NCBI RefSeq assembly: GCF_900774055.1
Contig: NZ_CAAGSW010000004.1
Location: 310,001 to 374,000 of the forward strand
Origin: Methanococcoides sp. AM1
GTDB lineage: Archaea; Halobacteriota; Methanosarcinia; Methanosarcinales; Methanosarcinaceae
Length of the DNA: 64,000 nucleotides
Direction of reading: 5' to 3'
Position 1 is the first letter of the stretch. Every line of letters starts with the position of its first letter. The notes below the pieces were generated by a model. It did no database searches. It was not told where the DNA came from and was given only the letters and a program-made list of their open reading frames with translations. Below are positions 1-64,000 of this stretch, piece by piece. The translations under genes were made by a program, and so were the position numbers.

Positions 1-510
1 GGACCTGTCTTCAAGGGAGATGCCGGCAAGGTGAATGCAGCGATCGTTTCGATGGATGCTATGGATCTAAAGAAGGGACTTGCAGACGGTGAAATGGAGA
101 TATCCATTGCAGATGGCACTAATATCACCATCACAGAGAAGATGGTGAACTTCAGCGAAACACTTCCGGAAGCTGTAGCAAGTGCTGAATTTGCAGGCGG
201 AGTTGTCTTTGTCGATGCAACCCTTACACGCGAGATCGAATCCGAAGGATACTCAAGGGAAGTTATCCGCAGGATACAGGATATGCGCAAGGAGCTTGAC
301 CTCGATGTTGATGACAGCATAAAGGCACACATCCAGATCGACGATGATAGAGTCCTTGACCTTGTACTTGACTTTGAGAACTACATCGCAAAGGAAGTTC
401 GTGCAAGGGTTCTTGTGGTCGGTTTAGATGTCGATACCACCGGTGAGCTTGCAAAGGACTGGAATGTCGAAGGCATTCCAATGCACATCGCGATCTCAAA
501 AGAAGAATGA
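1..510 (+). CDS. ileS: Isoleucyl-tRNA synthetase, C-terminal part
   Basis: The frame is open from the first base of the window, so only the last 169 residues are present. It contains the stretch [20 protein letters not shown], typical of the tail of archaeal isoleucyl-tRNA synthetases (the region following the anticodon-binding domain). The enzyme charges tRNA-Ile in the cytoplasm. The catalytic Rossmann domain with HIGH and KMSKS lies upstream, outside the window. The next gene, mptE, follows after 15 bases on the same strand and could be co-transcribed. Confidence 0.9.
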
Positions 511-525
511 GACCGAGGTAAGATA

Positions 526-1149
526 ATGGATTTTAAGAAATGGGAACCAGTCTACGAGAAGATTCTCGAAGACTTCGGTTTTTCCAGAGAGGATGATGAG
601 AATTCCGCCATCCTCCTTTCCAATCTATTGATAGGGGCAGGTACTGCCGATACGAACACACTTGAGGAGCTGATCAGCGGAAAGGACGTCCTTGTTTGTG
701 GCAATGCACCAAAGCTTCTGATCGACCTGAAGGAGGTCAACGTAGAAGACTACGTGATCATAGCAGCCGATGGCGCCACAGCACCCCTGATAGATAAGGG
801 TATTGTCCCACACGTAATTGTAACAGACCTTGATGGCGATGTGGAAAAAGAGATCCAGGCAAATCAGGAAGGTTCGATCATGGTCGTCCATGCACATGGT
901 GACAATACTGAAAAGCTGCTAAGATACGTCCCACAGTTCAGGAACGTCATCGGCACCACCCAGGCAGAACCTTTTGGAAACATCCACAACTTCGGTGGTT
1001 TCACGGACGGGGACAGATGCGTCTTCCTTGCACACGAGTTCAATGCTGAAAGCATAACCCTTGTAGGTTTTGATTTCTATGACAAGAACGTGACACCTAT
1101 GAAGGAAAAGAAGCTCAAGTGGGCACAGAGGCTCTTAGGAGCTTTCTGA
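526..1149 (+). CDS. mptE: 6-hydroxymethyl-7,8-dihydropterin pyrophosphokinase, MptE type
   Basis: The 207-residue protein matches the archaeal DUF115/MptE family, which transfers pyrophosphate from ATP to 6-hydroxymethyl-7,8-dihydropterin, a step towards tetrahydromethanopterin. Family hallmarks visible are VCGNAPKLL near residue 57, the acidic motif VTDLDGD near 110 (probable metal/phosphate site), HAHGDN near 130 and NFGGFTDGDR near 163. The start has a weak GAGGTAAG ribosome site just upstream. It sits 15 bases after ileS. Tetrahydromethanopterin synthesis fits a methanogen. The next 400 bases are non-coding. Confidence 0.85.
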   Translation: MDFKKWEPVYEKILEDFGFSREDDENSAILLSNLLIGAGTADTNTLEELISGKDVLVCGNAPKLLIDLKEVNVEDYVIIAADGATAPLIDKGIVPHVIVTDLDGDVEKEIQANQEGSIMVVHAHGDNTEKLLRYVPQFRNVIGTTQAEPFGNIHNFGGFTDGDRCVFLAHEFNAESITLVGFDFYDKNVTPMKEKKLKWAQRLLGAF

Positions 1150-1556
1150 AACTTTCTTTTTTTGATTTTACCCAGGCTGGTTTTATTGCAAAGCCAATGT
1201 CTTTTCTTAATCGATAACACAAAGAGGTTATTGAACAGCTTTTGCTTTAGCAATTCGCTACATATTGAAAATCACCAATAATCGAGATCAATATCACTTA
1301 CTGCTTGCCATTCACAACCTGCTTACAGAATAGATAAATAAGATGTAAGCATAAATTTTCTATCAGACAATTGGGGGCAAACTGTCTGAACACCAGAAAT
1401 TAGAATACAAAGAATTACTGAATAGTGTGAGCATGGGGTCGCCCTCCGTTTCCTCGACAGGGGGAGATCGATATAATACTATTCTTTCAAGAAAGGTGAA
1501 GCATAAGAAAGATTTCAGTTATTCTCTTGCTAACACCAATTGAAATTAGATCAACA
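1150..1556. other. Non-coding region with two stem-loops before the catalase gene
   Basis: No convincing gene is present. Two consecutive perfect 7-bp inverted repeats stand out: GCTTACA (1321-1327) with TGTAAGC (1344-1350), and TCAGACA (1363-1369) with TGTCTGA (1383-1389). They lie about 170-240 bases before the catalase ATG. They could be operators or part of a structured 5' leader; no terminator-like T tract follows. A run after mptE (TTTCTTTTTTTGATTTT, near 1151) could end transcription of mptE. Confidence 0.45.
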
Positions 1557-3095
1557 ATGGGGGAACCAAGATTGAGTGATACAAATGAGAAAACTCCAAA
1601 GGTATTAACTACTGCCTTTGGGATCCCGGTCGGGGACGATCAGAACAGTTTGACAGCAGGGGAACGTGGACCGGTCCTGATGCAGGATGTGCATCTGCTG
1701 GAGAAACTCGGACACTTTGACCGCGAGCGAATACCTGAGCGCGTTGTACATGCAAAGGGTGCAGGTGCAGGAGGTTACTTCGAAGTGACTGCCGACGTTA
1801 CCAAATACACAAAGGCCAAATTCCTTTCAGATATCGGCAAGCGTACTGAAGTCTTTGTCCGCTTTTCAACGGTAGGTGGTGAGAAAGGGTCTGCTGATGC
1901 AGCACGCGATCCGCGTGGATTTGCCATTAAGTTCTATACAGAAGAGGGAAACTACGACCTGACAGGGAACAATACCCCTGTATTCTTCATTCGGGATCCA
2001 TTGAAGTTCCCTGATTTCATCCACACACAGAAACGAAATCCTGCAACCAACTGTAAGGACCCGAACATGTTCTGGGATTTCCTTTCCCTTACCCCGGAAT
2101 CCATTCATCAGGTCACCATACTGTTCTCGGACAGGGGTACACCTGCAACTTACCGCAACATGAACGGCTACTCGAGCCACACATACAAATGGTACACTGA
2201 AGATGGTAATTACGTCTGGGTACAGTACCATTTCAAGACTGACCAGGGGATAAAGAACCTGACCCGCGAAGAAGCGGATAAATTAAGTGGCAGCGACCCG
2301 GATCATGCTACAAGGGACCTCTATGAAGCTATTGAAAGAGGAGATTACCCATCATGGACCCTTGAAATGCAGATCATGACACCGGAGCAGGCCAAAGACT
2401 ACCGGTTCGATATCCTCGATATAACCAAGGTCTGGCCACACGGGGATTTCCCGACCATCAAGATAGGCAAGCTGGTACTGAACCGGAACCCGGAAAATTA
2501 CTTTGCAGAAGTTGAGCAGGCAGCCTTCAGTCCGGCCAACCTTGTGCCAGGGATCGCGATCTCGCCGGACAAGATGCTGCAAGCCAGAGTATTTTCCTAC
2601 CACGACACTCACATCCACCGACTTGGGCCCAACTATCACCTTATCCCTGTGAACATACCCAAGAACGCACCGGAAGTCAGTTACCAGCGTGACGGATTTA
2701 TGCGCATTGATGGCAATGGTAGTGGCGGACCAAATTACTGGCCAAACAGTTTTGGCGGACCTGGGCCAGATGCGGATGCTCTTGAGCCTGAATTTGAAAT
2801 ATCCGGCCCGGCAGCACGTACACCTTATAACCATCCCAACGATGATTTTGTACAGGCAGGCAACCTGTATCGTAATGTTATGGATGATCAGGCCCGTGAG
2901 AATCTGGTAGGCAATATTGTGTCCCATATATCAGGTGCACAAAAGCGCATCCAGCTAAGGCAGACAGCTCTATTCTTCAAGGCGGATCCTGATTATGGAA
3001 GCCGGGTAGCCGAGGGACTGGGACTGGATGTAAAGGAAGTAGAACGTCTTGCTAATATGACCAAAGAAGAACGTGCAAAAGCGACTGAAAAGTAA
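1557..3095 (+). CDS. kat: Monofunctional heme catalase
   Basis: The 512-residue protein converts hydrogen peroxide to water and oxygen. Counting from ATG 1557, the distal His is at about residue 65 in [15 protein letters not shown], the distal Asn at about 138 in [11 protein letters not shown], and the heme-ligand Tyr lies in [14 protein letters not shown]; spacing between His and Asn (73) equals that of bovine catalase. A longer frame begins with TTG at 1527 but the extra 10 residues do not resemble catalase, so ATG 1557 is preferred although its ribosome site is weak. Length fits small-subunit bacterial catalases. The gene stands alone between non-coding stretches, which suggests separate control and, by inference, acquisition from bacteria. 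It would protect an anaerobe during oxygen exposure. Confidence 0.95.
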
Positions 3096-3127
3096 AGTGA
3101 AATGCGATGAAATGTTTTCCATCCACT

Positions 3128-3170
3128 GTGAAACCGAATGATCCTGATTTCCAATCATTTCTGGTTTCAC
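3128..3170 (+). terminator. Long imperfect stem-loop after the catalase gene
   Basis: GTGAAACC (3128-3135) pairs perfectly with GGTTTCAC (3163-3170), and a second inner arm AATGAT pairs with ATCATT, giving about 14 base pairs with a small bulge. It begins 33 bases after the catalase stop. There is no T tract directly after it, so it may stabilise the transcript 3' end or bind a regulator rather than act as a simple terminator. Confidence 0.5.
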
Positions 3171-3539
3171 GGCGGATATGGCCATGATGAAGGCAACTGC
3201 AGGATCACTTTACATTAAGCTACTTATGAACAGATATCGAACTAATTGCAATAGTTCGAACTATACATATCATTGCATTTCAGATCAATAGATTGCTGAA
3301 AATATAGAGAGATATAGCAGATCATTCTGTCGAACATGAGTATTTGAAATTGTAATTTTATTACCGGGATCGAGACAGCGAAGATCAATTAAAAATACAG
3401 CATCAGATACAATAATATAAAAGCGTAGATAGTATCCTTTATATTCTTTTAATTGTAATACTTCTAAAGTCAGATAGTGAATTATAACACAATGAACAGA
3501 ATTGAAGTGTTATTAATAAATTTAAAATAAAGAGGTTTC
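3171..3539. other. AT-rich intergenic region
   Basis: No gene is seen. The last 150 bases before the DUF373 gene contain several A/T-rich tracts such as AATATAAAAG (3413-3422) that could be its TATA box. Nothing else stands out. Confidence 0.4.
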
Positions 3540-4667
3540 ATGCAAACTTTAGTCATATGCATCGACAGAGACAATGATCTTGGTGAAAAAGCAAATGTTA
3601 TCACCCCACTCATAGGACGTGAAGATAACATCGATGCAGCAGTGAAACTTGCAACTGCAGACCCCGAGGACTCCGACAGCAATACAATATTTGGCGGCGT
3701 GAATGTTCTTGATGAATTGCTTGCAAAGGGGCTTGATGCCCAGATAATCACATTTGCAGGTGACAAGAATGTGGGCGTTATATCAGACCAGAAAATATCT
3801 GCCCAGCTGGATGCATTCCTGAGCGAGAATGAGATCACAAATGCAATATTCATATCCGATGGAGCAGAAGATGAAACACTCCTGCCCATCGTCCAATCCC
3901 GTATCAAGATCGATTCAGTAAAACGTATCGTGGTTAAGCAAAGTGCAAACCTCGAAAGTACTTACTATATCCTGAAAAATGCACTGAACGATCCGAAAAT
4001 ATCGCAGACCTTCTTTGTGCCATTAGGACTTGCAGCACTTATCTATGCAATTTTCCTGCTGGCAAGATATCCGGAAGGCGCAATTATTGGTATTTCAGCC
4101 GCTATCGGAATGTACATGCTTTACAGGGGATTCAACCTTGACCAGCCATTCGCGCTTTTAAGAGAAAGGATGAAAGATGCTTTTTATGAAGGCCAGATGA
4201 CCTTTGTCACTTACACGATCGCTGCCATCCTTGGAGTGATCGCCACCATGATCGGCGCTGTGACGCTCTGGCAATACTACATTACAGGCGGCAGCTGGTA
4301 CTATGGGATAGTAACCCTCATCACCGTTTTCATTAATGTCACCATCTGGTGGTACGTTATAGCCATTCTTTTTGCAGACATCGGGAAGATGGTCGACCAG
4401 AAAGTAAGCAAAACCTTTACAGTAAAAGAGATAGCACCGGCTCTTTTCATAATAGCAATTGGTCTGCTTTTCTGGGGTGCAAGCAGCTATATACTCTCAG
4501 TAAGCGCTCTTGCCGGCGATGCAGCAAGCAATGAACTGAGCCTGCAATACTTCGTGTACTCAGTAGTAGGTGCCATAATGATCGCACTTTTTGGCATAAG
4601 GATCTCTATGAGCAATACATCACCCGAGAAGCTTCTGAAGAAAGAAAAGGGTAAAGCTAAAAAATAA
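3540..4667 (+). CDS. DUF373 family integral membrane protein
   Basis: The 375-residue protein has a soluble N-terminal half starting MQTLVICIDRDNDLG, the signature of the archaeal DUF373 family, followed by membrane segments: about residues 160-178, 182-198, 222-246, 255-283, 298-324 and 332-353. The tail is Lys-rich (KKEKGKAKK), probably cytoplasmic. The function of the family is unknown. An AAAGAGG ribosome site precedes ATG 3540. A nucleoside phosphorylase gene follows after 18 bases on the same strand. Confidence 0.85.
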   Translation: MQTLVICIDRDNDLGEKANVITPLIGREDNIDAAVKLATADPEDSDSNTIFGGVNVLDELLAKGLDAQIITFAGDKNVGVISDQKISAQLDAFLSENEITNAIFISDGAEDETLLPIVQSRIKIDSVKRIVVKQSANLESTYYILKNALNDPKISQTFFVPLGLAALIYAIFLLARYPEGAIIGISAAIGMYMLYRGFNLDQPFALLRERMKDAFYEGQMTFVTYTIAAILGVIATMIGAVTLWQYYITGGSWYYGIVTLITVFINVTIWWYVIAILFADIGKMVDQKVSKTFTVKEIAPALFIIAIGLLFWGASSYILSVSALAGDAASNELSLQYFVYSVVGAIMIALFGIRISMSNTSPEKLLKKEKGKAKK

Positions 4668-4685
4668 TAAGACCGATTACCACAC

Positions 4686-5450
4686 ATGAAAATCGATGCA
4701 GCAGTACTTGGTGGCGTTGGATTCTCATCTTTTATAGAAGGATCTGCAAAGATCGTCAATACACCTTACGGGGATGTTGGCGTATATATTGGCGAACTGA
4801 ATGATAAGACCATAGCCATAGTACCCCGGCATTCAGGAGCTGCTGAACATGTTCCTCCACATATGATCAACTATCGTGCCAATATATGGGCGATAAAGGA
4901 ACTTGGAGTGGAAAAGATAGTAGCCACCAATTCCGTAGGAACCATGAAAGGTCATGCACTCGGCAGTTTTGTTATACCTGATGATTTTGTAGACCTTACC
5001 AAAAGCCGCATATCCACATTCCATGACAAGAACACAGTTCATGTTGATATGACAGAACCATATTGTCCTCTTATCAGCAAATGCCTTATGGAAACACTTG
5101 AGAAAAAAGGGCTTGACTATACCAGAGGAACATATGTTTGTACCGAAGGGCCACGCTTTGAGACCCGTGCAGAGATAAAAATGATGAGTACGATCGGAGA
5201 TATTGTTGGTATGACAGGACTTCCGGAAGTTGTCCTTGCACGAGAGCTGGAACTGTGCTATGCCTCCATTTGTACCATAACGAACCAGGCATGTGGACTT
5301 ACCGAAAACAAGATAACGGCAGATGAAGTCGTGGATGAGCTTGGTACGACGCAGGATATACTGCTGAGTGTGCTAACCGATGTTATTGACTGCATTCCCC
5401 CAACGCGTGAATGTGAATGCATGAATGCTACACAAGGGGCACGTCTTTAA
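4686..5450 (+). CDS. Purine nucleoside / 5'-methylthionucleoside phosphorylase family (PNP/MTAP)
   Basis: The 254-residue protein belongs to the PNP/MTAP family, which cleaves nucleosides with phosphate. Visible are the phosphate-binding PRHSGAAEHVPPHMINYRANIWA region near residue 48, TNSVGTMKG near 81, CTEGPRFETRAEI near 151 and the substrate-binding VGMTGLPEVVLARE near 178. In related methanogens such proteins act on 5'-methylthioinosine or 6-oxopurine nucleosides, so the exact substrate cannot be fixed from sequence. The Cys-rich end (ECECMN) is unusual. It follows the DUF373 gene closely. Confidence 0.8.
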   Translation: MKIDAAVLGGVGFSSFIEGSAKIVNTPYGDVGVYIGELNDKTIAIVPRHSGAAEHVPPHMINYRANIWAIKELGVEKIVATNSVGTMKGHALGSFVIPDDFVDLTKSRISTFHDKNTVHVDMTEPYCPLISKCLMETLEKKGLDYTRGTYVCTEGPRFETRAEIKMMSTIGDIVGMTGLPEVVLARELELCYASICTITNQACGLTENKITADEVVDELGTTQDILLSVLTDVIDCIPPTRECECMNATQGARL

Positions 5451-5524
5451 GTTCGTTTTAGTCTAATTTGAAGATCCAGGCTAACGAAAAGCAGAATTTG
5501 AAAAAGAAGATAATAAAAAAGGGA

Positions 5525-6460
5525 TTATGCAATATCCTTTGACGTATCAATGTTGATGCCTTCTGAGACATTGAACTTGATAACGTCTGTTTTAGGTGCC
5601 ATTCCACGTATCTTTGGGATCGAAAGCTTGCTCATGATCTTATCAGGATGCCTTTCAACATCTACATCAAAGATAACATCTGATGCATTGAGGATCTCAT
5701 TTTCAGATTTTTCATCATGACTGCCTTTCAGGGAATAAAGGAATGTAATACTGTTGGCTTCTTTCGTGGTCTCATATAGAAGATTGATCAGACGCTTGAG
5801 AAGTCCCGGATTCACATTGAGGTTCATGAAGAACGAGAAATTATCAAAAATGATATTGACCTCTTCTCCCTTTGAATTATTCAGGATGGTGCGTAAGTTA
5901 TATTCAGCGTACTCGATAATCTTGGAATCAATGTGGCCATTACCCAGATTATCGACCATGTCACCCATGGAAGTGAAATAATACTCACTGTAGATGTCCA
6001 CAAATATGACATTCGAAGGATCAAGATTCTGGTTCATGATGTCCCTGCGCACATATTTAGGCCTGCGCCCAGTGGTAAAATAATAGGTTTTACGGGACTG
6101 TGTGAACTCGTAAAAGAATACTTCTGACATGGATCTTGGATCTGCAGAGAAATAGACCATTGAATTTAGGGGCAGGCCTCCCCCAAGGGTCCTGTCCAAT
6201 ACGTAGATGCCAGTTGGAACGACAACAGGACCATCACATAAATTCTTTTGGACGGGACTGACATCAGCTGTTATGCGGCTCTCCTCTACAGCATTTGTTT
6301 CAGTTACAGGAACAGTTTCCTTCGGGACGGTACGTAGCTCAAGCTTCCTGCGAACCTGGGCATCTTCTGTAAGAGACACCTCTTGTTCTGCCGCTACTTT
6401 ATGTTGCGACGTCCTCGGAGTAATTATTACCTCCGTACCTACAGAAAGCTGACTTGACAT
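5525..6460 (-). CDS. KaiC/RAD55-like RecA-fold protein with a degenerate P-loop
   Basis: The 311-residue protein has a low-complexity N-terminal 75 residues and then a KaiC-like core: GIYVLDRTLGGGLPLNSMV aligns with the segment before the P-loop in KaiC/RAD55 proteins. The Walker A position reads SADPRSMSE instead of GxxGxGKT, so the Gly and Lys needed for ATP binding are missing. A Walker B-like strand remains (VNIIFDNFS). It is therefore likely a non-hydrolysing family member, perhaps a signalling or scaffold protein. It is convergent with the preceding phosphorylase gene and divergent from the helicase gene. Confidence 0.75.
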   Translation of the reverse strand: MSSQLSVGTEVIITPRTSQHKVAAEQEVSLTEDAQVRRKLELRTVPKETVPVTETNAVEESRITADVSPVQKNLCDGPVVVPTGIYVLDRTLGGGLPLNSMVYFSADPRSMSEVFFYEFTQSRKTYYFTTGRRPKYVRRDIMNQNLDPSNVIFVDIYSEYYFTSMGDMVDNLGNGHIDSKIIEYAEYNLRTILNNSKGEEVNIIFDNFSFFMNLNVNPGLLKRLINLLYETTKEANSITFLYSLKGSHDEKSENEILNASDVIFDVDVERHPDKIMSKLSIPKIRGMAPKTDVIKFNVSEGINIDTSKDIA

Positions 6461-6628
6461 TTTTATCCCACACCGAATTATACAATCAGTTTAGATATAC
6501 TCAATCAAATGTAGGCATGTACATGCATATAAAAGGTATGAACACATGTGAACACAGAAAGTACATTCCAAGTAACATCCCTAAATAAACATGATTTATA
6601 TACAAGTACATCTCTTTGAAACGCGAAA

Positions 6629-9106
6629 ATGACTCTGTGGACATTTCTCAAGGCCGAAAAGGCCAAGGTCATTGTAATGGCCATTAAGGACAGGAAACGT
6701 CTTCCCCAATTTACCGGAGAGCTTATTCTGAGAAAGGCAGACGCAGGACCGCGTCCACACAAGTTCAGGATATTCAGGGATGAAAAGGACGAACTCAGAC
6801 CACCTGAAGAATTCATAGACCTATTGAGGATGTCAGAGCGTATTCTCATTGATATCGAAAGCGAGAAGAAAGGAGAGGAAGATGTTAAGGAGCTTCTTTC
6901 AGGTTTCCATCTTGACTGGGAGCATGCACATGTGTGCAGGTTCTGCCTTTTAAAAAAGAGATTCAATTTTATCAATAAGAAATCCATCAAATATCATCAT
7001 GAGCTTATTTGTGAAGAATGTGCAAAAGAAGAACTGGACCGTGCACTTAGAAATGCTCATAGCTATTTCGGAGACGAAGCAGCAGAGCGTATCCAGCAGA
7101 TCATGCTCACCACACGGGACCTTGATCGCACAATAGGAATGCTGAGCCCGGAAGACCTCGACCTTGAATACACCCGGTTTGATACTATAGAAGCCCAGAC
7201 ACAACTTACACAGGTCAGGATAAAGGACATACCGCTGTCAAATAAGTTTAAAAAGATATTATTAAAGAAATCCGATACACTGCTGCCTGTACAATCCCTG
7301 TCGGTGGAAAAGGGACTGTTAAAGCGTAAGAACCAGCTTGTGACATCGGTAACTGCTACCGGAAAGACGCTCATTGGAGAGATAGCCGGTATTGAGAACA
7401 TCATACGTGGTCAGGGTAAGATGCTATATCTTGTACCGCTTGTGGCATTAGCGAACCAGAAGTATGACCAGTTCAACAAGAGGTATTCTGAACTCGGCCT
7501 TAAGGCATCCATAAGAGTGGGAAGCTCCAGGATACGCACATCGAAGACAAAGTCCATGCGAAGAACTCTCGATTCGGATATAATTGTGGCCACATATGAA
7601 GGTCTTGACTACATATTAAGGTCAAAGGACTCAGACCTTCTGGGTCAGATAGGCACTGTTGTTATCGATGAGGTCCACATGATAGAGGATTCTGAGCGTG
7701 GCCATAGGGTGGACGGACTCATCGGAAGGCTGAAGTATGTAGCATCAGGAGCACAGTTCATCTATCTTTCAGCAACCGTGGCTAAACCGAAGCTGCTTGC
7801 GAAAAGGCTTGACGCCGAGCTTGTGGAGTATGAATACAGGCCTGTGCCTATTGAGCGCCACCTGCTGTTCTGCCCGGAGAGCAACAAGATCAGACTTATG
7901 TCAAAGCTTGTGCGGGACGAGTATGCCAGAACATCATCTAAAGGTCACAAGGGCCAGACCATCATTTTTACGAATTCCCGAAGGAACTGCCATCGAATAG
8001 CCCAGGCACTTCCAATATCTACTGCCCCTTACCATGCAGGACTTTCCATGCAGGAGAGGAAGAAGGTAGAGAGACGTTTTGAAAAGGGAGAGCTACCTGT
8101 CGTGGTCACAACCGCTGCACTTGCAGCAGGTGTTGATTTCCCTGCATCACAGGTAATATTCGAATCCCTTTCAATGGGTATAGAGTGGCTCACCATGCAG
8201 GAGTTCCTGCAGATGCTGGGACGTGCAGGAAGGCCGGATTTCCATGACAGGGGTGTGGTAGTGGTGCTTGCTACGCCACAGAAGAGCTATACAAGCGAGC
8301 AGACCGGCACTGAGGAAGAGGTTGCCATCAAACTCCTTAACGGAGAGATGGAACACACCGATGTGGAATATGGTGAAGAGGAACAGATGGAAGAGATCCT
8401 GGCCACTGCTGCGGTGACATCGTCCAAGCGTGACCTTGAGGCGATACATAAGGGCATGCTTGCAACCTATTCTTTGAAAGAATTGCTTTCAAAGCTCCAG
8501 AAAAAGAAGTTCGTGAACATTAAAGGGGACAATATAGCACTTACGAAGTTCGGAAGCATTGCAGCCGGGCATTTCCTTTCCGTTTCAAAGGCATTCCTGA
8601 TAAGGGATGCAGTACTTTCCGACCACAACCCGGTGGAGATAATAACCAACCTTGAGTTCTTTGAAGCGGTCTATTTCAAATATGCAGCACAAATATCTAC
8701 TGCACTGAAGATCAACATGCCTTCAAGGGTGTTCCAGGGAGCTTCCATGGACATTGTTCTTGAGGGCGAGAACCTTTCCAGGCTTGAAATGAAGATGCAG
8801 GACCAGATCCTGAACTTCGCTACTGATTTCCTGACCTGCGGTTGTAAGGAAAGTCCTTACTGCGGCTGTCCTGAGAGATTGTTCTCGGAGAAGATCATAA
8901 ACCTGAGAGTGGATGGTCATGATCCTATACAGATCGTGAACTACCTTGAGAATAAGTACGGGATCACTGCCTACCCGGGAGACCTGCTGGGATACCTGGA
9001 TGATGCAATACGCAACCTTGATGCTGTTGAAATGATCGCAAAGGCTTATTCCAAAAAGGACCTGGCAAATTCGGCGAGGCATCTGAAGAAGCTTATCGTA
9101 AGATGA
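6629..9106 (+). CDS. Archaeal Ski2-type DEVH helicase with Cys clusters (DUF5814-like)
   Basis: The 825-residue protein is an SF2 helicase. Residues about 105-135 contain CRFC and CEEC, a probable zinc site. The ATPase core has a Walker A SVTATGKTLIGE near residue 240, motif II VIDEVHMIED near 347, motif III LSATVAKP, and motif VI QMLGRAGRPDF. A second Cys cluster, CGCKESPYCGC, lies near residue 740, and the C-terminus is helical. Family members are archaea-specific and probably remodel RNA or DNA; the substrate is not known. The start at ATG 6629 is the first in a long frame. The promoter region is shared with the divergent KaiC-like gene. Confidence 0.85.
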   Translation: MTLWTFLKAEKAKVIVMAIKDRKRLPQFTGELILRKADAGPRPHKFRIFRDEKDELRPPEEFIDLLRMSERILIDIESEKKGEEDVKELLSGFHLDWEHAHVCRFCLLKKRFNFINKKSIKYHHELICEECAKEELDRALRNAHSYFGDEAAERIQQIMLTTRDLDRTIGMLSPEDLDLEYTRFDTIEAQTQLTQVRIKDIPLSNKFKKILLKKSDTLLPVQSLSVEKGLLKRKNQLVTSVTATGKTLIGEIAGIENIIRGQGKMLYLVPLVALANQKYDQFNKRYSELGLKASIRVGSSRIRTSKTKSMRRTLDSDIIVATYEGLDYILRSKDSDLLGQIGTVVIDEVHMIEDSERGHRVDGLIGRLKYVASGAQFIYLSATVAKPKLLAKRLDAELVEYEYRPVPIERHLLFCPESNKIRLMSKLVRDEYARTSSKGHKGQTIIFTNSRRNCHRIAQALPISTAPYHAGLSMQERKKVERRFEKGELPVVVTTAALAAGVDFPASQVIFESLSMGIEWLTMQEFLQMLGRAGRPDFHDRGVVVVLATPQKSYTSEQTGTEEEVAIKLLNGEMEHTDVEYGEEEQMEEILATAAVTSSKRDLEAIHKGMLATYSLKELLSKLQKKKFVNIKGDNIALTKFGSIAAGHFLSVSKAFLIRDAVLSDHNPVEIITNLEFFEAVYFKYAAQISTALKINMPSRVFQGASMDIVLEGENLSRLEMKMQDQILNFATDFLTCGCKESPYCGCPERLFSEKIINLRVDGHDPIQIVNYLENKYGITAYPGDLLGYLDDAIRNLDAVEMIAKAYSKKDLANSARHLKKLIVR

Positions 9107-9194
9107 AGATCGCACTTTGGATCAATGATAACAAAACCTTATAATGTATGTTAACAATTACTTTTCAAAATTAGGTACGGCTTTTGAAGGATAT

Positions 9195-9572
9195 ATGACC
9201 ATGACAGAAGAGAACAAAAATCCTGAAGGTAAAGTGACAAAAAAGTTGAAGATCGAGATAAGGAAACCTGAAGACTTCAAACAGGTTTATGCTATCGGTG
9301 CACTTGGCGGGCACAGCCCGTATGATTTCAGGATCGGCTTCTACAATGACAGCCCAAAAGGCTTCGACAAGTCATCTAATTCACAGGTGGTCCAGAGAAA
9401 CATTGAGACAGAAGTGATACTCTCACCCCTTGCGGCACTGGAGCTTTCACACTGGCTTGAACAGCACATCCGCGATTACGAGGCAATGTTCGGACCGATC
9501 ACCAGAGTGCAGAAACAGCAACCAAAAATGAAGCAGCCTGAGGATACATCCGAGATACAGGGATATATCTAA
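9195..9572 (+). CDS. DUF3467 family small protein
   Basis: The 125-residue protein has the DUF3467 pattern: a VYAIGALGGHSPYDFRIGFYND strand region followed by VILSPLAALELSHWLEQHIRDYEAMFG. The function of this family is unknown. The frame extends upstream to 9144, but a GAAGG ribosome site at 9186-9190 places the start at ATG 9195 (MTMTEENKN). The upstream gene ends 88 bases earlier. Just after the stop lies a short repeat of AACTAAA units (about 9574-9597) of no clear meaning. Confidence 0.75.
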   Translation: MTMTEENKNPEGKVTKKLKIEIRKPEDFKQVYAIGALGGHSPYDFRIGFYNDSPKGFDKSSNSQVVQRNIETEVILSPLAALELSHWLEQHIRDYEAMFGPITRVQKQQPKMKQPEDTSEIQGYI

Positions 9573-9772
9573 AGCTAAACTAAAACTAAAACTAAACTTG
9601 AAGAAGTTAGCTGCATACCTACTGTAATAATAAAATAATAGAAGCTTATTCGGCTTTCTAATCGGCAGTAATAAATAGTAGGTTGGACAGTTTACTTTTT
9701 CCAATACGTAGTAATACATATTGCAGATCATATTGTTAATTATCTTTGAGTAATGCATGTGAGGATACGATC

Positions 9773-9997
9773 TTGTTCCCAAATAAGAAAGTTCAGAAAT
9801 TGATAGGATCTAAGGTCCAGGTAGAGATGAAAGGCAACCAGCATATTCTTGAAGGTACATTAGAAAGTGCTGATGATTACCTTAACCTTCACCTTGTGGA
9901 CACTGTTGAGATAGCTGACGGACAGCGCCTGCGCTCTCTTGGTTCCGTTGTATTGAGAGGAAACAACATAATCCTGATCGTGCCTGTAGAGAACTAA
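9773..9997 (+). CDS. LSm/Sm-like archaeal RNA-binding protein
   Basis: The 74-residue protein has the Sm fold pattern: Sm1 motif GSKVQVEMKGNQHILEGTLESADDYLNLHL and Sm2 motif LGSVVLRGNNIILIVPVE. Such proteins form heptameric rings that bind U-rich RNA. The start is taken as TTG 9773 because GAGGA (9761-9765) lies seven bases upstream; a longer frame reaches TTG 9746 but its extra residues are not Sm-like. It precedes a winged-helix gene by 25 bases. Confidence 0.8.
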   Translation: MFPNKKVQKLIGSKVQVEMKGNQHILEGTLESADDYLNLHLVDTVEIADGQRLRSLGSVVLRGNNIILIVPVEN

Positions 9998-10022
9998 AAC
10001 TTTTATTTTCCGGATATAAACC

Positions 10023-10376
10023 ATGGAAATAGAAGAAAAAACTCTTAAACTTATAGGCGATAGCAAGGACGGCGTCTACCAGAACGAACTCTGGAAGATG
10101 CTGGAGATCGACAGTCGCAAATGTTCAAGGGTCATCACCAAGTTGATGAATTCAGACCTGATATACCGTGAGTCTGCAGTCAACAACGGCGCAAGGACCT
10201 ATTTGATCAAAGTAGTCGCACCAGAAGAGGAATCCTATGACCTTCTTCTCGCAGGAGAGATGTTCTCACCCTGCGCAGGTTGCAGATTAGCCTGCCAGCC
10301 TGAGATCTGCGAACTACTATCCACCTGGATCAACCAGATAAAACAGGACGACGAAGACAAAACAGACGAAGAATGA
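10023..10376 (+). CDS. Winged-helix protein with a C-terminal four-cysteine motif
   Basis: The 117-residue protein starts with a winged helix (residues about 5-65: LIGDSKDGVYQNELWKML, then RVITKLMNSDLIYRE). Residues 84-96 carry Cys84, Cys87, Cys91 and Cys96 (CAGCRLACQPEIC), a candidate Fe-S or zinc site, followed by an acidic tail. The combination of winged helix and late Cys cluster recalls the RNA polymerase III subunit RPC34 and its archaeal relatives, but this protein is shorter and the link is only a suggestion. It could equally be a redox-sensing transcription factor. It lies 25 bases after the LSm gene and just before tRNA-Glu. Confidence 0.7.
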   Translation: MEIEEKTLKLIGDSKDGVYQNELWKMLEIDSRKCSRVITKLMNSDLIYRESAVNNGARTYLIKVVAPEEESYDLLLAGEMFSPCAGCRLACQPEICELLSTWINQIKQDDEDKTDEE

Positions 10377-10390
10377 CCCTTCAGCCGAAA

Positions 10391-10400
10391 GCTTTATATT
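10391..10400 (+). promoter_or_regulatory. TATA box of the tRNA-Glu gene
   Basis: GCTTTATATT preceded by CCGAAA (BRE-like purines) lies about 50 bases before the mature tRNA 5' end, a typical archaeal stable-RNA promoter arrangement. It overlaps the end region of the winged-helix gene by position only, 15 bases after its stop. Confidence 0.6.
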
Positions 10401-10447
10401 GCTAACGTACCTACTAGGGTCGCTTCAAGGTAAGCAAAAAACAGCGT

Positions 10448-10525
10448 GCTCCGGTAGTGTAGTCCGGCCAATCATTCCAGCCTTTCGAGCTGAAAACTCG
10501 GGTTCGAATCCCGGCCGGAGCACCA
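10448..10525 (+). tRNA. tRNA-Glu (anticodon TTC)
   Basis: The 5' arm GCTCCGG pairs with CCGGAGC at 10515-10521. The anticodon loop reads CTTTCGA, giving anticodon TTC. The T arm is CTCGGGTTCGAATCCCGG. The discriminator base A and an encoded CCA follow (10523-10525). No intron is seen. A decayed mobile element begins right after its 3' end, which fits tRNA genes as integration sites. Confidence 0.95.
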
Positions 10526-10575
10526 AAACTTTTGTTATGCTCCCTTTTTTCAAGTGTTTTATTTTCTGTTCCCAA

Positions 10576-10947
10576 TCATAATAACCTATTCTCTCCCCTA
10601 AATCCCCAAGGATGCATCAAAAAGCCTTTCTTTCTCACATGTTCCATCCCGACCTCATGACCAACTTCATGCATGAGACGAAGTCTCCAGTTGCCGACTC
10701 TACAAACGATAACTTCCTCACATGAATGTGAACACCAACCCAATGCCAGGAAATGAGGATATCCGGAATCTGTGCGAGAAATCATCTTTCCACGACTCAG
10801 CCCCGATTCCAATGCATTTTTCGTGAGGGTGAATTCTTTACCATCAGCACTGTAGGCCTTCGTACCAACTTTGACAATTGGCAGGGTGACAGAGTAGCCT
10901 TCAATGAGTGGAGTTTCAGAAAGAAGAGAAGATTGAATTTGTGACAT
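10576..10947 (-). CDS. Small metzincin-like protein (HExxHxxGxxH), possibly a truncated archaemetzincin
   Basis: The 123-residue frame has HEVGHEVGMEH at residues 93-103, the full zinc-binding pattern of metzincin proteases, and a Met eight residues further on (GFLMHP) that fits the Met-turn. In archaemetzincins the spacing HC-x4-C-x-M is the same, but here both Cys are replaced (V and F) and the protein ends soon after, so structural zinc binding is lost. The N-terminal half is not recognised. GTG 10962 is an alternative start but it lies inside a palindromic repeat; no clear ribosome site is visible for either. It sits between tRNA-Glu and the first repeat copy and may be a remnant. Confidence 0.5.
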   Translation of the reverse strand: MSQIQSSLLSETPLIEGYSVTLPIVKVGTKAYSADGKEFTLTKNALESGLSRGKMISRTDSGYPHFLALGWCSHSCEEVIVCRVGNWRLRLMHEVGHEVGMEHVRKKGFLMHPWGFRGENRLL

Positions 10948-10987
10948 GAAGGAGGCTGTCACGTCGGATTATAAAAAGGAAAGTTTA
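10921..10987. repeat. Palindromic repeat, copy A
   Basis: A stretch of about 65 bases is repeated at 12803-12869 with few changes, on either side of the PAS kinase gene. It contains the inverted repeat GTGACA...TGTCAC (10941-10962) followed by a TATA-like TTATAAAAAGG. It overlaps the start of the minus-strand metzincin-like gene and could serve as operator and promoter for the kinase gene at 11053. Confidence 0.7.
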
Positions 10988-11052
10988 AAAGAAACAATTT
11001 TTTATAACAATAAAAAGATATATCATAGTATATCTACTGCAAGGGGTCTTGC

Positions 11053-12777
11053 ATGGTTAATGAGTTGAAAATAAACAGGACATTCAGAGAAATTGCCATT
11101 ATTGTGGTTATGACCATTATCGTGACAATAATAGCAAAAATATCTGGCGGAATCCAGATGTTTTGTGAATGGTTTCAAGCACATGAAGTGGTACATGCAC
11201 CCATTTTTGGATTTTTAGTTTTGATGTCCGGTCTTGCAATATATGGCCTCCGTAGCTACAATGAAACTGATCAAGAAATCGGCAGCTACAGGGATGTTAA
11301 ACATTCTCTGCAAGAATCTGAGGAAAAATTCAGAACCATATTTGACAAGGCTAATGATGGGATATATCTGATAGATCTTCATGGTCGTTTCATTGATGTA
11401 AATGCTATAGCATGTAAACAAACGGGTTACAGTCGGGATGAAATGCTGCAAATGACATATAAGGACATGGGCTTTCCTGAAATTGATTACAAAAAACAAG
11501 TGAAAGAATTATACAAGAAAGGATACACCAGTTTCGAGTCAGCTTCTATTCTCAAGAATGGTTCCAATGCTTATGGTCAGATACGTTCTCAAATTATTCA
11601 ATATGGTGGAAAGACAGCAATCCTAAGCATTGCCCGTGACATCACCGAACGCAAGAAGGCTGAGACCGATTTGCAGGAGTCTGAAAGGAAATTCAGAACT
11701 ATATTTGAAAATGCCAATGATGGAATCAGTATAGCAGGCATAGAGGGTCACTTTTGGGACGTTAATCAGAAATTTTGTGAACTTCTGGGGTACAGCCGGG
11801 ATGAACTGCTGCAGATGAAGATGTGGGACCTGGAACCTCACGAACAGATAGAAGAATCACTGGAACGAATGAAGGAATTACGCAAGCAAGGATATGCTAT
11901 CTTTGAGACAGTTGGCGTTTGTAAGGGTGGTTCCACCATACCAATTGAGTTGAGTATCCGGATAATTAAATATGAAGAAAAGCCGGCTTTACTATGTGTT
12001 GTTCGTGACATCACCGAACGCAAGAAGACAGAGAAAGCGATAATCAATGCCAAAATTACTGCCGAAAATGCTAATCGGGTCAAGACTGAATTTATCACAA
12101 ATATGAGCCATGAGCTAAGAACACCTTTAAACTCAATTATTGGTTTTTCGGATATACTTTTGAATGAGAACTCTGGTCCCTTGAATGAAAAACAGAAGAG
12201 ATACATATCCAATGCTCATAAAAGTGGAAAGCATCTTTTGAATCTCATCAACGACATCCTATCCATCTCAAACATCGAAAGCGGTAAGATGGATCTTCAT
12301 ATTAATGAATTCTTTGTATCCGATGCTATTGATGAAGTAGAAGCATTGATGATGCCTATTGCATCAGAGAAGGAAATTGACCTGACATGTAACATCGACA
12401 TTGAAGTGCCTACCATTAAAGCAGACATGATAAAATTCAAGCAGATTCTTTACAACCTCGTGAGCAATGCCATTAAGTTCACAGATCAAGGTGGATCAGT
12501 GACAATCGGAGGAAAAATATCAGAGGACTTTGTGCATATTTCTGTAAAGGACACTGGCATCGGTATTTCACCAGAGGATCGGGATAAACTGTTCAAGCCT
12601 TTCTTTCAGGTGGATTCTTCAACTGCCAGAGAATATGGAGGCACCGGTCTTGGCCTTGCACTTGTCAAGAAATTTGTTGAAATGCATGGTGGTGAGGTTT
12701 GGGTTGAAAGCAATGTGGGAGAAGGCAGTACGTTTACTTTTAGTATACCAATCAATCAGGGAATATCCGAAGTTTAA
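11053..12777 (+). CDS. Membrane PAS-PAS sensor histidine kinase
   Basis: The 574-residue protein has two membrane segments (about residues 13-31 and 49-66), two PAS domains (about 88-200 and 210-325, both ending in DITERKK), a HisKA domain with phospho-acceptor His353 in MSHELRTPLNSIIGF, and an HATPase domain with DTGIGI, YGGTGLGLALVK and GSTFTF boxes. It appears complete. It would sense an unknown signal and phosphorylate a response regulator; none is adjacent. It lies between two copies of a palindromic repeat within a region of decayed genes. The ATG is preceded by AAGGGGTC. Confidence 0.9.
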   Translation: MVNELKINRTFREIAIIVVMTIIVTIIAKISGGIQMFCEWFQAHEVVHAPIFGFLVLMSGLAIYGLRSYNETDQEIGSYRDVKHSLQESEEKFRTIFDKANDGIYLIDLHGRFIDVNAIACKQTGYSRDEMLQMTYKDMGFPEIDYKKQVKELYKKGYTSFESASILKNGSNAYGQIRSQIIQYGGKTAILSIARDITERKKAETDLQESERKFRTIFENANDGISIAGIEGHFWDVNQKFCELLGYSRDELLQMKMWDLEPHEQIEESLERMKELRKQGYAIFETVGVCKGGSTIPIELSIRIIKYEEKPALLCVVRDITERKKTEKAIINAKITAENANRVKTEFITNMSHELRTPLNSIIGFSDILLNENSGPLNEKQKRYISNAHKSGKHLLNLINDILSISNIESGKMDLHINEFFVSDAIDEVEALMMPIASEKEIDLTCNIDIEVPTIKADMIKFKQILYNLVSNAIKFTDQGGSVTIGGKISEDFVHISVKDTGIGISPEDRDKLFKPFFQVDSSTAREYGGTGLGLALVKKFVEMHGGEVWVESNVGEGSTFTFSIPINQGISEV

Positions 12778-12802
12778 CTTGACTATTTAATACGGACTCT
12801 AC

Positions 12803-12869
12803 AAGAGAAGTAGATTGAATTTGTGACATGAAGTAGGATGTCACGTCGGGTTATAAAAAGGAAAGTTAA
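12803..12869. repeat. Palindromic repeat, copy B
   Basis: Second copy of the repeat at 10921-10987, in the same orientation, with the inverted repeat GTGACA...TGTCAC at 12823-12844 and the same TTATAAAAAGGAAAGTT. It includes the first codons of the metzincin-like gene (MSQIQS in the minus frame) but not the rest, so it looks like a duplicated fragment. Confidence 0.7.
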
Positions 12870-13240
12870 AAAAAGATAGTAGCCAACGGAATAATGACAA
12901 AAACGTTGACGAGCATTCCTGAAGCTGCCACACCGGTGTTAAAAGAGCTCAAGCAACTGTGATGCTTTTATTACACCATTTACAACCGTGTATGTAACGC
13001 TGTTCACAATGCCCACTGGTTCGATAACAATTTCACCGTTGTCTCTTGCATCAATAGACGCTTTTAGTGGATGATCCGAATCAATAATGGTTCTTACAGT
13101 ATCTTCACTTGCCACTACAATCATGGTTGCATCAAATTCTGTATTTTCATCGACTTCCTCCGTTTGCTAAAGTAAAACATTGTAACAATGTAATATTTTA
13201 TTACTACTATAGATAAAGTTTATCATACTATTTTAAAAAT
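12870..13240. other. Region of short, probably decayed frames
   Basis: Two short frames occur. On the plus strand ATG 12894 opens a 22-codon frame. On the minus strand 12939-13124 encodes 61 residues (MIVVASEDTVRTII...) with no recognised relatives and no clear ribosome site. Neither can be assigned. The stretch lies between repeat copy B and a terminase remnant and is probably part of the same decayed element. Confidence 0.3.
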
Positions 13241-13423
13241 TTAAATTCTAACCCCACCACTCACACCGAATCCCCCACTAAAACGAGGAATCGGGGTACC
13301 AGGCTTCTCCGGAGGAAGTAACTCAGTTAGTGCCCACACCAGTGCGTCGACTCTGTCAGGCGACTTTCCATCTCCCGGAATCCATTCGCACATCTGGTCC
13401 TCAAGTACCGGGAATGTACCCAC
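13241..13423 (-). pseudogene. Remnant of a phage terminase large subunit (C-terminus)
   Basis: The 60-residue frame reads GTFPVLEDQMCEWIPGDGKS followed by PDRVDALVWALTELL, the characteristic last part of the nuclease domain of tailed-phage terminase large subunits, which cut and package DNA. An in-frame stop closes it upstream and no other part of the gene remains, so it is a fragment. It indicates that a tailed virus or provirus once occupied the region after tRNA-Glu. Confidence 0.75.
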
Positions 13424-13962
13424 ATGACTTTTTCAAGTCGTTTATTTATTTCAATCTGGGTATCTTCGATTAACTGGAATGATCTTATAAAAAACAATGA
13501 GGCATATTAACTTGAGAAGAATTGCAAATTTTGTGCTCAAATTGCCGATAAAAATATTTTGTTATTATAAATGAAAAAGTTAGTTATGTATGTTAATTAT
13601 GGATAATATGTTAATATTATGGATATTGTATAGATAAGTATCATATATATGTCAATAAACCAATAAAGGGAAAAGACATCGAAAACTAGGATAATTTATC
13701 AACTTCCGGATATCTCCTCTTTGATAAAGTAATACTCTCTGAATTTATCATTCCCAAAATTTGATATATTTCATTTCCAAATGTAATTTATTGCTTCCGG
13801 TCGCTGAGAACAGCAAAATAACTACTTTGTTATTGAGATTCGGTATGATTTATTAGTGTTAAGCTAAAAAGAATATGTCGGGATCAATTCATACAACTAT
13901 AGAATAGAGGAGTAAATTGTGGCGGATACGTATGTAATGATTGATATTAAGAGGATAATATC
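13424..13962. other. AT-rich region without genes
   Basis: About 540 bases with very high A+T and no frame longer than a few dozen codons. Its position between a terminase remnant and an unusual large gene suggests leftover DNA of a decayed element. GAGGAGTAAATTG (13910) and AAGAGGATAATATCATG (13950) are ribosome-site-like; the latter serves the next gene. Confidence 0.4.
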
Positions 13963-15528
13963 ATGAAGAACGAACTTGGTATGGAAGTTCCCCCATCTGT
14001 ATGCGAAAAAGCAAAAGAAAAGGGATGTCACCAGGGAGTTAAATACGTTTATATGGATGGAGACTACGGGGGTAAGCTTCCAGCATCAACTATAGGTGGT
14101 AAAAAAGCTACACGCTTTTGGAACATCAATAGTGCAAATGCCAATAAAGTCAATTTGGGATCTGGGTGGGTTGCATTTACATCGCCTTCTGATGGTGGTG
14201 TGAACATTTTGGGAGATGAAAATGGAAAGCAAAACATTGATCCTGATCTTTATTTTTATTCTTCTTCTTCTTCTTCTTCTGATAAAAATGAACCGAATAT
14301 TCTGGAATCCCTGAGCTCGAAAGCTACAGATTTCGAGAGGAAACTTCACGAAGCAACAAAGATGTGGAAAGAAAAAGAAGAGGAAAAAAGAAATCATCTT
14401 GAAGAAGAGAAATTGCTGAAAAAATGGGATGAGGCAGAAAGAAAGCAACTTGAAGAAGAGAAGTTCCGGAAAGAGAAGGAAGAGGCGGCAAGAAAGCAAC
14501 TTGAAGAAGAGAAGTTCCGGAAAGAGAAGGAAAAGGTAGCAAGAAAGCAGCGTGAAGAAGAGGAATTACGGAAAGAGCAGGAAGGGGCAAAGAAAAAACG
14601 GCAGAAACCTGTGAAAGCCCGGAAATCGAGGAAAGGTGCCCTGATCAAGTGGGTAGGTATCATAATAGCAGCCTGGTTGTTTGTAAGTTTAGTTGCTATT
14701 CCTTTTACTGATAATTCGGAGGGTATATCACCTCAGGATCTGGGGATCTTAAATACGGCTCAAACTGTTATCGCAACTGAAAATGTTAATGATAATGCTG
14801 TCAAAAACGAAGAGGTCATAAGAGCACAGGAGCTGCCCAAGAACTATACCAACTCTATTGGAATGAAGTTTGTGCTTATCCCTAAGGGTGAGTTCATGAT
14901 GGGGTCCCCTAATGATGAGGAAGGCAGGTATTATGATAGGGAAGGGCCTATCCACGAAGTGACCATCGAAAAAGATTATTATCTCGGCAAATACGTGGTT
15001 ACCCAGGAGCAATGGGCTATGGTTATGGGTAGTAATCCCTCTTACTCCACAGGAGATCATCGGCCGGTTGAAAGTATATCATGGGATGAGGTACAGGAAT
15101 TCATTAAAAAATTGAACTCAATGGAAGGTACAGATAAATATCGACTGCCATCTGAAGCAGAGTGGGAATATGCCTGTAGGGCAGGTACAACAACCAGATA
15201 TTACTTCGGGGACAATGAATCCAACTTGCATGAGTATGCGTGGCACACTGGAGACATTTATTCAGTAGGGCACCTGAAACCCAATAGCTGGGGTTTGTAT
15301 GATATGCATGGCAATGTCTATGAATTTGTTCAGGATGAATGGCATCCTGATTATGAAGGTGCTCCAGAGGTTGGAAGTGCCTGGGAGGAGGGTATTTCTG
15401 ATTTTAGAACCCTGAGGAGTGGTAGCTTGAACGCAGATCCCAGCACTTGCCGTTCTGCGAGCCGTACATCTATTGAGCCCGATTTACGTCTTAACACCGT
15501 AGGATTCCGTCTTGTTATGGACGTGTGA
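13963..15528 (+). CDS. Membrane-anchored coiled-coil protein with SUMF1 (formylglycine-generating enzyme-like) domain
   Basis: The 521-residue protein has four parts. Residues 1-98 are an unrecognised domain. Residues 100-106 are seven serines encoded by (TCT)7. Residues about 117-212 form a charged coiled coil containing three 17-residue repeats (159-209; type ARKQLEEEKFRKEKEEA). One membrane segment follows at about 229-248. Residues about 293-520 form an SUMF1/FGE-sulfatase domain (GMKFVLIPKGEFMMGS, RLPSEAEWEYACRAGT, WGLYDMHGNVYEFVQDEW, GFRLVM). The usual FGE active-site Cys pair is not apparent, so a binding or scaffold role is more likely than sulfatase activation. A ribosome site AGAGGA precedes ATG 13963. 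Both neighbours are non-coding. Confidence 0.8.
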   Translation: MKNELGMEVPPSVCEKAKEKGCHQGVKYVYMDGDYGGKLPASTIGGKKATRFWNINSANANKVNLGSGWVAFTSPSDGGVNILGDENGKQNIDPDLYFYSSSSSSSDKNEPNILESLSSKATDFERKLHEATKMWKEKEEEKRNHLEEEKLLKKWDEAERKQLEEEKFRKEKEEAARKQLEEEKFRKEKEKVARKQREEEELRKEQEGAKKKRQKPVKARKSRKGALIKWVGIIIAAWLFVSLVAIPFTDNSEGISPQDLGILNTAQTVIATENVNDNAVKNEEVIRAQELPKNYTNSIGMKFVLIPKGEFMMGSPNDEEGRYYDREGPIHEVTIEKDYYLGKYVVTQEQWAMVMGSNPSYSTGDHRPVESISWDEVQEFIKKLNSMEGTDKYRLPSEAEWEYACRAGTTTRYYFGDNESNLHEYAWHTGDIYSVGHLKPNSWGLYDMHGNVYEFVQDEWHPDYEGAPEVGSAWEEGISDFRTLRSGSLNADPSTCRSASRTSIEPDLRLNTVGFRLVMDV

Positions 15529-16058
15529 TATTTACTGTGGTAAGAAAGGAAACATATGATCGATGATATGGAAAATGAAAGTGATACTTTAAGAGGAATT
15601 GATAATTAAAAGGAAGAGGATCTTAAAGTCTGAAGATGTTGTTGATCGAATGGGAACGGAAGTTGGTATACTTATGAACGTTTTCTATCATGAACATCAT
15701 ATATCTATTAAACATATCGAATTTTAATAAAATATGCACTTAGAAATAAAAACAACTTTTTTAAAATTGTTAGCAAATTAATTGAGATCGTTCGGTTTTT
15801 TGAAGATACCTATATCCCCGATTTGTTGTGCAAGATGTATGAATTGAACCTCCGGGATCAAAGACTATGTTGACACTGGCAACGTGATCGAGGATCATGT
15901 TCTTGTCGTAATTTGTTATCTGGCAGGTCATCGATAGCATTTTCTTTAAAGTAATTCCTGCAAAACCATCTGAAAAACTCCCTACATCACTTCCAAACAA
16001 TAATAAATACTTGAACTTAACATATCATATATTTAGATTATCTGTGGGAGATAGGGAT
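15529..16058. other. Intergenic region before cdc48
   Basis: No supported gene. A minus-strand frame at 15770-16000 (76 codons) opens with TTG and has no recognised domain. The part next to cdc48 holds a TATA-like ACATATCATATATT (about 16019-16032) and a GGGAG ribosome site at 16046-16050. Confidence 0.4.
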
Positions 16059-18353
16059 ATGCCAGCAATTGTAGAAAAAAACAATTCGAACGGGGTTAGT
16101 ATTAAATTAAAAGTAGCAGAGGCATCACAGGAAGATGTGGGTAAAGGCATTGTGCGTATCGATCCGGCACAGAGGGAAAAGATCGATGTCGGAGAGTATG
16201 AGGTTGTACAGATCGAGGGCGGACGTCAAACATCAGCACTTGCGATAAATACTGATCCTGCAGACGTCGGGCTTGATGTCATCCGAATGGATGGTCTTGT
16301 GCGTGCCAATGCAAAGATCAGCATTGGAGATTATGTCGAGGTCAGGAAGGCAGAGTGGAAGGAAGCACTTAGTGTCACTCTTGCACCTGTGAGCAAAGGT
16401 ATGCACATTTCAGCCTCAAGTGAGATCCTGACATCCGTTTTCAGGAACAGGACCGTATCAAAAGGGGATTTTATCTCCACTACACATTTCAAGAGATCAA
16501 AGGAAAGCCCTGCCAGGAGCATGATGCTCGAGGATATGTTCAGCGATCTCTTTGATTACTCGTTCGGCCTGGGCGAGATCAAAATGCAGGTAGTCTCAAC
16601 ATCCCCAAAGGGCATTGTCAAGATCACTGATGTCACAGAACTTCAGCTGCTACCCGAAGCTATAGAGCTCCCGCCAGAGCAATCGATCCCTACTGTAATG
16701 TATGAGGACCTTGGAGGCATCAAGCCAGCAATAGCTAAAGTAAGGGAAATGATCGAGTTACCGTTAAAGCACCCGGAGCTATTTGACCGGTTGGGCATCG
16801 AACCACCGAGGGGCGTATTGCTTCACGGCCCGCCCGGGACCGGCAAGACCATGCTGGCAAGAGCAGTTGCCAATGAATCCGATGCTTATTTCGTTTCCAT
16901 TAACGGTCCCGAGATAATGTCCAAATACTATGGCGAGTCCGAACATCAGATACGCGAGATATTCGATGATGCCGAAAAGAATGCACCTGCAATCATATTC
17001 CTTGACGAGATCGATTCCATCGCACCAAAAAGGGCAGAAGTTACCGGAGAGGTCGAAAGAAGAGTAGTCTCACAGCTTCTTTCATTGATGGACGGCCTCA
17101 AGGAACGTAAGAATGTCATCGTCATTGGTGCAACCAACCGTCCGGAAGCCCTGGATATGGCCCTGCGCCGTCCCGGAAGGTTCGATCGTGAGATAGTGCT
17201 ACATGTGCCTGATCAGGATGGGCGGCTGGAAATATTCCAGATACACACCCGCGCAATGCCACTTGCAGATGATGTGGACCTTAAGGCACTGGCTGAGACC
17301 ACTTATGGTTTTGTGGGAGCGGACATTGCAGCACTTTGTCGTGAAGCGGCAATGAGCTCGCTCAGAAAGGTCCTTCCCCAGATCAACCTTGAAGAAGAAC
17401 ACATCCCTGCAGACATCCTTGAAAAGCTGACTGTCACCTCCGAAAATTTCAAGGTGGCACAGAAAGATGTGGAGCCCTCCGCCATGCGTGAGATCATGAT
17501 AGAGACACCAAATGTTGGATGGAACGATGTAGGAGGACTGGAAGATGTTAAGGAACTGCTCAAGGAAGCTGTTGAATGGCCTCTTAAAAATCCGGAATCG
17601 TTCCAGCGTATCGGCGTGGAAGCTCCAAAGGGAGTATTGCTGTATGGCCCTCCAGGAACCGGTAAGACCATGCTGGCAAAAGCCATCGCCCATGAATCTA
17701 ATGCTAATTTTATAACCTCAAAGGGAAGTGACCTTCTTTCAAAATGGTATGGGGAATCTGAAAAGCACATCTCGGAGATGTTCTCCCGTGCACGTCAGGT
17801 AGCACCATCCATCATTTTCCTTGATGAGCTTGATGCACTTGCACCCATACGCGGAGGAGCAATGGGAGAACCTCAGGTTACCGAACGTATCGTGAACCAG
17901 TTACTCTCAGAGCTTGATGGACTTGAAGAGCTCCATGGCGTTGTGATAGTAGGTGCTACGAACAGACCTGACATCATTGATCCGGCACTTCTTCGCCCGG
18001 GAAGATTTGATGAGCTTATACTTGTTCCCGTGCCTGATCTGCCCACCCGGCGCAAGATCTTTTCAGTCCATACCAAAAAGATGTCACTTGCAAGTGATGT
18101 AAATATAGATGAACTCGTGACTTCAACAGACAAGTACACCGGAGCTGATGTTGCTGCGGTCTGTAAAAAAGCAGGACGCTTTGCCCTTCGTGAAGACCTA
18201 ATGGCAAAAGAGGTCTCACAGAAGCATTTCCTGAAGGCCATCGCTGAAACAGGAACATCGGTCACTTCTGACACCATGAAATATTACGAGGATCTTAAGG
18301 GCGACCTTAAGACAAAGAGATCCAGAGAGATAGAGAGCCCAGTCTATGGCTGA
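16059..18353 (+). CDS. Cdc48/VAT-type AAA ATPase with two ATPase domains
   Basis: The 764-residue protein is an archaeal Cdc48/VAT homologue, a hexameric unfoldase that extracts or unfolds proteins for the proteasome. The N-terminal double-psi barrel domain (about 1-185) is followed by D1 with Walker A GPPGTGKT (near residue 260) and Walker [13 protein letters not shown], and D2 with a second GPPGTGKT (near 533) and [12 protein letters not shown]. Both domains keep arginine-finger regions (RRPGRFD, LRPGRFD). ATG 16059 is chosen because GGGAG precedes it; the frame upstream to 16011 lacks domain similarity. The protein appears complete and active. Confidence 0.95.
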
Positions 18354-18433
18354 TATATAAGGAACATCAGTTCAGGTTATAAGTTCTAAGAACAATGAAC
18401 TATTATACCTATTGGGAATTTCCATGGGCTCAC

Positions 18434-18464
18434 TGCCAGTCCGAATATCGATAGAGTACTGGCA
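18434..18464. promoter_or_regulatory. Inverted repeat between cdc48 and gdhA
   Basis: TGCCAGT (18434-18440) and ACTGGCA (18458-18464) form a perfect 7-bp inverted repeat with a 17-base loop. It lies 70 bases before the gdhA start and 80 after the cdc48 stop. It could be an operator of gdhA or an RNA hairpin; no T tract follows. Confidence 0.4.
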
Positions 18465-18531
18465 AGTTCATTTTGATAAAGAAAAACGGTTACTCGAATA
18501 TTAGCATAAGGGAAGATCAGGAAGTGCAATT

Positions 18532-19806
18532 ATGGTAGAAAACAAACTCGAAAGGATCCATGCGGATAGTGCAATGACCTGCTCATTGTGCATGCAGGAG
18601 ATGGAAAACCTATATGATCACCTTGCTATGTCAACAGAAGAGATCGATCTGCTCGACATGCCAAAACGTTCTTTTACAGTACATTTCCCTGTACGCATGG
18701 ATTCCGGAAGAATGAAGATGTTCGTGGGTCACAGGGTTCAATACAATGATGCCAGAGGGCCCACCAAGGGAGGAATACGATATCATCCAGACCTTACCGT
18801 TGAATATCTTAGGGACCTCGCATTCCTGATGTCCATAAAATGTGCTCTTGTTGACATACCATTCGGGGGAGCAAAAGGCGGCATCGTCACCAATACCAAA
18901 GAGCTCAGCCGAGGTGAACTTGAAAGGGTTACCAGGGCCTACATTCGAGAGATCGCTGACTACATCGGACCATTGAAGGATATCCCTGCACCTGATGTAT
19001 ATACCGATGAGCAGATCATGGTATGGATCCTTGACGAGTTCGAAAGGATCAAAAGGGAACACACGCCTTCAATTGTTACCGGGAAACCGATAGAATTAGG
19101 AGGAAGCCAGGTCAGGAAATATTCCACATCCCTTGGAGGCGTCTACATCCTTGAAGCAGCCATGGAAAAAGCCAAACTGGACAAGTCGAACCTTTGTGTT
19201 GCCATTCAGGGATTCGGAAAAGTAGGCTTGAACGCTGCACGCATACTCTATGAAAAAGGATTTACAATATGTGCAGTAAGCGATTCAAGTGGCGGAATAT
19301 ACAAAGAGGAAGGTCTTGACATCATGGAGGTCATAGACCACAAGTACAGGACCGGAAGCGTGATCGATTTCCCGGAGAGCAGGAATATAACCAATGAAGA
19401 ATTGCTGGAATCCGATTGTGAAATACTCATCCCTGCAGCTCTTTCAAAACAGATCAAACGCGAGAACGTGAATGACATAAAAGCAAAAATAATCCTTGAA
19501 CTTGCTAATGCCCCCATTACAATGGATGCAAGCCGAATATTACTTGAAAAATCCGTAATAATCGTACCGGACATACTTGCTAATGCCGGTGGTGTTGTGG
19601 TCAGTTACTTTGAATGGATACAAAACCTCAGTCAGGATTACTGGGAAGAAGACAAAGTTCTGGAAAGACTTCAGCAGAAGATGATAACGGCGTTCGATAA
19701 AGTATATGAGATATGCATGGAACAAGATTGCAGTATGAGGCGAGCAGCATTACAATTCTCAGTTCGCAGGATACTCTACGCTGAAAGACTCCGTGGGAAT
19801 CTTTAA
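18532..19806 (+). CDS. gdhA: Glutamate dehydrogenase (Glu/Leu/Phe/Val dehydrogenase family)
   Basis: The 424-residue protein interconverts glutamate and 2-oxoglutarate plus ammonia with NAD(P). Visible are the substrate region GPTKGGIRYHPD, the catalytic-Lys motif PFGGAKGGI, DIPAPDVYT, and the Rossmann nucleotide site AIQGFGKVGLNAA near residue 225. Length matches hexameric archaeal enzymes. It probably links nitrogen assimilation with the ammonia released by methylamine use, together with the glutamate synthase-like gene at 26636. Confidence 0.92.
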   Translation: MVENKLERIHADSAMTCSLCMQEMENLYDHLAMSTEEIDLLDMPKRSFTVHFPVRMDSGRMKMFVGHRVQYNDARGPTKGGIRYHPDLTVEYLRDLAFLMSIKCALVDIPFGGAKGGIVTNTKELSRGELERVTRAYIREIADYIGPLKDIPAPDVYTDEQIMVWILDEFERIKREHTPSIVTGKPIELGGSQVRKYSTSLGGVYILEAAMEKAKLDKSNLCVAIQGFGKVGLNAARILYEKGFTICAVSDSSGGIYKEEGLDIMEVIDHKYRTGSVIDFPESRNITNEELLESDCEILIPAALSKQIKRENVNDIKAKIILELANAPITMDASRILLEKSVIIVPDILANAGGVVVSYFEWIQNLSQDYWEEDKVLERLQQKMITAFDKVYEICMEQDCSMRRAALQFSVRRILYAERLRGNL

Positions 19807-20007
19807 TGACGTTTATTTCCCACATTCATTTTTGATATTACATTCTCTTTTTTCTTTCTTCATACACTGCAATTAAATACAAATAAAGACCATTTAGAGT
19901 GGCAGATCGTTAACATTACATTAGAGATGATCGAACACTTGAAGCAGCTGGTTCCGGTTAATAAATAATAACTTAGAATTAATGACCGAATTCATGGATG
20001 ATCAATT

Positions 20008-20226
20008 ATGGGAATAATCGACAAAAACCAAAGTATTATAAGTGAGATAGCAGGATTTGCATTCTTCATTGCCAGTATAAGCAATTTTCTTGGTATTAAC
20101 ATACCAGTCCTATCCAACAGTGGTCTTACACTCACTCAAAATATAATATTGTTAGTTCTTGGAGTATATTTGATGACCTACAAGGTACTTTCAAGAGGAC
20201 TGGCTTCTCGAGCCAAAAATAAATAA
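20008..20226 (+). CDS. Small two-helix membrane protein
   Basis: The 72-residue protein has two hydrophobic segments (about residues 12-32 and 43-60) and a basic tail RGLASRAKNK, suggesting both ends are cytoplasmic. No family is recognised. It is followed by a tandem AAAT repeat (about 20219-20241). It stands alone between non-coding stretches of about 200 bases, the downstream one with a run of about 11 T near 20299. Confidence 0.5.
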   Translation: MGIIDKNQSIISEIAGFAFFIASISNFLGINIPVLSNSGLTLTQNIILLVLGVYLMTYKVLSRGLASRAKNK

Positions 20227-20440
20227 ATAAATAAATAAATTGATCCATTTTTGCCATGGACAGGCAATGATATTCAGAAAGATAAATCAATGAGGGATCA
20301 TTTTTTTTTTACCGAACATATCCAGTATTAAAGTACCACAGGTTCGATATGACTTGCTTTTTAGAAAAAACTATATTTCATTTCATTCCAGCAGGGATAT
20401 ATTTTCAAATTATTTCAAAAAAATAAAAATAGCAGAAATC

Positions 20441-20614
20441 TTATTTTCTGCCTACAAAGTAATATACAGCGGCACCAAGGATACCGAATACAAGTGCTAC
20501 AAGTATCCACACCACTTTCATTAAACCGCTTAACCCTTTATTCTGTGTCACTACATCATAGATAACCCAGATAACTGAAACCAATACTATAAGGCCCCAT
20601 ATTGCTTCGAGCAT
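20441..20614 (-). CDS. PLDc_N-type small membrane protein
   Basis: The 57-residue frame starts with ATG 20614 behind a strong GGAGG ribosome site (20624-20628 on the complementary strand). The sequence MLEAIWGLIVLVSVIWVIYD, then KGLSGLMKVVWILVALVFGI and a YYFVGRK end, fits the small PLDc_N family (phospholipase D nuclease N-terminal-like), with two membrane helices. Function is unknown; such proteins are common in archaea and bacteria as stand-alone membrane peptides. It is convergent with the preceding gene. Confidence 0.8.
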   Translation of the reverse strand: MLEAIWGLIVLVSVIWVIYDVVTQNKGLSGLMKVVWILVALVFGILGAAVYYFVGRK

Positions 20615-20741
20615 TTTTATTAACCTCCGATGTTATATTCACATGATTAATATTTAAAATTATCTTAAAATTGATGAGAAAACCATAACAAGCTAGCAAC
20701 CTACTTCCTTTTATACCCATACATCATAAATAAATGAATAT

Positions 20742-21947
20742 ATGGCATCTTCGGACCATCCAATCAAGCGCCAGCTTTACGTCCTCTCCATATCAAAGCT
20801 ATTCAAGGACCTTGCTACCGGAATGCTGGTATTCATACTTCCCTTATACGTTGCGAACATGGACTCCCTGATACTGCAGGATATGCCCGTTGTTCTCAAA
20901 GCGGGACTCGCAACAACTGTCTTCGGGCTGGCAAACTCCATATCCCAACCATATATGGGAAGACTAAGTGAACGACTTGACAGGAGGAAGCTTTTCCTGA
21001 CCATCGGTTACATAGTCTTCGCAATTATCTGTTACACCTATGCGATCTCAGGTTACTTTGAATCAATACTTTTCTTCAGGATGATCCAGGGAATTGCAAT
21101 AGGTGCGACCATTCCCGCCATCGTTACAATGGTCACACATCTCTCTGCGTCAACGGCCAGGGGGCAGGCAATAGGCATCTACTCCACTCTCAGAGGTGCA
21201 GCATTTGGAATCGGTTCAGTGGTCGGTGGTGCTGTTGTAACCTACTATGGATTCGTTGCAGGATTCTACATCAGTGCAGCCCTTGTCCTGTTAAGTACCA
21301 TCCTTATAGTCCTCTTTGTGAAGGAAACAAAAGCACCTGAGATCAAAAAACCGGATGAAAGATCAACTGACGGCCCTTTCATCATCAAGATACTCGCCAT
21401 TGCCATGTTCATGATGCTTGTAGGCATAATGCTCATACTATCCCTCCTGCCTGCCTACCAGACAAGACTTGAAGCAAGCGAGTTCCTGCTCGGGATAGCA
21501 CTATCTGCTTATGTGTTCTCAAGGATCGTATTCCAGGTACCAATAGGTATCCTCTCGGACAGGTTCGGAAGAAAGCTTCCCATAATTGCAGGTATCTTCT
21601 TCAACGCGATAATCGTCTATGGCCTCGGACACGTTGATACCATAAACGCCCTTATCCTGCTGAGATTACTACAGGGTATAGCCATGGCAGCAGTTGAGAC
21701 ACCCCTGCTTGCTCTTGCAGTGGAACTATCGGGCGAGAAAAAGATCAGTAGCAGGATAAGTACTATAACCGGTGCACAGGCAGCAGGAGTAGCAATGGGT
21801 CCTCTGATAGGAGGAGTTTTTGGAGGTTATGTTAGTTTTGAAACACCATTCCACATCAGCAGCCTACTGATCGTCCTATCAGGAATTTTGGTATGGGCTG
21901 CATTAAGGAAGAGCAGTTCCAATACTGGTAATAATGGGATCAAATGA
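20742..21947 (+). CDS. Major facilitator superfamily transporter
   Basis: The 401-residue protein has about 12 membrane segments and the MFS loop 2-3 signature GRLSERLDRRKL near residue 73 and its repeat GILSDRFGRKLP near 272. It begins directly after a TATA-like ATACATCATAAATAAATG. The substrate (drug, sugar or organic acid) cannot be told from sequence. It is convergent with the MBL hydrolase gene, 12 bases apart. Confidence 0.88.
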   Translation: MASSDHPIKRQLYVLSISKLFKDLATGMLVFILPLYVANMDSLILQDMPVVLKAGLATTVFGLANSISQPYMGRLSERLDRRKLFLTIGYIVFAIICYTYAISGYFESILFFRMIQGIAIGATIPAIVTMVTHLSASTARGQAIGIYSTLRGAAFGIGSVVGGAVVTYYGFVAGFYISAALVLLSTILIVLFVKETKAPEIKKPDERSTDGPFIIKILAIAMFMMLVGIMLILSLLPAYQTRLEASEFLLGIALSAYVFSRIVFQVPIGILSDRFGRKLPIIAGIFFNAIIVYGLGHVDTINALILLRLLQGIAMAAVETPLLALAVELSGEKKISSRISTITGAQAAGVAMGPLIGGVFGGYVSFETPFHISSLLIVLSGILVWAALRKSSSNTGNNGIK

Positions 21948-21959
21948 AAAACAGAAAGA

Positions 21960-22796
21960 TCAGGAAAGATCTCCATCCGCTTTCAAATGAGATTCAAAGG
22001 TCCTAACGACCAGTGGATTGACAGGAAAGCCTTCCAATCCAATATCTTCCAGCACTTTTTCCCATGAAACAGATGAGAAGTTCTGAACCGCCTCATGAAC
22101 CTTTTTGACATATTCAATTCCCTCATCGATTGCATTATAGGCATCCTCACCCTCAATTGGATCATCCCACGAGGACAAAAGTACATTCACATCAGACACA
22201 TCCCGAAGTTTCCTGAGTGATGAGAGAACTTGTGCAACATTATCATAGATGGGAATATCCCCCACCAGAGGAATAGAATCCCCGGAGAACAGTACGTTGT
22301 CAGAAGATAACAGTAATGAGATCGAGCCTTTCGAGTGACCTGGAGTGTGAATAAATCTCAGGGACATATCTTTCCCAAGGTTGATCACATCCCCATCCTC
22401 AAGGACACGATCCACTTTCACCGGACCGTCTGTAAGGGTATCAAAATTTGGTATTGGACGCTCCCTGAACTGGATATCAGGATGCTCCATCCACTCTACA
22501 GCATCCCTGTGAGCAGCAACTTTGCATCCTGTTAATTCCTTTATCGCAGGAGTAGAGCCGATGTGATCCGCATGGGAATGCGTCTGCACTATCAGTGAGA
22601 TCTCCTGCGGATCCCTGCCTGTCTTTTTCATGTAGTCGAAGATGAGTTTTTCAGAGGATGCAACACCACAGTCCACAAGGCAAACATTCTTTCCATAGAT
22701 GAGATAAGCATACACAAAGCGCTTGACCACAATACCTGAGTCGGTGGTGAGACTGAAAGGTATCTTAATGGCATGGACATGTTCTGTCACCTGCAT
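21960..22796 (-). CDS. Metallo-beta-lactamase fold hydrolase
   Basis: The 278-residue protein has the metal-binding motif THSHADHIG (HxHxDH), a later His in HTPGHSKGS and Asp in FSGDSIPL, the pattern of glyoxalase II-like hydrolases. The substrate is unknown. The frame begins at ATG 22814, overlapping the stop of the upstream methyltransferase by four bases, but GGGGG just before ATG 22796 (MQVTEHVHAIKIPF) makes the second start more likely. The tight coupling with the methyltransferase suggests one transcript. Confidence 0.85.
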   Translation of the reverse strand: MQVTEHVHAIKIPFSLTTDSGIVVKRFVYAYLIYGKNVCLVDCGVASSEKLIFDYMKKTGRDPQEISLIVQTHSHADHIGSTPAIKELTGCKVAAHRDAVEWMEHPDIQFRERPIPNFDTLTDGPVKVDRVLEDGDVINLGKDMSLRFIHTPGHSKGSISLLLSSDNVLFSGDSIPLVGDIPIYDNVAQVLSSLRKLRDVSDVNVLLSSWDDPIEGEDAYNAIDEGIEYVKKVHEAVQNFSSVSWEKVLEDIGLEGFPVNPLVVRTFESHLKADGDLS

Positions 22797-22810
22797 ATTC
22801 AACCCCCTGT

Positions 22811-23437
22811 TCATTTCTTTGCGATAACAGTTATCCAGTTGTTTTCCGGAACCTCATCGATCTCAACAGAAGAAAAACCTGCACTTTCAAGCATATTCCG
22901 GTAATCCTGGGGTGAGAATATGTTCATCCCGCCAACTTCAGTGAAAGGCGTGTTCCGACCCTCAAAGTTGCTATGCTCGTACATCTCATTGACTATCAGA
23001 AGCATGCCACCATCTTTGAGCACACGTCTGACCTCTTTGAGATCCTCTACGATATCCGGCCAGAAATAGCACGTCTCAAAAGCCGTGACAATATCGAACA
23101 TGTTATCAGGTAGCGGCAACTCTGAGACAGAAGAATGTATTATGGTGACATGTTCACTGTCAACCGCAGTCCTGTTCAACTCGGTAGCAAGACCTACCAT
23201 CTCATTGGAATGGTCTACACCATAAACTTTACCAGCCTCTACAAGATCCGCAAGGATACTCACAGCACGACCACCACCGCAGCCAACATCGAGTATCCAT
23301 GACTCCGGATCAGTGGAAATATGACCAATGCCCCATTTCCACAATTCATAATGGTGCTCGTTCATCTCAATACCAACTTTTTTTCCATCTTCACCTGAAG
23401 GATTTGCATGGATCCTCACAACTTCCTCGATATCCAA
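22811..23437 (-). CDS. Class I SAM-dependent methyltransferase
   Basis: The 208-residue protein has motif I ILDVGCGGGRAVS near residue 48, VYGVDHSNEMV (motif II acid), and FDIVTAFETCYFWPD (motif IV). It resembles UbiE/COQ5-type enzymes of unknown target. Its stop overlaps the alternative start of the MBL hydrolase by four bases. The pair may act on the same small molecule. Confidence 0.85.
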   Translation of the reverse strand: MDIEEVVRIHANPSGEDGKKVGIEMNEHHYELWKWGIGHISTDPESWILDVGCGGGRAVSILADLVEAGKVYGVDHSNEMVGLATELNRTAVDSEHVTIIHSSVSELPLPDNMFDIVTAFETCYFWPDIVEDLKEVRRVLKDGGMLLIVNEMYEHSNFEGRNTPFTEVGGMNIFSPQDYRNMLESAGFSSVEIDEVPENNWITVIAKK

Positions 23438-23483
23438 TCACATCAGCTCCCTATAACCAATTATCATAAGCAATAATTCAAAG

Positions 23484-24224
23484 TCATTTCCAGCCATCAC
23501 ACAAAGGTATCCTGCCCCTGTAGATAATTTCCCTTCCCTCATAGCCGAATACCAGAGGACATACCTTAACGCCGGCATCCATAGCATTCCTGAAAGCAGA
23601 TGCAAGGTCAGGGTCAATTACTTCGTTCGGTGCGAAGCATTGTACATCCTTTCTGAAGATCAGTATGAGGAGAAGTGCTTCATCACCACCCCTAACCGCC
23701 TTTATCAATTCTTCAACATGCCTTTTTCCCCTTGACGTTGGGGCGTCGGGAAATGTTGCTTTCCGACCATTAGTAAGAGTGCATCCTTTTACTTCCACCC
23801 AGATCTTCGTGTTACCTTTCCTCAGGAGGAAATCCAGCCGGCTATCCCCGAACTTCTGCTCAGCTGCAACTGAATCCAGCCCTTCAAGGAAAGGGCAGAT
23901 CTCATTCCTTATAGACCATTCAGCGATCTTGCGATGGAATGCTGAATTTATCAGGATCCAGCCATCTTCAGCTTTAGCAGCAATGACATCCCAGCCTGTC
24001 TTTCGATTAGTATTCGCGGCTTTTTTCAGGAGCAGGTCATTTCCTGTATAAAGCAGGTCTTCAAGTCTTCCGGGATCATGAATGTGGACCTTTTCTTCTC
24101 GTATATCAACAGGAGACCCGGAAATTGATGTTATATCCACTATCCCCAGGAATCGGTTAGGTCTTGACAATAATTTTGCTTCAGCATCCCATGGGATCTC
24201 CAGAACCACTTTTTTTTCAGGCAT
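23484..24224 (-). CDS. sfsA: SfsA family protein (sugar fermentation stimulation protein homologue)
   Basis: The 246-residue protein matches SfsA: RPNRFLGIV near the N-terminus, VHIHDPGRLEDLL, the nuclease-like core SRLDFLLRKG...IWVEVKGCTL, and FPDAPTSRGKRHVEEL. SfsA proteins have an OB-fold plus a nuclease-like domain and an uncertain role. The frame begins at TTG 24266, inside the preceding gene, but ATG 24224 with GGGAAG upstream is the better start. DUF5518 lies 38 bases upstream on the same strand. Confidence 0.9.
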   Translation of the reverse strand: MPEKKVVLEIPWDAEAKLLSRPNRFLGIVDITSISGSPVDIREEKVHIHDPGRLEDLLYTGNDLLLKKAANTNRKTGWDVIAAKAEDGWILINSAFHRKIAEWSIRNEICPFLEGLDSVAAEQKFGDSRLDFLLRKGNTKIWVEVKGCTLTNGRKATFPDAPTSRGKRHVEELIKAVRGGDEALLLILIFRKDVQCFAPNEVIDPDLASAFRNAMDAGVKVCPLVFGYEGREIIYRGRIPLCDGWK

Positions 24225-24262
24225 TATTTGGCTTCCCGGATAATAAAAATGAAAAGGGGAGA

Positions 24263-24610
24263 TCAATTACTATCTGCTACAACTCCACCTACAACACCAC
24301 CGATAATTCCGAATATAGCAGTGTAGATGACAATTACTAAAGTGATGAAAAGACTGGATCCTGCCAGAATAGCACCCATCACAGGAATATCCTTAAGCAG
24401 AAGTGCCAGAGCACCTGAAAGTAAGAATCCGGGAATAGCTGCCAGTAAAGACATCAAAATACCTACTTTAAGGCCACCGAAAGCACCTTCGGAAGCAACA
24501 TACCCTCCGAGAAAACCTCCGAAGAACGGAGAAAGTGCATTTACCAGCGGTACTATATACAGAATGAGCGTGCAACCCAGCCCAATAATTGCTCCTTTTA
24601 TAATATTCAT
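24263..24610 (-). CDS. DUF5518-like glycine-rich membrane protein
   Basis: The 115-residue protein starts MNIIKGAIIGLGCTLIL and has about four membrane segments with many glycines (FFGGFLGGYVASEGAFGGLKVG, GIIGGVVGGVVADS), as in the archaeal DUF5518 family of unknown function. ATG 24610 is preferred to 24655 because AGGAC precedes it and the extra 15 residues are not hydrophobic. It precedes sfsA. Confidence 0.75.
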   Translation of the reverse strand: MNIIKGAIIGLGCTLILYIVPLVNALSPFFGGFLGGYVASEGAFGGLKVGILMSLLAAIPGFLLSGALALLLKDIPVMGAILAGSSLFITLVIVIYTAIFGIIGGVVGGVVADSN

Positions 24611-25065
24611 AAGAACGTGTCCTGTTACTATATCATGCAATATAGGACTAAACATATTATTTAGTTATCTATTGAAAATAAAAAGAACATATGTTATAAA
24701 ATCAAGAGCTGGCACCCATACCGCATCTGAATATATTAACAATGTTTACGCCGTTAACATTTAAATAGTAGTATGTCAATTAGCAATTACTGAAAGACAC
24801 TAGCAAAACCTATTTGAGAATGTCTTTGAGGAAAAACGAATACTACCACCAATTTGAACCTGATGCTGGAATTTCTCAGTATCAGGCTTCATGCCTATTC
24901 CTGTATATACAGTATTTTGTTCAGATCAACCCTTCCTTATATCGATTCTGGCTTATAGCTACCCCAGCCTAGCTCATTTTTATGCGTATTTTCGACCTGG
25001 CCATCAACTTTTGCGAGTAGCAGGAATCCAAAAAGTATAACCTCAAATACAACAATTAATGCTTC
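24611..25065. other. Intergenic region with a 10-bp stem-loop
   Basis: No gene is supported. CCTGATGCTG (24859-24868) pairs with CAGTATCAGG (24877-24886) with one G-T pair and an 8-base loop, a strong hairpin of unknown role. Upstream of tsr3 the sequence AAAAGTATAACC (about 25032-25043) is TATA-like. Confidence 0.4.
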
Positions 25066-25587
25066 ATGGATAAACAGAAAGACAAAAAGTACCACCTTCA
25101 CATTTATCACGCTCGCCAGTGCGATCCGAAAAAATGCACCGGGAAAAAGATGGCACGGTTTGACCTTGCCCGCCTTTTCGACAAGGTACAGAAAATCCCA
25201 CGAGGGTCCATTCTTCTCGACCCGATGGCAGAACAAGCCCTTTCTCCGGCAGACCGGAACGAGCAGAACATAACTGTCCTTGATTGTTCCTGGGAGACAG
25301 TTGAGGAAGTATTCCCACAACTATTGAGATTGCAGCTCAAACACCGTGCACTTCCGTATCTTGTAGCTGCCAATCCTGTAAACTTCGGCAGGCCTTTCAA
25401 ACTCAACTCCGTAGAAGCATTTGCAGCAGCCCTATATATACTTGGTAATAAGGAACAGGCAGAGGAGATCCTTTCAAAGTTCAACTGGGGACATAGTTTC
25501 CTTGAGGTCAATAAAGAGCCGCTTGAAGATTACTCCAAAGCAAAGGACAGTAAGGATATCATCAGGATCCAGGGCGAATACATCTGA
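25066..25587 (+). CDS. tsr3: rRNA 3-amino-3-carboxypropyltransferase Tsr3 (DUF367)
   Basis: The 173-residue protein matches Tsr3/DUF367, which adds an aminocarboxypropyl group from SAM to a small-subunit rRNA nucleotide. Visible are the N-terminal [21 protein letters not shown] with the metal-binding-like RLI segment, [40 protein letters not shown] and the [12 protein letters not shown] end. The length is typical for archaeal members. It stands alone. Confidence 0.9.
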
Positions 25588-25733
25588 TCAATGAAGGAAA
25601 GAGTAATGCATTGGGGCTATTTTTGACAAGGTAACAATACTTTAATAGTATAATAAAGATAGTTTATTTGGGATCTATTTATGGTGCTGCATCACATTTA
25701 TGATCTACACAAATTTATGGGGGAAATTAAAAT

Positions 25734-25955
25734 ATGACAGAGATAGAAATCGATACCAGAGGCGAAACATGCCCTGTTCCTCTTGTAGAATGCCGCAAAG
25801 CTTTGAAGAAGGCATCAGAAGGAGATGAAGTCACTATTCTTGGAACACATCCTGCATCAAAAAAGGAAATACCAATGGCCTGCAAAGCACTGGGGCTTGA
25901 GATCATTGATGTTGAACAAAAAGATGAGGAATGGAAGATAAAGATACGAAGGTAA
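25734..25955 (+). CDS. TusA-like sulfurtransferase
   Basis: The 73-residue protein has the TusA fold and the catalytic motif CPVPLVE with Cys13. TusA proteins carry persulfide sulfur for tRNA thiolation, molybdenum cofactor or other sulfur chemistry. A GGGGGAAATTAAAAT leader precedes ATG 25734. A DsrE-like gene follows 15 bases later, the typical TusA-DsrE pairing, and two rubredoxin genes come next. Confidence 0.88.
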   Translation: MTEIEIDTRGETCPVPLVECRKALKKASEGDEVTILGTHPASKKEIPMACKALGLEIIDVEQKDEEWKIKIRR

Positions 25956-25970
25956 CGTTTGGGGGTTACT

Positions 25971-26408
25971 ATGACCGATACTGCAGAGACTACTGATAAA
26001 GCTGTCATCATTGTCCATAGTGGGGATATGGACAAACTATACAGCGCCCTTATAATTGGCAATGGAGCACTTGCAATGGGAATGGATGTTTCCATGTACT
26101 TTACTTTCTGGGGACTCCAGAGACTCAAGAAAGGCGGGCTTGAAAAGGGACCTTTGTCCAAGATGCACATGCTGGGACTTGGAAAGTGGATGATAAACAA
26201 ACGCATGAAAGCAGCAAATGTTGCTTCTCTTGAAAAGCTCATGAACGACTACAAGGAACTGGGTGGAAGGATACTCGCTTGTGAGATGACCATGGAGATC
26301 ATGGGAGTAAAAGCCGAAGAGCTTCGTACTGAATGGATCGATGAGTACGGTGCAGTGGGAACCTATGTCAATGAGGCAAGAGATGCGAAAATAACACTGT
26401 TCATTTAA
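25971..26408 (+). CDS. DsrE/DsrEFH-like sulfur-relay protein
   Basis: The 145-residue protein has AVIIVHSGDMDKLYSALIIGNGALAMG, then MDVSMYFTFWGL, as in DsrE-like proteins of the peroxiredoxin-like group, and a single conserved-type Cys in GGRILACEMTMEIMG. Such proteins accept sulfur from TusA-like partners. The frame begins at TTG 25959, but ATG 25971 with GGGGG upstream is more likely. It probably forms an operon with tusA and the rubredoxin genes. Confidence 0.82.
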   Translation: MTDTAETTDKAVIIVHSGDMDKLYSALIIGNGALAMGMDVSMYFTFWGLQRLKKGGLEKGPLSKMHMLGLGKWMINKRMKAANVASLEKLMNDYKELGGRILACEMTMEIMGVKAEELRTEWIDEYGAVGTYVNEARDAKITLFI

Positions 26409-26429
26409 ATAAAAGTTAACAACGGGAGT

Positions 26430-26600
26430 ATGAGTGAAATGGCAGGATATAAGTGTAATGTGTGCAATGTTTTTGAATACGATGATACAGAAGGCAACGC
26501 TGAAATGGGCATTGCGCCGGGTACAAAACCGGAAGATTTCCCGGATGACTGGAAATGCCCTATATGTGGTGCCGACAAAAGCCACCAGATGCCTGTCTGA
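26430..26600 (+). CDS. Rubredoxin
   Basis: The 56-residue protein has the two rubredoxin Cys pairs, [12 protein letters not shown] and [12 protein letters not shown], that hold one iron. It differs from a classical rubredoxin in having Asn after the first pair (CNVCN rather than CxxCG). The start has CGGGAG upstream. It is a one-electron carrier, probably for the neighbouring sulfur or glutamate synthase proteins. The next gene encodes a nearly identical rubredoxin domain, so the pair arose by duplication. Confidence 0.9.
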
Positions 26601-26635
26601 TACTTTTTTACCTGATAAAAGGAGGCTTTTTCGGG

Positions 26636-28126
26636 ATGACCGAATACCGATGTAACGTGTGTGGTGCCTTTGAATATGATGATACAAGGGGAGATTCGAA
26701 CACCGACATAAAACCCGGAACAAAGCCGGAAGATTTTCCGGATGACTGGCGGTGCCCCATATGTGGTGCTGACAAGAACCACCAGATGCCTGTCGAAAAA
26801 AAAGAGATCGAGGAGGTCACCTCCGAAGAAATAGTCACCTGTCCGAAATGCGGTACAAAGAGCAAGATAACTATATCTGAATTTGGGAAAGTAGATATCA
26901 GCGGCTATCTGGGAGAGTGGAGAAGGACTTCTGACATCACTGAACCCTACATGGAAGACATCCATAAGATATCAGTAACCGGTGAATCGATCCTTGAGCC
27001 GATGAGGACACAACAGGCTGTACTGTCATGGAACGATATCCTTATTAGAGGAGCACAGCTTGCAAAGATACCTCTTAACGAGGATGAAGCTGTTAACACT
27101 AAAACTATCATAGGACCAAAAGCAAAACACCCGCTTGTCATTGAAACTCCTGTGTTCATTACCCATATGTCATATGGCGCATTATCCAGTGAAATAAAGC
27201 AGGCCCTTGCAATGGGAAGTGCTGCTGTAAAAACTGCAATGTGTTCCGGAGAAGGTGGGATCCTTAAAGAGAGCATGGAGAAAGCTCACAAGTATATTTT
27301 TGAATATGTACCTAACAAATACAGCGCCACCGAAGAGAACCTGAAGAAAGTGGATGCTATCGAGATCAAGATCGGACAATCCGCAAAGCCTGGCATGGGC
27401 GGACACCTGCCTGCCGAGAAGGTAACACATGAATTAGCGGAGATCAGAGGATTCCCTGAAGGCACTGACATCGTAAGCCCGGCACATTTTGATGATATCA
27501 GAAGCAAGGAAGAACTGAAAGCAAAGGTCGATTGGCTGAGAGAGACCTCCGGAGGCAAGCCCATAGGCATCAAGATGGCAGCAGGAAATATAGAAGCTGA
27601 CCTTGAAGTTGCTGTCTACGCAGGACCTGATTTCATTACCATTGACGGAAGACCCGGAGCAACTGCTGCTGCACTAAAATTTGTCAAGAACTCAACATCG
27701 ATACCTACGATATTCGCACTTTACCGTGCAAGGAAGTTCCTTGATGAAAAAGGCATAAAGGATATTTCACTGATAATTACAGGCGGTCTGCGTGTATCTT
27801 CCGATCTTGCAAAAGCACTGGCACTAGGTGCAGATGCCATTGCCATAGGCACAGCAGCGCTCATGGCATGTGCCTGCCAGCAATACAGGCAATGCGATAC
27901 CGGCAAATGTCCGGTCGGGGTCACAACACAGAACCCTGAACTTCGTTCCAGACTTAAGATCGACATTTCCGCGAAGAAACTTGAGAACTTCCTGAGAGTG
28001 TCCACCAAAGAGCTTGAGAATTTCGCAAGGCTCACAGGAAATGATGATGTTCATAAGTTGAGCATCACTGACCTTTGCACCACAAATTCCGAAATTTCAG
28101 ATCATACGGACATCGAACATGTATGA
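26636..28126 (+). CDS. Rubredoxin-fused glutamate synthase, FMN domain (GltB-like)
   Basis: The 496-residue protein begins with a rubredoxin domain (YRCNVCG near residue 5, [12 protein letters not shown] near 38), followed by a [10 protein letters not shown] zinc-ribbon-like piece near 70 and then the glutamate synthase FMN/Fe-S domain: [29 protein letters not shown], and the cluster [17 protein letters not shown]. The glutaminase domain is absent, as in archaeal-type proteins. AAAGGAGG precedes ATG 26636. Rubredoxin as an internal electron donor is inferred. It may be part of ammonia assimilation or redox control. Confidence 0.88.
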
Positions 28127-28206
28127 GATCTGATGCATATAATCAAAAATAAGGTTATAAAGCAGACCTATAAAGTAAAGCCATAAAATAAACCCGGGGG
28201 GGTTAT

Positions 28207-29592
28207 ATCCGTTTAGAGAAAGACACACTTGGGGAAGTGGAAGTACCTGAGGAAGCCTATTATGGCCCTCAGACAACAAGGGCAGTTAATAATTTCAAGG
28301 TCAGCCATCAGAGGCTACCTCTTTCTTTTGTGAAAGCACAGGCTGCAATTAAGATGGCATCCGCACGTGCAAATATGGAATCCGGAAAGCTTGACATCAC
28401 AAAGGGAGAAGCCATAATCAGGGCTGCAAGCGAGGTTAGAGAAGGAAAGTTCGATGACCAGTTCGTGGTGGATGCATTCCAGTCAGGTGCGGGAACATCA
28501 CAGAACATGAACGCAAACGAGGTCATTGCCAACAGGGCACTTGAGATCATTGGGTTCGAAAAGGGACATTATGACATAATTCACCCGAATGACCATGTGA
28601 ACATGTCCCAATCCTCAAATGATACGACACATACTGCTATCCACATTGCGGCTGTGGAGACCATTAATTCAGAGCTCATGCCTGCACTTGTGGAAATGCT
28701 GACAGTATTTGCTGAAAGATCGGCTGAGTTCATGGAAATCGTCAAGCCGGGAAGAACGCATCTTCAGGATGCTGTGCCGGTCACACTCGGACAGGAATTC
28801 TCAGGATATGCACATATGCTTGAACTCGGGATCAAGCGGCTTGAAGTAGCCATTGATGGTCTTTAGGAACTGAACATGGGAGGTACTGCTGTCGGTACCG
28901 GACTGAACACACCGGAAAAATTCGGACAGCTGGCAATTAAAGAGATGGAACATATCACAGGCCAGGATTTCAGGCTTGCTCAAAACGCATTTGAGGCCAC
29001 GCAGTCTGCAGAAGCCATTCTTGGAGCATCAGGTGCATTGCGAAGTATTGCTGTAAGCCTTATCAAGATCGCAAACGACCTGCGCCTTCTTTCAAGCGGT
29101 CCGCGAACAGGTATCGGAGAGATAAATCTTCCGGCAGTACAGCCAGGATCATCCATCATGCCCGGGAAAGTGAACCCCGTAATGGCTGAGATGCTTAATA
29201 TGGCATGTTTCCAGATCATCGGGAATGACACAACAATAACGATGGCTGCACAGGGAGGTCAGCTTGAACTCAACGTATTCACCCCTGTACTTGCCTATGA
29301 TCTTCTGAGCTCGATAGAGATCCTGACAGGTGCATCGATCTCCTTTACGGAAAAGTGCCTTCGAGGAATAACTGTGAACAGGGAACGATGTGAGGAACTA
29401 TCGAAACAAAGCCTTGCTCTTGTCACTATACTTGCAACAACCATAGGTTATGAGAAAGCAGCAGAGATCGCACACACTGCACACAGGGAGAACAAGAGCA
29501 TAATCGAGGTCGTGAAGGAGATGAACATAATGGATGAGAAAGACGTAGAACAACTTCTTGATCCTATCAACATGACAGGAGTGGAAAAATGA
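28207..29592 (+). CDS. Fumarase class II-like gene with in-frame TAG and no standard start
   Basis: The frame encodes a fumarase/aspartase family protein of about 460 residues: LEKDTLGEVEVPEEAYYGPQT, SGAGTSQNMNANEV, HPNDHVNMSQSSND, GRTHLQDAVPVTLGQEFSGY, GGTAVGTGLN and the signature GSSIMPGKVNPV. Fumarase rather than aspartase is favoured by the following fumarate reductase genes. Two oddities: TAG at 28864-28866 interrupts the frame just before ELNMGGTAVGTG, and no ATG, GTG or TTG lies before the conserved LEKDTLGE; ATC 28207 sits where the ATG should be, with a run of G upstream. GTG 28237 would cut off 10 conserved residues. The stop overlaps the next ATG. It could be a decaying gene, an amber-readthrough gene or an assembly error. 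Confidence 0.75.
28864..28866 (+). other. In-frame amber codon in the fumarase-like gene
   Basis: Flanking codons keep the same frame: GAT GGT CTT TAG GAA CTG AAC ATG GGA. Other fumarases have an ordinary residue here (for example Tyr or Ala before GluLeu). A single base change from TAT or CAG would produce it. Organisms using pyrrolysine, as this one does in mttB, can read UAG, but nothing near it proves this. Confidence 0.85.
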
Positions 29593-31265
29593 TATCACAT
29601 GAAGTGATAGTGATAGGGGGCGGTCTTTCAGGTCTCAGGTGTGCGATTGAGCTTCATGAAAAGGGAGTGGACGTAGCTATTATCTCAAAGGTTCCCCCGA
29701 TACGCAGCCACTCCGGAGCCGCACAGGGAGGTATCAATGCATCCCTTGGCTCAGATGACAGTTGGGAATCGCATGCATTTGATACGGTAAAGGGAAGCGA
29801 TTACCTTGCCGACCAGGACACTGTTGAGATATTATGCAAGGAAGCTCCTGACGGGGTTCTTGAAATGGAACACTGGGGCACCAATTTTTCAAGGAAGAAT
29901 GATGGGACCATAGCACAACGTCCATTTGGAGGGGCAGGATTCCCAAGGACCTGCTACGCCGGAGACAGGACCGGACATAACCTTCTCCATACACTTCATG
30001 AAAGGGTCTTACGTGCTGGCATCAAGGTCTACAGGGAATGGCTTGTAACAAGACTTGTCATCGAGGATAACAGGTGTCTGGGTTTTGTAGCTATGAACCT
30101 GCTAAACTCCGAACTTAAGGTTTTCAAGGCAAAGGCCACAGTACTTGCCACCGGAGGTTACGGGAGGATCTACGCAAAATCCACCAATGCCATCATCAAC
30201 AAAGGTTTCGGGATAAGCCTGGCCTATCGTGCAGGGGTGCCACTGCAGGATATGGAATTCGTACAGTTCCACCCCACAACATTATGGGGCACTAATATAC
30301 TGATCACCGAAGGTGCAAGGGGTGAAGGTGGATACCTCTACAACAAGGACCATGAAAGGTTCATGAAAAACTACGCAGCCTCATCAATGGAACTGGCCCC
30401 CAGGGATATCGTTGCAAGGTCCATCCAGCAGGAGATCGACGAGGGAAGAGGATTCCCCGGAGGATATATCCATCTGGATATAACTCACCTTGGAAAGGAC
30501 CTTATCGAAGAAAGACTGGGCGGCATAAGGCAGATATGCATCGATTTTGCAGGTATTGATCCTGTGGAGGAGCCTATCCCGGTGCAACCCGGACAACATT
30601 ACTCAATGGGCGGAATAAGCTCGAACAAGGATGGAGCCACTCCTGCAAATGGCCTCTATGCAGTTGGGGAATGTGCCTGCATAAGCGTTCATGGTGCAAA
30701 CCGGCTGGGAGGAAATTCCCTTCTTGACACGGTGGTCTTTGGAAGAAGAGCAGGAGTACATGCAGCAGATTATGTTAAATCGTTGGAAGAAACAAGCGAT
30801 GCTCCTCTGGAAAAAGCACTTGACAGTGAAAGAACTACTATTTCCGAGATGAGAGGGAATGATGGTGAAACTTATTCCGGTATCAGTGAGGAACTCAAAA
30901 AGACCATGCAGGAGAATGTGGGAGTTTTCAGGGAACAAGGCAAACTTGAAAAGGCAGTCGAAGATATCAAAAATCTGGAAGAGCGGGCAAAGTCACTGAA
31001 GGTCAGAACAGAGGCCAGGGAGTTCAATCTGGAACTGCTTAATGCCATCGAACTTAAGGGGATGCTGGACCTTGCTCATGCGATCGCATTAGGGGCATTG
31101 GTACGTGAGGAAAGCAGGGGAGCACATTACAGGACCGATTACCTTGAAAGGGATGATAAAACCTGGTTAAAACACACACTTGCATACCATACACCGGAAG
31201 GACCCCGACTGGAATACAAAGATGTTAACATAACTATATTCCAGCCACAGAGGAGGACATACTGA
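29589..31265 (+). CDS. tfrA: Fumarate reductase / succinate dehydrogenase flavoprotein subunit (TfrA-like)
   Basis: The 558-residue protein has the FAD site VIVIGGGLSGLRCAIELHEKG, the FAD-attachment-type motif RSHSGAAQGG, and the active-site region TEGARGEGGYLYN and HGANRLGGNSLLDTVVFGRRAG. In methanogens a related subunit of thiol:fumarate reductase reduces fumarate with coenzymes M and B. It overlaps the fumarase-like gene by four bases and the iron-sulfur subunit gene by one, so the three are translationally coupled. Confidence 0.85.
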   Translation: MISHEVIVIGGGLSGLRCAIELHEKGVDVAIISKVPPIRSHSGAAQGGINASLGSDDSWESHAFDTVKGSDYLADQDTVEILCKEAPDGVLEMEHWGTNFSRKNDGTIAQRPFGGAGFPRTCYAGDRTGHNLLHTLHERVLRAGIKVYREWLVTRLVIEDNRCLGFVAMNLLNSELKVFKAKATVLATGGYGRIYAKSTNAIINKGFGISLAYRAGVPLQDMEFVQFHPTTLWGTNILITEGARGEGGYLYNKDHERFMKNYAASSMELAPRDIVARSIQQEIDEGRGFPGGYIHLDITHLGKDLIEERLGGIRQICIDFAGIDPVEEPIPVQPGQHYSMGGISSNKDGATPANGLYAVGECACISVHGANRLGGNSLLDTVVFGRRAGVHAADYVKSLEETSDAPLEKALDSERTTISEMRGNDGETYSGISEELKKTMQENVGVFREQGKLEKAVEDIKNLEERAKSLKVRTEAREFNLELLNAIELKGMLDLAHAIALGALVREESRGAHYRTDYLERDDKTWLKHTLAYHTPEGPRLEYKDVNITIFQPQRRTY

Positions 31266-32032
31266 TGATAAAGCTAAAGATAAGGAGACAGGATGGCGAA
31301 AAGGTATGGTATGATCTCTTTGAGGTTGAGGATAAGCCGGGAATGAATTTACTGGAAGCATTGTTCTTTGTCCAGGAAAAGCTTGATGGAAGCCTTACCT
31401 TCCGCTATTCGTGCAGGGGTGCTGTCTGTGGAAGTTGTGGAATGCTTATTAACAGGGTACCAAGGCTCGCCTGCAAGGTACAGGTATCTGACCTGAGGAA
31501 GGAACCTACGAATGAAGGGAACCCGGAGGTCCTGATAGCTAACAAGAAGACAGAAACAGACAATGATGAGATACTGATAGAACCACTACCGAACCTGGAG
31601 GTCATCCGTGACCTTGTGGTAGATATGGATCCATTCTATTCCCTCCTGGAAAGTATAAGACCCTGGCTTGAGACGAAGGAAGATGTTCCTGAAAAGGAAA
31701 ACATTATGGATCAGGAAACGCAGGTCAGGCTTGAACAATATACCAACTGCATCCTATGTGCGATATGCCACGGATCATGTCCTGTTGCAGAAAGAGACAG
31801 GAAATACTACGGTCCGGCAGCTCTTGCAAAAGCATGGCGTTTTGACCTTGATCCCAGGGAAAATGAAGACAATCGTAAAGAAAGGCTTGGGATCGTGGAC
31901 TCCGAATCCGGTGTTTGGGGATGCGACACTGTGTACAAATGTGTTGCAGTCTGTCCTAAAAAGGTAGCACCTACGTTGGGGATCATTGAACTTCGCAATA
32001 GGATAAATACAAATAAGAAAAAAGAAGAGTAA
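31265..32032 (+). CDS. tfrB: Fumarate reductase iron-sulfur subunit, short form (no CCG domain)
   Basis: The 255-residue protein has the N-terminal [2Fe-2S] motif CRGAVCGSCGMLI with a later Cys and the C-terminal CILCAICHGSCPVAERD and CVAVCPKK cluster motifs of SdhB/FrdB proteins. Methanothermobacter TfrB is about twice as long, with extra HdrB-like CCG domains that bind the heterodisulfide; these are missing here and no separate CCG gene or membrane anchor is adjacent. The electron donor is therefore uncertain. It begins inside the tfrA stop (TGATG). Confidence 0.82.
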   Translation: MIKLKIRRQDGEKVWYDLFEVEDKPGMNLLEALFFVQEKLDGSLTFRYSCRGAVCGSCGMLINRVPRLACKVQVSDLRKEPTNEGNPEVLIANKKTETDNDEILIEPLPNLEVIRDLVVDMDPFYSLLESIRPWLETKEDVPEKENIMDQETQVRLEQYTNCILCAICHGSCPVAERDRKYYGPAALAKAWRFDLDPRENEDNRKERLGIVDSESGVWGCDTVYKCVAVCPKKVAPTLGIIELRNRINTNKKKEE

Positions 32033-32281
32033 AATAAGTATTACCGTTCTTTAAAGATCATTATGAAATGTGGATTGGAAGGGACAGAATAGCATATAAT
32101 ACATTATCCCACATTATTTCAACAGGAACAGATTATCGGGAACGAATATATGAGAATATTAGTGTGACACAAAAGTTTTTATTATATAAAGATTTTTCAA
32201 CATCTGACATACCTATTATAATTTCACTGGTAACGGCAAAACATTCCATATATTTATAAATCGATAATACCGGAGTTTTCG

Positions 32282-34504
32282 ATGCATCTTATCATAGCAG
32301 AAAAACACATTGCAGCCAAGAGGATAGCAAGTATCCTTGCCCCGAAGAAGCCAAAGCAGGTACGTGTCAGCGGAATGGATACCTACGAGTTCAATGCTGA
32401 TGACAGGACCGTTGTTATGGGGCTTAGTGGACACATCGTCCAGCTGGACTTCCCTAAAGCATACAACAACTGGCAAAAAGTAGAGTCAAGAGAGCTTATC
32501 GATGCTGAGGTTATCACCACGCCCACACATGTAAAAATCGTGAGTGCCCTTAAAAAGCTGGGAAAGGAAGCGACACACGTCACCATTGCTACTGACTACG
32601 ACAGGGAAGGAGAACTTATTGGTGTCGAAGCGCTTGAGATCATAAAGAAGATTAATCCTGAAGTCGACTTTGACCGTGTGTTCTACAGTGCGATCACAAA
32701 GAAAGAGATCGATGATGCTTTTGCAAACCCTGCAGCCATTGACTTCAATCTTGCTGATGCAGGCCATTCCAGACAGGTCATCGACCTCGTATGGGGTGCA
32801 TCGCTCACGAGATACCTTTCCATTTCAGCAGGCAGGTTAGGTAAGCTTTTCCTATCTGTAGGACGAGTACAATCACCAACCCTTGCGCTGATAGTCGACA
32901 AGGAGAAAGAAAGACAGGCTTTCATCCCACAGCCATACTGGGAAATTTTTGCCACACTCAGAGATGATAAAGGTGAACTCTTCAATATCCAGCACAAGAC
33001 CCTGAAGTTCTGGGACAAAGCAGAAGCAGAACGGGTAATGGACATCATAGGTGACAATGCAACCGTTACCTCTGTCGTCAGGTCAAAGAAGATAGACAAG
33101 CCACCTACCCCGTTCAATACCACTGAATTCATAGGTGCTGCAAGTTCCATCGGTTATAGTGCTGCCAATGCCATGAGGATCGCAGAATCACTCTATACAA
33201 GCGGTTTCATTTCATATCCAAGGACTGACAACACAGTCTATCCGGCATCCATCGACCTGAGAGAACAGATCGAGGTCTTCAGGAAAGGCACTTTCAAGGA
33301 ATATGCCGAAAAGCTGCTCGCCAAGGAAAAACTTGTTCCGACACGTGGTAAGAAAGAGACCACTGATCACCCTCCTATCTATCCCGCATCGCTTGCAAAG
33401 AAAAGCGAGCTCAATGACCAGGAATGGAAGCTTTACGAACTGGTGGTCAGGAGATTCTTTGCGACCTTTGCTGAAGAGGCTGAATGGGAGACCCTAAAGG
33501 TAAAGTTCGACATTGAAAGCGAGGAATTCAAAGCGAACGGTGCCAGATTGCTTCACGCAGGATGGAGATGGTACTACCCATATAATGCACCACAGGACAG
33601 GCTGCTACCTGCTCTTGAAGAGGGTGATGTGCTCACTATAAAGAGCAAAGAGATGACATCCAAGGAGACACAGCCACCCGGAAGATATGGACAGGGTAGG
33701 CTCATCAAGATCATGGAAGAACTTGGACTTGGCACAAAAGCAACACGCCACGAGATTATCAGCAAGCTCTATTCAAGAGCATACGTACACGGAAATCCGC
33801 TCCAGCCTACAAAAACATCCTTTGCAGTAGTAGAGGCCCTTGAGGAATATGCTCCTACGATCACAAGGCATGACATGACAAGCAAGCTGGAAGAGGATAT
33901 GGACCGTATTGCAGAAGGCAATGTCAATGAGGAAGATGTCCTGAGCGAATCAAGGAAGATGCTCGATAATGTATTTGTCGAACTTGAAGTAAATAAGGAA
34001 AAGATATCAGAATCCTTACGTGCCGGTCTTCGCGAAGATAAGGTCATCGGCATCTGTAAAGAGTGTGGATCAAAGCTTATAGTCAGGCGCTCAAAAAGAG
34101 GTTCGAGGTTCATCGGTTGTGACGGTTATCCTGACTGCAATTTCTCCCTCCCACTTCCAAAGAGTGGACAGGTTATTGTTACTGATAAAACATGTGAGGA
34201 ACACGGCATCAACCACATTAAGATAATAAATGCCGGAAAACGACCGTGGGACCTTGGCTGCCCGCAATGCAATTTCATCGAATGGAAGAAAACACAGGAA
34301 GAAGAGAAAAAGAAGCTTCCTGAAGTTCCAAGACCTGAGAAGATACTGGATGTACCCGGTATCGGAAAGGTTACAGCTGAAAAGCTCAAGGATGCAGGCG
34401 TTTCAACTGTAGATGAGCTTGGTGAAGTAAACGCAATAGAACTTTCGAAAAGCACCAGCATACCTGTCGGAAAGATCATGAAGTGGCAGGAAGCTGTTGC
34501 ATAA
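32282..34504 (+). CDS. topA: DNA topoisomerase I (type IA)
   Basis: The 740-residue protein has the Toprim domain (MHLIIAEKHIAAKRIASIL, ATDYDREGELIG), the catalytic Tyr312 in FISYPRTDN, GRVQSPTLALI and the RHEIISKLYSRAYV region, then zinc-ribbon pieces (CKECGSKLIVRR, CDGYPDCNF, CPQCNF) and a C-terminal helix-hairpin-helix (ILDVPGIGKVTAEKLKDAG). It relaxes negative supercoils. The start is preceded by a TATA-like tract. A beta-CASP nuclease gene follows after 21 bases. Confidence 0.95.
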   Translation: MHLIIAEKHIAAKRIASILAPKKPKQVRVSGMDTYEFNADDRTVVMGLSGHIVQLDFPKAYNNWQKVESRELIDAEVITTPTHVKIVSALKKLGKEATHVTIATDYDREGELIGVEALEIIKKINPEVDFDRVFYSAITKKEIDDAFANPAAIDFNLADAGHSRQVIDLVWGASLTRYLSISAGRLGKLFLSVGRVQSPTLALIVDKEKERQAFIPQPYWEIFATLRDDKGELFNIQHKTLKFWDKAEAERVMDIIGDNATVTSVVRSKKIDKPPTPFNTTEFIGAASSIGYSAANAMRIAESLYTSGFISYPRTDNTVYPASIDLREQIEVFRKGTFKEYAEKLLAKEKLVPTRGKKETTDHPPIYPASLAKKSELNDQEWKLYELVVRRFFATFAEEAEWETLKVKFDIESEEFKANGARLLHAGWRWYYPYNAPQDRLLPALEEGDVLTIKSKEMTSKETQPPGRYGQGRLIKIMEELGLGTKATRHEIISKLYSRAYVHGNPLQPTKTSFAVVEALEEYAPTITRHDMTSKLEEDMDRIAEGNVNEEDVLSESRKMLDNVFVELEVNKEKISESLRAGLREDKVIGICKECGSKLIVRRSKRGSRFIGCDGYPDCNFSLPLPKSGQVIVTDKTCEEHGINHIKIINAGKRPWDLGCPQCNFIEWKKTQEEEKKKLPEVPRPEKILDVPGIGKVTAEKLKDAGVSTVDELGEVNAIELSKSTSIPVGKIMKWQEAVA

Positions 34505-34525
34505 ATAAACAAAGAAGGGATACAA

Positions 34526-35761
34526 ATGAAACTGGGATTCAAAGGCGGTTGTAAGGAAGTTGGACGTTCTGCACTCTTGATCAACGACGAGATACTGGTC
34601 GACTATGGCATCAAACCGGGAGAGGAACCACTCTATCCTGTGAGCGAAGTTCATCCTAAAGCTGTCTTTGTATCACACGGCCATCTTGACCACTGTGGAG
34701 CTGTTGCAAACCTCATGGACATGAAACCCGATGTTTTCATGACACCACCAACAGCAGATCTTGCACATATACTCGCAAAGGACACACTTGCAATAGCAGA
34801 AAGAGAAGGAAGATCCGTACCCTATAGTGGCTGGGAACTCCAGCAATTGACAATGAAAACCCAGAAGGTGGACACAGGCATAGAATTCCATGCTCACGGA
34901 TACACTGCACAGTTCTATAATGCAGGTCACATACCCGGCTCGTCCGCGATCTATCTTGAAAAGGATGGAAAAAGCATTGTTTACACCGGTGATTTCAACA
35001 CCCGCGACACAAGACTTGTGCCTGTCGCAGATGAACTTCCAAAAGCAGATGCCCTTATAACAGAAAGCACATATTTCAATGAAGATCATCCTTCCAGAAA
35101 GGAAACAGAAAGGGAATTTATCGATTCATTAAAGGACACGCTGGACATGGGCGGCAATGTCCTGATCCCTGCTTTTGCTATAGGAAGAACACAGGAAATA
35201 CTTATGTTCCTCAGTGACCATGGCATCCCCTGCTATGTGGATGGAATGGGAGTCGGTATCTACAAGCTTCTGATGAACCATCCTGATTACCTGAAGAATC
35301 CGGCACACCTGAAACATGCTTTTGATAATGCAACATTTGTCAAAGGCAGAAAAAGATCAAAAGTTCCACTTCATGGATCTGTCATCGTGACAACTGCTGG
35401 TATGCTAAACGGCGGACCTGTCCTTTACTATATCAACCAGCTCTACAAAGACGCAAAGTCCAAGATCATGCTTACAGGCTATCAGGTAGAAGGCACCAAT
35501 GGAAGAATGATGCTCGACACCGGCATTATCGATAACGATGGAGTTATCCAGCAGGTCCGCATGAAGGTGGAGCAGTATGATTTCTCAGCCCACTGCGGCG
35601 ATAGTGAGCTAAAACAGCTTGTGAAAGATTTCTGTGACAAAGGCGGAGAGAAGGTTTTCCCAATGCATGGAGAGAACGCAGAAGATTTCGCCACATGGGT
35701 CAATGAAGAGATCGGTGCAGAAGGATATGCTCCTGCCAACGGTGAAGACGTTACGATCTAA
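34526..35761 (+). CDS. Beta-CASP metallo-beta-lactamase RNase (aCPSF2-like)
   Basis: The 411-residue protein has HGHLDH near residue 52, IPGSSAIYLEKDGKSIVYTGDFN, TESTYFNEDHP, IPAFAIGRTQE and the RNA-specificity region TTAGMLNGGPVLYYI, ending with FPMHGE. It lacks the N-terminal KH domains of aCPSF1 and fits the shorter archaeal aCPSF2 ribonuclease. It would process or degrade RNA. GAAGGG precedes the ATG, and it probably shares a transcript with topA. Confidence 0.88.
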   Translation: MKLGFKGGCKEVGRSALLINDEILVDYGIKPGEEPLYPVSEVHPKAVFVSHGHLDHCGAVANLMDMKPDVFMTPPTADLAHILAKDTLAIAEREGRSVPYSGWELQQLTMKTQKVDTGIEFHAHGYTAQFYNAGHIPGSSAIYLEKDGKSIVYTGDFNTRDTRLVPVADELPKADALITESTYFNEDHPSRKETEREFIDSLKDTLDMGGNVLIPAFAIGRTQEILMFLSDHGIPCYVDGMGVGIYKLLMNHPDYLKNPAHLKHAFDNATFVKGRKRSKVPLHGSVIVTTAGMLNGGPVLYYINQLYKDAKSKIMLTGYQVEGTNGRMMLDTGIIDNDGVIQQVRMKVEQYDFSAHCGDSELKQLVKDFCDKGGEKVFPMHGENAEDFATWVNEEIGAEGYAPANGEDVTI

Positions 35762-35914
35762 ATGCCATAAAGACTTCACAGGCTTTTCATAAGAATACAT
35801 TAAAGAATTGCAGATATAATGTCTGCAATTCCACTTTTTTAGATTATCCTGATCATTCTCATTTTAAGATCAAACTAACATAACTTTGGCATCACTTAGC
35901 GTTGCTTTAATACA

Positions 35915-38900
35915 TCACGTAGTGATCCTGTTGTAAAGCATAGGAAGCCTTTCCGGAAGTGTAGCTGCATTATCGATTATAGTGTACCCTACATCCGAGA
36001 AGATGGAATCCAGATACTCACCTGCTTCACTGTCAACAGTAATACAGAAAAAGTGCATACCAAGTGCATTGCCTTCCTGTATTGCAACTCTTGTGTCCTC
36101 AATAGCCAGTTGACCTTCGTATTTACCATCAGCAAAACCAAGATCATAAGGATCACCATCTGAAAGCAGGACAAGAAGCTTGACCTTTGCATCGATTTCT
36201 TTAAGCTTTGAAATGGAATGCCTGATAACAGCACCCAACCTTGTGTTCATTGCAGGTTCAAGAGCACTTATCTTGCATTCAGCTTCCTCGGAGAAATTCT
36301 CGTTGAACTCTTTGATCGTATAGAATTCAACATCAGACCTTGTATTACCGGAAAAAGCTGCTATTGCATACTTATCTCCTATGCCCTCAAGTGCCTGGGT
36401 CATTATTATAAGTGAATCTTTTTCCACATCAAGTATCCGACGACCATTTCCCAGTTTCTTCCTCGTTGATGCACTCATGTCCAGAAGGAAAAGGGTGGCA
36501 ACATCCCTCTCACGCTTATCCCTTCTAATGTATAACCGGTCTGTTGGATTGATACCGCACTTCCTGTCAGTAAAGGCCTCGATCAAAGCATCAAGATCAA
36601 AATCATCCCCATCCAGTTGCCTGCGTAATTTACGGAAGGATTCCGGTTTCATCATCTTAAAGATACGATTGATCAGAGTGATCTCACGTGCATAATGCTC
36701 TCTGGCCCCAAGGTAGAATTCATTGTCATTTCCTGAAGGGGATACTTCATAGACAGTGCACCAGTCGTTCTTGTAGTCCTGCATGTGAGAATCCCATTCA
36801 TCATAACTGTAACTTCCAAGCACTTCCCAGTTCTTCGATCTTGCATATTCCGGCCCTTTGCCCGGCCTGTCCTCTATGAATTCTTCATCGTCCGGAAGGA
36901 TCGTCTGTGGAATAAAAGATTCCATTATCTGCTCCGTAAATTCTTCACTACGAGCTTGAGTGAGAGAGGATGAACCAACACCCATTCCACGATAGTCAAA
37001 ATTCCTTATAGGAACATATTCCAGTAATTCCAGGGGACCAAAACTATCAGTAAGCATTTCATAGATATCGATAGCTGCTTCAAGGGAATCAAGTGTGGAT
37101 GAATCAGGCTTGAAAACATTATTCACAAGCATTTCATGAGAAATATCAATAATTTCCTTGAGATCATCTTCAATTTCAAACGATGGTTCGATACTTACAG
37201 AGTAAAGTAAAAGAGCTTCTATGAACTTCCCAATACCGAATGCATCCGGAGTTCTGTTCTGTGACATCTGCATCCTTACTTTTTCAAACTCCCGGCGCAA
37301 TCCCCTGTAAAGGGATGTTGTCATGTACTCCACTCTTGCATCTTCTATAATTCCCATTATGTCGGCAGCAATGAATGGAGCTGGAAGTTTTCCGATAACG
37401 GATGCAACTACGGCGGACGTAACAACATGATCAACTCCCACATCCCCAGGAAGATCAAAGATGTCCATACCGACCTTATCGAGCAGTGGCAAAATATCCT
37501 TCAGCTCAAAGACCGAAGTTCCAAACTGGATGTGTCCTACTTCATGCATTACAGCCAACTTATAGATAGTGAAGTTCTCCTCGAAATCCCCATACCCTTT
37601 TACCGTAGGCTCCAGATAGATCGTCCTGCCAGAGACTATCGGATTAGGGTACTTGCTGAACTCTCCTGACAGGAAACTCTTTGAACGTATTGTGAAATTT
37701 ATACCTGAGATCCCCACTGAATAATACTTAAGGATCCTTGACACACGTTTAAGTGCCACACCACTCATCAGTTTTTCAGCAAATTCCGTTGCACCCTTTG
37801 ACTTAAGCGAGAAATAAGACCTGCCACTACCACGATCCCCTTCAAAAATGGAAATGCCCTTTTTTGCCCACTCATCGAGCTCTGTAACATCAAGGTCCTT
37901 TAACAATGCCGGGGAATTCCTGAAAAAGCTGAATGCCATTTCGCTGTCAATCTCAAAGACTTCAAAACCTATATGCACCCATCTTTCGATCTCCTTCGGA
38001 TGTATATTGAGCATGACATCCGACAGGATGGAGAAATAGATGCCTGCAAGCATTCCATTATTTTCTGCCAGAAGGTTTGCATTACTGAATATTGTCGAAT
38101 AGTATTTCCGATCCGTGCTCTTCAATACAGAAAGAGAACTGTGGAAATAGTTCGAGCCATAAAATGTCGAACTCTGTGAAATCCTCTCCCCAATAGAGAC
38201 CCACTTATCGAACTCCTTTTCTTTCAGATGAATTAAAATCACAGGTGCATTCTCAAAAAAGCTCCCAACACATCTCCAGCAAATGTTAGCTAATTGTGCA
38301 CCAATATCGATCAGAAGTCTTGTTTCTTCCCTGTCAGCCCGCAGAAGATCGTTTCCCAATCCCCTGAAAACTGCTTCATAGAAGGTCTTCGCAGCCTCTG
38401 GTTCGTCATGTGAAAAGAGCTCTTTGCCAATATCCACATATTCTCCAAGATCGTCAATGTTGATCCTGCCAATGAACTTTGGAGTGATCTTCAGGAATAA
38501 AGTGCCAACATCACTGTTCTCAAAGGCAAGTTCTTCCCCGAGATGAGACCATTTCCCAAAATCACTTCTGCTGAGTGTGGCTAATGCAAGAGGTGCACTG
38601 GTAAAGAATGTAAGGAACAGCTGAAGATCAATATTCCTGAATTCCTTTGAGGAGAGCAAAAGCAATTTTCTCTGGTGTTCCGGAAGAGCAGGAAGGACAA
38701 TCACAGTCTGCTCAATAAGCTCAATAGCAGTTCTCCATTTGTTGCCGGCAATCTCCCGTATCATCGGATACCAGATGGCTAAAAGTTCCGGTTCCATCAA
38801 AAGTCCAAGCTCTTCGATCTTTCCCAGAAATGCATTTCCGACACTGGAATTCAAAGAATTAAGTTCTGTGGCCAGTTCGACCAAACTACTGAAAGTGGCA

Positions 38901-39172
38901 GAACCGAGGTCAATAAATGCGGGAAAAGTTTCAGATAAATAGACATTTTCAAGACCCTTGTCCTTGTTAAGTGAATACATCCAGATAGAGAACCATTCTA
39001 CAAACCGGGATGGTTGTTTTCTGAAAAGTACAAGCCTTTCCAGAGGTATTTTTTCAAATTCAGCCGATATTTCAGAAATTTCCACATCTGACAGGTCCTC
39101 GAGCAGACCTGCTGAATCCAGGATATCAATTACATCATTAAGATGAACGACCTCCCCTTCATCCTGCGACAA
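35915..39172 (-). CDS. Large VWA-domain protein with HExxH motif (NorD/CobT-like), copy 1
   Basis: The 1085-residue protein has a long N-terminal helical part (about 1-500), a segment AVMHEVGHIQFG with HExxH at residues 543-547 and IMGIIEDARVEY downstream (possible third zinc ligand), and a C-terminal VWA domain with a MIDAS motif DMSAS near 900 (TLFLLDMSAST) plus LVLLSDGDPYD. VWA proteins next to MoxR ATPases (NorQ/NorD, CbbQ/CbbO, CobS/CobT) help activate or insert metals into enzymes. TTG 39172 is preceded by GGAGTGAAGG at the end of the MoxR gene, six bases upstream. It is one of two copies; the other is at 50375. The target is unknown. Confidence 0.8.
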   Translation of the reverse strand: MSQDEGEVVHLNDVIDILDSAGLLEDLSDVEISEISAEFEKIPLERLVLFRKQPSRFVEWFSIWMYSLNKDKGLENVYLSETFPAFIDLGSATFSSLVELATELNSLNSSVGNAFLGKIEELGLLMEPELLAIWYPMIREIAGNKWRTAIELIEQTVIVLPALPEHQRKLLLLSSKEFRNIDLQLFLTFFTSAPLALATLSRSDFGKWSHLGEELAFENSDVGTLFLKITPKFIGRINIDDLGEYVDIGKELFSHDEPEAAKTFYEAVFRGLGNDLLRADREETRLLIDIGAQLANICWRCVGSFFENAPVILIHLKEKEFDKWVSIGERISQSSTFYGSNYFHSSLSVLKSTDRKYYSTIFSNANLLAENNGMLAGIYFSILSDVMLNIHPKEIERWVHIGFEVFEIDSEMAFSFFRNSPALLKDLDVTELDEWAKKGISIFEGDRGSGRSYFSLKSKGATEFAEKLMSGVALKRVSRILKYYSVGISGINFTIRSKSFLSGEFSKYPNPIVSGRTIYLEPTVKGYGDFEENFTIYKLAVMHEVGHIQFGTSVFELKDILPLLDKVGMDIFDLPGDVGVDHVVTSAVVASVIGKLPAPFIAADIMGIIEDARVEYMTTSLYRGLRREFEKVRMQMSQNRTPDAFGIGKFIEALLLYSVSIEPSFEIEDDLKEIIDISHEMLVNNVFKPDSSTLDSLEAAIDIYEMLTDSFGPLELLEYVPIRNFDYRGMGVGSSSLTQARSEEFTEQIMESFIPQTILPDDEEFIEDRPGKGPEYARSKNWEVLGSYSYDEWDSHMQDYKNDWCTVYEVSPSGNDNEFYLGAREHYAREITLINRIFKMMKPESFRKLRRQLDGDDFDLDALIEAFTDRKCGINPTDRLYIRRDKRERDVATLFLLDMSASTRKKLGNGRRILDVEKDSLIIMTQALEGIGDKYAIAAFSGNTRSDVEFYTIKEFNENFSEEAECKISALEPAMNTRLGAVIRHSISKLKEIDAKVKLLVLLSDGDPYDLGFADGKYEGQLAIEDTRVAIQEGNALGMHFFCITVDSEAGEYLDSIFSDVGYTIIDNAATLPERLPMLYNRITT

Positions 39173-39178
39173 TTACCT

Positions 39179-40003
39179 TCACTCCATGATAGCTGATATG
39201 ATCTCATCCATGCTTTTCTGGAGGTCAGCATCATCGGTTATCGGCTTTACCATAGCAACCCTGCATGCTTCCCCCGGTCCTATCCCGGACCTGATAAGCA
39301 TGCCTGCATATATGAGAAGACGGGTGCTTACTCCTTCCTCAAGACCATGCTGCTTAAAATTACGTATGCGGTGTCCAATATCCACAAGGGTCCGGGCAGT
39401 TTCCTCATCCACTCCACTTTCATGAGCAACTATATCGGTTTCCAGTTCAGCCGGTGGATAGTCAAAGTCGATGGAAACAAATCTCTGCCTTGTGCTCTGC
39501 TTCAGATCCTTCAGCACACTCTGATATCCCGGGTTGTAGGAGATGGTCAGCATGAACTCAGGTGGTGCCTGAAGTACAATACCCATTTTCTCGATGGGCA
39601 TGATACGCCGGTCATCCGTAAGCGGATGAATTACTACTCTCGTATCCATCCTTGCTTCCACGAACTCATCAAGGTAACAGATAGCACCGTTCTTCAAAGC
39701 AGCTGTTAAGGGACCATCGTTCCATTCTGTTGATTCTCCTTTTATCAGGAACCTGCCAATAAGATCGTTAGCTGTCAGGTCCTCATGACAGGAGATCGTA
39801 ATAAGAGGACGCCCCAGTTCGTAGGCCATATATTCGATAAAACGTGTTTTCCCGCACCCGGTTGGTCCCTTAAGGCTGACAGGAAGTTTATTTTCATAAG
39901 CAGCCCTGAAGATCTCAACCTCATTTCCAACAGGAACGTAGTATGGTTCTTCTTTGATAACGCATTCTTCAACACGCTGCTGGGAACAAATAATATCGGT
40001 CAT
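39179..40003 (-). CDS. MoxR-family AAA ATPase (CbbQ/NorQ/CobS type), copy 1
   Basis: The 274-residue protein has Walker A GPTGCGKT (residues 46-53), the sensor-like [15 protein letters not shown], Walker [11 protein letters not shown], and [19 protein letters not shown] typical of CbbQ/NorQ/GvpN-type MoxR proteins. ATG 40003 (MTDIICSQQ) is chosen by comparison with the second copy, which has the same 274 residues; the upstream frame to 40102 is not conserved. It pairs with the VWA gene directly downstream. Such pairs form ATP-driven remodelling complexes. Confidence 0.9.
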
Positions 40004-40309
40004 TGGGATCACTCTCAAACTTTTTGATATAATTTTAGTGTTCAAAGTTGATAATGTTTTGCAGATGAAAGAGGTGGATCGAAAATAAAATAAGACAAAC
40101 AAATTGGAAAAATATTATTGAATTTTAGATAAAACTTAGATGAAATCTAGATGAATCCTAAATAAAAATAGTAGCGATCAAATAAAATGGTTAAAAGCAA
40201 AAAGAAGAAATTAAAAAAGACATTCCTTTTGCTGAATAAGTTCTGCCTAATATCAGATAAACCGAATGGATCGATCAAACAATCGATGAAGCAAACATTG
40301 GAAATCCAA

Positions 40310-40429
40310 TTATTTCATCGGTATCCTGATAAACGCCTGTCCTGAACTTGAATAGAACCCATTACATTCTTCTTCGTACATAATCTGGCTAGACTCTTCT
40401 TCCTGTTGTCCTGATTCTGCATCTCTCAA
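40310..40429 (-). CDS. Possible 39-residue acidic peptide gene
   Basis: TTG 40429 lies six bases after GAGGGG and opens a 39-residue frame rich in Glu, Gln and Ser (DAESGQQEEESSQIMYEEEC) that ends IRIPMK. The open frame continues upstream past the start without a stop for about 25 codons. A TATA box and two inverted repeats lie upstream. No relatives are recognised. The coding call is weak and rests on the ribosome site and promoter. The 300 bases downstream of it, up to 40004, show nothing else. Confidence 0.3.
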   Translation of the reverse strand: MRDAESGQQEEESSQIMYEEECNGFYSSSGQAFIRIPMK

Positions 40430-40471
40430 ATCGTTCCCCTCTTGTATCAGACTTAATTGCCTGCAATTATG

Positions 40472-40520
40472 GGATGTAATAACATCCTCATAATGAGTAT
40501 GAGGTTGACTTATATAAATA
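40472..40520 (-). promoter_or_regulatory. TATA box with two overlapping inverted repeats
   Basis: On the minus strand TATTTATATA (40511-40520) is followed by a perfect 7-bp inverted repeat CCTCATA/TATGAGG (40486-40504) near the expected transcription start and a 6-bp one GGATGT/ACATCC (40472-40487) that shares bases with it. The two hairpins exclude each other, as in operators or attenuators. They lie 45 bases before the small frame at 40429. Confidence 0.45.
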
Positions 40521-40628
40521 GATTTTGTTTAACCTATGGAAAAAACAGTATCTAAAAGAAACATAGAAAACAAATTAGTTGTGATGAATTTTAGGATCCC
40601 AAATAAAAATCTAAAATGTAATGAGATA

Positions 40629-41234
40629 TCAACAAATATTCAGTTCATCCATATCATCAACAGTGTTGATGTTAATAAATGTCCTTAACTCCGGATCGAT
40701 CTCACGGATACGCTCCATTTCAACACCCACAACATCATCCAGTTCAAAGACCGGCGCAAGTATGAACCTCTTTCCTGAGCTTATTGACCTCTCGATCAAA
40801 GGCAACATCGGATCAACACGATAGACACCGCACAATGGCTCCATGGAACCATCCGGACGCAAGGGTACTGCTGCATCATGTCCTTCTGCACAACGGAACA
40901 TGAGCTCAACAACTTTCGGATCAATAAAAGGCATATCACATGCGGTCACAAAGAGATATTCACCCTTTGCCGCTTTGAAACCTTCAAGGATCCCTGCCAG
41001 GGGGCCTATTTCAGAATAGCTATCAAGAACCATTCTTTTTCCACAGGCATAAGTCTCGAACTCTTTTTTCTGCTCTTCATCCCTTACAGAGACCAGCACT
41101 TCATCAACTATATCGTCAAGTATATTGATCGTTCTTTCCAGTACGGAATTCCCATCACAGTTCATCAGGGCCTTTTCCACATTTCCAAGACGCCTCCCGC
41201 GCCCGCCTGCAAGGATCAATGCTGATAATGTCAT
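40629..41234 (-). CDS. mobA: Molybdenum cofactor guanylyltransferase MobA
   Basis: The 201-residue protein has the nucleotidyltransferase motif LILAGGRGRRLG at residues 6-17, FVTACDMPFID near 95 (metal-binding DMP) and a FININTVDD end. MobA links GMP to molybdopterin, needed for formylmethanofuran dehydrogenase and other molybdo- or tungsto-enzymes of methanogenesis. ATG 41234 overlaps no other gene; it is divergent from the DUF2148 gene. Confidence 0.9.
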   Translation of the reverse strand: MTLSALILAGGRGRRLGNVEKALMNCDGNSVLERTINILDDIVDEVLVSVRDEEQKKEFETYACGKRMVLDSYSEIGPLAGILEGFKAAKGEYLFVTACDMPFIDPKVVELMFRCAEGHDAAVPLRPDGSMEPLCGVYRVDPMLPLIERSISSGKRFILAPVFELDDVVGVEMERIREIDPELRTFININTVDDMDELNIC

Positions 41235-41316
41235 GTGAATTTTAATTGAGAATGATAATACAAATAGATGTGTATAGCTTTACACAGAAATTATTAAGTC
41301 TGGAAATAACATAAAT

Positions 41317-41868
41317 ATGTTCATGAAACTTAATCCTGAATCCGAAGCTATTGAGATACTTGCAAAGACAATACTTGTTGCAGCAAGAACAGCGCCTAAA
41401 GCAAAAGGAAAAGACGATATTGTAACAGCATTACTGGAAACAAAAGATATCGAGATCCTTACCTCAGCTATGGAAAAAATGGCAGACAGGAAAGGGGAAG
41501 GATTTGCATTCTTCAAACGTGATGCACAGAATGTACGCAATGCAGATGCAGTATTACTTATCGGTTTCAAGACCGAAAGTGTCGTTGGTCTCAACTGTGG
41601 AGCCTGTGGTTTTGAAAGCTGCAAGGATATGCTCCAGCACTCAAAAGTAGATATTGATTTTACAGGTCCGCACTGTTCGTTCAAGTACATCGACATGGGT
41701 ATTGCACTTGGAAGCGCTGCTGCAAAGGCAAAGGACCTCTGTGTTGACAACAGGGTAATGTACTCAGTGGGTGCCGGAGCATTGTCAGCCGGACTTCTGG
41801 ATGCTGATATCGCATGTGGAATTCCTCTCAGCATTAAGGGCAAAAACCTGTTCTTTGACAGGAAATAA
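41317..41868 (+). CDS. DUF2148 family ferredoxin-domain protein
   Basis: The 183-residue protein has the Cys-rich motif VVGLNCGACGFESCKDM and later TGPHCSF and ADIACGIPLSIKGKNLFFDRK, the DUF2148 pattern, predicted to bind an Fe-S cluster. Function is unknown. It starts at ATG 41317 or ATG 41323 (M3 in the frame); no strong ribosome site distinguishes them. It is convergent with the DUF460 gene. Confidence 0.85.
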   Translation: MFMKLNPESEAIEILAKTILVAARTAPKAKGKDDIVTALLETKDIEILTSAMEKMADRKGEGFAFFKRDAQNVRNADAVLLIGFKTESVVGLNCGACGFESCKDMLQHSKVDIDFTGPHCSFKYIDMGIALGSAAAKAKDLCVDNRVMYSVGAGALSAGLLDADIACGIPLSIKGKNLFFDRK

Positions 41869-41920
41869 GGGATATTGAGACTTATAATTAGAGATGGGGT
41901 AGAGGGAGAAGGCATACAGT

Positions 41921-43906
41921 TCAAACAAGGCCCCTGCGCCTCTCACTTCTGTACTCATCCACAAGATGCTTCAATTTCTTTTCTTTATCTTCCTGACGCT
42001 TTATCTCAGCTTCCTTTTCCCACTCATCCAGAGCCTCCTGAAGAAGAGCAGGGTCCACTACTGCAAGATCGTCAACTCTTTGCATCCTAACATTTTTAAG
42101 CAAAGGCAGATTTGCCCTGAAGAAAACATCTTCTGCAGCATAGGTCATATCCGAGGAAGTTATCACAGCACGAACACCCAATTCAACGACCATTGAAGCT
42201 GTCACTGTACTGCCACCACTTGCATCCTGAAGGAAAATGACATCACCTTTCTTGATGCCAAGACGATCCTTTATTTCTAAAATTGCCTCACGTGTAAAAG
42301 AAGGAAGTATTTTTACAGGGATCCCCTCACCCTTTATCTCCATCTTTCTTATCTGCTTCAGTTTCTTAATGTTGGAATAGGCCTTTTTTAACGACTTTTT
42401 AGACCTGCGCAGGTCCTTCTTCAGAGATGAGATCTTATGTTCACGTATCTCTATCTCCTTGTCCTTGCGGATCTGAAGATGGTTGGCTTTCCTCATATTC
42501 TCCAGCTTAAGTTCAAGTTTTGAGATACGCTTATCCTTTGACTTCAACTCCTTCTTGAGTTCCTGGAGATAATCTCTGAGATTGCTGATCTGAGTATCCT
42601 TTAACTTAAGTTTCTCTGAAATTTTCCTGTACCTTTCTTCAGTATCCTCATCAGGAGTTTCCAGAACCTTCACGGGCTTCTTTTCAGGAATCGGCACGCC
42701 GGAAACTTTCTCAATGGCTTCACCTATGGAAGCACCCTGGATCACATACAATTTGATCTTATCCATATCCAGATGAGAAGGCGCTTTCTTCTCAACACGC
42801 GAAAACATGTTCTTGTAATTCCGGTAAGCATAAAGAGCTGCAGCAAGAGAGTCACGTTCATGATCATTGGAATATCCAAAAGGCCTTCCAAGTGCTATCT
42901 TCTCCTCAGAGGAGATCTCAGCTGAAGGCATGTTTATCACAGCATTGAAGCTGCGCCTGATACGCTCCACAGAACCCGGTGTTGGCGTGACATCCGTAGC
43001 AATGACCGCAGGTTTCCCATACTCAGCAATAAGTTTGACAACTTCATCATGGGAAATACCACGAATACTTTTCAGAAGCAGAAGATCAGCATCGAAGGAG
43101 AGTATAGCTATTCCCACTGTGGTGCCAGGGTCTACCCCCACGATCGTAGGCCGCCTTTTGAGCTTATTTAAAGGAGTGTACTTGATCTTATCTCGCACCA
43201 CGTTACTTACACGGATCTGGGCATCCGCAGTGGAACCGGAACCAACGGGCACCTGATTCCTCTTTGCATATACTGTGAACTCAGCACGCACATAACCTCC
43301 GAACCCGCTGGAGATCCTGCTTGTGTACGTATAGCCGTGTTCCTTTGAAGCTTTCTTCAATATCGCCTCAACCTCACGGCTCCTTTCCCTCACAGCTCCG
43401 TGAACCTTACGACGATACCTGTTCTGGCTCCATCCACCACGCCCAAGGGAGCGGGCACGACTAACCTTGATCTTCGTGATGTCTTCAAAAAGGGATACTT
43501 CAGAGCCAACTCCCATGCTTGCAAGCCGTGCACATGCTTCTGCCTCCTCGTTGGGATCGAACTGGTTGAAGGACAGTCCATTTTCCTTTGCAAGATGTAA
43601 AAGGGATTTCTTGTGCAGACCGCCTGTAACCTGCACAAGCCTAACACCTTCAGGAAGTTTCTCAAGAAAACGCACAAGCTCCTTCTTGCCAGAAGCCAGT
43701 TCAAAAATGTTGTCCACTGCGATATACTCAGGATGCTCTTCGCGAACCAACTTCAATATACGCGGAAGGCGCACCATTTTATAATGGGTTACCTCCCCCT
43801 CTTTCAGCACAGCAACTGCATATCTTGGCAATTCCCGAGCCCTGGAAGAGCCTTTTGCAATGTCTATGCCGAATATTACCCCGGCTTTATAATCTGGATT
43901 TTGCAT
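41921..43906 (-). CDS. DUF460 family protein, RNase H-fold with coiled coil
   Basis: The 661-residue protein has an N-terminal RNase H-like unit (GVIFGIDIAKGSSRARELPRYA), a second one at about residue 255 (TIVGVDPGTTVGIAILSFDAD) with NDHERDSLAAALYAYRNYKN, then a coiled coil of about 110 residues (near 420-530, rich in Lys/Glu) and a C-terminal domain. This is the archaeal DUF460 family, predicted nucleases of unknown substrate. Acidic catalytic residues are kept. The gene stands alone on the minus strand. Confidence 0.85.
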   Translation of the reverse strand: MQNPDYKAGVIFGIDIAKGSSRARELPRYAVAVLKEGEVTHYKMVRLPRILKLVREEHPEYIAVDNIFELASGKKELVRFLEKLPEGVRLVQVTGGLHKKSLLHLAKENGLSFNQFDPNEEAEACARLASMGVGSEVSLFEDITKIKVSRARSLGRGGWSQNRYRRKVHGAVRERSREVEAILKKASKEHGYTYTSRISSGFGGYVRAEFTVYAKRNQVPVGSGSTADAQIRVSNVVRDKIKYTPLNKLKRRPTIVGVDPGTTVGIAILSFDADLLLLKSIRGISHDEVVKLIAEYGKPAVIATDVTPTPGSVERIRRSFNAVINMPSAEISSEEKIALGRPFGYSNDHERDSLAAALYAYRNYKNMFSRVEKKAPSHLDMDKIKLYVIQGASIGEAIEKVSGVPIPEKKPVKVLETPDEDTEERYRKISEKLKLKDTQISNLRDYLQELKKELKSKDKRISKLELKLENMRKANHLQIRKDKEIEIREHKISSLKKDLRRSKKSLKKAYSNIKKLKQIRKMEIKGEGIPVKILPSFTREAILEIKDRLGIKKGDVIFLQDASGGSTVTASMVVELGVRAVITSSDMTYAAEDVFFRANLPLLKNVRMQRVDDLAVVDPALLQEALDEWEKEAEIKRQEDKEKKLKHLVDEYRSERRRGLV

Positions 43907-44147
43907 AATGTACCATCATTGCATAAAATTTGATTATGTTTCCCCATGTAATATATGTCAAAGAGAAATATATACCCAGTTGGTGTCATTTTAAAAGGGA
44001 ATAGGTAGAGTAAAGTGACTATTAAATAATGAAAAAACAGATCGATAGTCTATTAAAAATTGGAGACTAACTGCATGAATCAAGTTATTAACTTGATGAA
44101 AATTTAAAAGCTATTTTGAACGAACAGTATCTTATAGAGATCATCAA

Positions 44148-44734
44148 CTAATCCACTCGAAGTAATCCCCACCATTCAATTTTATCAGTCACAGGGAATT
44201 CGAGCTTAATGCCCACATTTTCCAATGTTCCAACTACGTCTATGCCCATGCCTTCCATAGAAGGTCTTGCATTGAAAAGGGGGGCTACATTCCTCGCCGG
44301 TTCCTACACATTTATCACAATAAGTACAGTCTCCTGCTGAAAAACCTGTAGCAAAACGATATCCACGACTTAATGATTCTCTTTCAAGGGTTAGCAGGAT
44401 ATCGGAGAGGCGTCTTGCTTTTACATTAAGCTCATGCTCTATAGATGACGATTCCTGAAGGGACTGAGGCTTGGGTGGGTTCTTATGCTCAACTACAAGC
44501 ACCATACCGACCTTATATCTGGAGATAATTTTCTGAACTTCGTCTACAGGTGGGAGATTTGGTGGACATACGAGATCACCATAGTGGTTGCATCTTGGAA
44601 CCATGCACTTTAACCGGACACGTTCATCAACAACAATATCAGAGCCTTATAATGAGTAAAACTTTTGATGCACCATGTTGGAGTGCAAGGTTTACAAGTT
44701 TCTCTAATTGACTTTTTTCGCTTAAATTTTCCAT
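44148..44734 (-). pseudogene. Frameshifted copy of the DUF2284 gene
   Basis: The sequence matches the intact gene at 49740-50324 along its whole length, from CAT 44734 (start) to the stop at 44148. At least two one-base insertions break it: near 44640-44670 after the region for KATDIVV, and near 44270-44290 where the Cys-rich part shifts frame. Intact blocks include VPRCNHYGDLVCPPNLPPV and GDCTYCDKCVG. It is not expected to make a functional protein. Confidence 0.85.
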
Positions 44735-44838
44735 TTTGCCCTCTCCTATAACTTAACGGTGATTTTAATTCAAGATCAAACATCTCAGGTTGTTATACGA
44801 TTATAGAGAATGGGAAGCCTTTCTGGAAGGCGTGCAGC
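44735..44838 (-). repeat. Copy of the 3' end of the VWA gene and DUF2284 leader
   Basis: The stretch is nearly identical to about 50325-50427, which holds the DUF2284 ribosome site and the last codons of VWA copy 2. Near 44838 the match stops abruptly and sequence matching the mttP-like permease (61755 onward, opposite orientation relative to the VWA gene) begins. It marks a recombination junction. Confidence 0.8.
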
Positions 44839-45389
44839 ATTTGGTATTATTGTCATTGTGATTGGCGGAATCACCATATTCGTAGGTGGCGCTCTTGCAG
44901 ATCTCGCTGCAGGCAATGTTAGCTGGATAGATTATATTGGTGGGATGATGTGCGCCTGCGGTTGGGGAATTGAAGGTGCAATTGCCGGAAAATGTCTTGA
45001 TATTGCGGAGCCTGATGTGGGCATTACAATTCGTTTCATTGGTGAGAACATCATCTGGTGGATCATCATCGTACCTATTATTGCACTGGCTGGCATCCCA
45101 ATATTTGAATATGCAATTGCAGTACTCAACCCACTGTCTATACTCATTCTATCATTTGCAGGAATTACATTTGGATATTGTTATGTTTCCTGGTACAAGT
45201 CCTTCCCATTAATTGGTGTGGGTCATGGACAGGGAATTGCTAACCTATACGGCCTCTGTGCACTTATCTTCCTTTACTTTTTCCTTGCACAGGTCCCAGC
45301 ATAGACCGTACTTGTCGGTGGTGCACTTTGTGTCCTGGATAGCTTTGTAACGATCTCTGAAGAAACAGGTGATATAGAATCACTGAGAG
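44839..45389 (+). pseudogene. 3' half of an MttP-like permease, with amber codon
   Basis: Translated sequence from about 44843 follows residues about 165-350 of the permease at 61278-62330 (GWGIEGAIAGKCLDIAEPDVG, GYCYVSWYKSFPL). The first half is missing. A TAG at 45302-45304 stands where the intact gene has TGG (Trp in VPAWTV); the frame then continues to SLRGEGYS. Being headless it is a pseudogene, whatever becomes of the amber codon. Confidence 0.85.
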
Positions 45390-45682
45390 GTGAGGGATAT
45401 AGCTAGAGAACGTCCAATAAAATTCAGGTTGCTTGAAGTATTCTCTGATGAGAAGGAGCACTGGAACAACGAGATCGTCACACAGATGCAGAAAGAATAT
45501 GATATGAACAGCAATTTCGGGAGGGATTCGATAAATTTCGATATCCTTGAGTTAGCTTCAGGCGGTATGCTCAGATCCGTAGAATCAAATATCGATGAAG
45601 AATAGTGTACAAGAAAGATTTCCTTTTGCACAAGTATATCATCACTGATTTCGGAAAGGTCCGTGCATCCGATGCTTCTGGG
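45390..45682 (+). pseudogene. Frameshifted copy of the permease-linked winged-helix gene
   Basis: From GTG 45390 the frame reads ERPIKFRLLEVFSDEKEHWNNEIVTQM, matching the intact gene at 62332-62628. It ends at TAG 45603-45605, but YKKDFLLHKYIITDFGKVRASDA continues in another frame from 45605, so a one-base shift has split the gene. Order and spacing copy the 61.3-62.6 kb region. The stretch from about 45683 to 45869 is not assigned. Confidence 0.8.
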
Positions 45683-45869
45683 TACGTTAACTTTGATCAG
45701 TTTCTCTCTTACCTGTTCGTATTCATTGTTTATTCCATTGTTCATTGTAGTAACCTTCGAAATTTGGGTACCATAATATACGGAAATTTCATAGTGTTTG
45801 ATTGCAGATTAAAGGATCATTTTGGTTAGGCAAATTTACAGATACTTTTAAAGAATTTTCTGACTTGTA

Positions 45870-46205
45870 CTAGCGATTGATAGCATCTTCTATAAAGTAT
45901 GTCTCATGATCACGACCTCGAACACAAAAAGTAACATTTTCATTAATTACATAGAATTTTTTCGACACAATGCCCAAATTTTCAACGAGAGAGCCACAAC
46001 ATGGACAACAAAAAGTGCCTCGATAAGACCTTATATGCAAAGTAATAAATGGAAGGGAACCAAACAAATTCGAAGCAAACGTACAATCAAAATTAGAATA
46101 TTCCTCACGTGCATTATTTAAAATGTTATTTATTTCGTCTTGCAGTCTTTCTCCAATATTCTTAATAGTTTCGTCTGTAAAAAACCATAAATCATATTTC
46201 CCCAT
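45870..46205 (-). CDS. Small protein with a CCPCCG zinc-ribbon-like motif
   Basis: The 111-residue protein has FCCPCCGSLVENLG near residues 64-77 and further Cys in NFDCTF and VTFCVRG, suggesting metal binding. No family is recognised. It starts with ATG 46205 (MGKYDLWFF). It sits in a stretch of pseudogenes and could be a remnant itself, but its frame is intact. Confidence 0.5.
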   Translation of the reverse strand: MGKYDLWFFTDETIKNIGERLQDEINNILNNAREEYSNFDCTFASNLFGSLPFITLHIRSYRGTFCCPCCGSLVENLGIVSKKFYVINENVTFCVRGRDHETYFIEDAINR

Positions 46206-46507
46206 TATTTTTAAAGCAGCAATGTTTTAAAAATAATGTTTCTCTTTAACATTGTGTGGGTTATTTCACCTTCCTAAAGACAATTATTCGGAATTCTATA
46301 TAATCTCTCTGCACAATCCTCCAATTGTGATGGAGTATTTTCACCCGTAGGATTGTGATTTGCATTAGTTCTTTGATTCCATAACCTTTGAAAAGTAGAT
46401 GTGAATAAATTAAGTTAACTGCTCAATATTGAGGAGAAACTGTTTTTATTTTGAGTTCTTTAGTTAGCAAATTGATAAAACCTGTTCTGTAGAATTTTTC
46501 TAAACCA
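46206..46507. other. Intergenic region without a supported gene
   Basis: One minus-strand open stretch at about 46270-46375 reads NQRTNANHNPTGENTPSQLE and then CAERLYRIPNN, which looks protein-like but has no start codon, so it may be a remnant. Nothing else is seen. Confidence 0.3.
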
Positions 46508-49185
46508 TCAGAAGTACGTTTTAATATCTGATTCAATTGCTACACGTTCAGATGTAATCTTCTGCTCAGCAGGAAGCCTTATGTGAACCTTAGTTCCCAA
46601 TTATTCCTGACTTTCAATCCAAACATCGCCATTATGCATACCAACAAAATGCTTCACAAGAGCGAGACCGACCCCATTTCCACCATAGTTGCGTGATGAT
46701 GAACCATCGATCTGATAGAATGGATCGAATAGTTTTTCTACCTCTTCTTCAGGGACACCTATTCCTGTATCTTTAACCGAGATATTTATCTCATTATCAA
46801 TGTTCCGTGCTTTGATAAGAATAGAACCGCCATTACTGTTAAACTTGATCGCATTGCTGACCAGATTGTTTATTATCTGATTAATTTTGTTTTTGTCAGC
46901 ATCCATCAAGATCGTTTCGTCAGTATCGATATCTATGGATATGTTCTTCTGCGTTGCAAGTGGAATAGCATTTCTCCTGATCTCTTTGAGAATGTCGGAT
47001 AGCAGGAAATTCTCACAATTTAGCTCAGTTGCCCTTGCTTCTATAGCTGAGAGATCAAGTATATTATTTATAATTTTCAAAAGATTCTGTCCACTTTTAT
47101 GGATATTTTCTGTATATATCCTTTGCTTTTCATTAAGCTCTCCGTAAGCCTCATTGTATAACACATCCGAAAAACAAATTATAGAATTAAGTGGAGTTCT
47201 TAGTTCATGAGTCATATTTGTCAGGAACTCACTCTTGAAGCGATTTGCAAGTTCAGAGGTTATTTTTGCATTCAGCAAATTATTTTCTAAACTTTTACGT
47301 TCTGTGATATCCTGTCCTGAACAGAGGAAAACCTCGATGTCCCCGTTTTTACTATATAGTACCGAAACATTCCATGCTATCCATCTTTCTTCACCAGCAG
47401 AATTCAAAATCGGATATTCATGGTATTCTATTTTCTTGTTACTATTTGAAATTAAATATTCAATTTGTTTTTCAACCTTTTCGCAGAACTCTTCAGGAAG
47501 GAAATTCTCGCACCAGTTCTTACCAACAATATCTTCTTCTTCATAACCAAGGACTTCGCAACCTTTTTTATTAATATGAACAACATCACGATTCGTGTTA
47601 AGAACTAACATAATAACTTTAGCAACATCAAAATACTTTTGTGCCCGATCCTTTTCAACTATCAGGGCATCATTTATATTTTTAAGTTCTGTTATGTCGA
47701 CTGTAGTTCCGAAGATCTGCACTGTTCCTTCTGAATTAACATTTGAAATGGCTTTTTCATATACCCACAATTGGTTTCCATCGGGTCTTATGACTCTATA
47801 TTCATAAGAAATTAAAGCAAATCTTTTCTTGATGGTCTCGTCTATTTTTTGGAATACGTAAGAAAGGTCATCGGGGTGTACATAACTAAAAAATATATCC
47901 CAATCACATCCTATTGTTCCTTCATCTACCCCATAAAACTGATCTGCAAAAGGAGATAGATATGTATTAGTGAAACTTCCATCTTCTGCTACATCAGCTT
48001 TCCAGAAGAGCGCATCGATTGCTGAAACGATTTCTTTGTATTTCATTTCACTCTCTTTTATTTGTTTTCTGTATTTTTACGTTCTGTAATATCTCTGGCA
48101 ATGCTGAGTACAGCTGTTTTGCCTTCATCCTCAATGATACGGTTACTTAGTTCTATAGGAACAAGGGAACCGTCCTTGCAAAAAGATACGCTTTCAAATA
48201 TGGTATGCTTAAATTCCTGCAATTGCTTGATATTATCAGGTATCTTTGAGGCATATTCGGGTGAATCCAGATCCATGATTAACATTTGTATAATTTCCTT
48301 TCGGGCGTAACCTGTAAATTCACAAGCAACTTTATTCACTTCCAGAATGTGACCATCCATATCATAAATGATAATTGCATCATTAGAATTATTAAAAGTA
48401 GTCCTGAACTTCTTTTCTGATGTTTTCAGCTTATTTTGCATCTCTTTATTCTTGGTTATATCACGCAAGATTGCCATAATGGCGGGCCTGTTTTCATACT
48501 CAATGATGGAAGGATTGATTTTAACCCTAATCTGATTGCCATTTTTAGAGATGATATCAAATTCATATCTGGGTGGAATGTTTTTACCAATTTCCAATCG
48601 ACATTTATGTCTTTCAAGAACAAATTCACGGTGATATTTGCATATAAATCTGAAAATGGTTTCCCAATTCCATCTTCTAGGCTATACCCCGCCATCTCCA
48701 CCATTTTTGAATTAGCATATTTAACTAAACCATCCTGAACAATAGGAATTCCATCATTAACAGAATTAAATATCGTTTCAAAATCCTTTTCTAATTCTTC
48801 CTGCTTGGAAATGTCTATGAAAGATGCCATCATAGCAACTGGCTTCTCAGATTTGTCCCTAATGAAATTAGCAGAAAATTGTGTTATGAGTTTTGAACCA
48901 TCCCTTTTTTTAATTGTTAGTTCACCAGACCAATATCCTATTTCATGAACCTTTTTCATTATTTCTGTTGCTTCGATTTGATCATTCCAAAAACTGGTTG
49001 TATGTCCACGCAAAAATTTTTTTTGTTACCAAACCCAAACATCTTTAAAAAGAAGCATTTATGTAGATGACCTTACCTTCCAGATTTATCAAAGCAATAG
49101 CACTAATACTTGATTCAATCACCTGGTTTTTTAGTAATAGTTCCTTTTCAAAAATCGATATACGTTCTTTTAAGTTTCTGATCAT
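46508..49185 (-). pseudogene. Multi-PAS sensor histidine kinase broken by frameshifts and a stop
   Basis: Read from ATG 49185 (MIRNLKERISIFEKEL) the gene encodes several PAS domains, a HisKA domain (MTHELRTPLNSIICFSDVL) and an HATPase domain (DTGIGVPEEEV, YGGNGVGLALVKHFV). The frame is broken near 49020 (T-rich run), near 48600 (VKTFHP / GKNIPPRYEFD) and near 48055 (KNTENK stop, continuing in another frame), and a TAA near 46601 cuts the last 30 residues (LGTKVHIRLPAEQ). The largest intact piece is 46601-48046 with 481 residues. Breaks lie near runs of A or T, so sequencing error must be considered, but four breaks point to decay. The intact response regulator upstream was probably its partner. 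Confidence 0.8.
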
Positions 49186-49252
49186 GTATTGCACCCATAA
49201 ACCAAGAATTAAGTCCAACGCTCTTCATTTCATAACTCTACATTTATATCAT

Positions 49253-49675
49253 TCAATCCTGAACCATCATATTTCGCAGAGCATTGGCATCTTTTGCATA
49301 ATCTACCGACTTGTAAAATATAGAATGAACAACATACTCCAAATATTCATACCTAATAGGCTTCTTCAGATAAGCCTGATGACCTACTGAATCTGCTCTT
49401 TTGCGAGTCTCCTTAGAAAAATCTGCAGTAATAAAAACTATAGGAGTGTTATACAACTTACGAATCTTCATAGCAGTCTCAATGCCATCCATCTCACCTT
49501 TTAACCAAATATCCATAAGTACAAGATCAGGACGAGTGGTTTCTACCAGAGAAATAGCATCCCCTCCTTTTGAAGCCATACCAGTTACAGAATAACCTTT
49601 TGCCTCAAGCATTAATTTGAACATAATGCCGATAATCGATTCATCTTCGACAACAACTATTTTCTTTCTTTTCAT
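49253..49675 (-). CDS. Response regulator, receiver domain only
   Basis: The 140-residue protein has the receiver fold: acidic pair in VVVEDES, phospho-acceptor Asp55 in LVLMDIWLKGE, Thr in FITADFS and Lys in YLKKPI. There is no output domain, so it probably signals by protein contact. ATG 49675 is preceded by GGGGGTAG; the frame from 49690 is less likely. It lies between DUF2284 and the broken PAS kinase on the same strand. Confidence 0.9.
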   Translation of the reverse strand: MKRKKIVVVEDESIIGIMFKLMLEAKGYSVTGMASKGGDAISLVETTRPDLVLMDIWLKGEMDGIETAMKIRKLYNTPIVFITADFSKETRKRADSVGHQAYLKKPIRYEYLEYVVHSIFYKSVDYAKDANALRNMMVQD

Positions 49676-49739
49676 TGTAACTACCCCCATATTTTCAAAA
49701 AAATAGTATTTGTATGCCTATTCGTAGATATCCTACCAG

Positions 49740-50324
49740 TTAATCAACCAGAAATAATCCCCACCATTCAATTTTATCAGTTACAGGAAATTCGAGTTTT
49801 ATCCCCGCATTTTCCAGGGTCCCCACCACGTCTATACCCATACCTTCCATGGATGGCCTTGCACTAAACGGATGCCTGCAGTCCTCTCCTGCCCCTACAC
49901 ATTTGTCGCAATAAGTGCAGTCCCCTGCTGAGAATCCTGTAGCAAAACGATATCCGCTATTTAGTGCTTCCCCTTCAAGGGTTAGCAAGATATCGGAGAG
50001 TTGCCTTGCTTTCTTATTAAGCTCATGCTCTACAGAAGATGATTCCTGAAGGGACTGAGGTTTGGGCGGGTTCTTGTGTTCGACTGCAAGAACCATACCT
50101 ACCTCATATCTGGAAATGATCATCCTGACTTCTTCTACCGGGGGAAGGTTTGGCGGACATACCAGATCACCATAATGGTTGCATCTTGGCACCATGCACT
50201 TTAATCGGACACGTTCGTCAACAACAATGTCGGTTGCTTTTATAAGTGAAGCTCTTGTTGCACCATGTTGGAGTGCAAGGTTTACAAGTTTCTCTAATTG
50301 ACTTTTATCGCTTAAATTTTCCAT
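49740..50324 (-). CDS. DUF2284 family Cys-rich protein
   Basis: The 194-residue protein has CMVPRCNHYGDLVCPPNLPP near residue 45 and GDCTYCDKCVGAGEDC near 140, the pattern of predicted metal-binding DUF2284 proteins. ATG 50324 is chosen because AGGAGAG lies just upstream; the frame opens at 50342. The gene follows VWA copy 2 after 50 bases on the same strand and is probably its operon partner. A frameshifted copy lies at 44148-44734. Confidence 0.85.
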   Translation of the reverse strand: MENLSDKSQLEKLVNLALQHGATRASLIKATDIVVDERVRLKCMVPRCNHYGDLVCPPNLPPVEEVRMIISRYEVGMVLAVEHKNPPKPQSLQESSSVEHELNKKARQLSDILLTLEGEALNSGYRFATGFSAGDCTYCDKCVGAGEDCRHPFSARPSMEGMGIDVVGTLENAGIKLEFPVTDKIEWWGLFLVD

Positions 50325-50374
50325 TTTGCTCTCTCCTATCACTTAACGGTGATTTTAATTCAAGATCAACCATC

Positions 50375-53300
50375 TCAGGTTGTTATACGATTATAGAGAA
50401 TGGGAAGCCTTTCTGGAAGACTTGCAGCATTATCAATGATAGTGTATCCCACATCAGAAAATATTGAATCCATATAGTCACTTGCTTCAGTATCAACAGT
50501 GATACAGAAGAAATGCATCCCAAGAGTATTGCCTTCCTGAATGGCCATCCTTGTATCTTCAATAGCAATTTTCCCTGCATATTTACCTTCACCAAAACTA
50601 AGATCATAAGGTTCGCCATCAGATAGCAATACTAGAAGCTTTATTTTTGCATCAACCTGCTTTAGTTTTGTTATGGAATGCCTTATCGCAGTTCCCAGTC
50701 TTGTGTTGTATGCAGGTTCCAAAGCACCGATCTTACATTCCACATCCTCGGAGAATTTTTCATCAAAATCCTTTATGTTGTAGTATTCAACATCAGCTCT
50801 CGTATCACCAGAAAAAGCATAGATAGCATATTTGTCGCCTATGCTTTCCAGTGCCTCGATCATTATGACAAGAGCTTCTTTTTCTATATCCAGTATGCTT
50901 TTGCCATTATCCAGCTCTTTTTCTGTAGATGCACTTATATCTACAAGGAAAAGAGTAGCAACATCCCTTTCACGTTTGTCCCTTCGTATGTAAAGACGAT
51001 CAGTTGGATTTATTCCACATTTACGATCCGTGAAAGCTTCCGTGATTGCATCGAAATCGATCTCATCTCCATCCGTTTGTCTTCTTAACTTAGTAAATGA
51101 TTCAGGTTTCATCATTTTAAAAATGCGGTTTATGAGCGATATTTCAGGATTGTACTGCTCTATAGCATTCTGATAAAAATCATTGGATTCACCTATGGGC
51201 AAGACCTCATAAACTTTACACCACTCAGATTTGTAATCTTTAATTCGGGCATCCCATTCATCATAAATGTAATTCCCCAGTACGTCCCAGTTCATCGAAG
51301 TTGCGCATCTTGGACCAGATTGCAACTCATCCTGAATCATGGTGTCTTCATCCTGATCCAATAGCTTTTGCGGAATAAAGCGTTCTAGGATCTGTTCTGC
51401 AAACTCTTTTTCATTTTTCGGCATAGAAAAAAGTCCAGCTCCCTGCCCTCGGTACTCAAGGTTCCGAATAAAGTCATATTCCCTGGATTTCAGGGAACCC
51501 AAATTTTCTTCAAGCATGCTGTAGATCTCAAAAGTAACTTCAAGGGAGTCAAAAGTAGATGATGAAGACTGTAGGATTTTCTTTTCCAGCAAGTTACGGG
51601 TTTTTTCAAATGGTACTTTGAGTTCATCATCAATCTCAAATAATGGTTCATGCTCAATTGAGACCAGAAGCAAGGCCTCCATAAATTTTTCAAGTCTGCC
51701 TTCAGGATTTTGCCTGTCCAATAGCATTTGTTCCTTTACTTTTTTAAATTCCCTACGCAATCCCTTGTAAAGGTTCACAGTCTTATATTCAATCCGCGCA
51801 TCCTCCACTATTCCCATTATATCTGTTGTAACGAATGGATTTGGGAACATTCCTATTGCAGCTGAAAAATTAACCATTATCTCATTCTCTTCTACTTGTT
51901 TTCCCACATTCTCTGATTTGGATACATCTTTCTCCTTTTCGGCAAGATCTTTCAGGAATGTTGTGTCTGAATCTACTCCTATTTTTTCTAACAACGATAA
52001 TAAAGATCCAACAGTACATTTTGAAGTCCCGAATTGTGCATGCCCAACTTCATGCATTACACTCAGCTTATAAATATTGAAGTTCTCTTCAAAATCTCCG
52101 TACCCTTTCATTGTTGGTTCCAGATATATTACCCTGCCTGAAACTACCGGATGTGCGGACATAACATGTTCTTTCGGCAAAAGGTTATGTGATCGGATCA
52201 CAAAGTTAATTCCTGAGATCCCAAAAGCGTAATACTTCAGGACTTTAGATACCCTTTTGAGAGCGACACCACTCATCAAATGTTCAACGAACTCTCTTGA
52301 ACTTCTGGATCTTAATGAGAAATATAATCTGGCATTTGATGGATCTTTTTCAAATACTCGGAGTCCATTCATAGCCCACTCTTCAAGTTCTGTCACATCA
52401 AGATCTTCCAGCAACATCCGGGAATTTCGGAAATAACTGATCGCGATTTCCCGGTTTGTTTCAAATACGCGGATTCCTGTGTCCACCCATTTACCAATTT
52501 CCCTAGGATGCATATTCAATAAAATTTTCGGAATTTCGCTAAAGTAAATTCCTGCAAGTAAACTCTCTTTTTTAAGCAGCAAACAGGCATTCCTCAAAAT
52601 TGTCCCGCAATATTTCAAATTTGCATTTTTCAGTGTAACAAAAGAATTACTATAATAATCCGAACCATAAAAAGTACTTTCTTCTGCAATATTTTCACCA
52701 ATAACCACCCATTTCGCAAAATCTTTTGCTGAGAGTTCTGCGAGAACTTCAGGGGCATTTTCAAAGAAACTTTGGACACATTTCCAGTTTACAATTGCAA
52801 GAGAGGCACCAATATCGAGCAAATATGATCTTTCGTATTTGTTTGTTTTCTCAAATGAATTTTCCAATCCACTGAAACTTCCCTTTAAAAATGCATTTGC
52901 AATCTGTGGATCGCTTTTCAGCAATTTCTTCCCTTTTTTCACCCATTTCAACAATTCTACCATTTCCAGATTCTTAAGCATCTTGGGAGTCATTTTCAGG
53001 AAAAGTATCGCAATCTCTGTATTTTCCCCAGTTAGATCTAATGTTATTGCTTCCCATATCTTGAAATCGGAATCATCGAGAATAGCCATTGCTAAAGGTG
53101 CATTATCAAAAAAAGAAAGTGAAGTTTGTAAATCAAGCTCATTGAGTTTTTCCAACGATAATAGAAGTTTTCCACGCTGTTGGAGGGGGATAACTGAAAA
53201 TATGTTCTTTGTTCGTTTGATCAATTCAATTGCCACTTTTTTATCTTTGCTGGCAATATCCTTGATCACAGATTGCCATAACCGAGAAAGTTTCGGATCC

Positions 53301-53398
53301 ATTAGGGGCATGACTTCCGAGAGGTATCGTTGATAATTTCTTTCAACCATTGGATCCATAGCTTTCAATTTTCCGTTATTTTTGGACAAAGACCTCAC
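50375..53398 (-). CDS. Large VWA-domain protein with HExxH motif (NorD/CobT-like), copy 2
   Basis: The 1007-residue protein has the same plan as copy 1 (35915-39172): helical N-terminus, [10 protein letters not shown] with HExxH at residues 449-453, [12 protein letters not shown], and a C-terminal VWA domain with DISAS near residue 820 and [11 protein letters not shown]. It is about 80 residues shorter at the N-terminus. GTG 53398 overlaps the MoxR gene stop by four bases, so the two are coupled. Differences from copy 1 are spread along the protein, so the duplication is old. It lies beside the methyltransferase genes. Confidence 0.8.
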
Positions 53399-54219
53399 TC
53401 CACAATAGCAGAAACTATCTCTTCTATGCTTTTCTGGAGATCATGATCATCGGTGATCGGTTTGATCATTGCTACTTTACATGCTTCCTTTGAATTGATG
53501 CCGGATTTGATCAGCATTCCAGTATAGATCAAAAGACGTGTGCTGACCCCTTCTTCAAGACCGTGTTGCTTGAAATTCCGTATTCTCTGCCCGATCTCTA
53601 CTAGGGTCCGGGCATTCTCTTTATCAATTCCACTTTCATGTGCCACGATTTCAGTCTCAAGTTCCGCAGGTGGATACTCAAAGTCCATAGCTACGAATCT
53701 TTGGCGCGTACTTTGCTTGAGATCCTTTAAAACACTCTGATATCCGGGATTATAGGAAATAGACATCATGAATTCGTTGGGAGCAGGAAGTATTATCCCC
53801 AGCTTATCAATAGGCATGATGCGCCTGTCATCTGTGAGAGGGTGTATGACAACTCTAGTATCCATTCTTGCTTCCACGAACTCATCAAGATAACAGATCG
53901 AACCGGACCTTACACCTTTTGTGAGAGGACCATCGTTCCATTCGGTAGATTCTCCCTTTATAAGGAACCTTCCGATAAGGTCGCTCGCTGTAAGATCCTC
54001 ATGGCAGGATATTGTTATAAGCGGACGTTTTAACTTATAGGCCATGTATTCCATAAAACGTGTTTTACCACAACCTGTGGGACCTTTCAGGTTAACGGGA
54101 AGGTTGTTTTCATAGGCTGCAGTGAATATTTCAACTTCATCACCGATCGGAAGATAGTAGGGCTCTTCCGTGATGATGTATTCTTCAACAGGTTGTTCCA
54201 CACAAATTATTTTTTTCAT
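53395..54219 (-). CDS. MoxR-family AAA ATPase (CbbQ/NorQ/CobS type), copy 2
   Basis: The 274-residue protein has [38 protein letters not shown] and [19 protein letters not shown] and is closely similar along its whole length to copy 1, with the same length. ATG 54219 with GGTGA upstream is chosen over GTG 54228. It starts an operon with the VWA and DUF2284 genes, preceded by a small winged-helix gene 22 bases upstream. Confidence 0.9.
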
Positions 54220-54241
54220 CGTTATCACCCTTATTCAATTC

Positions 54242-54472
54242 CTAAAAGTGTCCAGACCAACCGGAAACGAGACTATATTCACTTTCCATTACATTATCAC
54301 TGTTATTCACACATTCAACTATACCCTCTTTTTTGAGCTGAACAATTTGTGGAATAAGTTTTCTGGCACATGGTCGCTTAGTTAATGAATGTACTATTTC
54401 CCTCAAAGTAAGTGGTTTGTTAGCAGATACAAGAGCTTTGATAACTCCGCGTTGTACATATGAAAGATACAT
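54242..54472 (-). CDS. Small winged-helix DNA-binding protein
   Basis: The 76-residue protein has a winged-helix pattern: YVQRGVIKALVSANKPLTLREIVHSL, then LIPQIVQLKKEGIVECVN. The frame extends to 54514, but GGAGG six bases before ATG 54472 decides the start. It directly precedes MoxR copy 2 and may regulate that operon. Confidence 0.7.
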   Translation of the reverse strand: MYLSYVQRGVIKALVSANKPLTLREIVHSLTKRPCARKLIPQIVQLKKEGIVECVNNSDNVMESEYSLVSGWSGHF

Positions 54473-54670
54473 GCGTTCCTCCGACTTTTTTGCGATCAGA
54501 ACATAGAGGTTCATTCAGGAACAAGAATCTCTGAAATAATTTGTAGGTGAAGGGAGAAGGTTTTGATAAGGAATCATTGATTCCATGGGAATTATCAAAA
54601 CCTTCTAAAGGGGTTGTAAGGTAGCATGGTGCAATTAAAACAAAATTACACCAAAACTTTCCGACTTCAC

Positions 54671-56050
54671 TTAAAATTCGAATTCCATACCAAGATCTGA
54701 CAGTTTGGCCTTCGATTTAGCCCAAAGGTCTTCGAATTCTTTGGATGGGCGAACCTTTTCGATGTCATAGCATTCCTGGAATGTCTTGCCCTTTGGAACA
54801 TTGCCAGATTTTAAAGCATCTGCATATGTTTTCTCGAGTTCAACACAGAATTCGTTCATATCGGCTAGGCTCATCTTAGCAGCTGCAATTCCAATTTCTG
54901 CAGTGATACGAGCATCCATTCCAGAAAATACATCAACTCCAGTTCCACAGGTAGCTGCAGCACCAGAGAGGATATCATTGCCTGCTGCAGTTATTGCACC
55001 TGCATACACTGCAATCTCATCAATCTCCATTTCAGTACACATTCCAGAAAGTGGGAAGACATAGTTTGCATAAAGACCCTTAGTGTTTCTCTTTAATGCA
55101 GCTCCGGTGTATGCCGAAACAAATGTTGGGGCAGCACTTGAACCTTCACCTGTCATTGGGTGGAATGGAGGACAGACCGAGTAGGCTGGGCCACCAAGCA
55201 TGATATATGAAACAATACCCTCAGCAACATTTGCGATAGCAGTTGTTGCAGGTCCACCGGTGTAACCGCCCATAACCGGGCACATGCAGCCTTCTACAAC
55301 GTAGTTGTTCTGAGTTGTACTGACAACTTTCTTAAGAACATCCCAATCAACCTTCATATCGTTCAAGAGACAAACAAGGTGCTGGTCTTCAGGACGTACT
55401 GCACCAGGCCCATCTCCAAAGATCTGTCCTTCACTGGTAACTGCAGACATGATACTTTGCATTGGCATCCCCGGCCTTCCAGCCATGCGCAAACCCTCTC
55501 GGGCCCATACGGCTTCAGCTCTTGCACCGAGCATCTCACTAGGAGACCTTGCTTTCAGCTCCATTCCATGAATGGTTGCAACTGTACCACATAGAACTCC
55601 TCCAACAAGGGGTTCTTTTGCAACAGATTCTACGAATTTGGAATAGTATTGCTCGCTGATCACACCACCATTAGCACCTCCAAATACGACAGGTGCTCTT
55701 TTATCGCCAACTTTCCTCTGAACTACCTTAAGTGCATCATTACCAATTCCGTATTTTTTTTCACCTGGCAAAATCCGAAGATTGGCTTTTATTTCGCTTT
55801 CCTCAAGTTTAATCGCGCTACTGGTGTTTATGTTATAAACGCCTACATCGGTAACGAGGTCCATGGCTGCCTTGAATATGGAATCGACCATGTCCATGTC
55901 CTGGGGAACAATTTCATCCGGCCTATATTCGATGTCATATTCTTTTGCAAGTTCATTAAGTCTTTGAGGAAGGATTCTGTTATCAAAATTCTTCTCTTCA
56001 ATCTTATCAGCGGTAATAAATCGATCATAAATATCTAGGATGTCTAACAT
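54671..56050 (-). CDS. MtmB-family methyltransferase homologue without pyrrolysine
   Basis: The 459-residue protein follows monomethylamine methyltransferase MtmB along its length (MtmB: 458 residues), ending GKTFQECYDIEKVRPSKEFE like MtmB. At the pyrrolysine position, MtmB AGRPGMGV(Pyl)GPE corresponds to AGRPGMPMQSIM here: Gln198, codon CAA at 55457-55459. No amber codon occurs in the gene. MtmB uses pyrrolysine to bind monomethylamine, so this protein probably uses another substrate or chemistry. ATG 56050 is preferred to GTG 56059 because GAGGTGG precedes it. It lies 14 bases after a corrinoid-protein gene, its likely partner. The substrate is unknown. Confidence 0.85.
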   Translation of the reverse strand: MLDILDIYDRFITADKIEEKNFDNRILPQRLNELAKEYDIEYRPDEIVPQDMDMVDSIFKAAMDLVTDVGVYNINTSSAIKLEESEIKANLRILPGEKKYGIGNDALKVVQRKVGDKRAPVVFGGANGGVISEQYYSKFVESVAKEPLVGGVLCGTVATIHGMELKARSPSEMLGARAEAVWAREGLRMAGRPGMPMQSIMSAVTSEGQIFGDGPGAVRPEDQHLVCLLNDMKVDWDVLKKVVSTTQNNYVVEGCMCPVMGGYTGGPATTAIANVAEGIVSYIMLGGPAYSVCPPFHPMTGEGSSAAPTFVSAYTGAALKRNTKGLYANYVFPLSGMCTEMEIDEIAVYAGAITAAGNDILSGAAATCGTGVDVFSGMDARITAEIGIAAAKMSLADMNEFCVELEKTYADALKSGNVPKGKTFQECYDIEKVRPSKEFEDLWAKSKAKLSDLGMEFEF

Positions 56051-56064
56051 TTTATCCACCTCGT

Positions 56065-56715
56065 TTATTTGGATACCATTTTATTTGCGGCTCTCACAGC
56101 ATCGGCTGCATTAACAGCATACGCATCTGCATCGATGCCATCAGCATAATCCTGAGTAACAGGTGCTCCTCCGATCATCACTTTATGGTTGTCCCTGATG
56201 CCCAGTCCTTCCAGCAGCTTGACAATATCGCCAAGGTATGGCATGGTAGTGCTCATCAGTGCAGAACCAGAAATAATATCTGCATTTCTGTCTTTTGCTG
56301 TCTGAACCATTGTTGCAACAGGTACATCTCTGCCAAGGTCAATAACTTCAAAACCCCCAGCCCTCAGCATACCTGCAACAATATTCTTTCCGAGGTCATG
56401 GATATCTCCTTCAATCGTTCCTATGACAACAGTACCTTTCGTAGCAGATGATTCTCCTTTTTCAGAAATCTTTGCAGACAGCTCCTTAGTTGATGCATCC
56501 ATCATATCTGCTGCGATCATGACCTGTGGTAGGTAGTATTCCATCCTTTCAAATTTTTTTCCTACTTCAGTCAAGCCATCGGCCAACTTGTTTAACAGTT
56601 CAACAGGATCAAAATCGTTACTGATCCATTCTTTAACAGTTTCAGCTGTCTTATCTTCGTTGATTTCCACAATCGCATCATATGCTTTTTTAAGCAAATC
56701 TTCCTTTGATGACAT
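56065..56715 (-). CDS. Corrinoid protein (MtmC/MttC/MtbC family)
   Basis: The 216-residue protein has a helical N-terminal domain and the cobalamin-binding motif GDIHDLGKN with cobalt-ligand His106, then SGSALMSTTMP and MIGGAPVTQDYADGIDADAY. It carries the methyl group on a corrinoid cofactor between a substrate methyltransferase and a coenzyme M methyltransferase. AAGGAGGATATAAA before ATG 56715 is a strong ribosome site. It is followed by the Pyl-free MtmB homologue and is divergent from the Pyl-free MttB homologue. Confidence 0.92.
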   Translation of the reverse strand: MSSKEDLLKKAYDAIVEINEDKTAETVKEWISNDFDPVELLNKLADGLTEVGKKFERMEYYLPQVMIAADMMDASTKELSAKISEKGESSATKGTVVIGTIEGDIHDLGKNIVAGMLRAGGFEVIDLGRDVPVATMVQTAKDRNADIISGSALMSTTMPYLGDIVKLLEGLGIRDNHKVMIGGAPVTQDYADGIDADAYAVNAADAVRAANKMVSK

Positions 56716-57093
56716 TTTATATCCTCCTTATTTTTGACCTCTCATTTTCCTAGGTCAAGTAAACATAATTCAATATGATATTTAAGTTTTTTTTAGGTAA
56801 TTACATATAGTAGTTTTTTAAATGCAAATGTTTATATATGAGAAAGTGACGGTAACGGAGTTACTGTAGATGATTGGAGAGTGCTACAAAAAATAGTAAA
56901 GGATTGCTGAGAATAGCTTATATATTAGTTATTCAAATTCAAATAATTATATATGAATAACAAAGACATGCAAAACCCAGTTCCGATGATAGACCCCACT
57001 CATTAAAATTATAATATGAAGTGCGACATATAATGTATATATAGAAATCATAAAATATGAAATGAGTGAATATGCAGCCATAGGAGGTTTGTT
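56716..57093. promoter_or_regulatory. Divergent control region of the methyltransferase arms
   Basis: About 380 AT-rich bases separate the corrinoid gene (minus) and the MttB-like gene (plus). GTAACGGAGTTAC (56853-56865) is an inverted repeat with 5-bp arms. Several TATA-like tracts occur: TTTATATATGAG (56831), CTTATATATTAG (56918), TTATATATGAATAAC (56947), TAATGTATATATAG (57030). An AGGAGG site precedes ATG 57094. One regulator could control both arms. Confidence 0.5.
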
Positions 57094-58536
57094 ATGCTAA
57101 AAGGTTTGCAGAATAAGATGAGTGGGAAGTTACAGTTTCTTTCAGACGAAGATTGTGAGAAGATCCATTATGCATCGCTTGAGGTGCTAAGAGACGTAGG
57201 TCTAAAAATTGAATCAAGATATGCATTGGATGCATTGGAGGGGATGGGGTGTGATGTGAGCAAGCGAACTTCAATAGTTAAGTTTCCTAATTACCTTGTT
57301 GAAGACTGCTTACGAGCTTGCCCCCATTCAGTTAAATTGTATGGACTGGACTCAAAGTACAATATTAATGTTGAAAAAAAGAGAACTTATGTATCTACTG
57401 GTTCAGGTTATGGAGTAATTGACGAAAAGAACAATATGGCCAGAGCTGGAACTTTAAAAGACGTCAGAGACGCTACCCTGATTGCCCACCACCTAGATAA
57501 CATTCATTCAATAGTCCCACCAATGATGGGAGTTTCTGACATCCCCTCAAATATTGCAACACCTACCATAGTATCTGAAACATTGAAATACACTAACAAA
57601 ACCATTGAGTTTTACCTGACCGGGGCTCCAGAGTCTAAAAATGAAGTTGATAGCCTCATTTCTTTATGTGAATTGGTTGCAGGAGGCCCTGCAAATCTAA
57701 AGAGACGCCCATTTGCGATGCTTGCTTTTGATCCATCTTCCCCATTAGCATATTTAGAGGATCATATCATGTCTATGTTTAAGTGCATAGATGCAGGAAT
57801 ACCTGTCACAATTATGCCTGGTGTTGTTGGTGGTGCCACTGCACCCATAACTATCTCAGGAATACTTGTTCAGAGTAATGCTGAATTCCTTGGCGGCGTA
57901 GTACTTGCAAATATAGCCCAGAAAGGTGCATCAGTTCTTTACGGGCATTACAATTCAATAATGAATATGCAAACGGGAAACTACTCTGCCGGCTCAGTGG
58001 AGATGGGAATCATAGGATCTTGTGTAGCACAGCTAGGGAATTGGTACGGTATTCCAACAAACGGTTTTTTCCCAATGTCTGATTCCCATATCCCCGATCA
58101 ACAAGTCGGTTATGAAAAAATGATGCAATGGACCCTTTCAACTCTAGGAGGCATGAATTATTTAAGCGGAGCAGGAAATGTCGAAAACGGCACTATGATC
58201 TCACTTGAACAACTTGTAATTGACAACGAGGTTGTCGGAATGGTCGATCGCATGCTCAAAGGTGTTCAAGTTGATGACGAAAGGATAGGGATGGATACCA
58301 TCAGCAAAGTCGGACCAGGGGGAAGTTACTTTAAACAGACACATACATTAAAATGGTCCGGAGATGAGTGTTTTTCACCCAGAATAAGTGAAAAGGAATC
58401 GTTTTCAAGCTGGAGTGGGGAGAACGTCATAACAAAAGCGAAAGCAGAAGTTGACGTAATATTGCATGATGTTGAAACTCCTGTGCATAAAGATATAATT
58501 AAAGATATTGAAATTTTCCAGAAAGGGTTGCGTTGA
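57094..58536 (+). CDS. MttB-superfamily methyltransferase without pyrrolysine
   Basis: The 480-residue protein follows MttB: FLSDEDCEKIHYASLEVLRDVG near the start, STGSGYGVID, GVVGGATAPITISG and MISLEQLVIDNEVVGM. Around the pyrrolysine site, Mtt[11 protein letters not shown](Pyl)ADAKIPD aligns with YGIPTNGFFPMSDSHIPD here; Met328 (ATG 58075-58077) replaces pyrrolysine. Pyl-free relatives demethylate quaternary amines such as glycine betaine (MtgB) or tetramethylammonium (MtqB) in other organisms, so such a compound is the likely substrate; it cannot be named from sequence. The corrinoid partner may be the divergent protein at 56065. AGGAGG precedes the ATG. Confidence 0.88.
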   Translation: MLKGLQNKMSGKLQFLSDEDCEKIHYASLEVLRDVGLKIESRYALDALEGMGCDVSKRTSIVKFPNYLVEDCLRACPHSVKLYGLDSKYNINVEKKRTYVSTGSGYGVIDEKNNMARAGTLKDVRDATLIAHHLDNIHSIVPPMMGVSDIPSNIATPTIVSETLKYTNKTIEFYLTGAPESKNEVDSLISLCELVAGGPANLKRRPFAMLAFDPSSPLAYLEDHIMSMFKCIDAGIPVTIMPGVVGGATAPITISGILVQSNAEFLGGVVLANIAQKGASVLYGHYNSIMNMQTGNYSAGSVEMGIIGSCVAQLGNWYGIPTNGFFPMSDSHIPDQQVGYEKMMQWTLSTLGGMNYLSGAGNVENGTMISLEQLVIDNEVVGMVDRMLKGVQVDDERIGMDTISKVGPGGSYFKQTHTLKWSGDECFSPRISEKESFSSWSGENVITKAKAEVDVILHDVETPVHKDIIKDIEIFQKGLR

Positions 58537-58975
58537 AAAGCAACTACTTTTTTGTTTGGTAAATCTTAGATGATATTTAACTTTAAACCTTAAATTACTA
58601 TTTGGTTGTATACAAATATTAGACCATCGCACGTGGAACTTTTTTGTTAGCAGGGTTTCCTAAGTCGTTCTTTTCCTTTTTTTTCATTAGATATAAAGTT
58701 TACTATTTTAAAAAGTACTATATAAATGTTATTGAATAAAGTATATATATTAATGAAACAGTGCTGACATATGCAAGAAAACTAATTAGGAAATAAACAA
58801 AAGCAAAAAATTATGGATGTTGAAAATGTATTATTCATTCATCTAGAATTATTGTTTTTGATAAACTATCAAGCCTAATTTACTAATCTTGCACCTATTG
58901 GCCAAAATGTCACCAATTTAGTTTCACAGAATGGTGAGCTTTCTGGTCAAAAAAAGGAAAAGGAGTGAAAGTAAC
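58537..58975. other. Intergenic region before mttB
   Basis: No gene is seen. TATA-like sequences ACTATATAAATG (58716-58727) and AAGTATATATATTAATG (58739-58755) suggest that mttB has its own promoter with a long leader. TTGGCCAA (58898-58905) is an 8-base palindrome. GGAGTG before ATG 58976 is the ribosome site. Confidence 0.45.
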
Positions 58976-60466
58976 ATGAAAGAACATTACTATCCCGGAC
59001 AGTATCCCCTGAATGGTGTAGAACTCAATTTGTTAACACAAGATGATTTGAGAAGAATTCACTATGCAACCATAGATGTATTTCTGGACCCGGGAGTACA
59101 GGTTTCTGATCCAGAAGCAAGGCAAATCTTTAAAGAAGCAGGTTGCGAAGTCGATGAGAGGACTCAGAATGTCAAGATCCCTGAATTTCTCGTTAATAGA
59201 GCACTTATGGATGCACCATCAAGATTTGTCCTTTGGGGACGTGACAAGAAAAATAATACCAAACTAGAACACAAGGGTAAAGTGAACTGGACCTGTTTCG
59301 GTGTCGGCGTTAAGATGTGCAACTATGAGGCGCCTGGCAAGTTCACAACAGTAGATTCCGTTGAAGAAGATATTGCAAAGACCGCAAAGGTCTGTGACTG
59401 GGCAGACAACATTGATTTCTATTCACTGGCAGTTTCTGCAAGAGATTGGGCAGGTAAAGGTGCACAGGATGTACACGAGACATTCACACCAATTATGAGT
59501 ACCTCCAAACACTTCCATCACCTTGACCCTGTTGGAGAAAACGTAGAGCATTATATGGACATCGTTTATGCATACTATGGCGGAGATAAAGAAGAAGCAC
59601 GTAAAAAACCAATATTCTCCATGCTCCTCTGTCCAACCAGCCCACTTGAACTCAGTGTTAATGCATGCCAGGTCATCATCAAAGGTGCACGAGACGGAAC
59701 TCCTGTTAATGTTCTAAGTATGGCAATGTCCGGTGGCTCTTCACCAGTTTTCCGTGCAGGTACCCTTGTTACCCACAATGCAGAAGTCCTTGCCGGTATC
59801 GTACTTGCAGAGTTAGTAGAACCCGGAACTCCTGTATTCTATGGAAGCTCTACCACCACATTCGACCTGAAGAGAGGAACTGCACCAGTCGGTGCACCTG
59901 AACTTGGCCTGATCAGTGCAACAGTCGGCAAACTTGCACAGTACTATGGCCTTCCTTCCTATGTAGCATCCGGATAGGCAGATGCTAAGATACCTGATCC
60001 CCAGGCAGCTCATGAAAAGACAATGACAATGCTTCTTCCTGCACTTTCAGGCTGTAATGCCCTCTATGGACTGGGAATGCTTGAACTAGGTATGACATTC
60101 TCTCTTGAGCAGCTTGTTCTTGACAACGATATGGCAGAAATGACCAAATACGCAATGCGTGGAATAGACGTCAGTGATCTTACTCTGGGAGTAGAATCCA
60201 TCAGAAAGGTTGGAATCGGTAACAATTTCCTTGCACATAAACAGACCAGGGAATACATCGACGTTGTTTCTGATCCTAGACTATTCAATAGGGATATGTA
60301 TGGTGACTGGGAAGCTGCAGGTTCCAAGGACATAGTAACTGTTGCACATGAAGTTGTTGTTGATGTGCTCAAAAACCATGAAGTTACACCAATTGATGCC
60401 GACCTGGTCAAAGATATGAAAGCAGTAGTGGACAAGGCCGATGAAGCTTTCAGAGCCACTATGTAA
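58976..60466 (+). CDS. mttB: Trimethylamine:corrinoid methyltransferase with in-frame amber (pyrrolysine)
   Basis: The frame of 497 codons is interrupted once by TAG at 59975-59977. From ATG 58976 ([24 protein letters not shown] upstream) this is residue 334, the pyrrolysine position known in MttB. The sequence continues in frame as [18 protein letters not shown] to a TAA stop, total 496 residues with pyrrolysine (Methanosarcina MttB: 495). MttB transfers a methyl group from trimethylamine to MttC. ATG 58931 is in frame but its extra 15 residues (many Lys/Arg) are not MttB-like. mttC follows after 28 bases. Confidence 0.95.
59975..59977 (+). other. Pyrrolysine (amber) codon of mttB
   Basis: The codon TAG lies between GCATCCGGA and GCAGATGCT with conserved MttB sequence on both sides, so it is decoded as pyrrolysine rather than stop. 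The host must therefore have pylT, pylS and pylBCD elsewhere. Confidence 0.95.
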
Positions 60467-60494
60467 ACTAAACAAATTACAGGAGGTTTAAAAA

Positions 60495-61145
60495 ATGGTT
60501 ACACAGGATGGAATTAATGCAAAAGCAAAAAAAGCAGTCATGGACTTTGATGAAGAAGCAGTAGAAGAAGTATGCAAAGAAGCAATCGCTGCAGGTGTTG
60601 ACGTAGTTTCCCTTATTCAGGACGGTCTTACCGCAGGTATGAACGAAGTGGGAGACCAGTTCGAGCAGGGTACTCTTTTCCTTCCACACGTCATTGCAGC
60701 ATCCGAAGCAATGAGTGCTGGTGTCGCAGTACTTACCCCTGTCCTTGAGGCACAGGGTGGATCTGTAAAATCCAAGGGAACAGTTGTCATCGGTACCATC
60801 GAGGGTGACATCCACTCCATCGGTAAGGACATTGTCGCAACAATGCTCAAGATCGCTGGATTCAAGGTCGTTGACCTCGGCAGAGATGTTGCAATCGGCG
60901 CATACGTCGATGCAGTCAAGGAACACAACCCACTTGTAGTCGGTTCTTCTGCACTCATGACCACAACAATGGTCCTTCAGATGCAGATCGAAGAACAGCT
61001 CAAGGAAGCTGGTGTCCGTGACACTGTCATGACCATGGTCGGTGGCGCACCTGTCACACAGGACTGGGCAGACAAGATCGGCTCAGACATCTATGCTGAG
61101 AACGCAACAGACGCAGTCGTTAAATGTAACGCAGCTGCTGAGTAA
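60495..61145 (+). CDS. mttC: Trimethylamine corrinoid protein
   Basis: The 216-residue protein has the corrinoid motif GDIHSIGKD with His107, SSALMTTTMV and VGGAPVTQDWADKIGSDIYAENA. It accepts the methyl group from MttB and passes it to the coenzyme M methyltransferase MtbA. A strong AGGAGG lies before ATG 60495. It is cotranscribed with mttB in related organisms. Confidence 0.93.
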   Translation: MVTQDGINAKAKKAVMDFDEEAVEEVCKEAIAAGVDVVSLIQDGLTAGMNEVGDQFEQGTLFLPHVIAASEAMSAGVAVLTPVLEAQGGSVKSKGTVVIGTIEGDIHSIGKDIVATMLKIAGFKVVDLGRDVAIGAYVDAVKEHNPLVVGSSALMTTTMVLQMQIEEQLKEAGVRDTVMTMVGGAPVTQDWADKIGSDIYAENATDAVVKCNAAAE

Positions 61146-61277
61146 ATTTAATCTGCTGGGTTGTACCCTTTGTGATGCATCCCCCTATTTCATCATCAAT
61201 AAAATGATGCTGGCTAAAACAGATTATATGTATAAATCAATAAATAATTATAAAATTTGTAAACGGAGGAATTAATT

Positions 61278-62330
61278 TTGGATGTTCAAGAGCTGAGGCG
61301 ATTAGAAATTAAAAGGAGATTTAATAGCGGATATATGTGGGCTCTCTTTTGTGCAGTTTTGTGGGCCATGTGGTACATTCCGGGTACTATTATCTGGGCG
61401 GTTCCGCCTTTCGATGTTATGTGGACTGAAATTGCACTTCCCGACTATTCCAATGCTTCAATGGCAACCGTCATAGTTGCTATGTTGATTACTGCATTTA
61501 ATGCGTTGACAGTTATGATTGCCCTATTAGTATGGAACGGAGTGCTTGGTAAGTTCGGTGAAATAAAGAGAACTCTCAAGGCAATGAAACCCTGTAGCAA
61601 ATGGTTTTTTGCTGCTTCCATATTTGGTGGCCCTGTTGCAATTATGGGCGCATTTCTGGCAATAGGATTCGTGGGAGCAGCTTTCGGAGCAGTTGCAGCC
61701 CTCCTATACCCGGTAACAGGATCTATTCTCGCCTACTTGTGGTACGGTGAGAAATTGAGTAAAAGAGCAATCATTGGTATTGTTGTTATCATTATGGGTG
61801 GTGTCATTCTCTTTGGCGGAGGTCTTTACGCAGAACTCGCAAGTGGAAGTGCTGGCTGGATTGGTTATGTTGGTGGTCTCATGGCAGCTGTTGGTTGGGG
61901 AATTGAAGGTGCAATTGCAGGCAAGGGCCTAGATATTGCAGAACCCGATGTAGGCATCACCATTAGATTCCTTGGTGAAAACATTATATGGTGGCTTATT
62001 CTCATACCTATTGTTGCACTGGCTGGTTTCCCAATTTTCGAATATGCAATTGAAGCACTGAACCCGCTATCTATCCTCATACTGTCATTTGCCGGCATCA
62101 CTTTTGGCTACTGCTATGTTTGCTGGTACAAGTCATTCCCACTGGTCGGCGTGGGGCGTGGACAAGGAGTGGCAAATCTGAGTGGACTTTGTGCTGTGAT
62201 CTTTATTTATTTGTTCTTTGGCACCGTACCTGCATGGACCGTATGGGTAGGTGCAGTTCTATGTGTCATTGGCAGTTTCATCATGTTCTTTGAAGATAAC
62301 GGTGAACTCGAATCACTTAGGGGTGAATAA
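61278..62330 (+). CDS. mttP: MttP-like permease (methylamine cluster)
   Basis: The 350-residue protein has about ten membrane segments and resembles the MttP permease of Methanosarcina methylamine operons (DMT/EamA-like fold). Its substrate is thought to be trimethylamine but has not been proven. TTG 61278 is the start, with CGGAGG 9 bases upstream; the next in-frame ATG is 19 codons later, inside the first helix. It lies between mttC and a winged-helix gene. A truncated copy lies at 44839-45389. Confidence 0.88.
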   Translation: MDVQELRRLEIKRRFNSGYMWALFCAVLWAMWYIPGTIIWAVPPFDVMWTEIALPDYSNASMATVIVAMLITAFNALTVMIALLVWNGVLGKFGEIKRTLKAMKPCSKWFFAASIFGGPVAIMGAFLAIGFVGAAFGAVAALLYPVTGSILAYLWYGEKLSKRAIIGIVVIIMGGVILFGGGLYAELASGSAGWIGYVGGLMAAVGWGIEGAIAGKGLDIAEPDVGITIRFLGENIIWWLILIPIVALAGFPIFEYAIEALNPLSILILSFAGITFGYCYVCWYKSFPLVGVGRGQGVANLSGLCAVIFIYLFFGTVPAWTVWVGAVLCVIGSFIMFFEDNGELESLRGE

Positions 62331-62331
62331 C

Positions 62332-62628
62332 ATGACTGCAGATCAACCAATTAAATTCAGGATTCTTGAATTATTCCTTGATGACAAAGAACATTGGAAT
62401 AATGAAATTGTAAACCAGATACAGGACGAATATAACCTCCAAGGTAACTACTGGAGAGATGGTATTAACTTCGATATCATTGAGCTAACTTCCGGAGGGA
62501 TGTTGAAAGCAATGGAAACTAAAGTTGATGAAGAAGGAACTTATAAGAAAAATTATCTGTTGCATAAATATATGATAACAGATTTCGGCAAGACTCGTGC
62601 ATCAGAGGCATGTCTGGAGTACGTCTGA
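62332..62628 (+). CDS. Small winged-helix-like protein linked to mttP
   Basis: The 98-residue protein (QPIKFRILELFLDDKEHWNN, NEIVNQIQDEYNL, GMLKAMETKVDEEGTYKKNYLLHKYMITDFGKTRASEA) fits a winged helix with a wing hairpin, comparable to PadR-type regulators. ATG 62332 lies one base after the mttP stop, so it is coupled to the permease. A broken copy keeps the same neighbour order at 45390, which suggests that permease and regulator act together. Confidence 0.65.
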   Translation: MTADQPIKFRILELFLDDKEHWNNEIVNQIQDEYNLQGNYWRDGINFDIIELTSGGMLKAMETKVDEEGTYKKNYLLHKYMITDFGKTRASEACLEYV

Positions 62629-62643
62629 TAAGGAGGTCAAGAT

Positions 62644-62796
62644 ATGGGACAAATAGCAGATTTAACTCTTGGATATTACGGCTATGACATGTACAATTCT
62701 CCCTTTCCGATTGCTGAGTACACGTGGATGATTGCGATTATTGCAATCGCATTATTGGCAATTTGGAAGGCAAGAACCTTTGCATCCAAATTCTGA
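62644..62796 (+). CDS. 50-residue single-pass membrane protein in the methylamine operon
   Basis: ATG 62644 has a strong AGGAGG upstream (62630-62635). The peptide has an N-terminal part rich in Tyr (LGYYGYDMYNSPFPIAEY), one membrane helix (WMIAIIAIALLAIW) and a basic end (KARTFASKF). No family is recognised. Its position between mttP and mtbC suggests a role with the permease, perhaps as an accessory subunit. Confidence 0.75.
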   Translation: MGQIADLTLGYYGYDMYNSPFPIAEYTWMIAIIAIALLAIWKARTFASKF

Positions 62797-62917
62797 AAGT
62801 TAATTTGGGATGTGTGCGGGGAGTTCTGCGTATTCAACAAATCAAATTGTTATACCTTAATTATTACCCATATTTTAGCACATCCCCACTAAGATCGCCA
62901 GAAAAAGGAGATCAATT

Positions 62918-63559
62918 ATGTCAAAAGAAGAACTATATAAAGAATTAGCTGATGCTGTAGTCAGCTGCAAGAAAGATGCTGTTTTAGCAGCGGTTGAGAA
63001 GGCTCGCGGTGAAGTTTCCGGCTCGGATATTATTGAGAACGGGCTGGCTGCCGGTATGAATGAAGTTGGTGTTCTCTTCGAAAGAGGAAAACTCTTCCTT
63101 CCACACGTTATGATGGCAGCGGACGCAATGTCTGCAGGTGTCGCAGAACTGGAAGACGAAATGGCAGGTAGTGGGGCCGGTGAAAAGCTCGGTGTAATTG
63201 TCAACGGTACCGTCGAAGGCGACGTTCACGACATTGGCAAAGCAATCGTATCAACAATGCTCCAGGCAGCAGGTTTTGAAGTTCATGATATTGGAAGGGA
63301 TGTTCCACTCCAGAACTTCATCGACAAGATCAAGGAAACGGATGCTGACATGGTCGGCCTTTCCGCACTTATGACAACAACACTACCGGGACAGAAGGAA
63401 GTCATTGAACTTCTCAAGGAGAACGGCCTCAGGGACAGTGTAAAGGTCATGGTCGGTGGTGCTCCGGCAACAGATGCATGGGCAAAGAAGTGCGGTGCAG
63501 ACTGCTATGCAGAGAATGCCAGTGAAGCTGTGAACAAAGCAAAGGAACTATTACTCTGA
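62918..63559 (+). CDS. mtbC: Dimethylamine corrinoid protein
   Basis: The 213-residue protein has the corrinoid motif GDVHDIGKA with His104, [12 protein letters not shown] and [19 protein letters not shown]. It follows the MtbC family and is placed directly before mtbB, its methyltransferase partner, ten bases apart. AAAAGGAG precedes ATG 62918. Confidence 0.92.
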
Positions 63560-63569
63560 GGTGATCGAT

Positions 63570-64000
63570 ATGGCAACAGAATATTCTACAAGAATGGGTG
63601 ACGGTGAACTGATCTTTATGACAAAGGATGCCATAATGACAGAACTCCATGAAGGTACTGCAGATGCAGCAGACCTTGGTACAATCCCCATGCTTTCCGA
63701 AGATGAGCTGGAAAAAATTGCAGACATCATCCTAAACCCCAGCAGAATAGTAGGTGTTGACCCAGGAAATGAGATTGTTGTTACTCACGATATTGCTCCG
63801 CTTAAGATTGATGGAGATCAGGGTAACAGTGGTGTTGGTGTCCCTGCCAGTCGTCTTGTTAGCAGTATGATCTATGAGAGAGTTTTCGCTGCAGACACAA
63901 TGGAACTCGGCCACATTGACTACAGTTACAAGCCTGTTAAACCTGTTATTGCTCAGGAACAGCAGGTCATGGAAGTTTGTCAACAGAACATGCTTATCCC
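63570..64000 (+). CDS. mtbB: Dimethylamine:corrinoid methyltransferase, N-terminal part
   Basis: The frame is open to the end of the window (143 residues seen). [20 protein letters not shown] and the following [17 protein letters not shown]... and [26 protein letters not shown] match MtbB, which moves a methyl group from dimethylamine to MtbC. The pyrrolysine codon of MtbB lies near residue 356, beyond the window. GAGGTGATCGAT before ATG 63570 is the ribosome site. Confidence 0.93.

Follow-up and report, generated by a model that had tools for sequence, protein, structure and literature searches.

The window analysed here, 64,000 nucleotides from Methanococcoides sp. AM1, carries on its minus strand a gene for a methyltransferase of the MtmB type (positions 54671 to 56050). 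The encoded protein has 459 residues when translated from the ATG at 56050 and 462 residues when translated from an in-frame GTG at 56059. Its sole Pfam match was the MtmB family PF05369, with 359.2 bits against a curated cut-off of 25 and over positions 1 to 450 of the 450-position profile; it belonged neither to the MTTB family of Pfam nor to COG5598. In an alignment with M. barkeri MtmB (1l2q), residues 3 to 460 were covered with an E value of 2.4e-73, and 1tv2 was matched as well. An AlphaFold model built with ten relatives as input (pLDDT 89.9, pTM 0.91) superimposed on the solved MtmB structures 1tv2, 1l2q, and 1nth with TM scores of 0.95 to 0.96 and an rmsd of 1.5 Å. The full-length match, at 31 to 33% identity to M. 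barkeri MtmB (1l2q/1nth), and the predicted TIM-barrel fold of the MtmB type place the protein in the MtmB family, and a chance resemblance to MtmB can be excluded.

A gene for a corrinoid protein of 216 amino acids (56065 to 56715, minus strand) lies directly upstream, its stop codon 14 bp before the ATG of the methyltransferase gene, as the first-pass annotation of this locus had indicated. The product contains both B12-binding domains (PF02310 and PF02607) and the corrinoid-ligand motif DIHDLG. It reached 213.8 bits with TIGR02370, just below the cut-off of 215.3, and 211 bits with NF041607 (MtbC), for which the cut-off is 350; judged by these scores, it is close to the methylamine corrinoid subfamily, yet stays under the cut-offs of the named equivalogs. 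Both genes are under strong purifying selection, with dN/dS values relative to the nearest orthologue of ~0.12 for the methyltransferase gene and ~0.07 for the corrinoid gene, which are rough as dS was near saturation.

The first-pass annotation had described the methyltransferase as an MtmB homologue with glutamine in place of pyrrolysine and without an amber codon. The residue was identified correctly: the codon at the pyrrolysine site is CAA (55457 to 55459, minus strand), specifying Gln198 when counted from the ATG and residue 201 when counted from the GTG, and no in-frame TAG is present within the reading frame. An ungapped block places MAGRPGMPMQ opposite MAGRPGMGVX of M. barkeri MtmB (1l2q), where X is Pyl202, and in an alignment of 32 sequences the amber codons of 14/14 Pyl-MtmBs fell in the single column occupied by the CAA codon of the window gene. 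In the AlphaFold model, Gln198 is located on a short predicted β-strand (residues 197 and 198). The glutamine is, however, not a functional signature. In the seven members of the clade described below, the pyrrolysine column holds Q, V, I, T, L, T, and T, the valine being found in an orthologue with 77% identity (genome G021). A role of Gln198 as a catalytic stand-in for pyrrolysine was therefore rejected.

Residues E229, E259, and Q333 of M. barkeri MtmB, which we take to be the residues around pyrrolysine, were invariant in all 14 Pyl-MtmBs aligned. The window protein has L, C, and Y at these positions, and the clade as a whole differs from Pyl-MtmB in the same way: E229 is replaced by L or T, E259 by Cys followed by Met in 7/7 members, and Q333 by Tyr in 6/7. 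As the pyrrolysine column is variable and the changes at E229, E259, and Q333 are concerted, the pocket was remodelled as a whole, with Gln being merely the residue found in AM1. The missing pyrrolysine is not due to a lack of the machinery for its incorporation, since AM1 carries pylS (on contig C2, not the contig of the window) and two Pyl-MtmB genes.

Close relatives of the window protein were found among 112 genomes of the family in G021 (77% identity), G018 (54%), Methanosarcina sp. KYL-1 (G096, 47%), and G005 (three copies, 42 to 44%), and the remaining matches were Pyl-MtmBs (30 to 34%) and other non-Pyl MtmBs (31 to 33%). In a phylogenetic tree with long branches and limited sampling, the window protein fell into a clade of seven members from five genomes that was supported by values of 100/99 and was sister to Pyl-MtmB; the outer limits of this clade are not drawn by the tree, as the sampling excluded the bacterial and Asgard members named in PMC13044021. 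A scan of further genome contigs yielded one relative, that of Methanosarcina sp. KYL-1 (47%), and a phylum-wide search of 394 genomes yielded no extra clade members; G005 was not among the matches of the latter search, either because it was not sampled or because it fell outside the sampling. A corrinoid gene adjoins all seven clade members. It is directly upstream in six of them, with AM1, G021, G018, KYL-1, and G005 among the hosts, and downstream of the seventh (G005, C99a), which shares it with a tandem copy. The AM1 corrinoid protein is 74, 56, 51, 48, and 47% identical to the corrinoid proteins beside the other clade members and 43 to 44% identical to MttC and MtbC of AM1. The family, the predicted fold, the position of the pyrrolysine column, the pocket substitutions, and the conserved pairing with a corrinoid gene were thus all established for the AM1 protein itself. 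Clade members with 42 to 54% identity may act on other substrates.

AM1 possesses two non-Pyl MtmBs in all. The second one (L003:1486-2856) shares the Pfam MtmB family and the absence of pyrrolysine with the window protein, but belongs to a separate clade, has Met at the pyrrolysine column, retains E229, has Gly at position 259, and lacks an adjacent corrinoid gene in AM1. Its orthologues (L061, L062, and L074 to L078) occur in most Methanococcoides and in some other genera. Genes in KYL-1 (L005:5575-6930) and in G018 (L114:11366-12733), both of which adjoin methyltransferase genes, represent a third group of non-Pyl proteins resembling MtmB, which is very divergent (26 to 27% identity to the window protein).

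Pyl-free relatives of MtmB had no known function before March 2026, and the genes for direct methanogenesis from choline and tetramethylammonium were missing. MtqB of Methanococcoides methylutens Q3c, together with its partner MtqC, then became the first non-Pyl MtmB for which a function was described (PMC13044021; Front Microbiol, 19 March 2026), based on assays, proteomics, and the gene order mtqC (ACT9XH_RS04770) followed by mtqB (ACT9XH_RS04775). Recombinant Q3c MtqB methylated cob(I)alamin at 37 nmol/min/mg with tetramethylammonium (QMA), 42 nmol/min/mg with choline, and 11 nmol/min/mg with monomethylamine (MMA), and was inactive with trimethylamine (TMA) or glycine betaine. Q3c MtqBC is the counterpart of MtqBC from strain NaT1, which has since been lost (Asakawa et al. 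1998, as cited in later work). According to PMC13044021, Q3c MtqB has homologues in Methanococcoides SA1 (87% identity) and Methanococcoides AM1 (78%); a Pyl-free MtmB pair is thus already known, with its AM1 homologue cited. The window gene fits this AM1 homologue, since the other non-Pyl MtmB of AM1 has no corrinoid neighbour, belongs to another clade, and occurs in most of the genus.

We consider it highly probable (about 0.88) that the pair in the window represents MtqB and MtqC of AM1, which would transfer a methyl group from choline and/or tetramethylammonium to its own corrinoid protein in a pyrrolysine-free manner. Like Q3c MtqB, the window protein is a non-Pyl member of the MtmB family from the same genus and is encoded immediately downstream of a corrinoid gene. 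The probable orthology is drawn from the identity of 78% stated in PMC13044021 and from gene order. The Q3c enzyme was assayed, whereas the AM1 protein is known here from its sequence, so that the substrate and the reaction of the AM1 pair would be those carried over from the published counterpart. The biochemistry of that counterpart with choline and QMA (PMC13044021) supports the proposal of the first-pass annotation that the pair uses a different substrate than MtmB. AM1, an isolate from Aarhus Bay, forms methane from choline (PMC6498239, PMC6331629); the published assembly (2.48 Mbp, 46 contigs, N50 of 433,016 bp; PMC6498239) agrees with the genome analysed here (2,482,578 bp, 46 contigs). 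M. burtonii and the type strain of M. methylutens use dimethylethanolamine and not choline (PMC4239356), and the mtqB clade was not found in the putative M. burtonii genome G017 within the search of 112 family genomes. The choline phenotype thus matches the presence of the clade, on the thin evidence of one positive and one negative genome.

The diversity of the clade (42 to 77% identity, with three copies in G005) and its variable pyrrolysine column would also suit a paralogue of Q3c MtqBC that kept the chemistry of the family and acts mainly on, e.g., N,N-dimethylethanolamine, monomethylethanolamine, or another quaternary amine, and choline-using Methanococcoides strains indeed also consume di- and monomethylethanolamine intermediates (PMC7374477). 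We regard this as unlikely. It is an AM1 protein to which Q3c MtqB is 78% identical, and this gene is the only one in AM1 that shows the mtqC-mtqB arrangement; moreover, the clade is absent from the putative M. burtonii genome G017, although M. burtonii uses dimethylethanolamine.

The first-pass annotation had also assumed that MtmB needs pyrrolysine for monomethylamine. This does not hold absolutely within the family, as Q3c MtqB retains weak activity with MMA (PMC13044021), and the AM1 protein could accordingly be imagined as a pyrrolysine-independent methyltransferase for monomethylamine. AM1 already has its two Pyl-MtmBs, however, and the MMA activity of the Q3c enzyme reached only ~1/4 to 1/3 of the rates with choline and QMA, which makes such a function improbable to a higher degree than that of a paralogue with another main substrate. 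The loss of the catalytic residue might even suggest a decaying or misannotated MtmB whose amber codon was lost and which has no specific function. This is contradicted by the conservation data: the gene is full-length and has the low, if rough, dN/dS value given above, its product is predicted with high confidence to adopt the MtmB fold, the concerted pocket changes are kept in seven proteins from five genomes, and the corrinoid partner is conserved. We consider decay to have hardly any likelihood.

For an MtqBC function of the AM1 pair, the quaternary amine (choline and/or tetramethylammonium) would bind inside the MtqB barrel, where Co(I) of MtqC would attack a methyl group of the substrate. 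From the resulting methyl-MtqC, an MtbA-type enzyme would pass the methyl group on to coenzyme M. The MtqB pocket, which has lost the acidic and amide residues around pyrrolysine and gained Cys, Met, and Tyr, could bind the cation directly. We propose that pyrrolysine is dispensable in MtqB because the quaternary N+ would already be a good leaving group and would not need a pyrrolysine adduct. The reasoning that no such adduct is needed to activate a quaternary N+ is established for MtgB. MtgB and other non-Pyl quaternary-amine methyltransferases of the MttB superfamily are likewise Pyl-free, with a quaternary amine as methyl donor and a corrinoid acceptor, but MtgB (9yce) is a member of the COG5598 family and shows only ~12% identity and a TM score of ~0.53 to the window protein. 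In PMC13044021, docking pointed to sulfur-containing and aromatic residues, with which the Cys, Met, and Tyr close to the substrate are consistent.

Divergently oriented from mtqC, the plus strand encodes a non-Pyl methyltransferase of the MttB superfamily (57094 to 58536; 480 amino acids; PF06253, 291 bits; TIGR02369, 377 bits against a cut-off of 525). Homologues travel with mtqBC, beside or near it, in G018 (84%) and G021 (61%), another one (60%) accompanies cutCD in G025, and one with 51% identity is present in G017. The enzyme possibly catalyses a second step and is a candidate for the demethylation of dimethylethanolamine or glycine betaine. It is followed on the same strand by genes for a Pyl-MttB (trimethylamine methyltransferase; 58931 to 60466), in which an in-frame TAG at codon 349 was read through in translation, an MttC corrinoid protein (60495 to 61145; TIGR02370, 270 bits, above the cut-off), and an MttP-like permease (61278 to 62330; EamA, PF00892), a 73% identical homologue of which adjoins mtqBC in G021. 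Directly downstream of mtqB in AM1, G021, and G018 lies a gene for a small possible regulator (54242 to 54514, minus strand, in AM1; 90 amino acids), which looks HTH-like by eye and had no Pfam match. Genes for a CbbQ/NorQ-like AAA+ ATPase, a VWA protein of 1000 residues, and a DUF2284 protein were found downstream of mtqBC in AM1 (window 49740 to 54514) and G021, and CbbQ-VWA also occurs near clade genes in G005. The notion that the AAA+/VWA pair is a dedicated activator of MtqBC was weakened, as the ATPase is present in 47/112 family genomes and the unlinked CbbQ genes inspected (G003, G032, and G028) had no relatives of the window's methyltransferase genes nearby. A second CbbQ-VWA copy lies ~14 kb away in AM1 (window 35915 to 40102), and many genomes of the family carry the cassette.

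In AM1, mtqBC is part of an insertion of ~26 kb between a DUF460 gene (window 41921 to 43906) and rio2 (G000:C4:380025-380915), which also holds the non-Pyl MttB, Pyl-MttB, MttC, MttP-like permease, and MtbC genes. Q3c mtqB, in contrast, was described as lying downstream of the Pyl operon (PMC13044021), a location different from that in AM1, where pylS is on another contig. The rio2-DUF460 interval contains 8 to 26 kb of quaternary-amine and methylamine genes in three Methanococcoides and is empty in two, G020 (putative strain MM1) and G018, where rio2 and DUF460 are 45 bp apart (L036, L112, L113, L118, and L119). In G021 it holds the genes nonPyl-mttB, DUF2284, VWA, CbbQ, HTH, mtqB, mtqC, and mttP, and in G025 nonPyl-mttB, mttP, and HTH, followed by cutC and cutD. 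The G025 CutC (choline TMA-lyase) reached 1673 bits, the cut-off being 1050, and could be aligned from end to end with choline TMA-lyases of solved structure, and CutD (activase) scored 506 bits against 360. The two genes (L113:71-3336; L120, G025:C10:40963-44336) are located on a 230-kb contig beside core genes shared with AM1, and G025 was the only one of the 112 family genomes in which cutC was detected. Judged by these genes, the G025 methanogen may cleave choline itself, and their presence in the same slot lends circumstantial support to choline as a substrate handled from there. A limited literature search on cutC and Methanococcoides returned no report of cutC in a methanogen; one study dealt with a bacterial CutC in co-cultures that included Methanococcoides, and another reported that cold-seep samples lacked CutCD.

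The AM1 pair is not a new type of system, but the window independently reveals mtqBC in a choline-using isolate. What is added here is that the pyrrolysine site can hold different residues, with the surrounding acid residues being lost, and, as new findings, the genomic slot of mtqBC between rio2 and DUF460 in AM1 and a second species and the presence of cutCD at this site in a third. Tentatively, and with more doubt than confidence, the interval may be viewed as an exchange site for quaternary-amine cassettes, in which the methyltransferase encoded at 57094 to 58536 would demethylate the dimethylethanolamine formed by MtqB and so complete choline use. If this were true, related methanogens would have gained two chemically unrelated solutions for one substrate at one locus, one of them a lyase of the bacterial type, by which a methanogen produces TMA for itself.

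Two minor features were also observed. A perfect inverted repeat (15 bp, with a loop of 22 nt) is located ~65 bp past the mtqB stop codon of AM1 (54555 to 54606) and possibly marks a transcript end. In G005 (L040, contig C92), an mtqB-mtqC pair is flanked by two Pyl-MttB-like/MttC cassettes with nearly equal identity to MttB and MttC of AM1, an arrangement that looks like a duplication.
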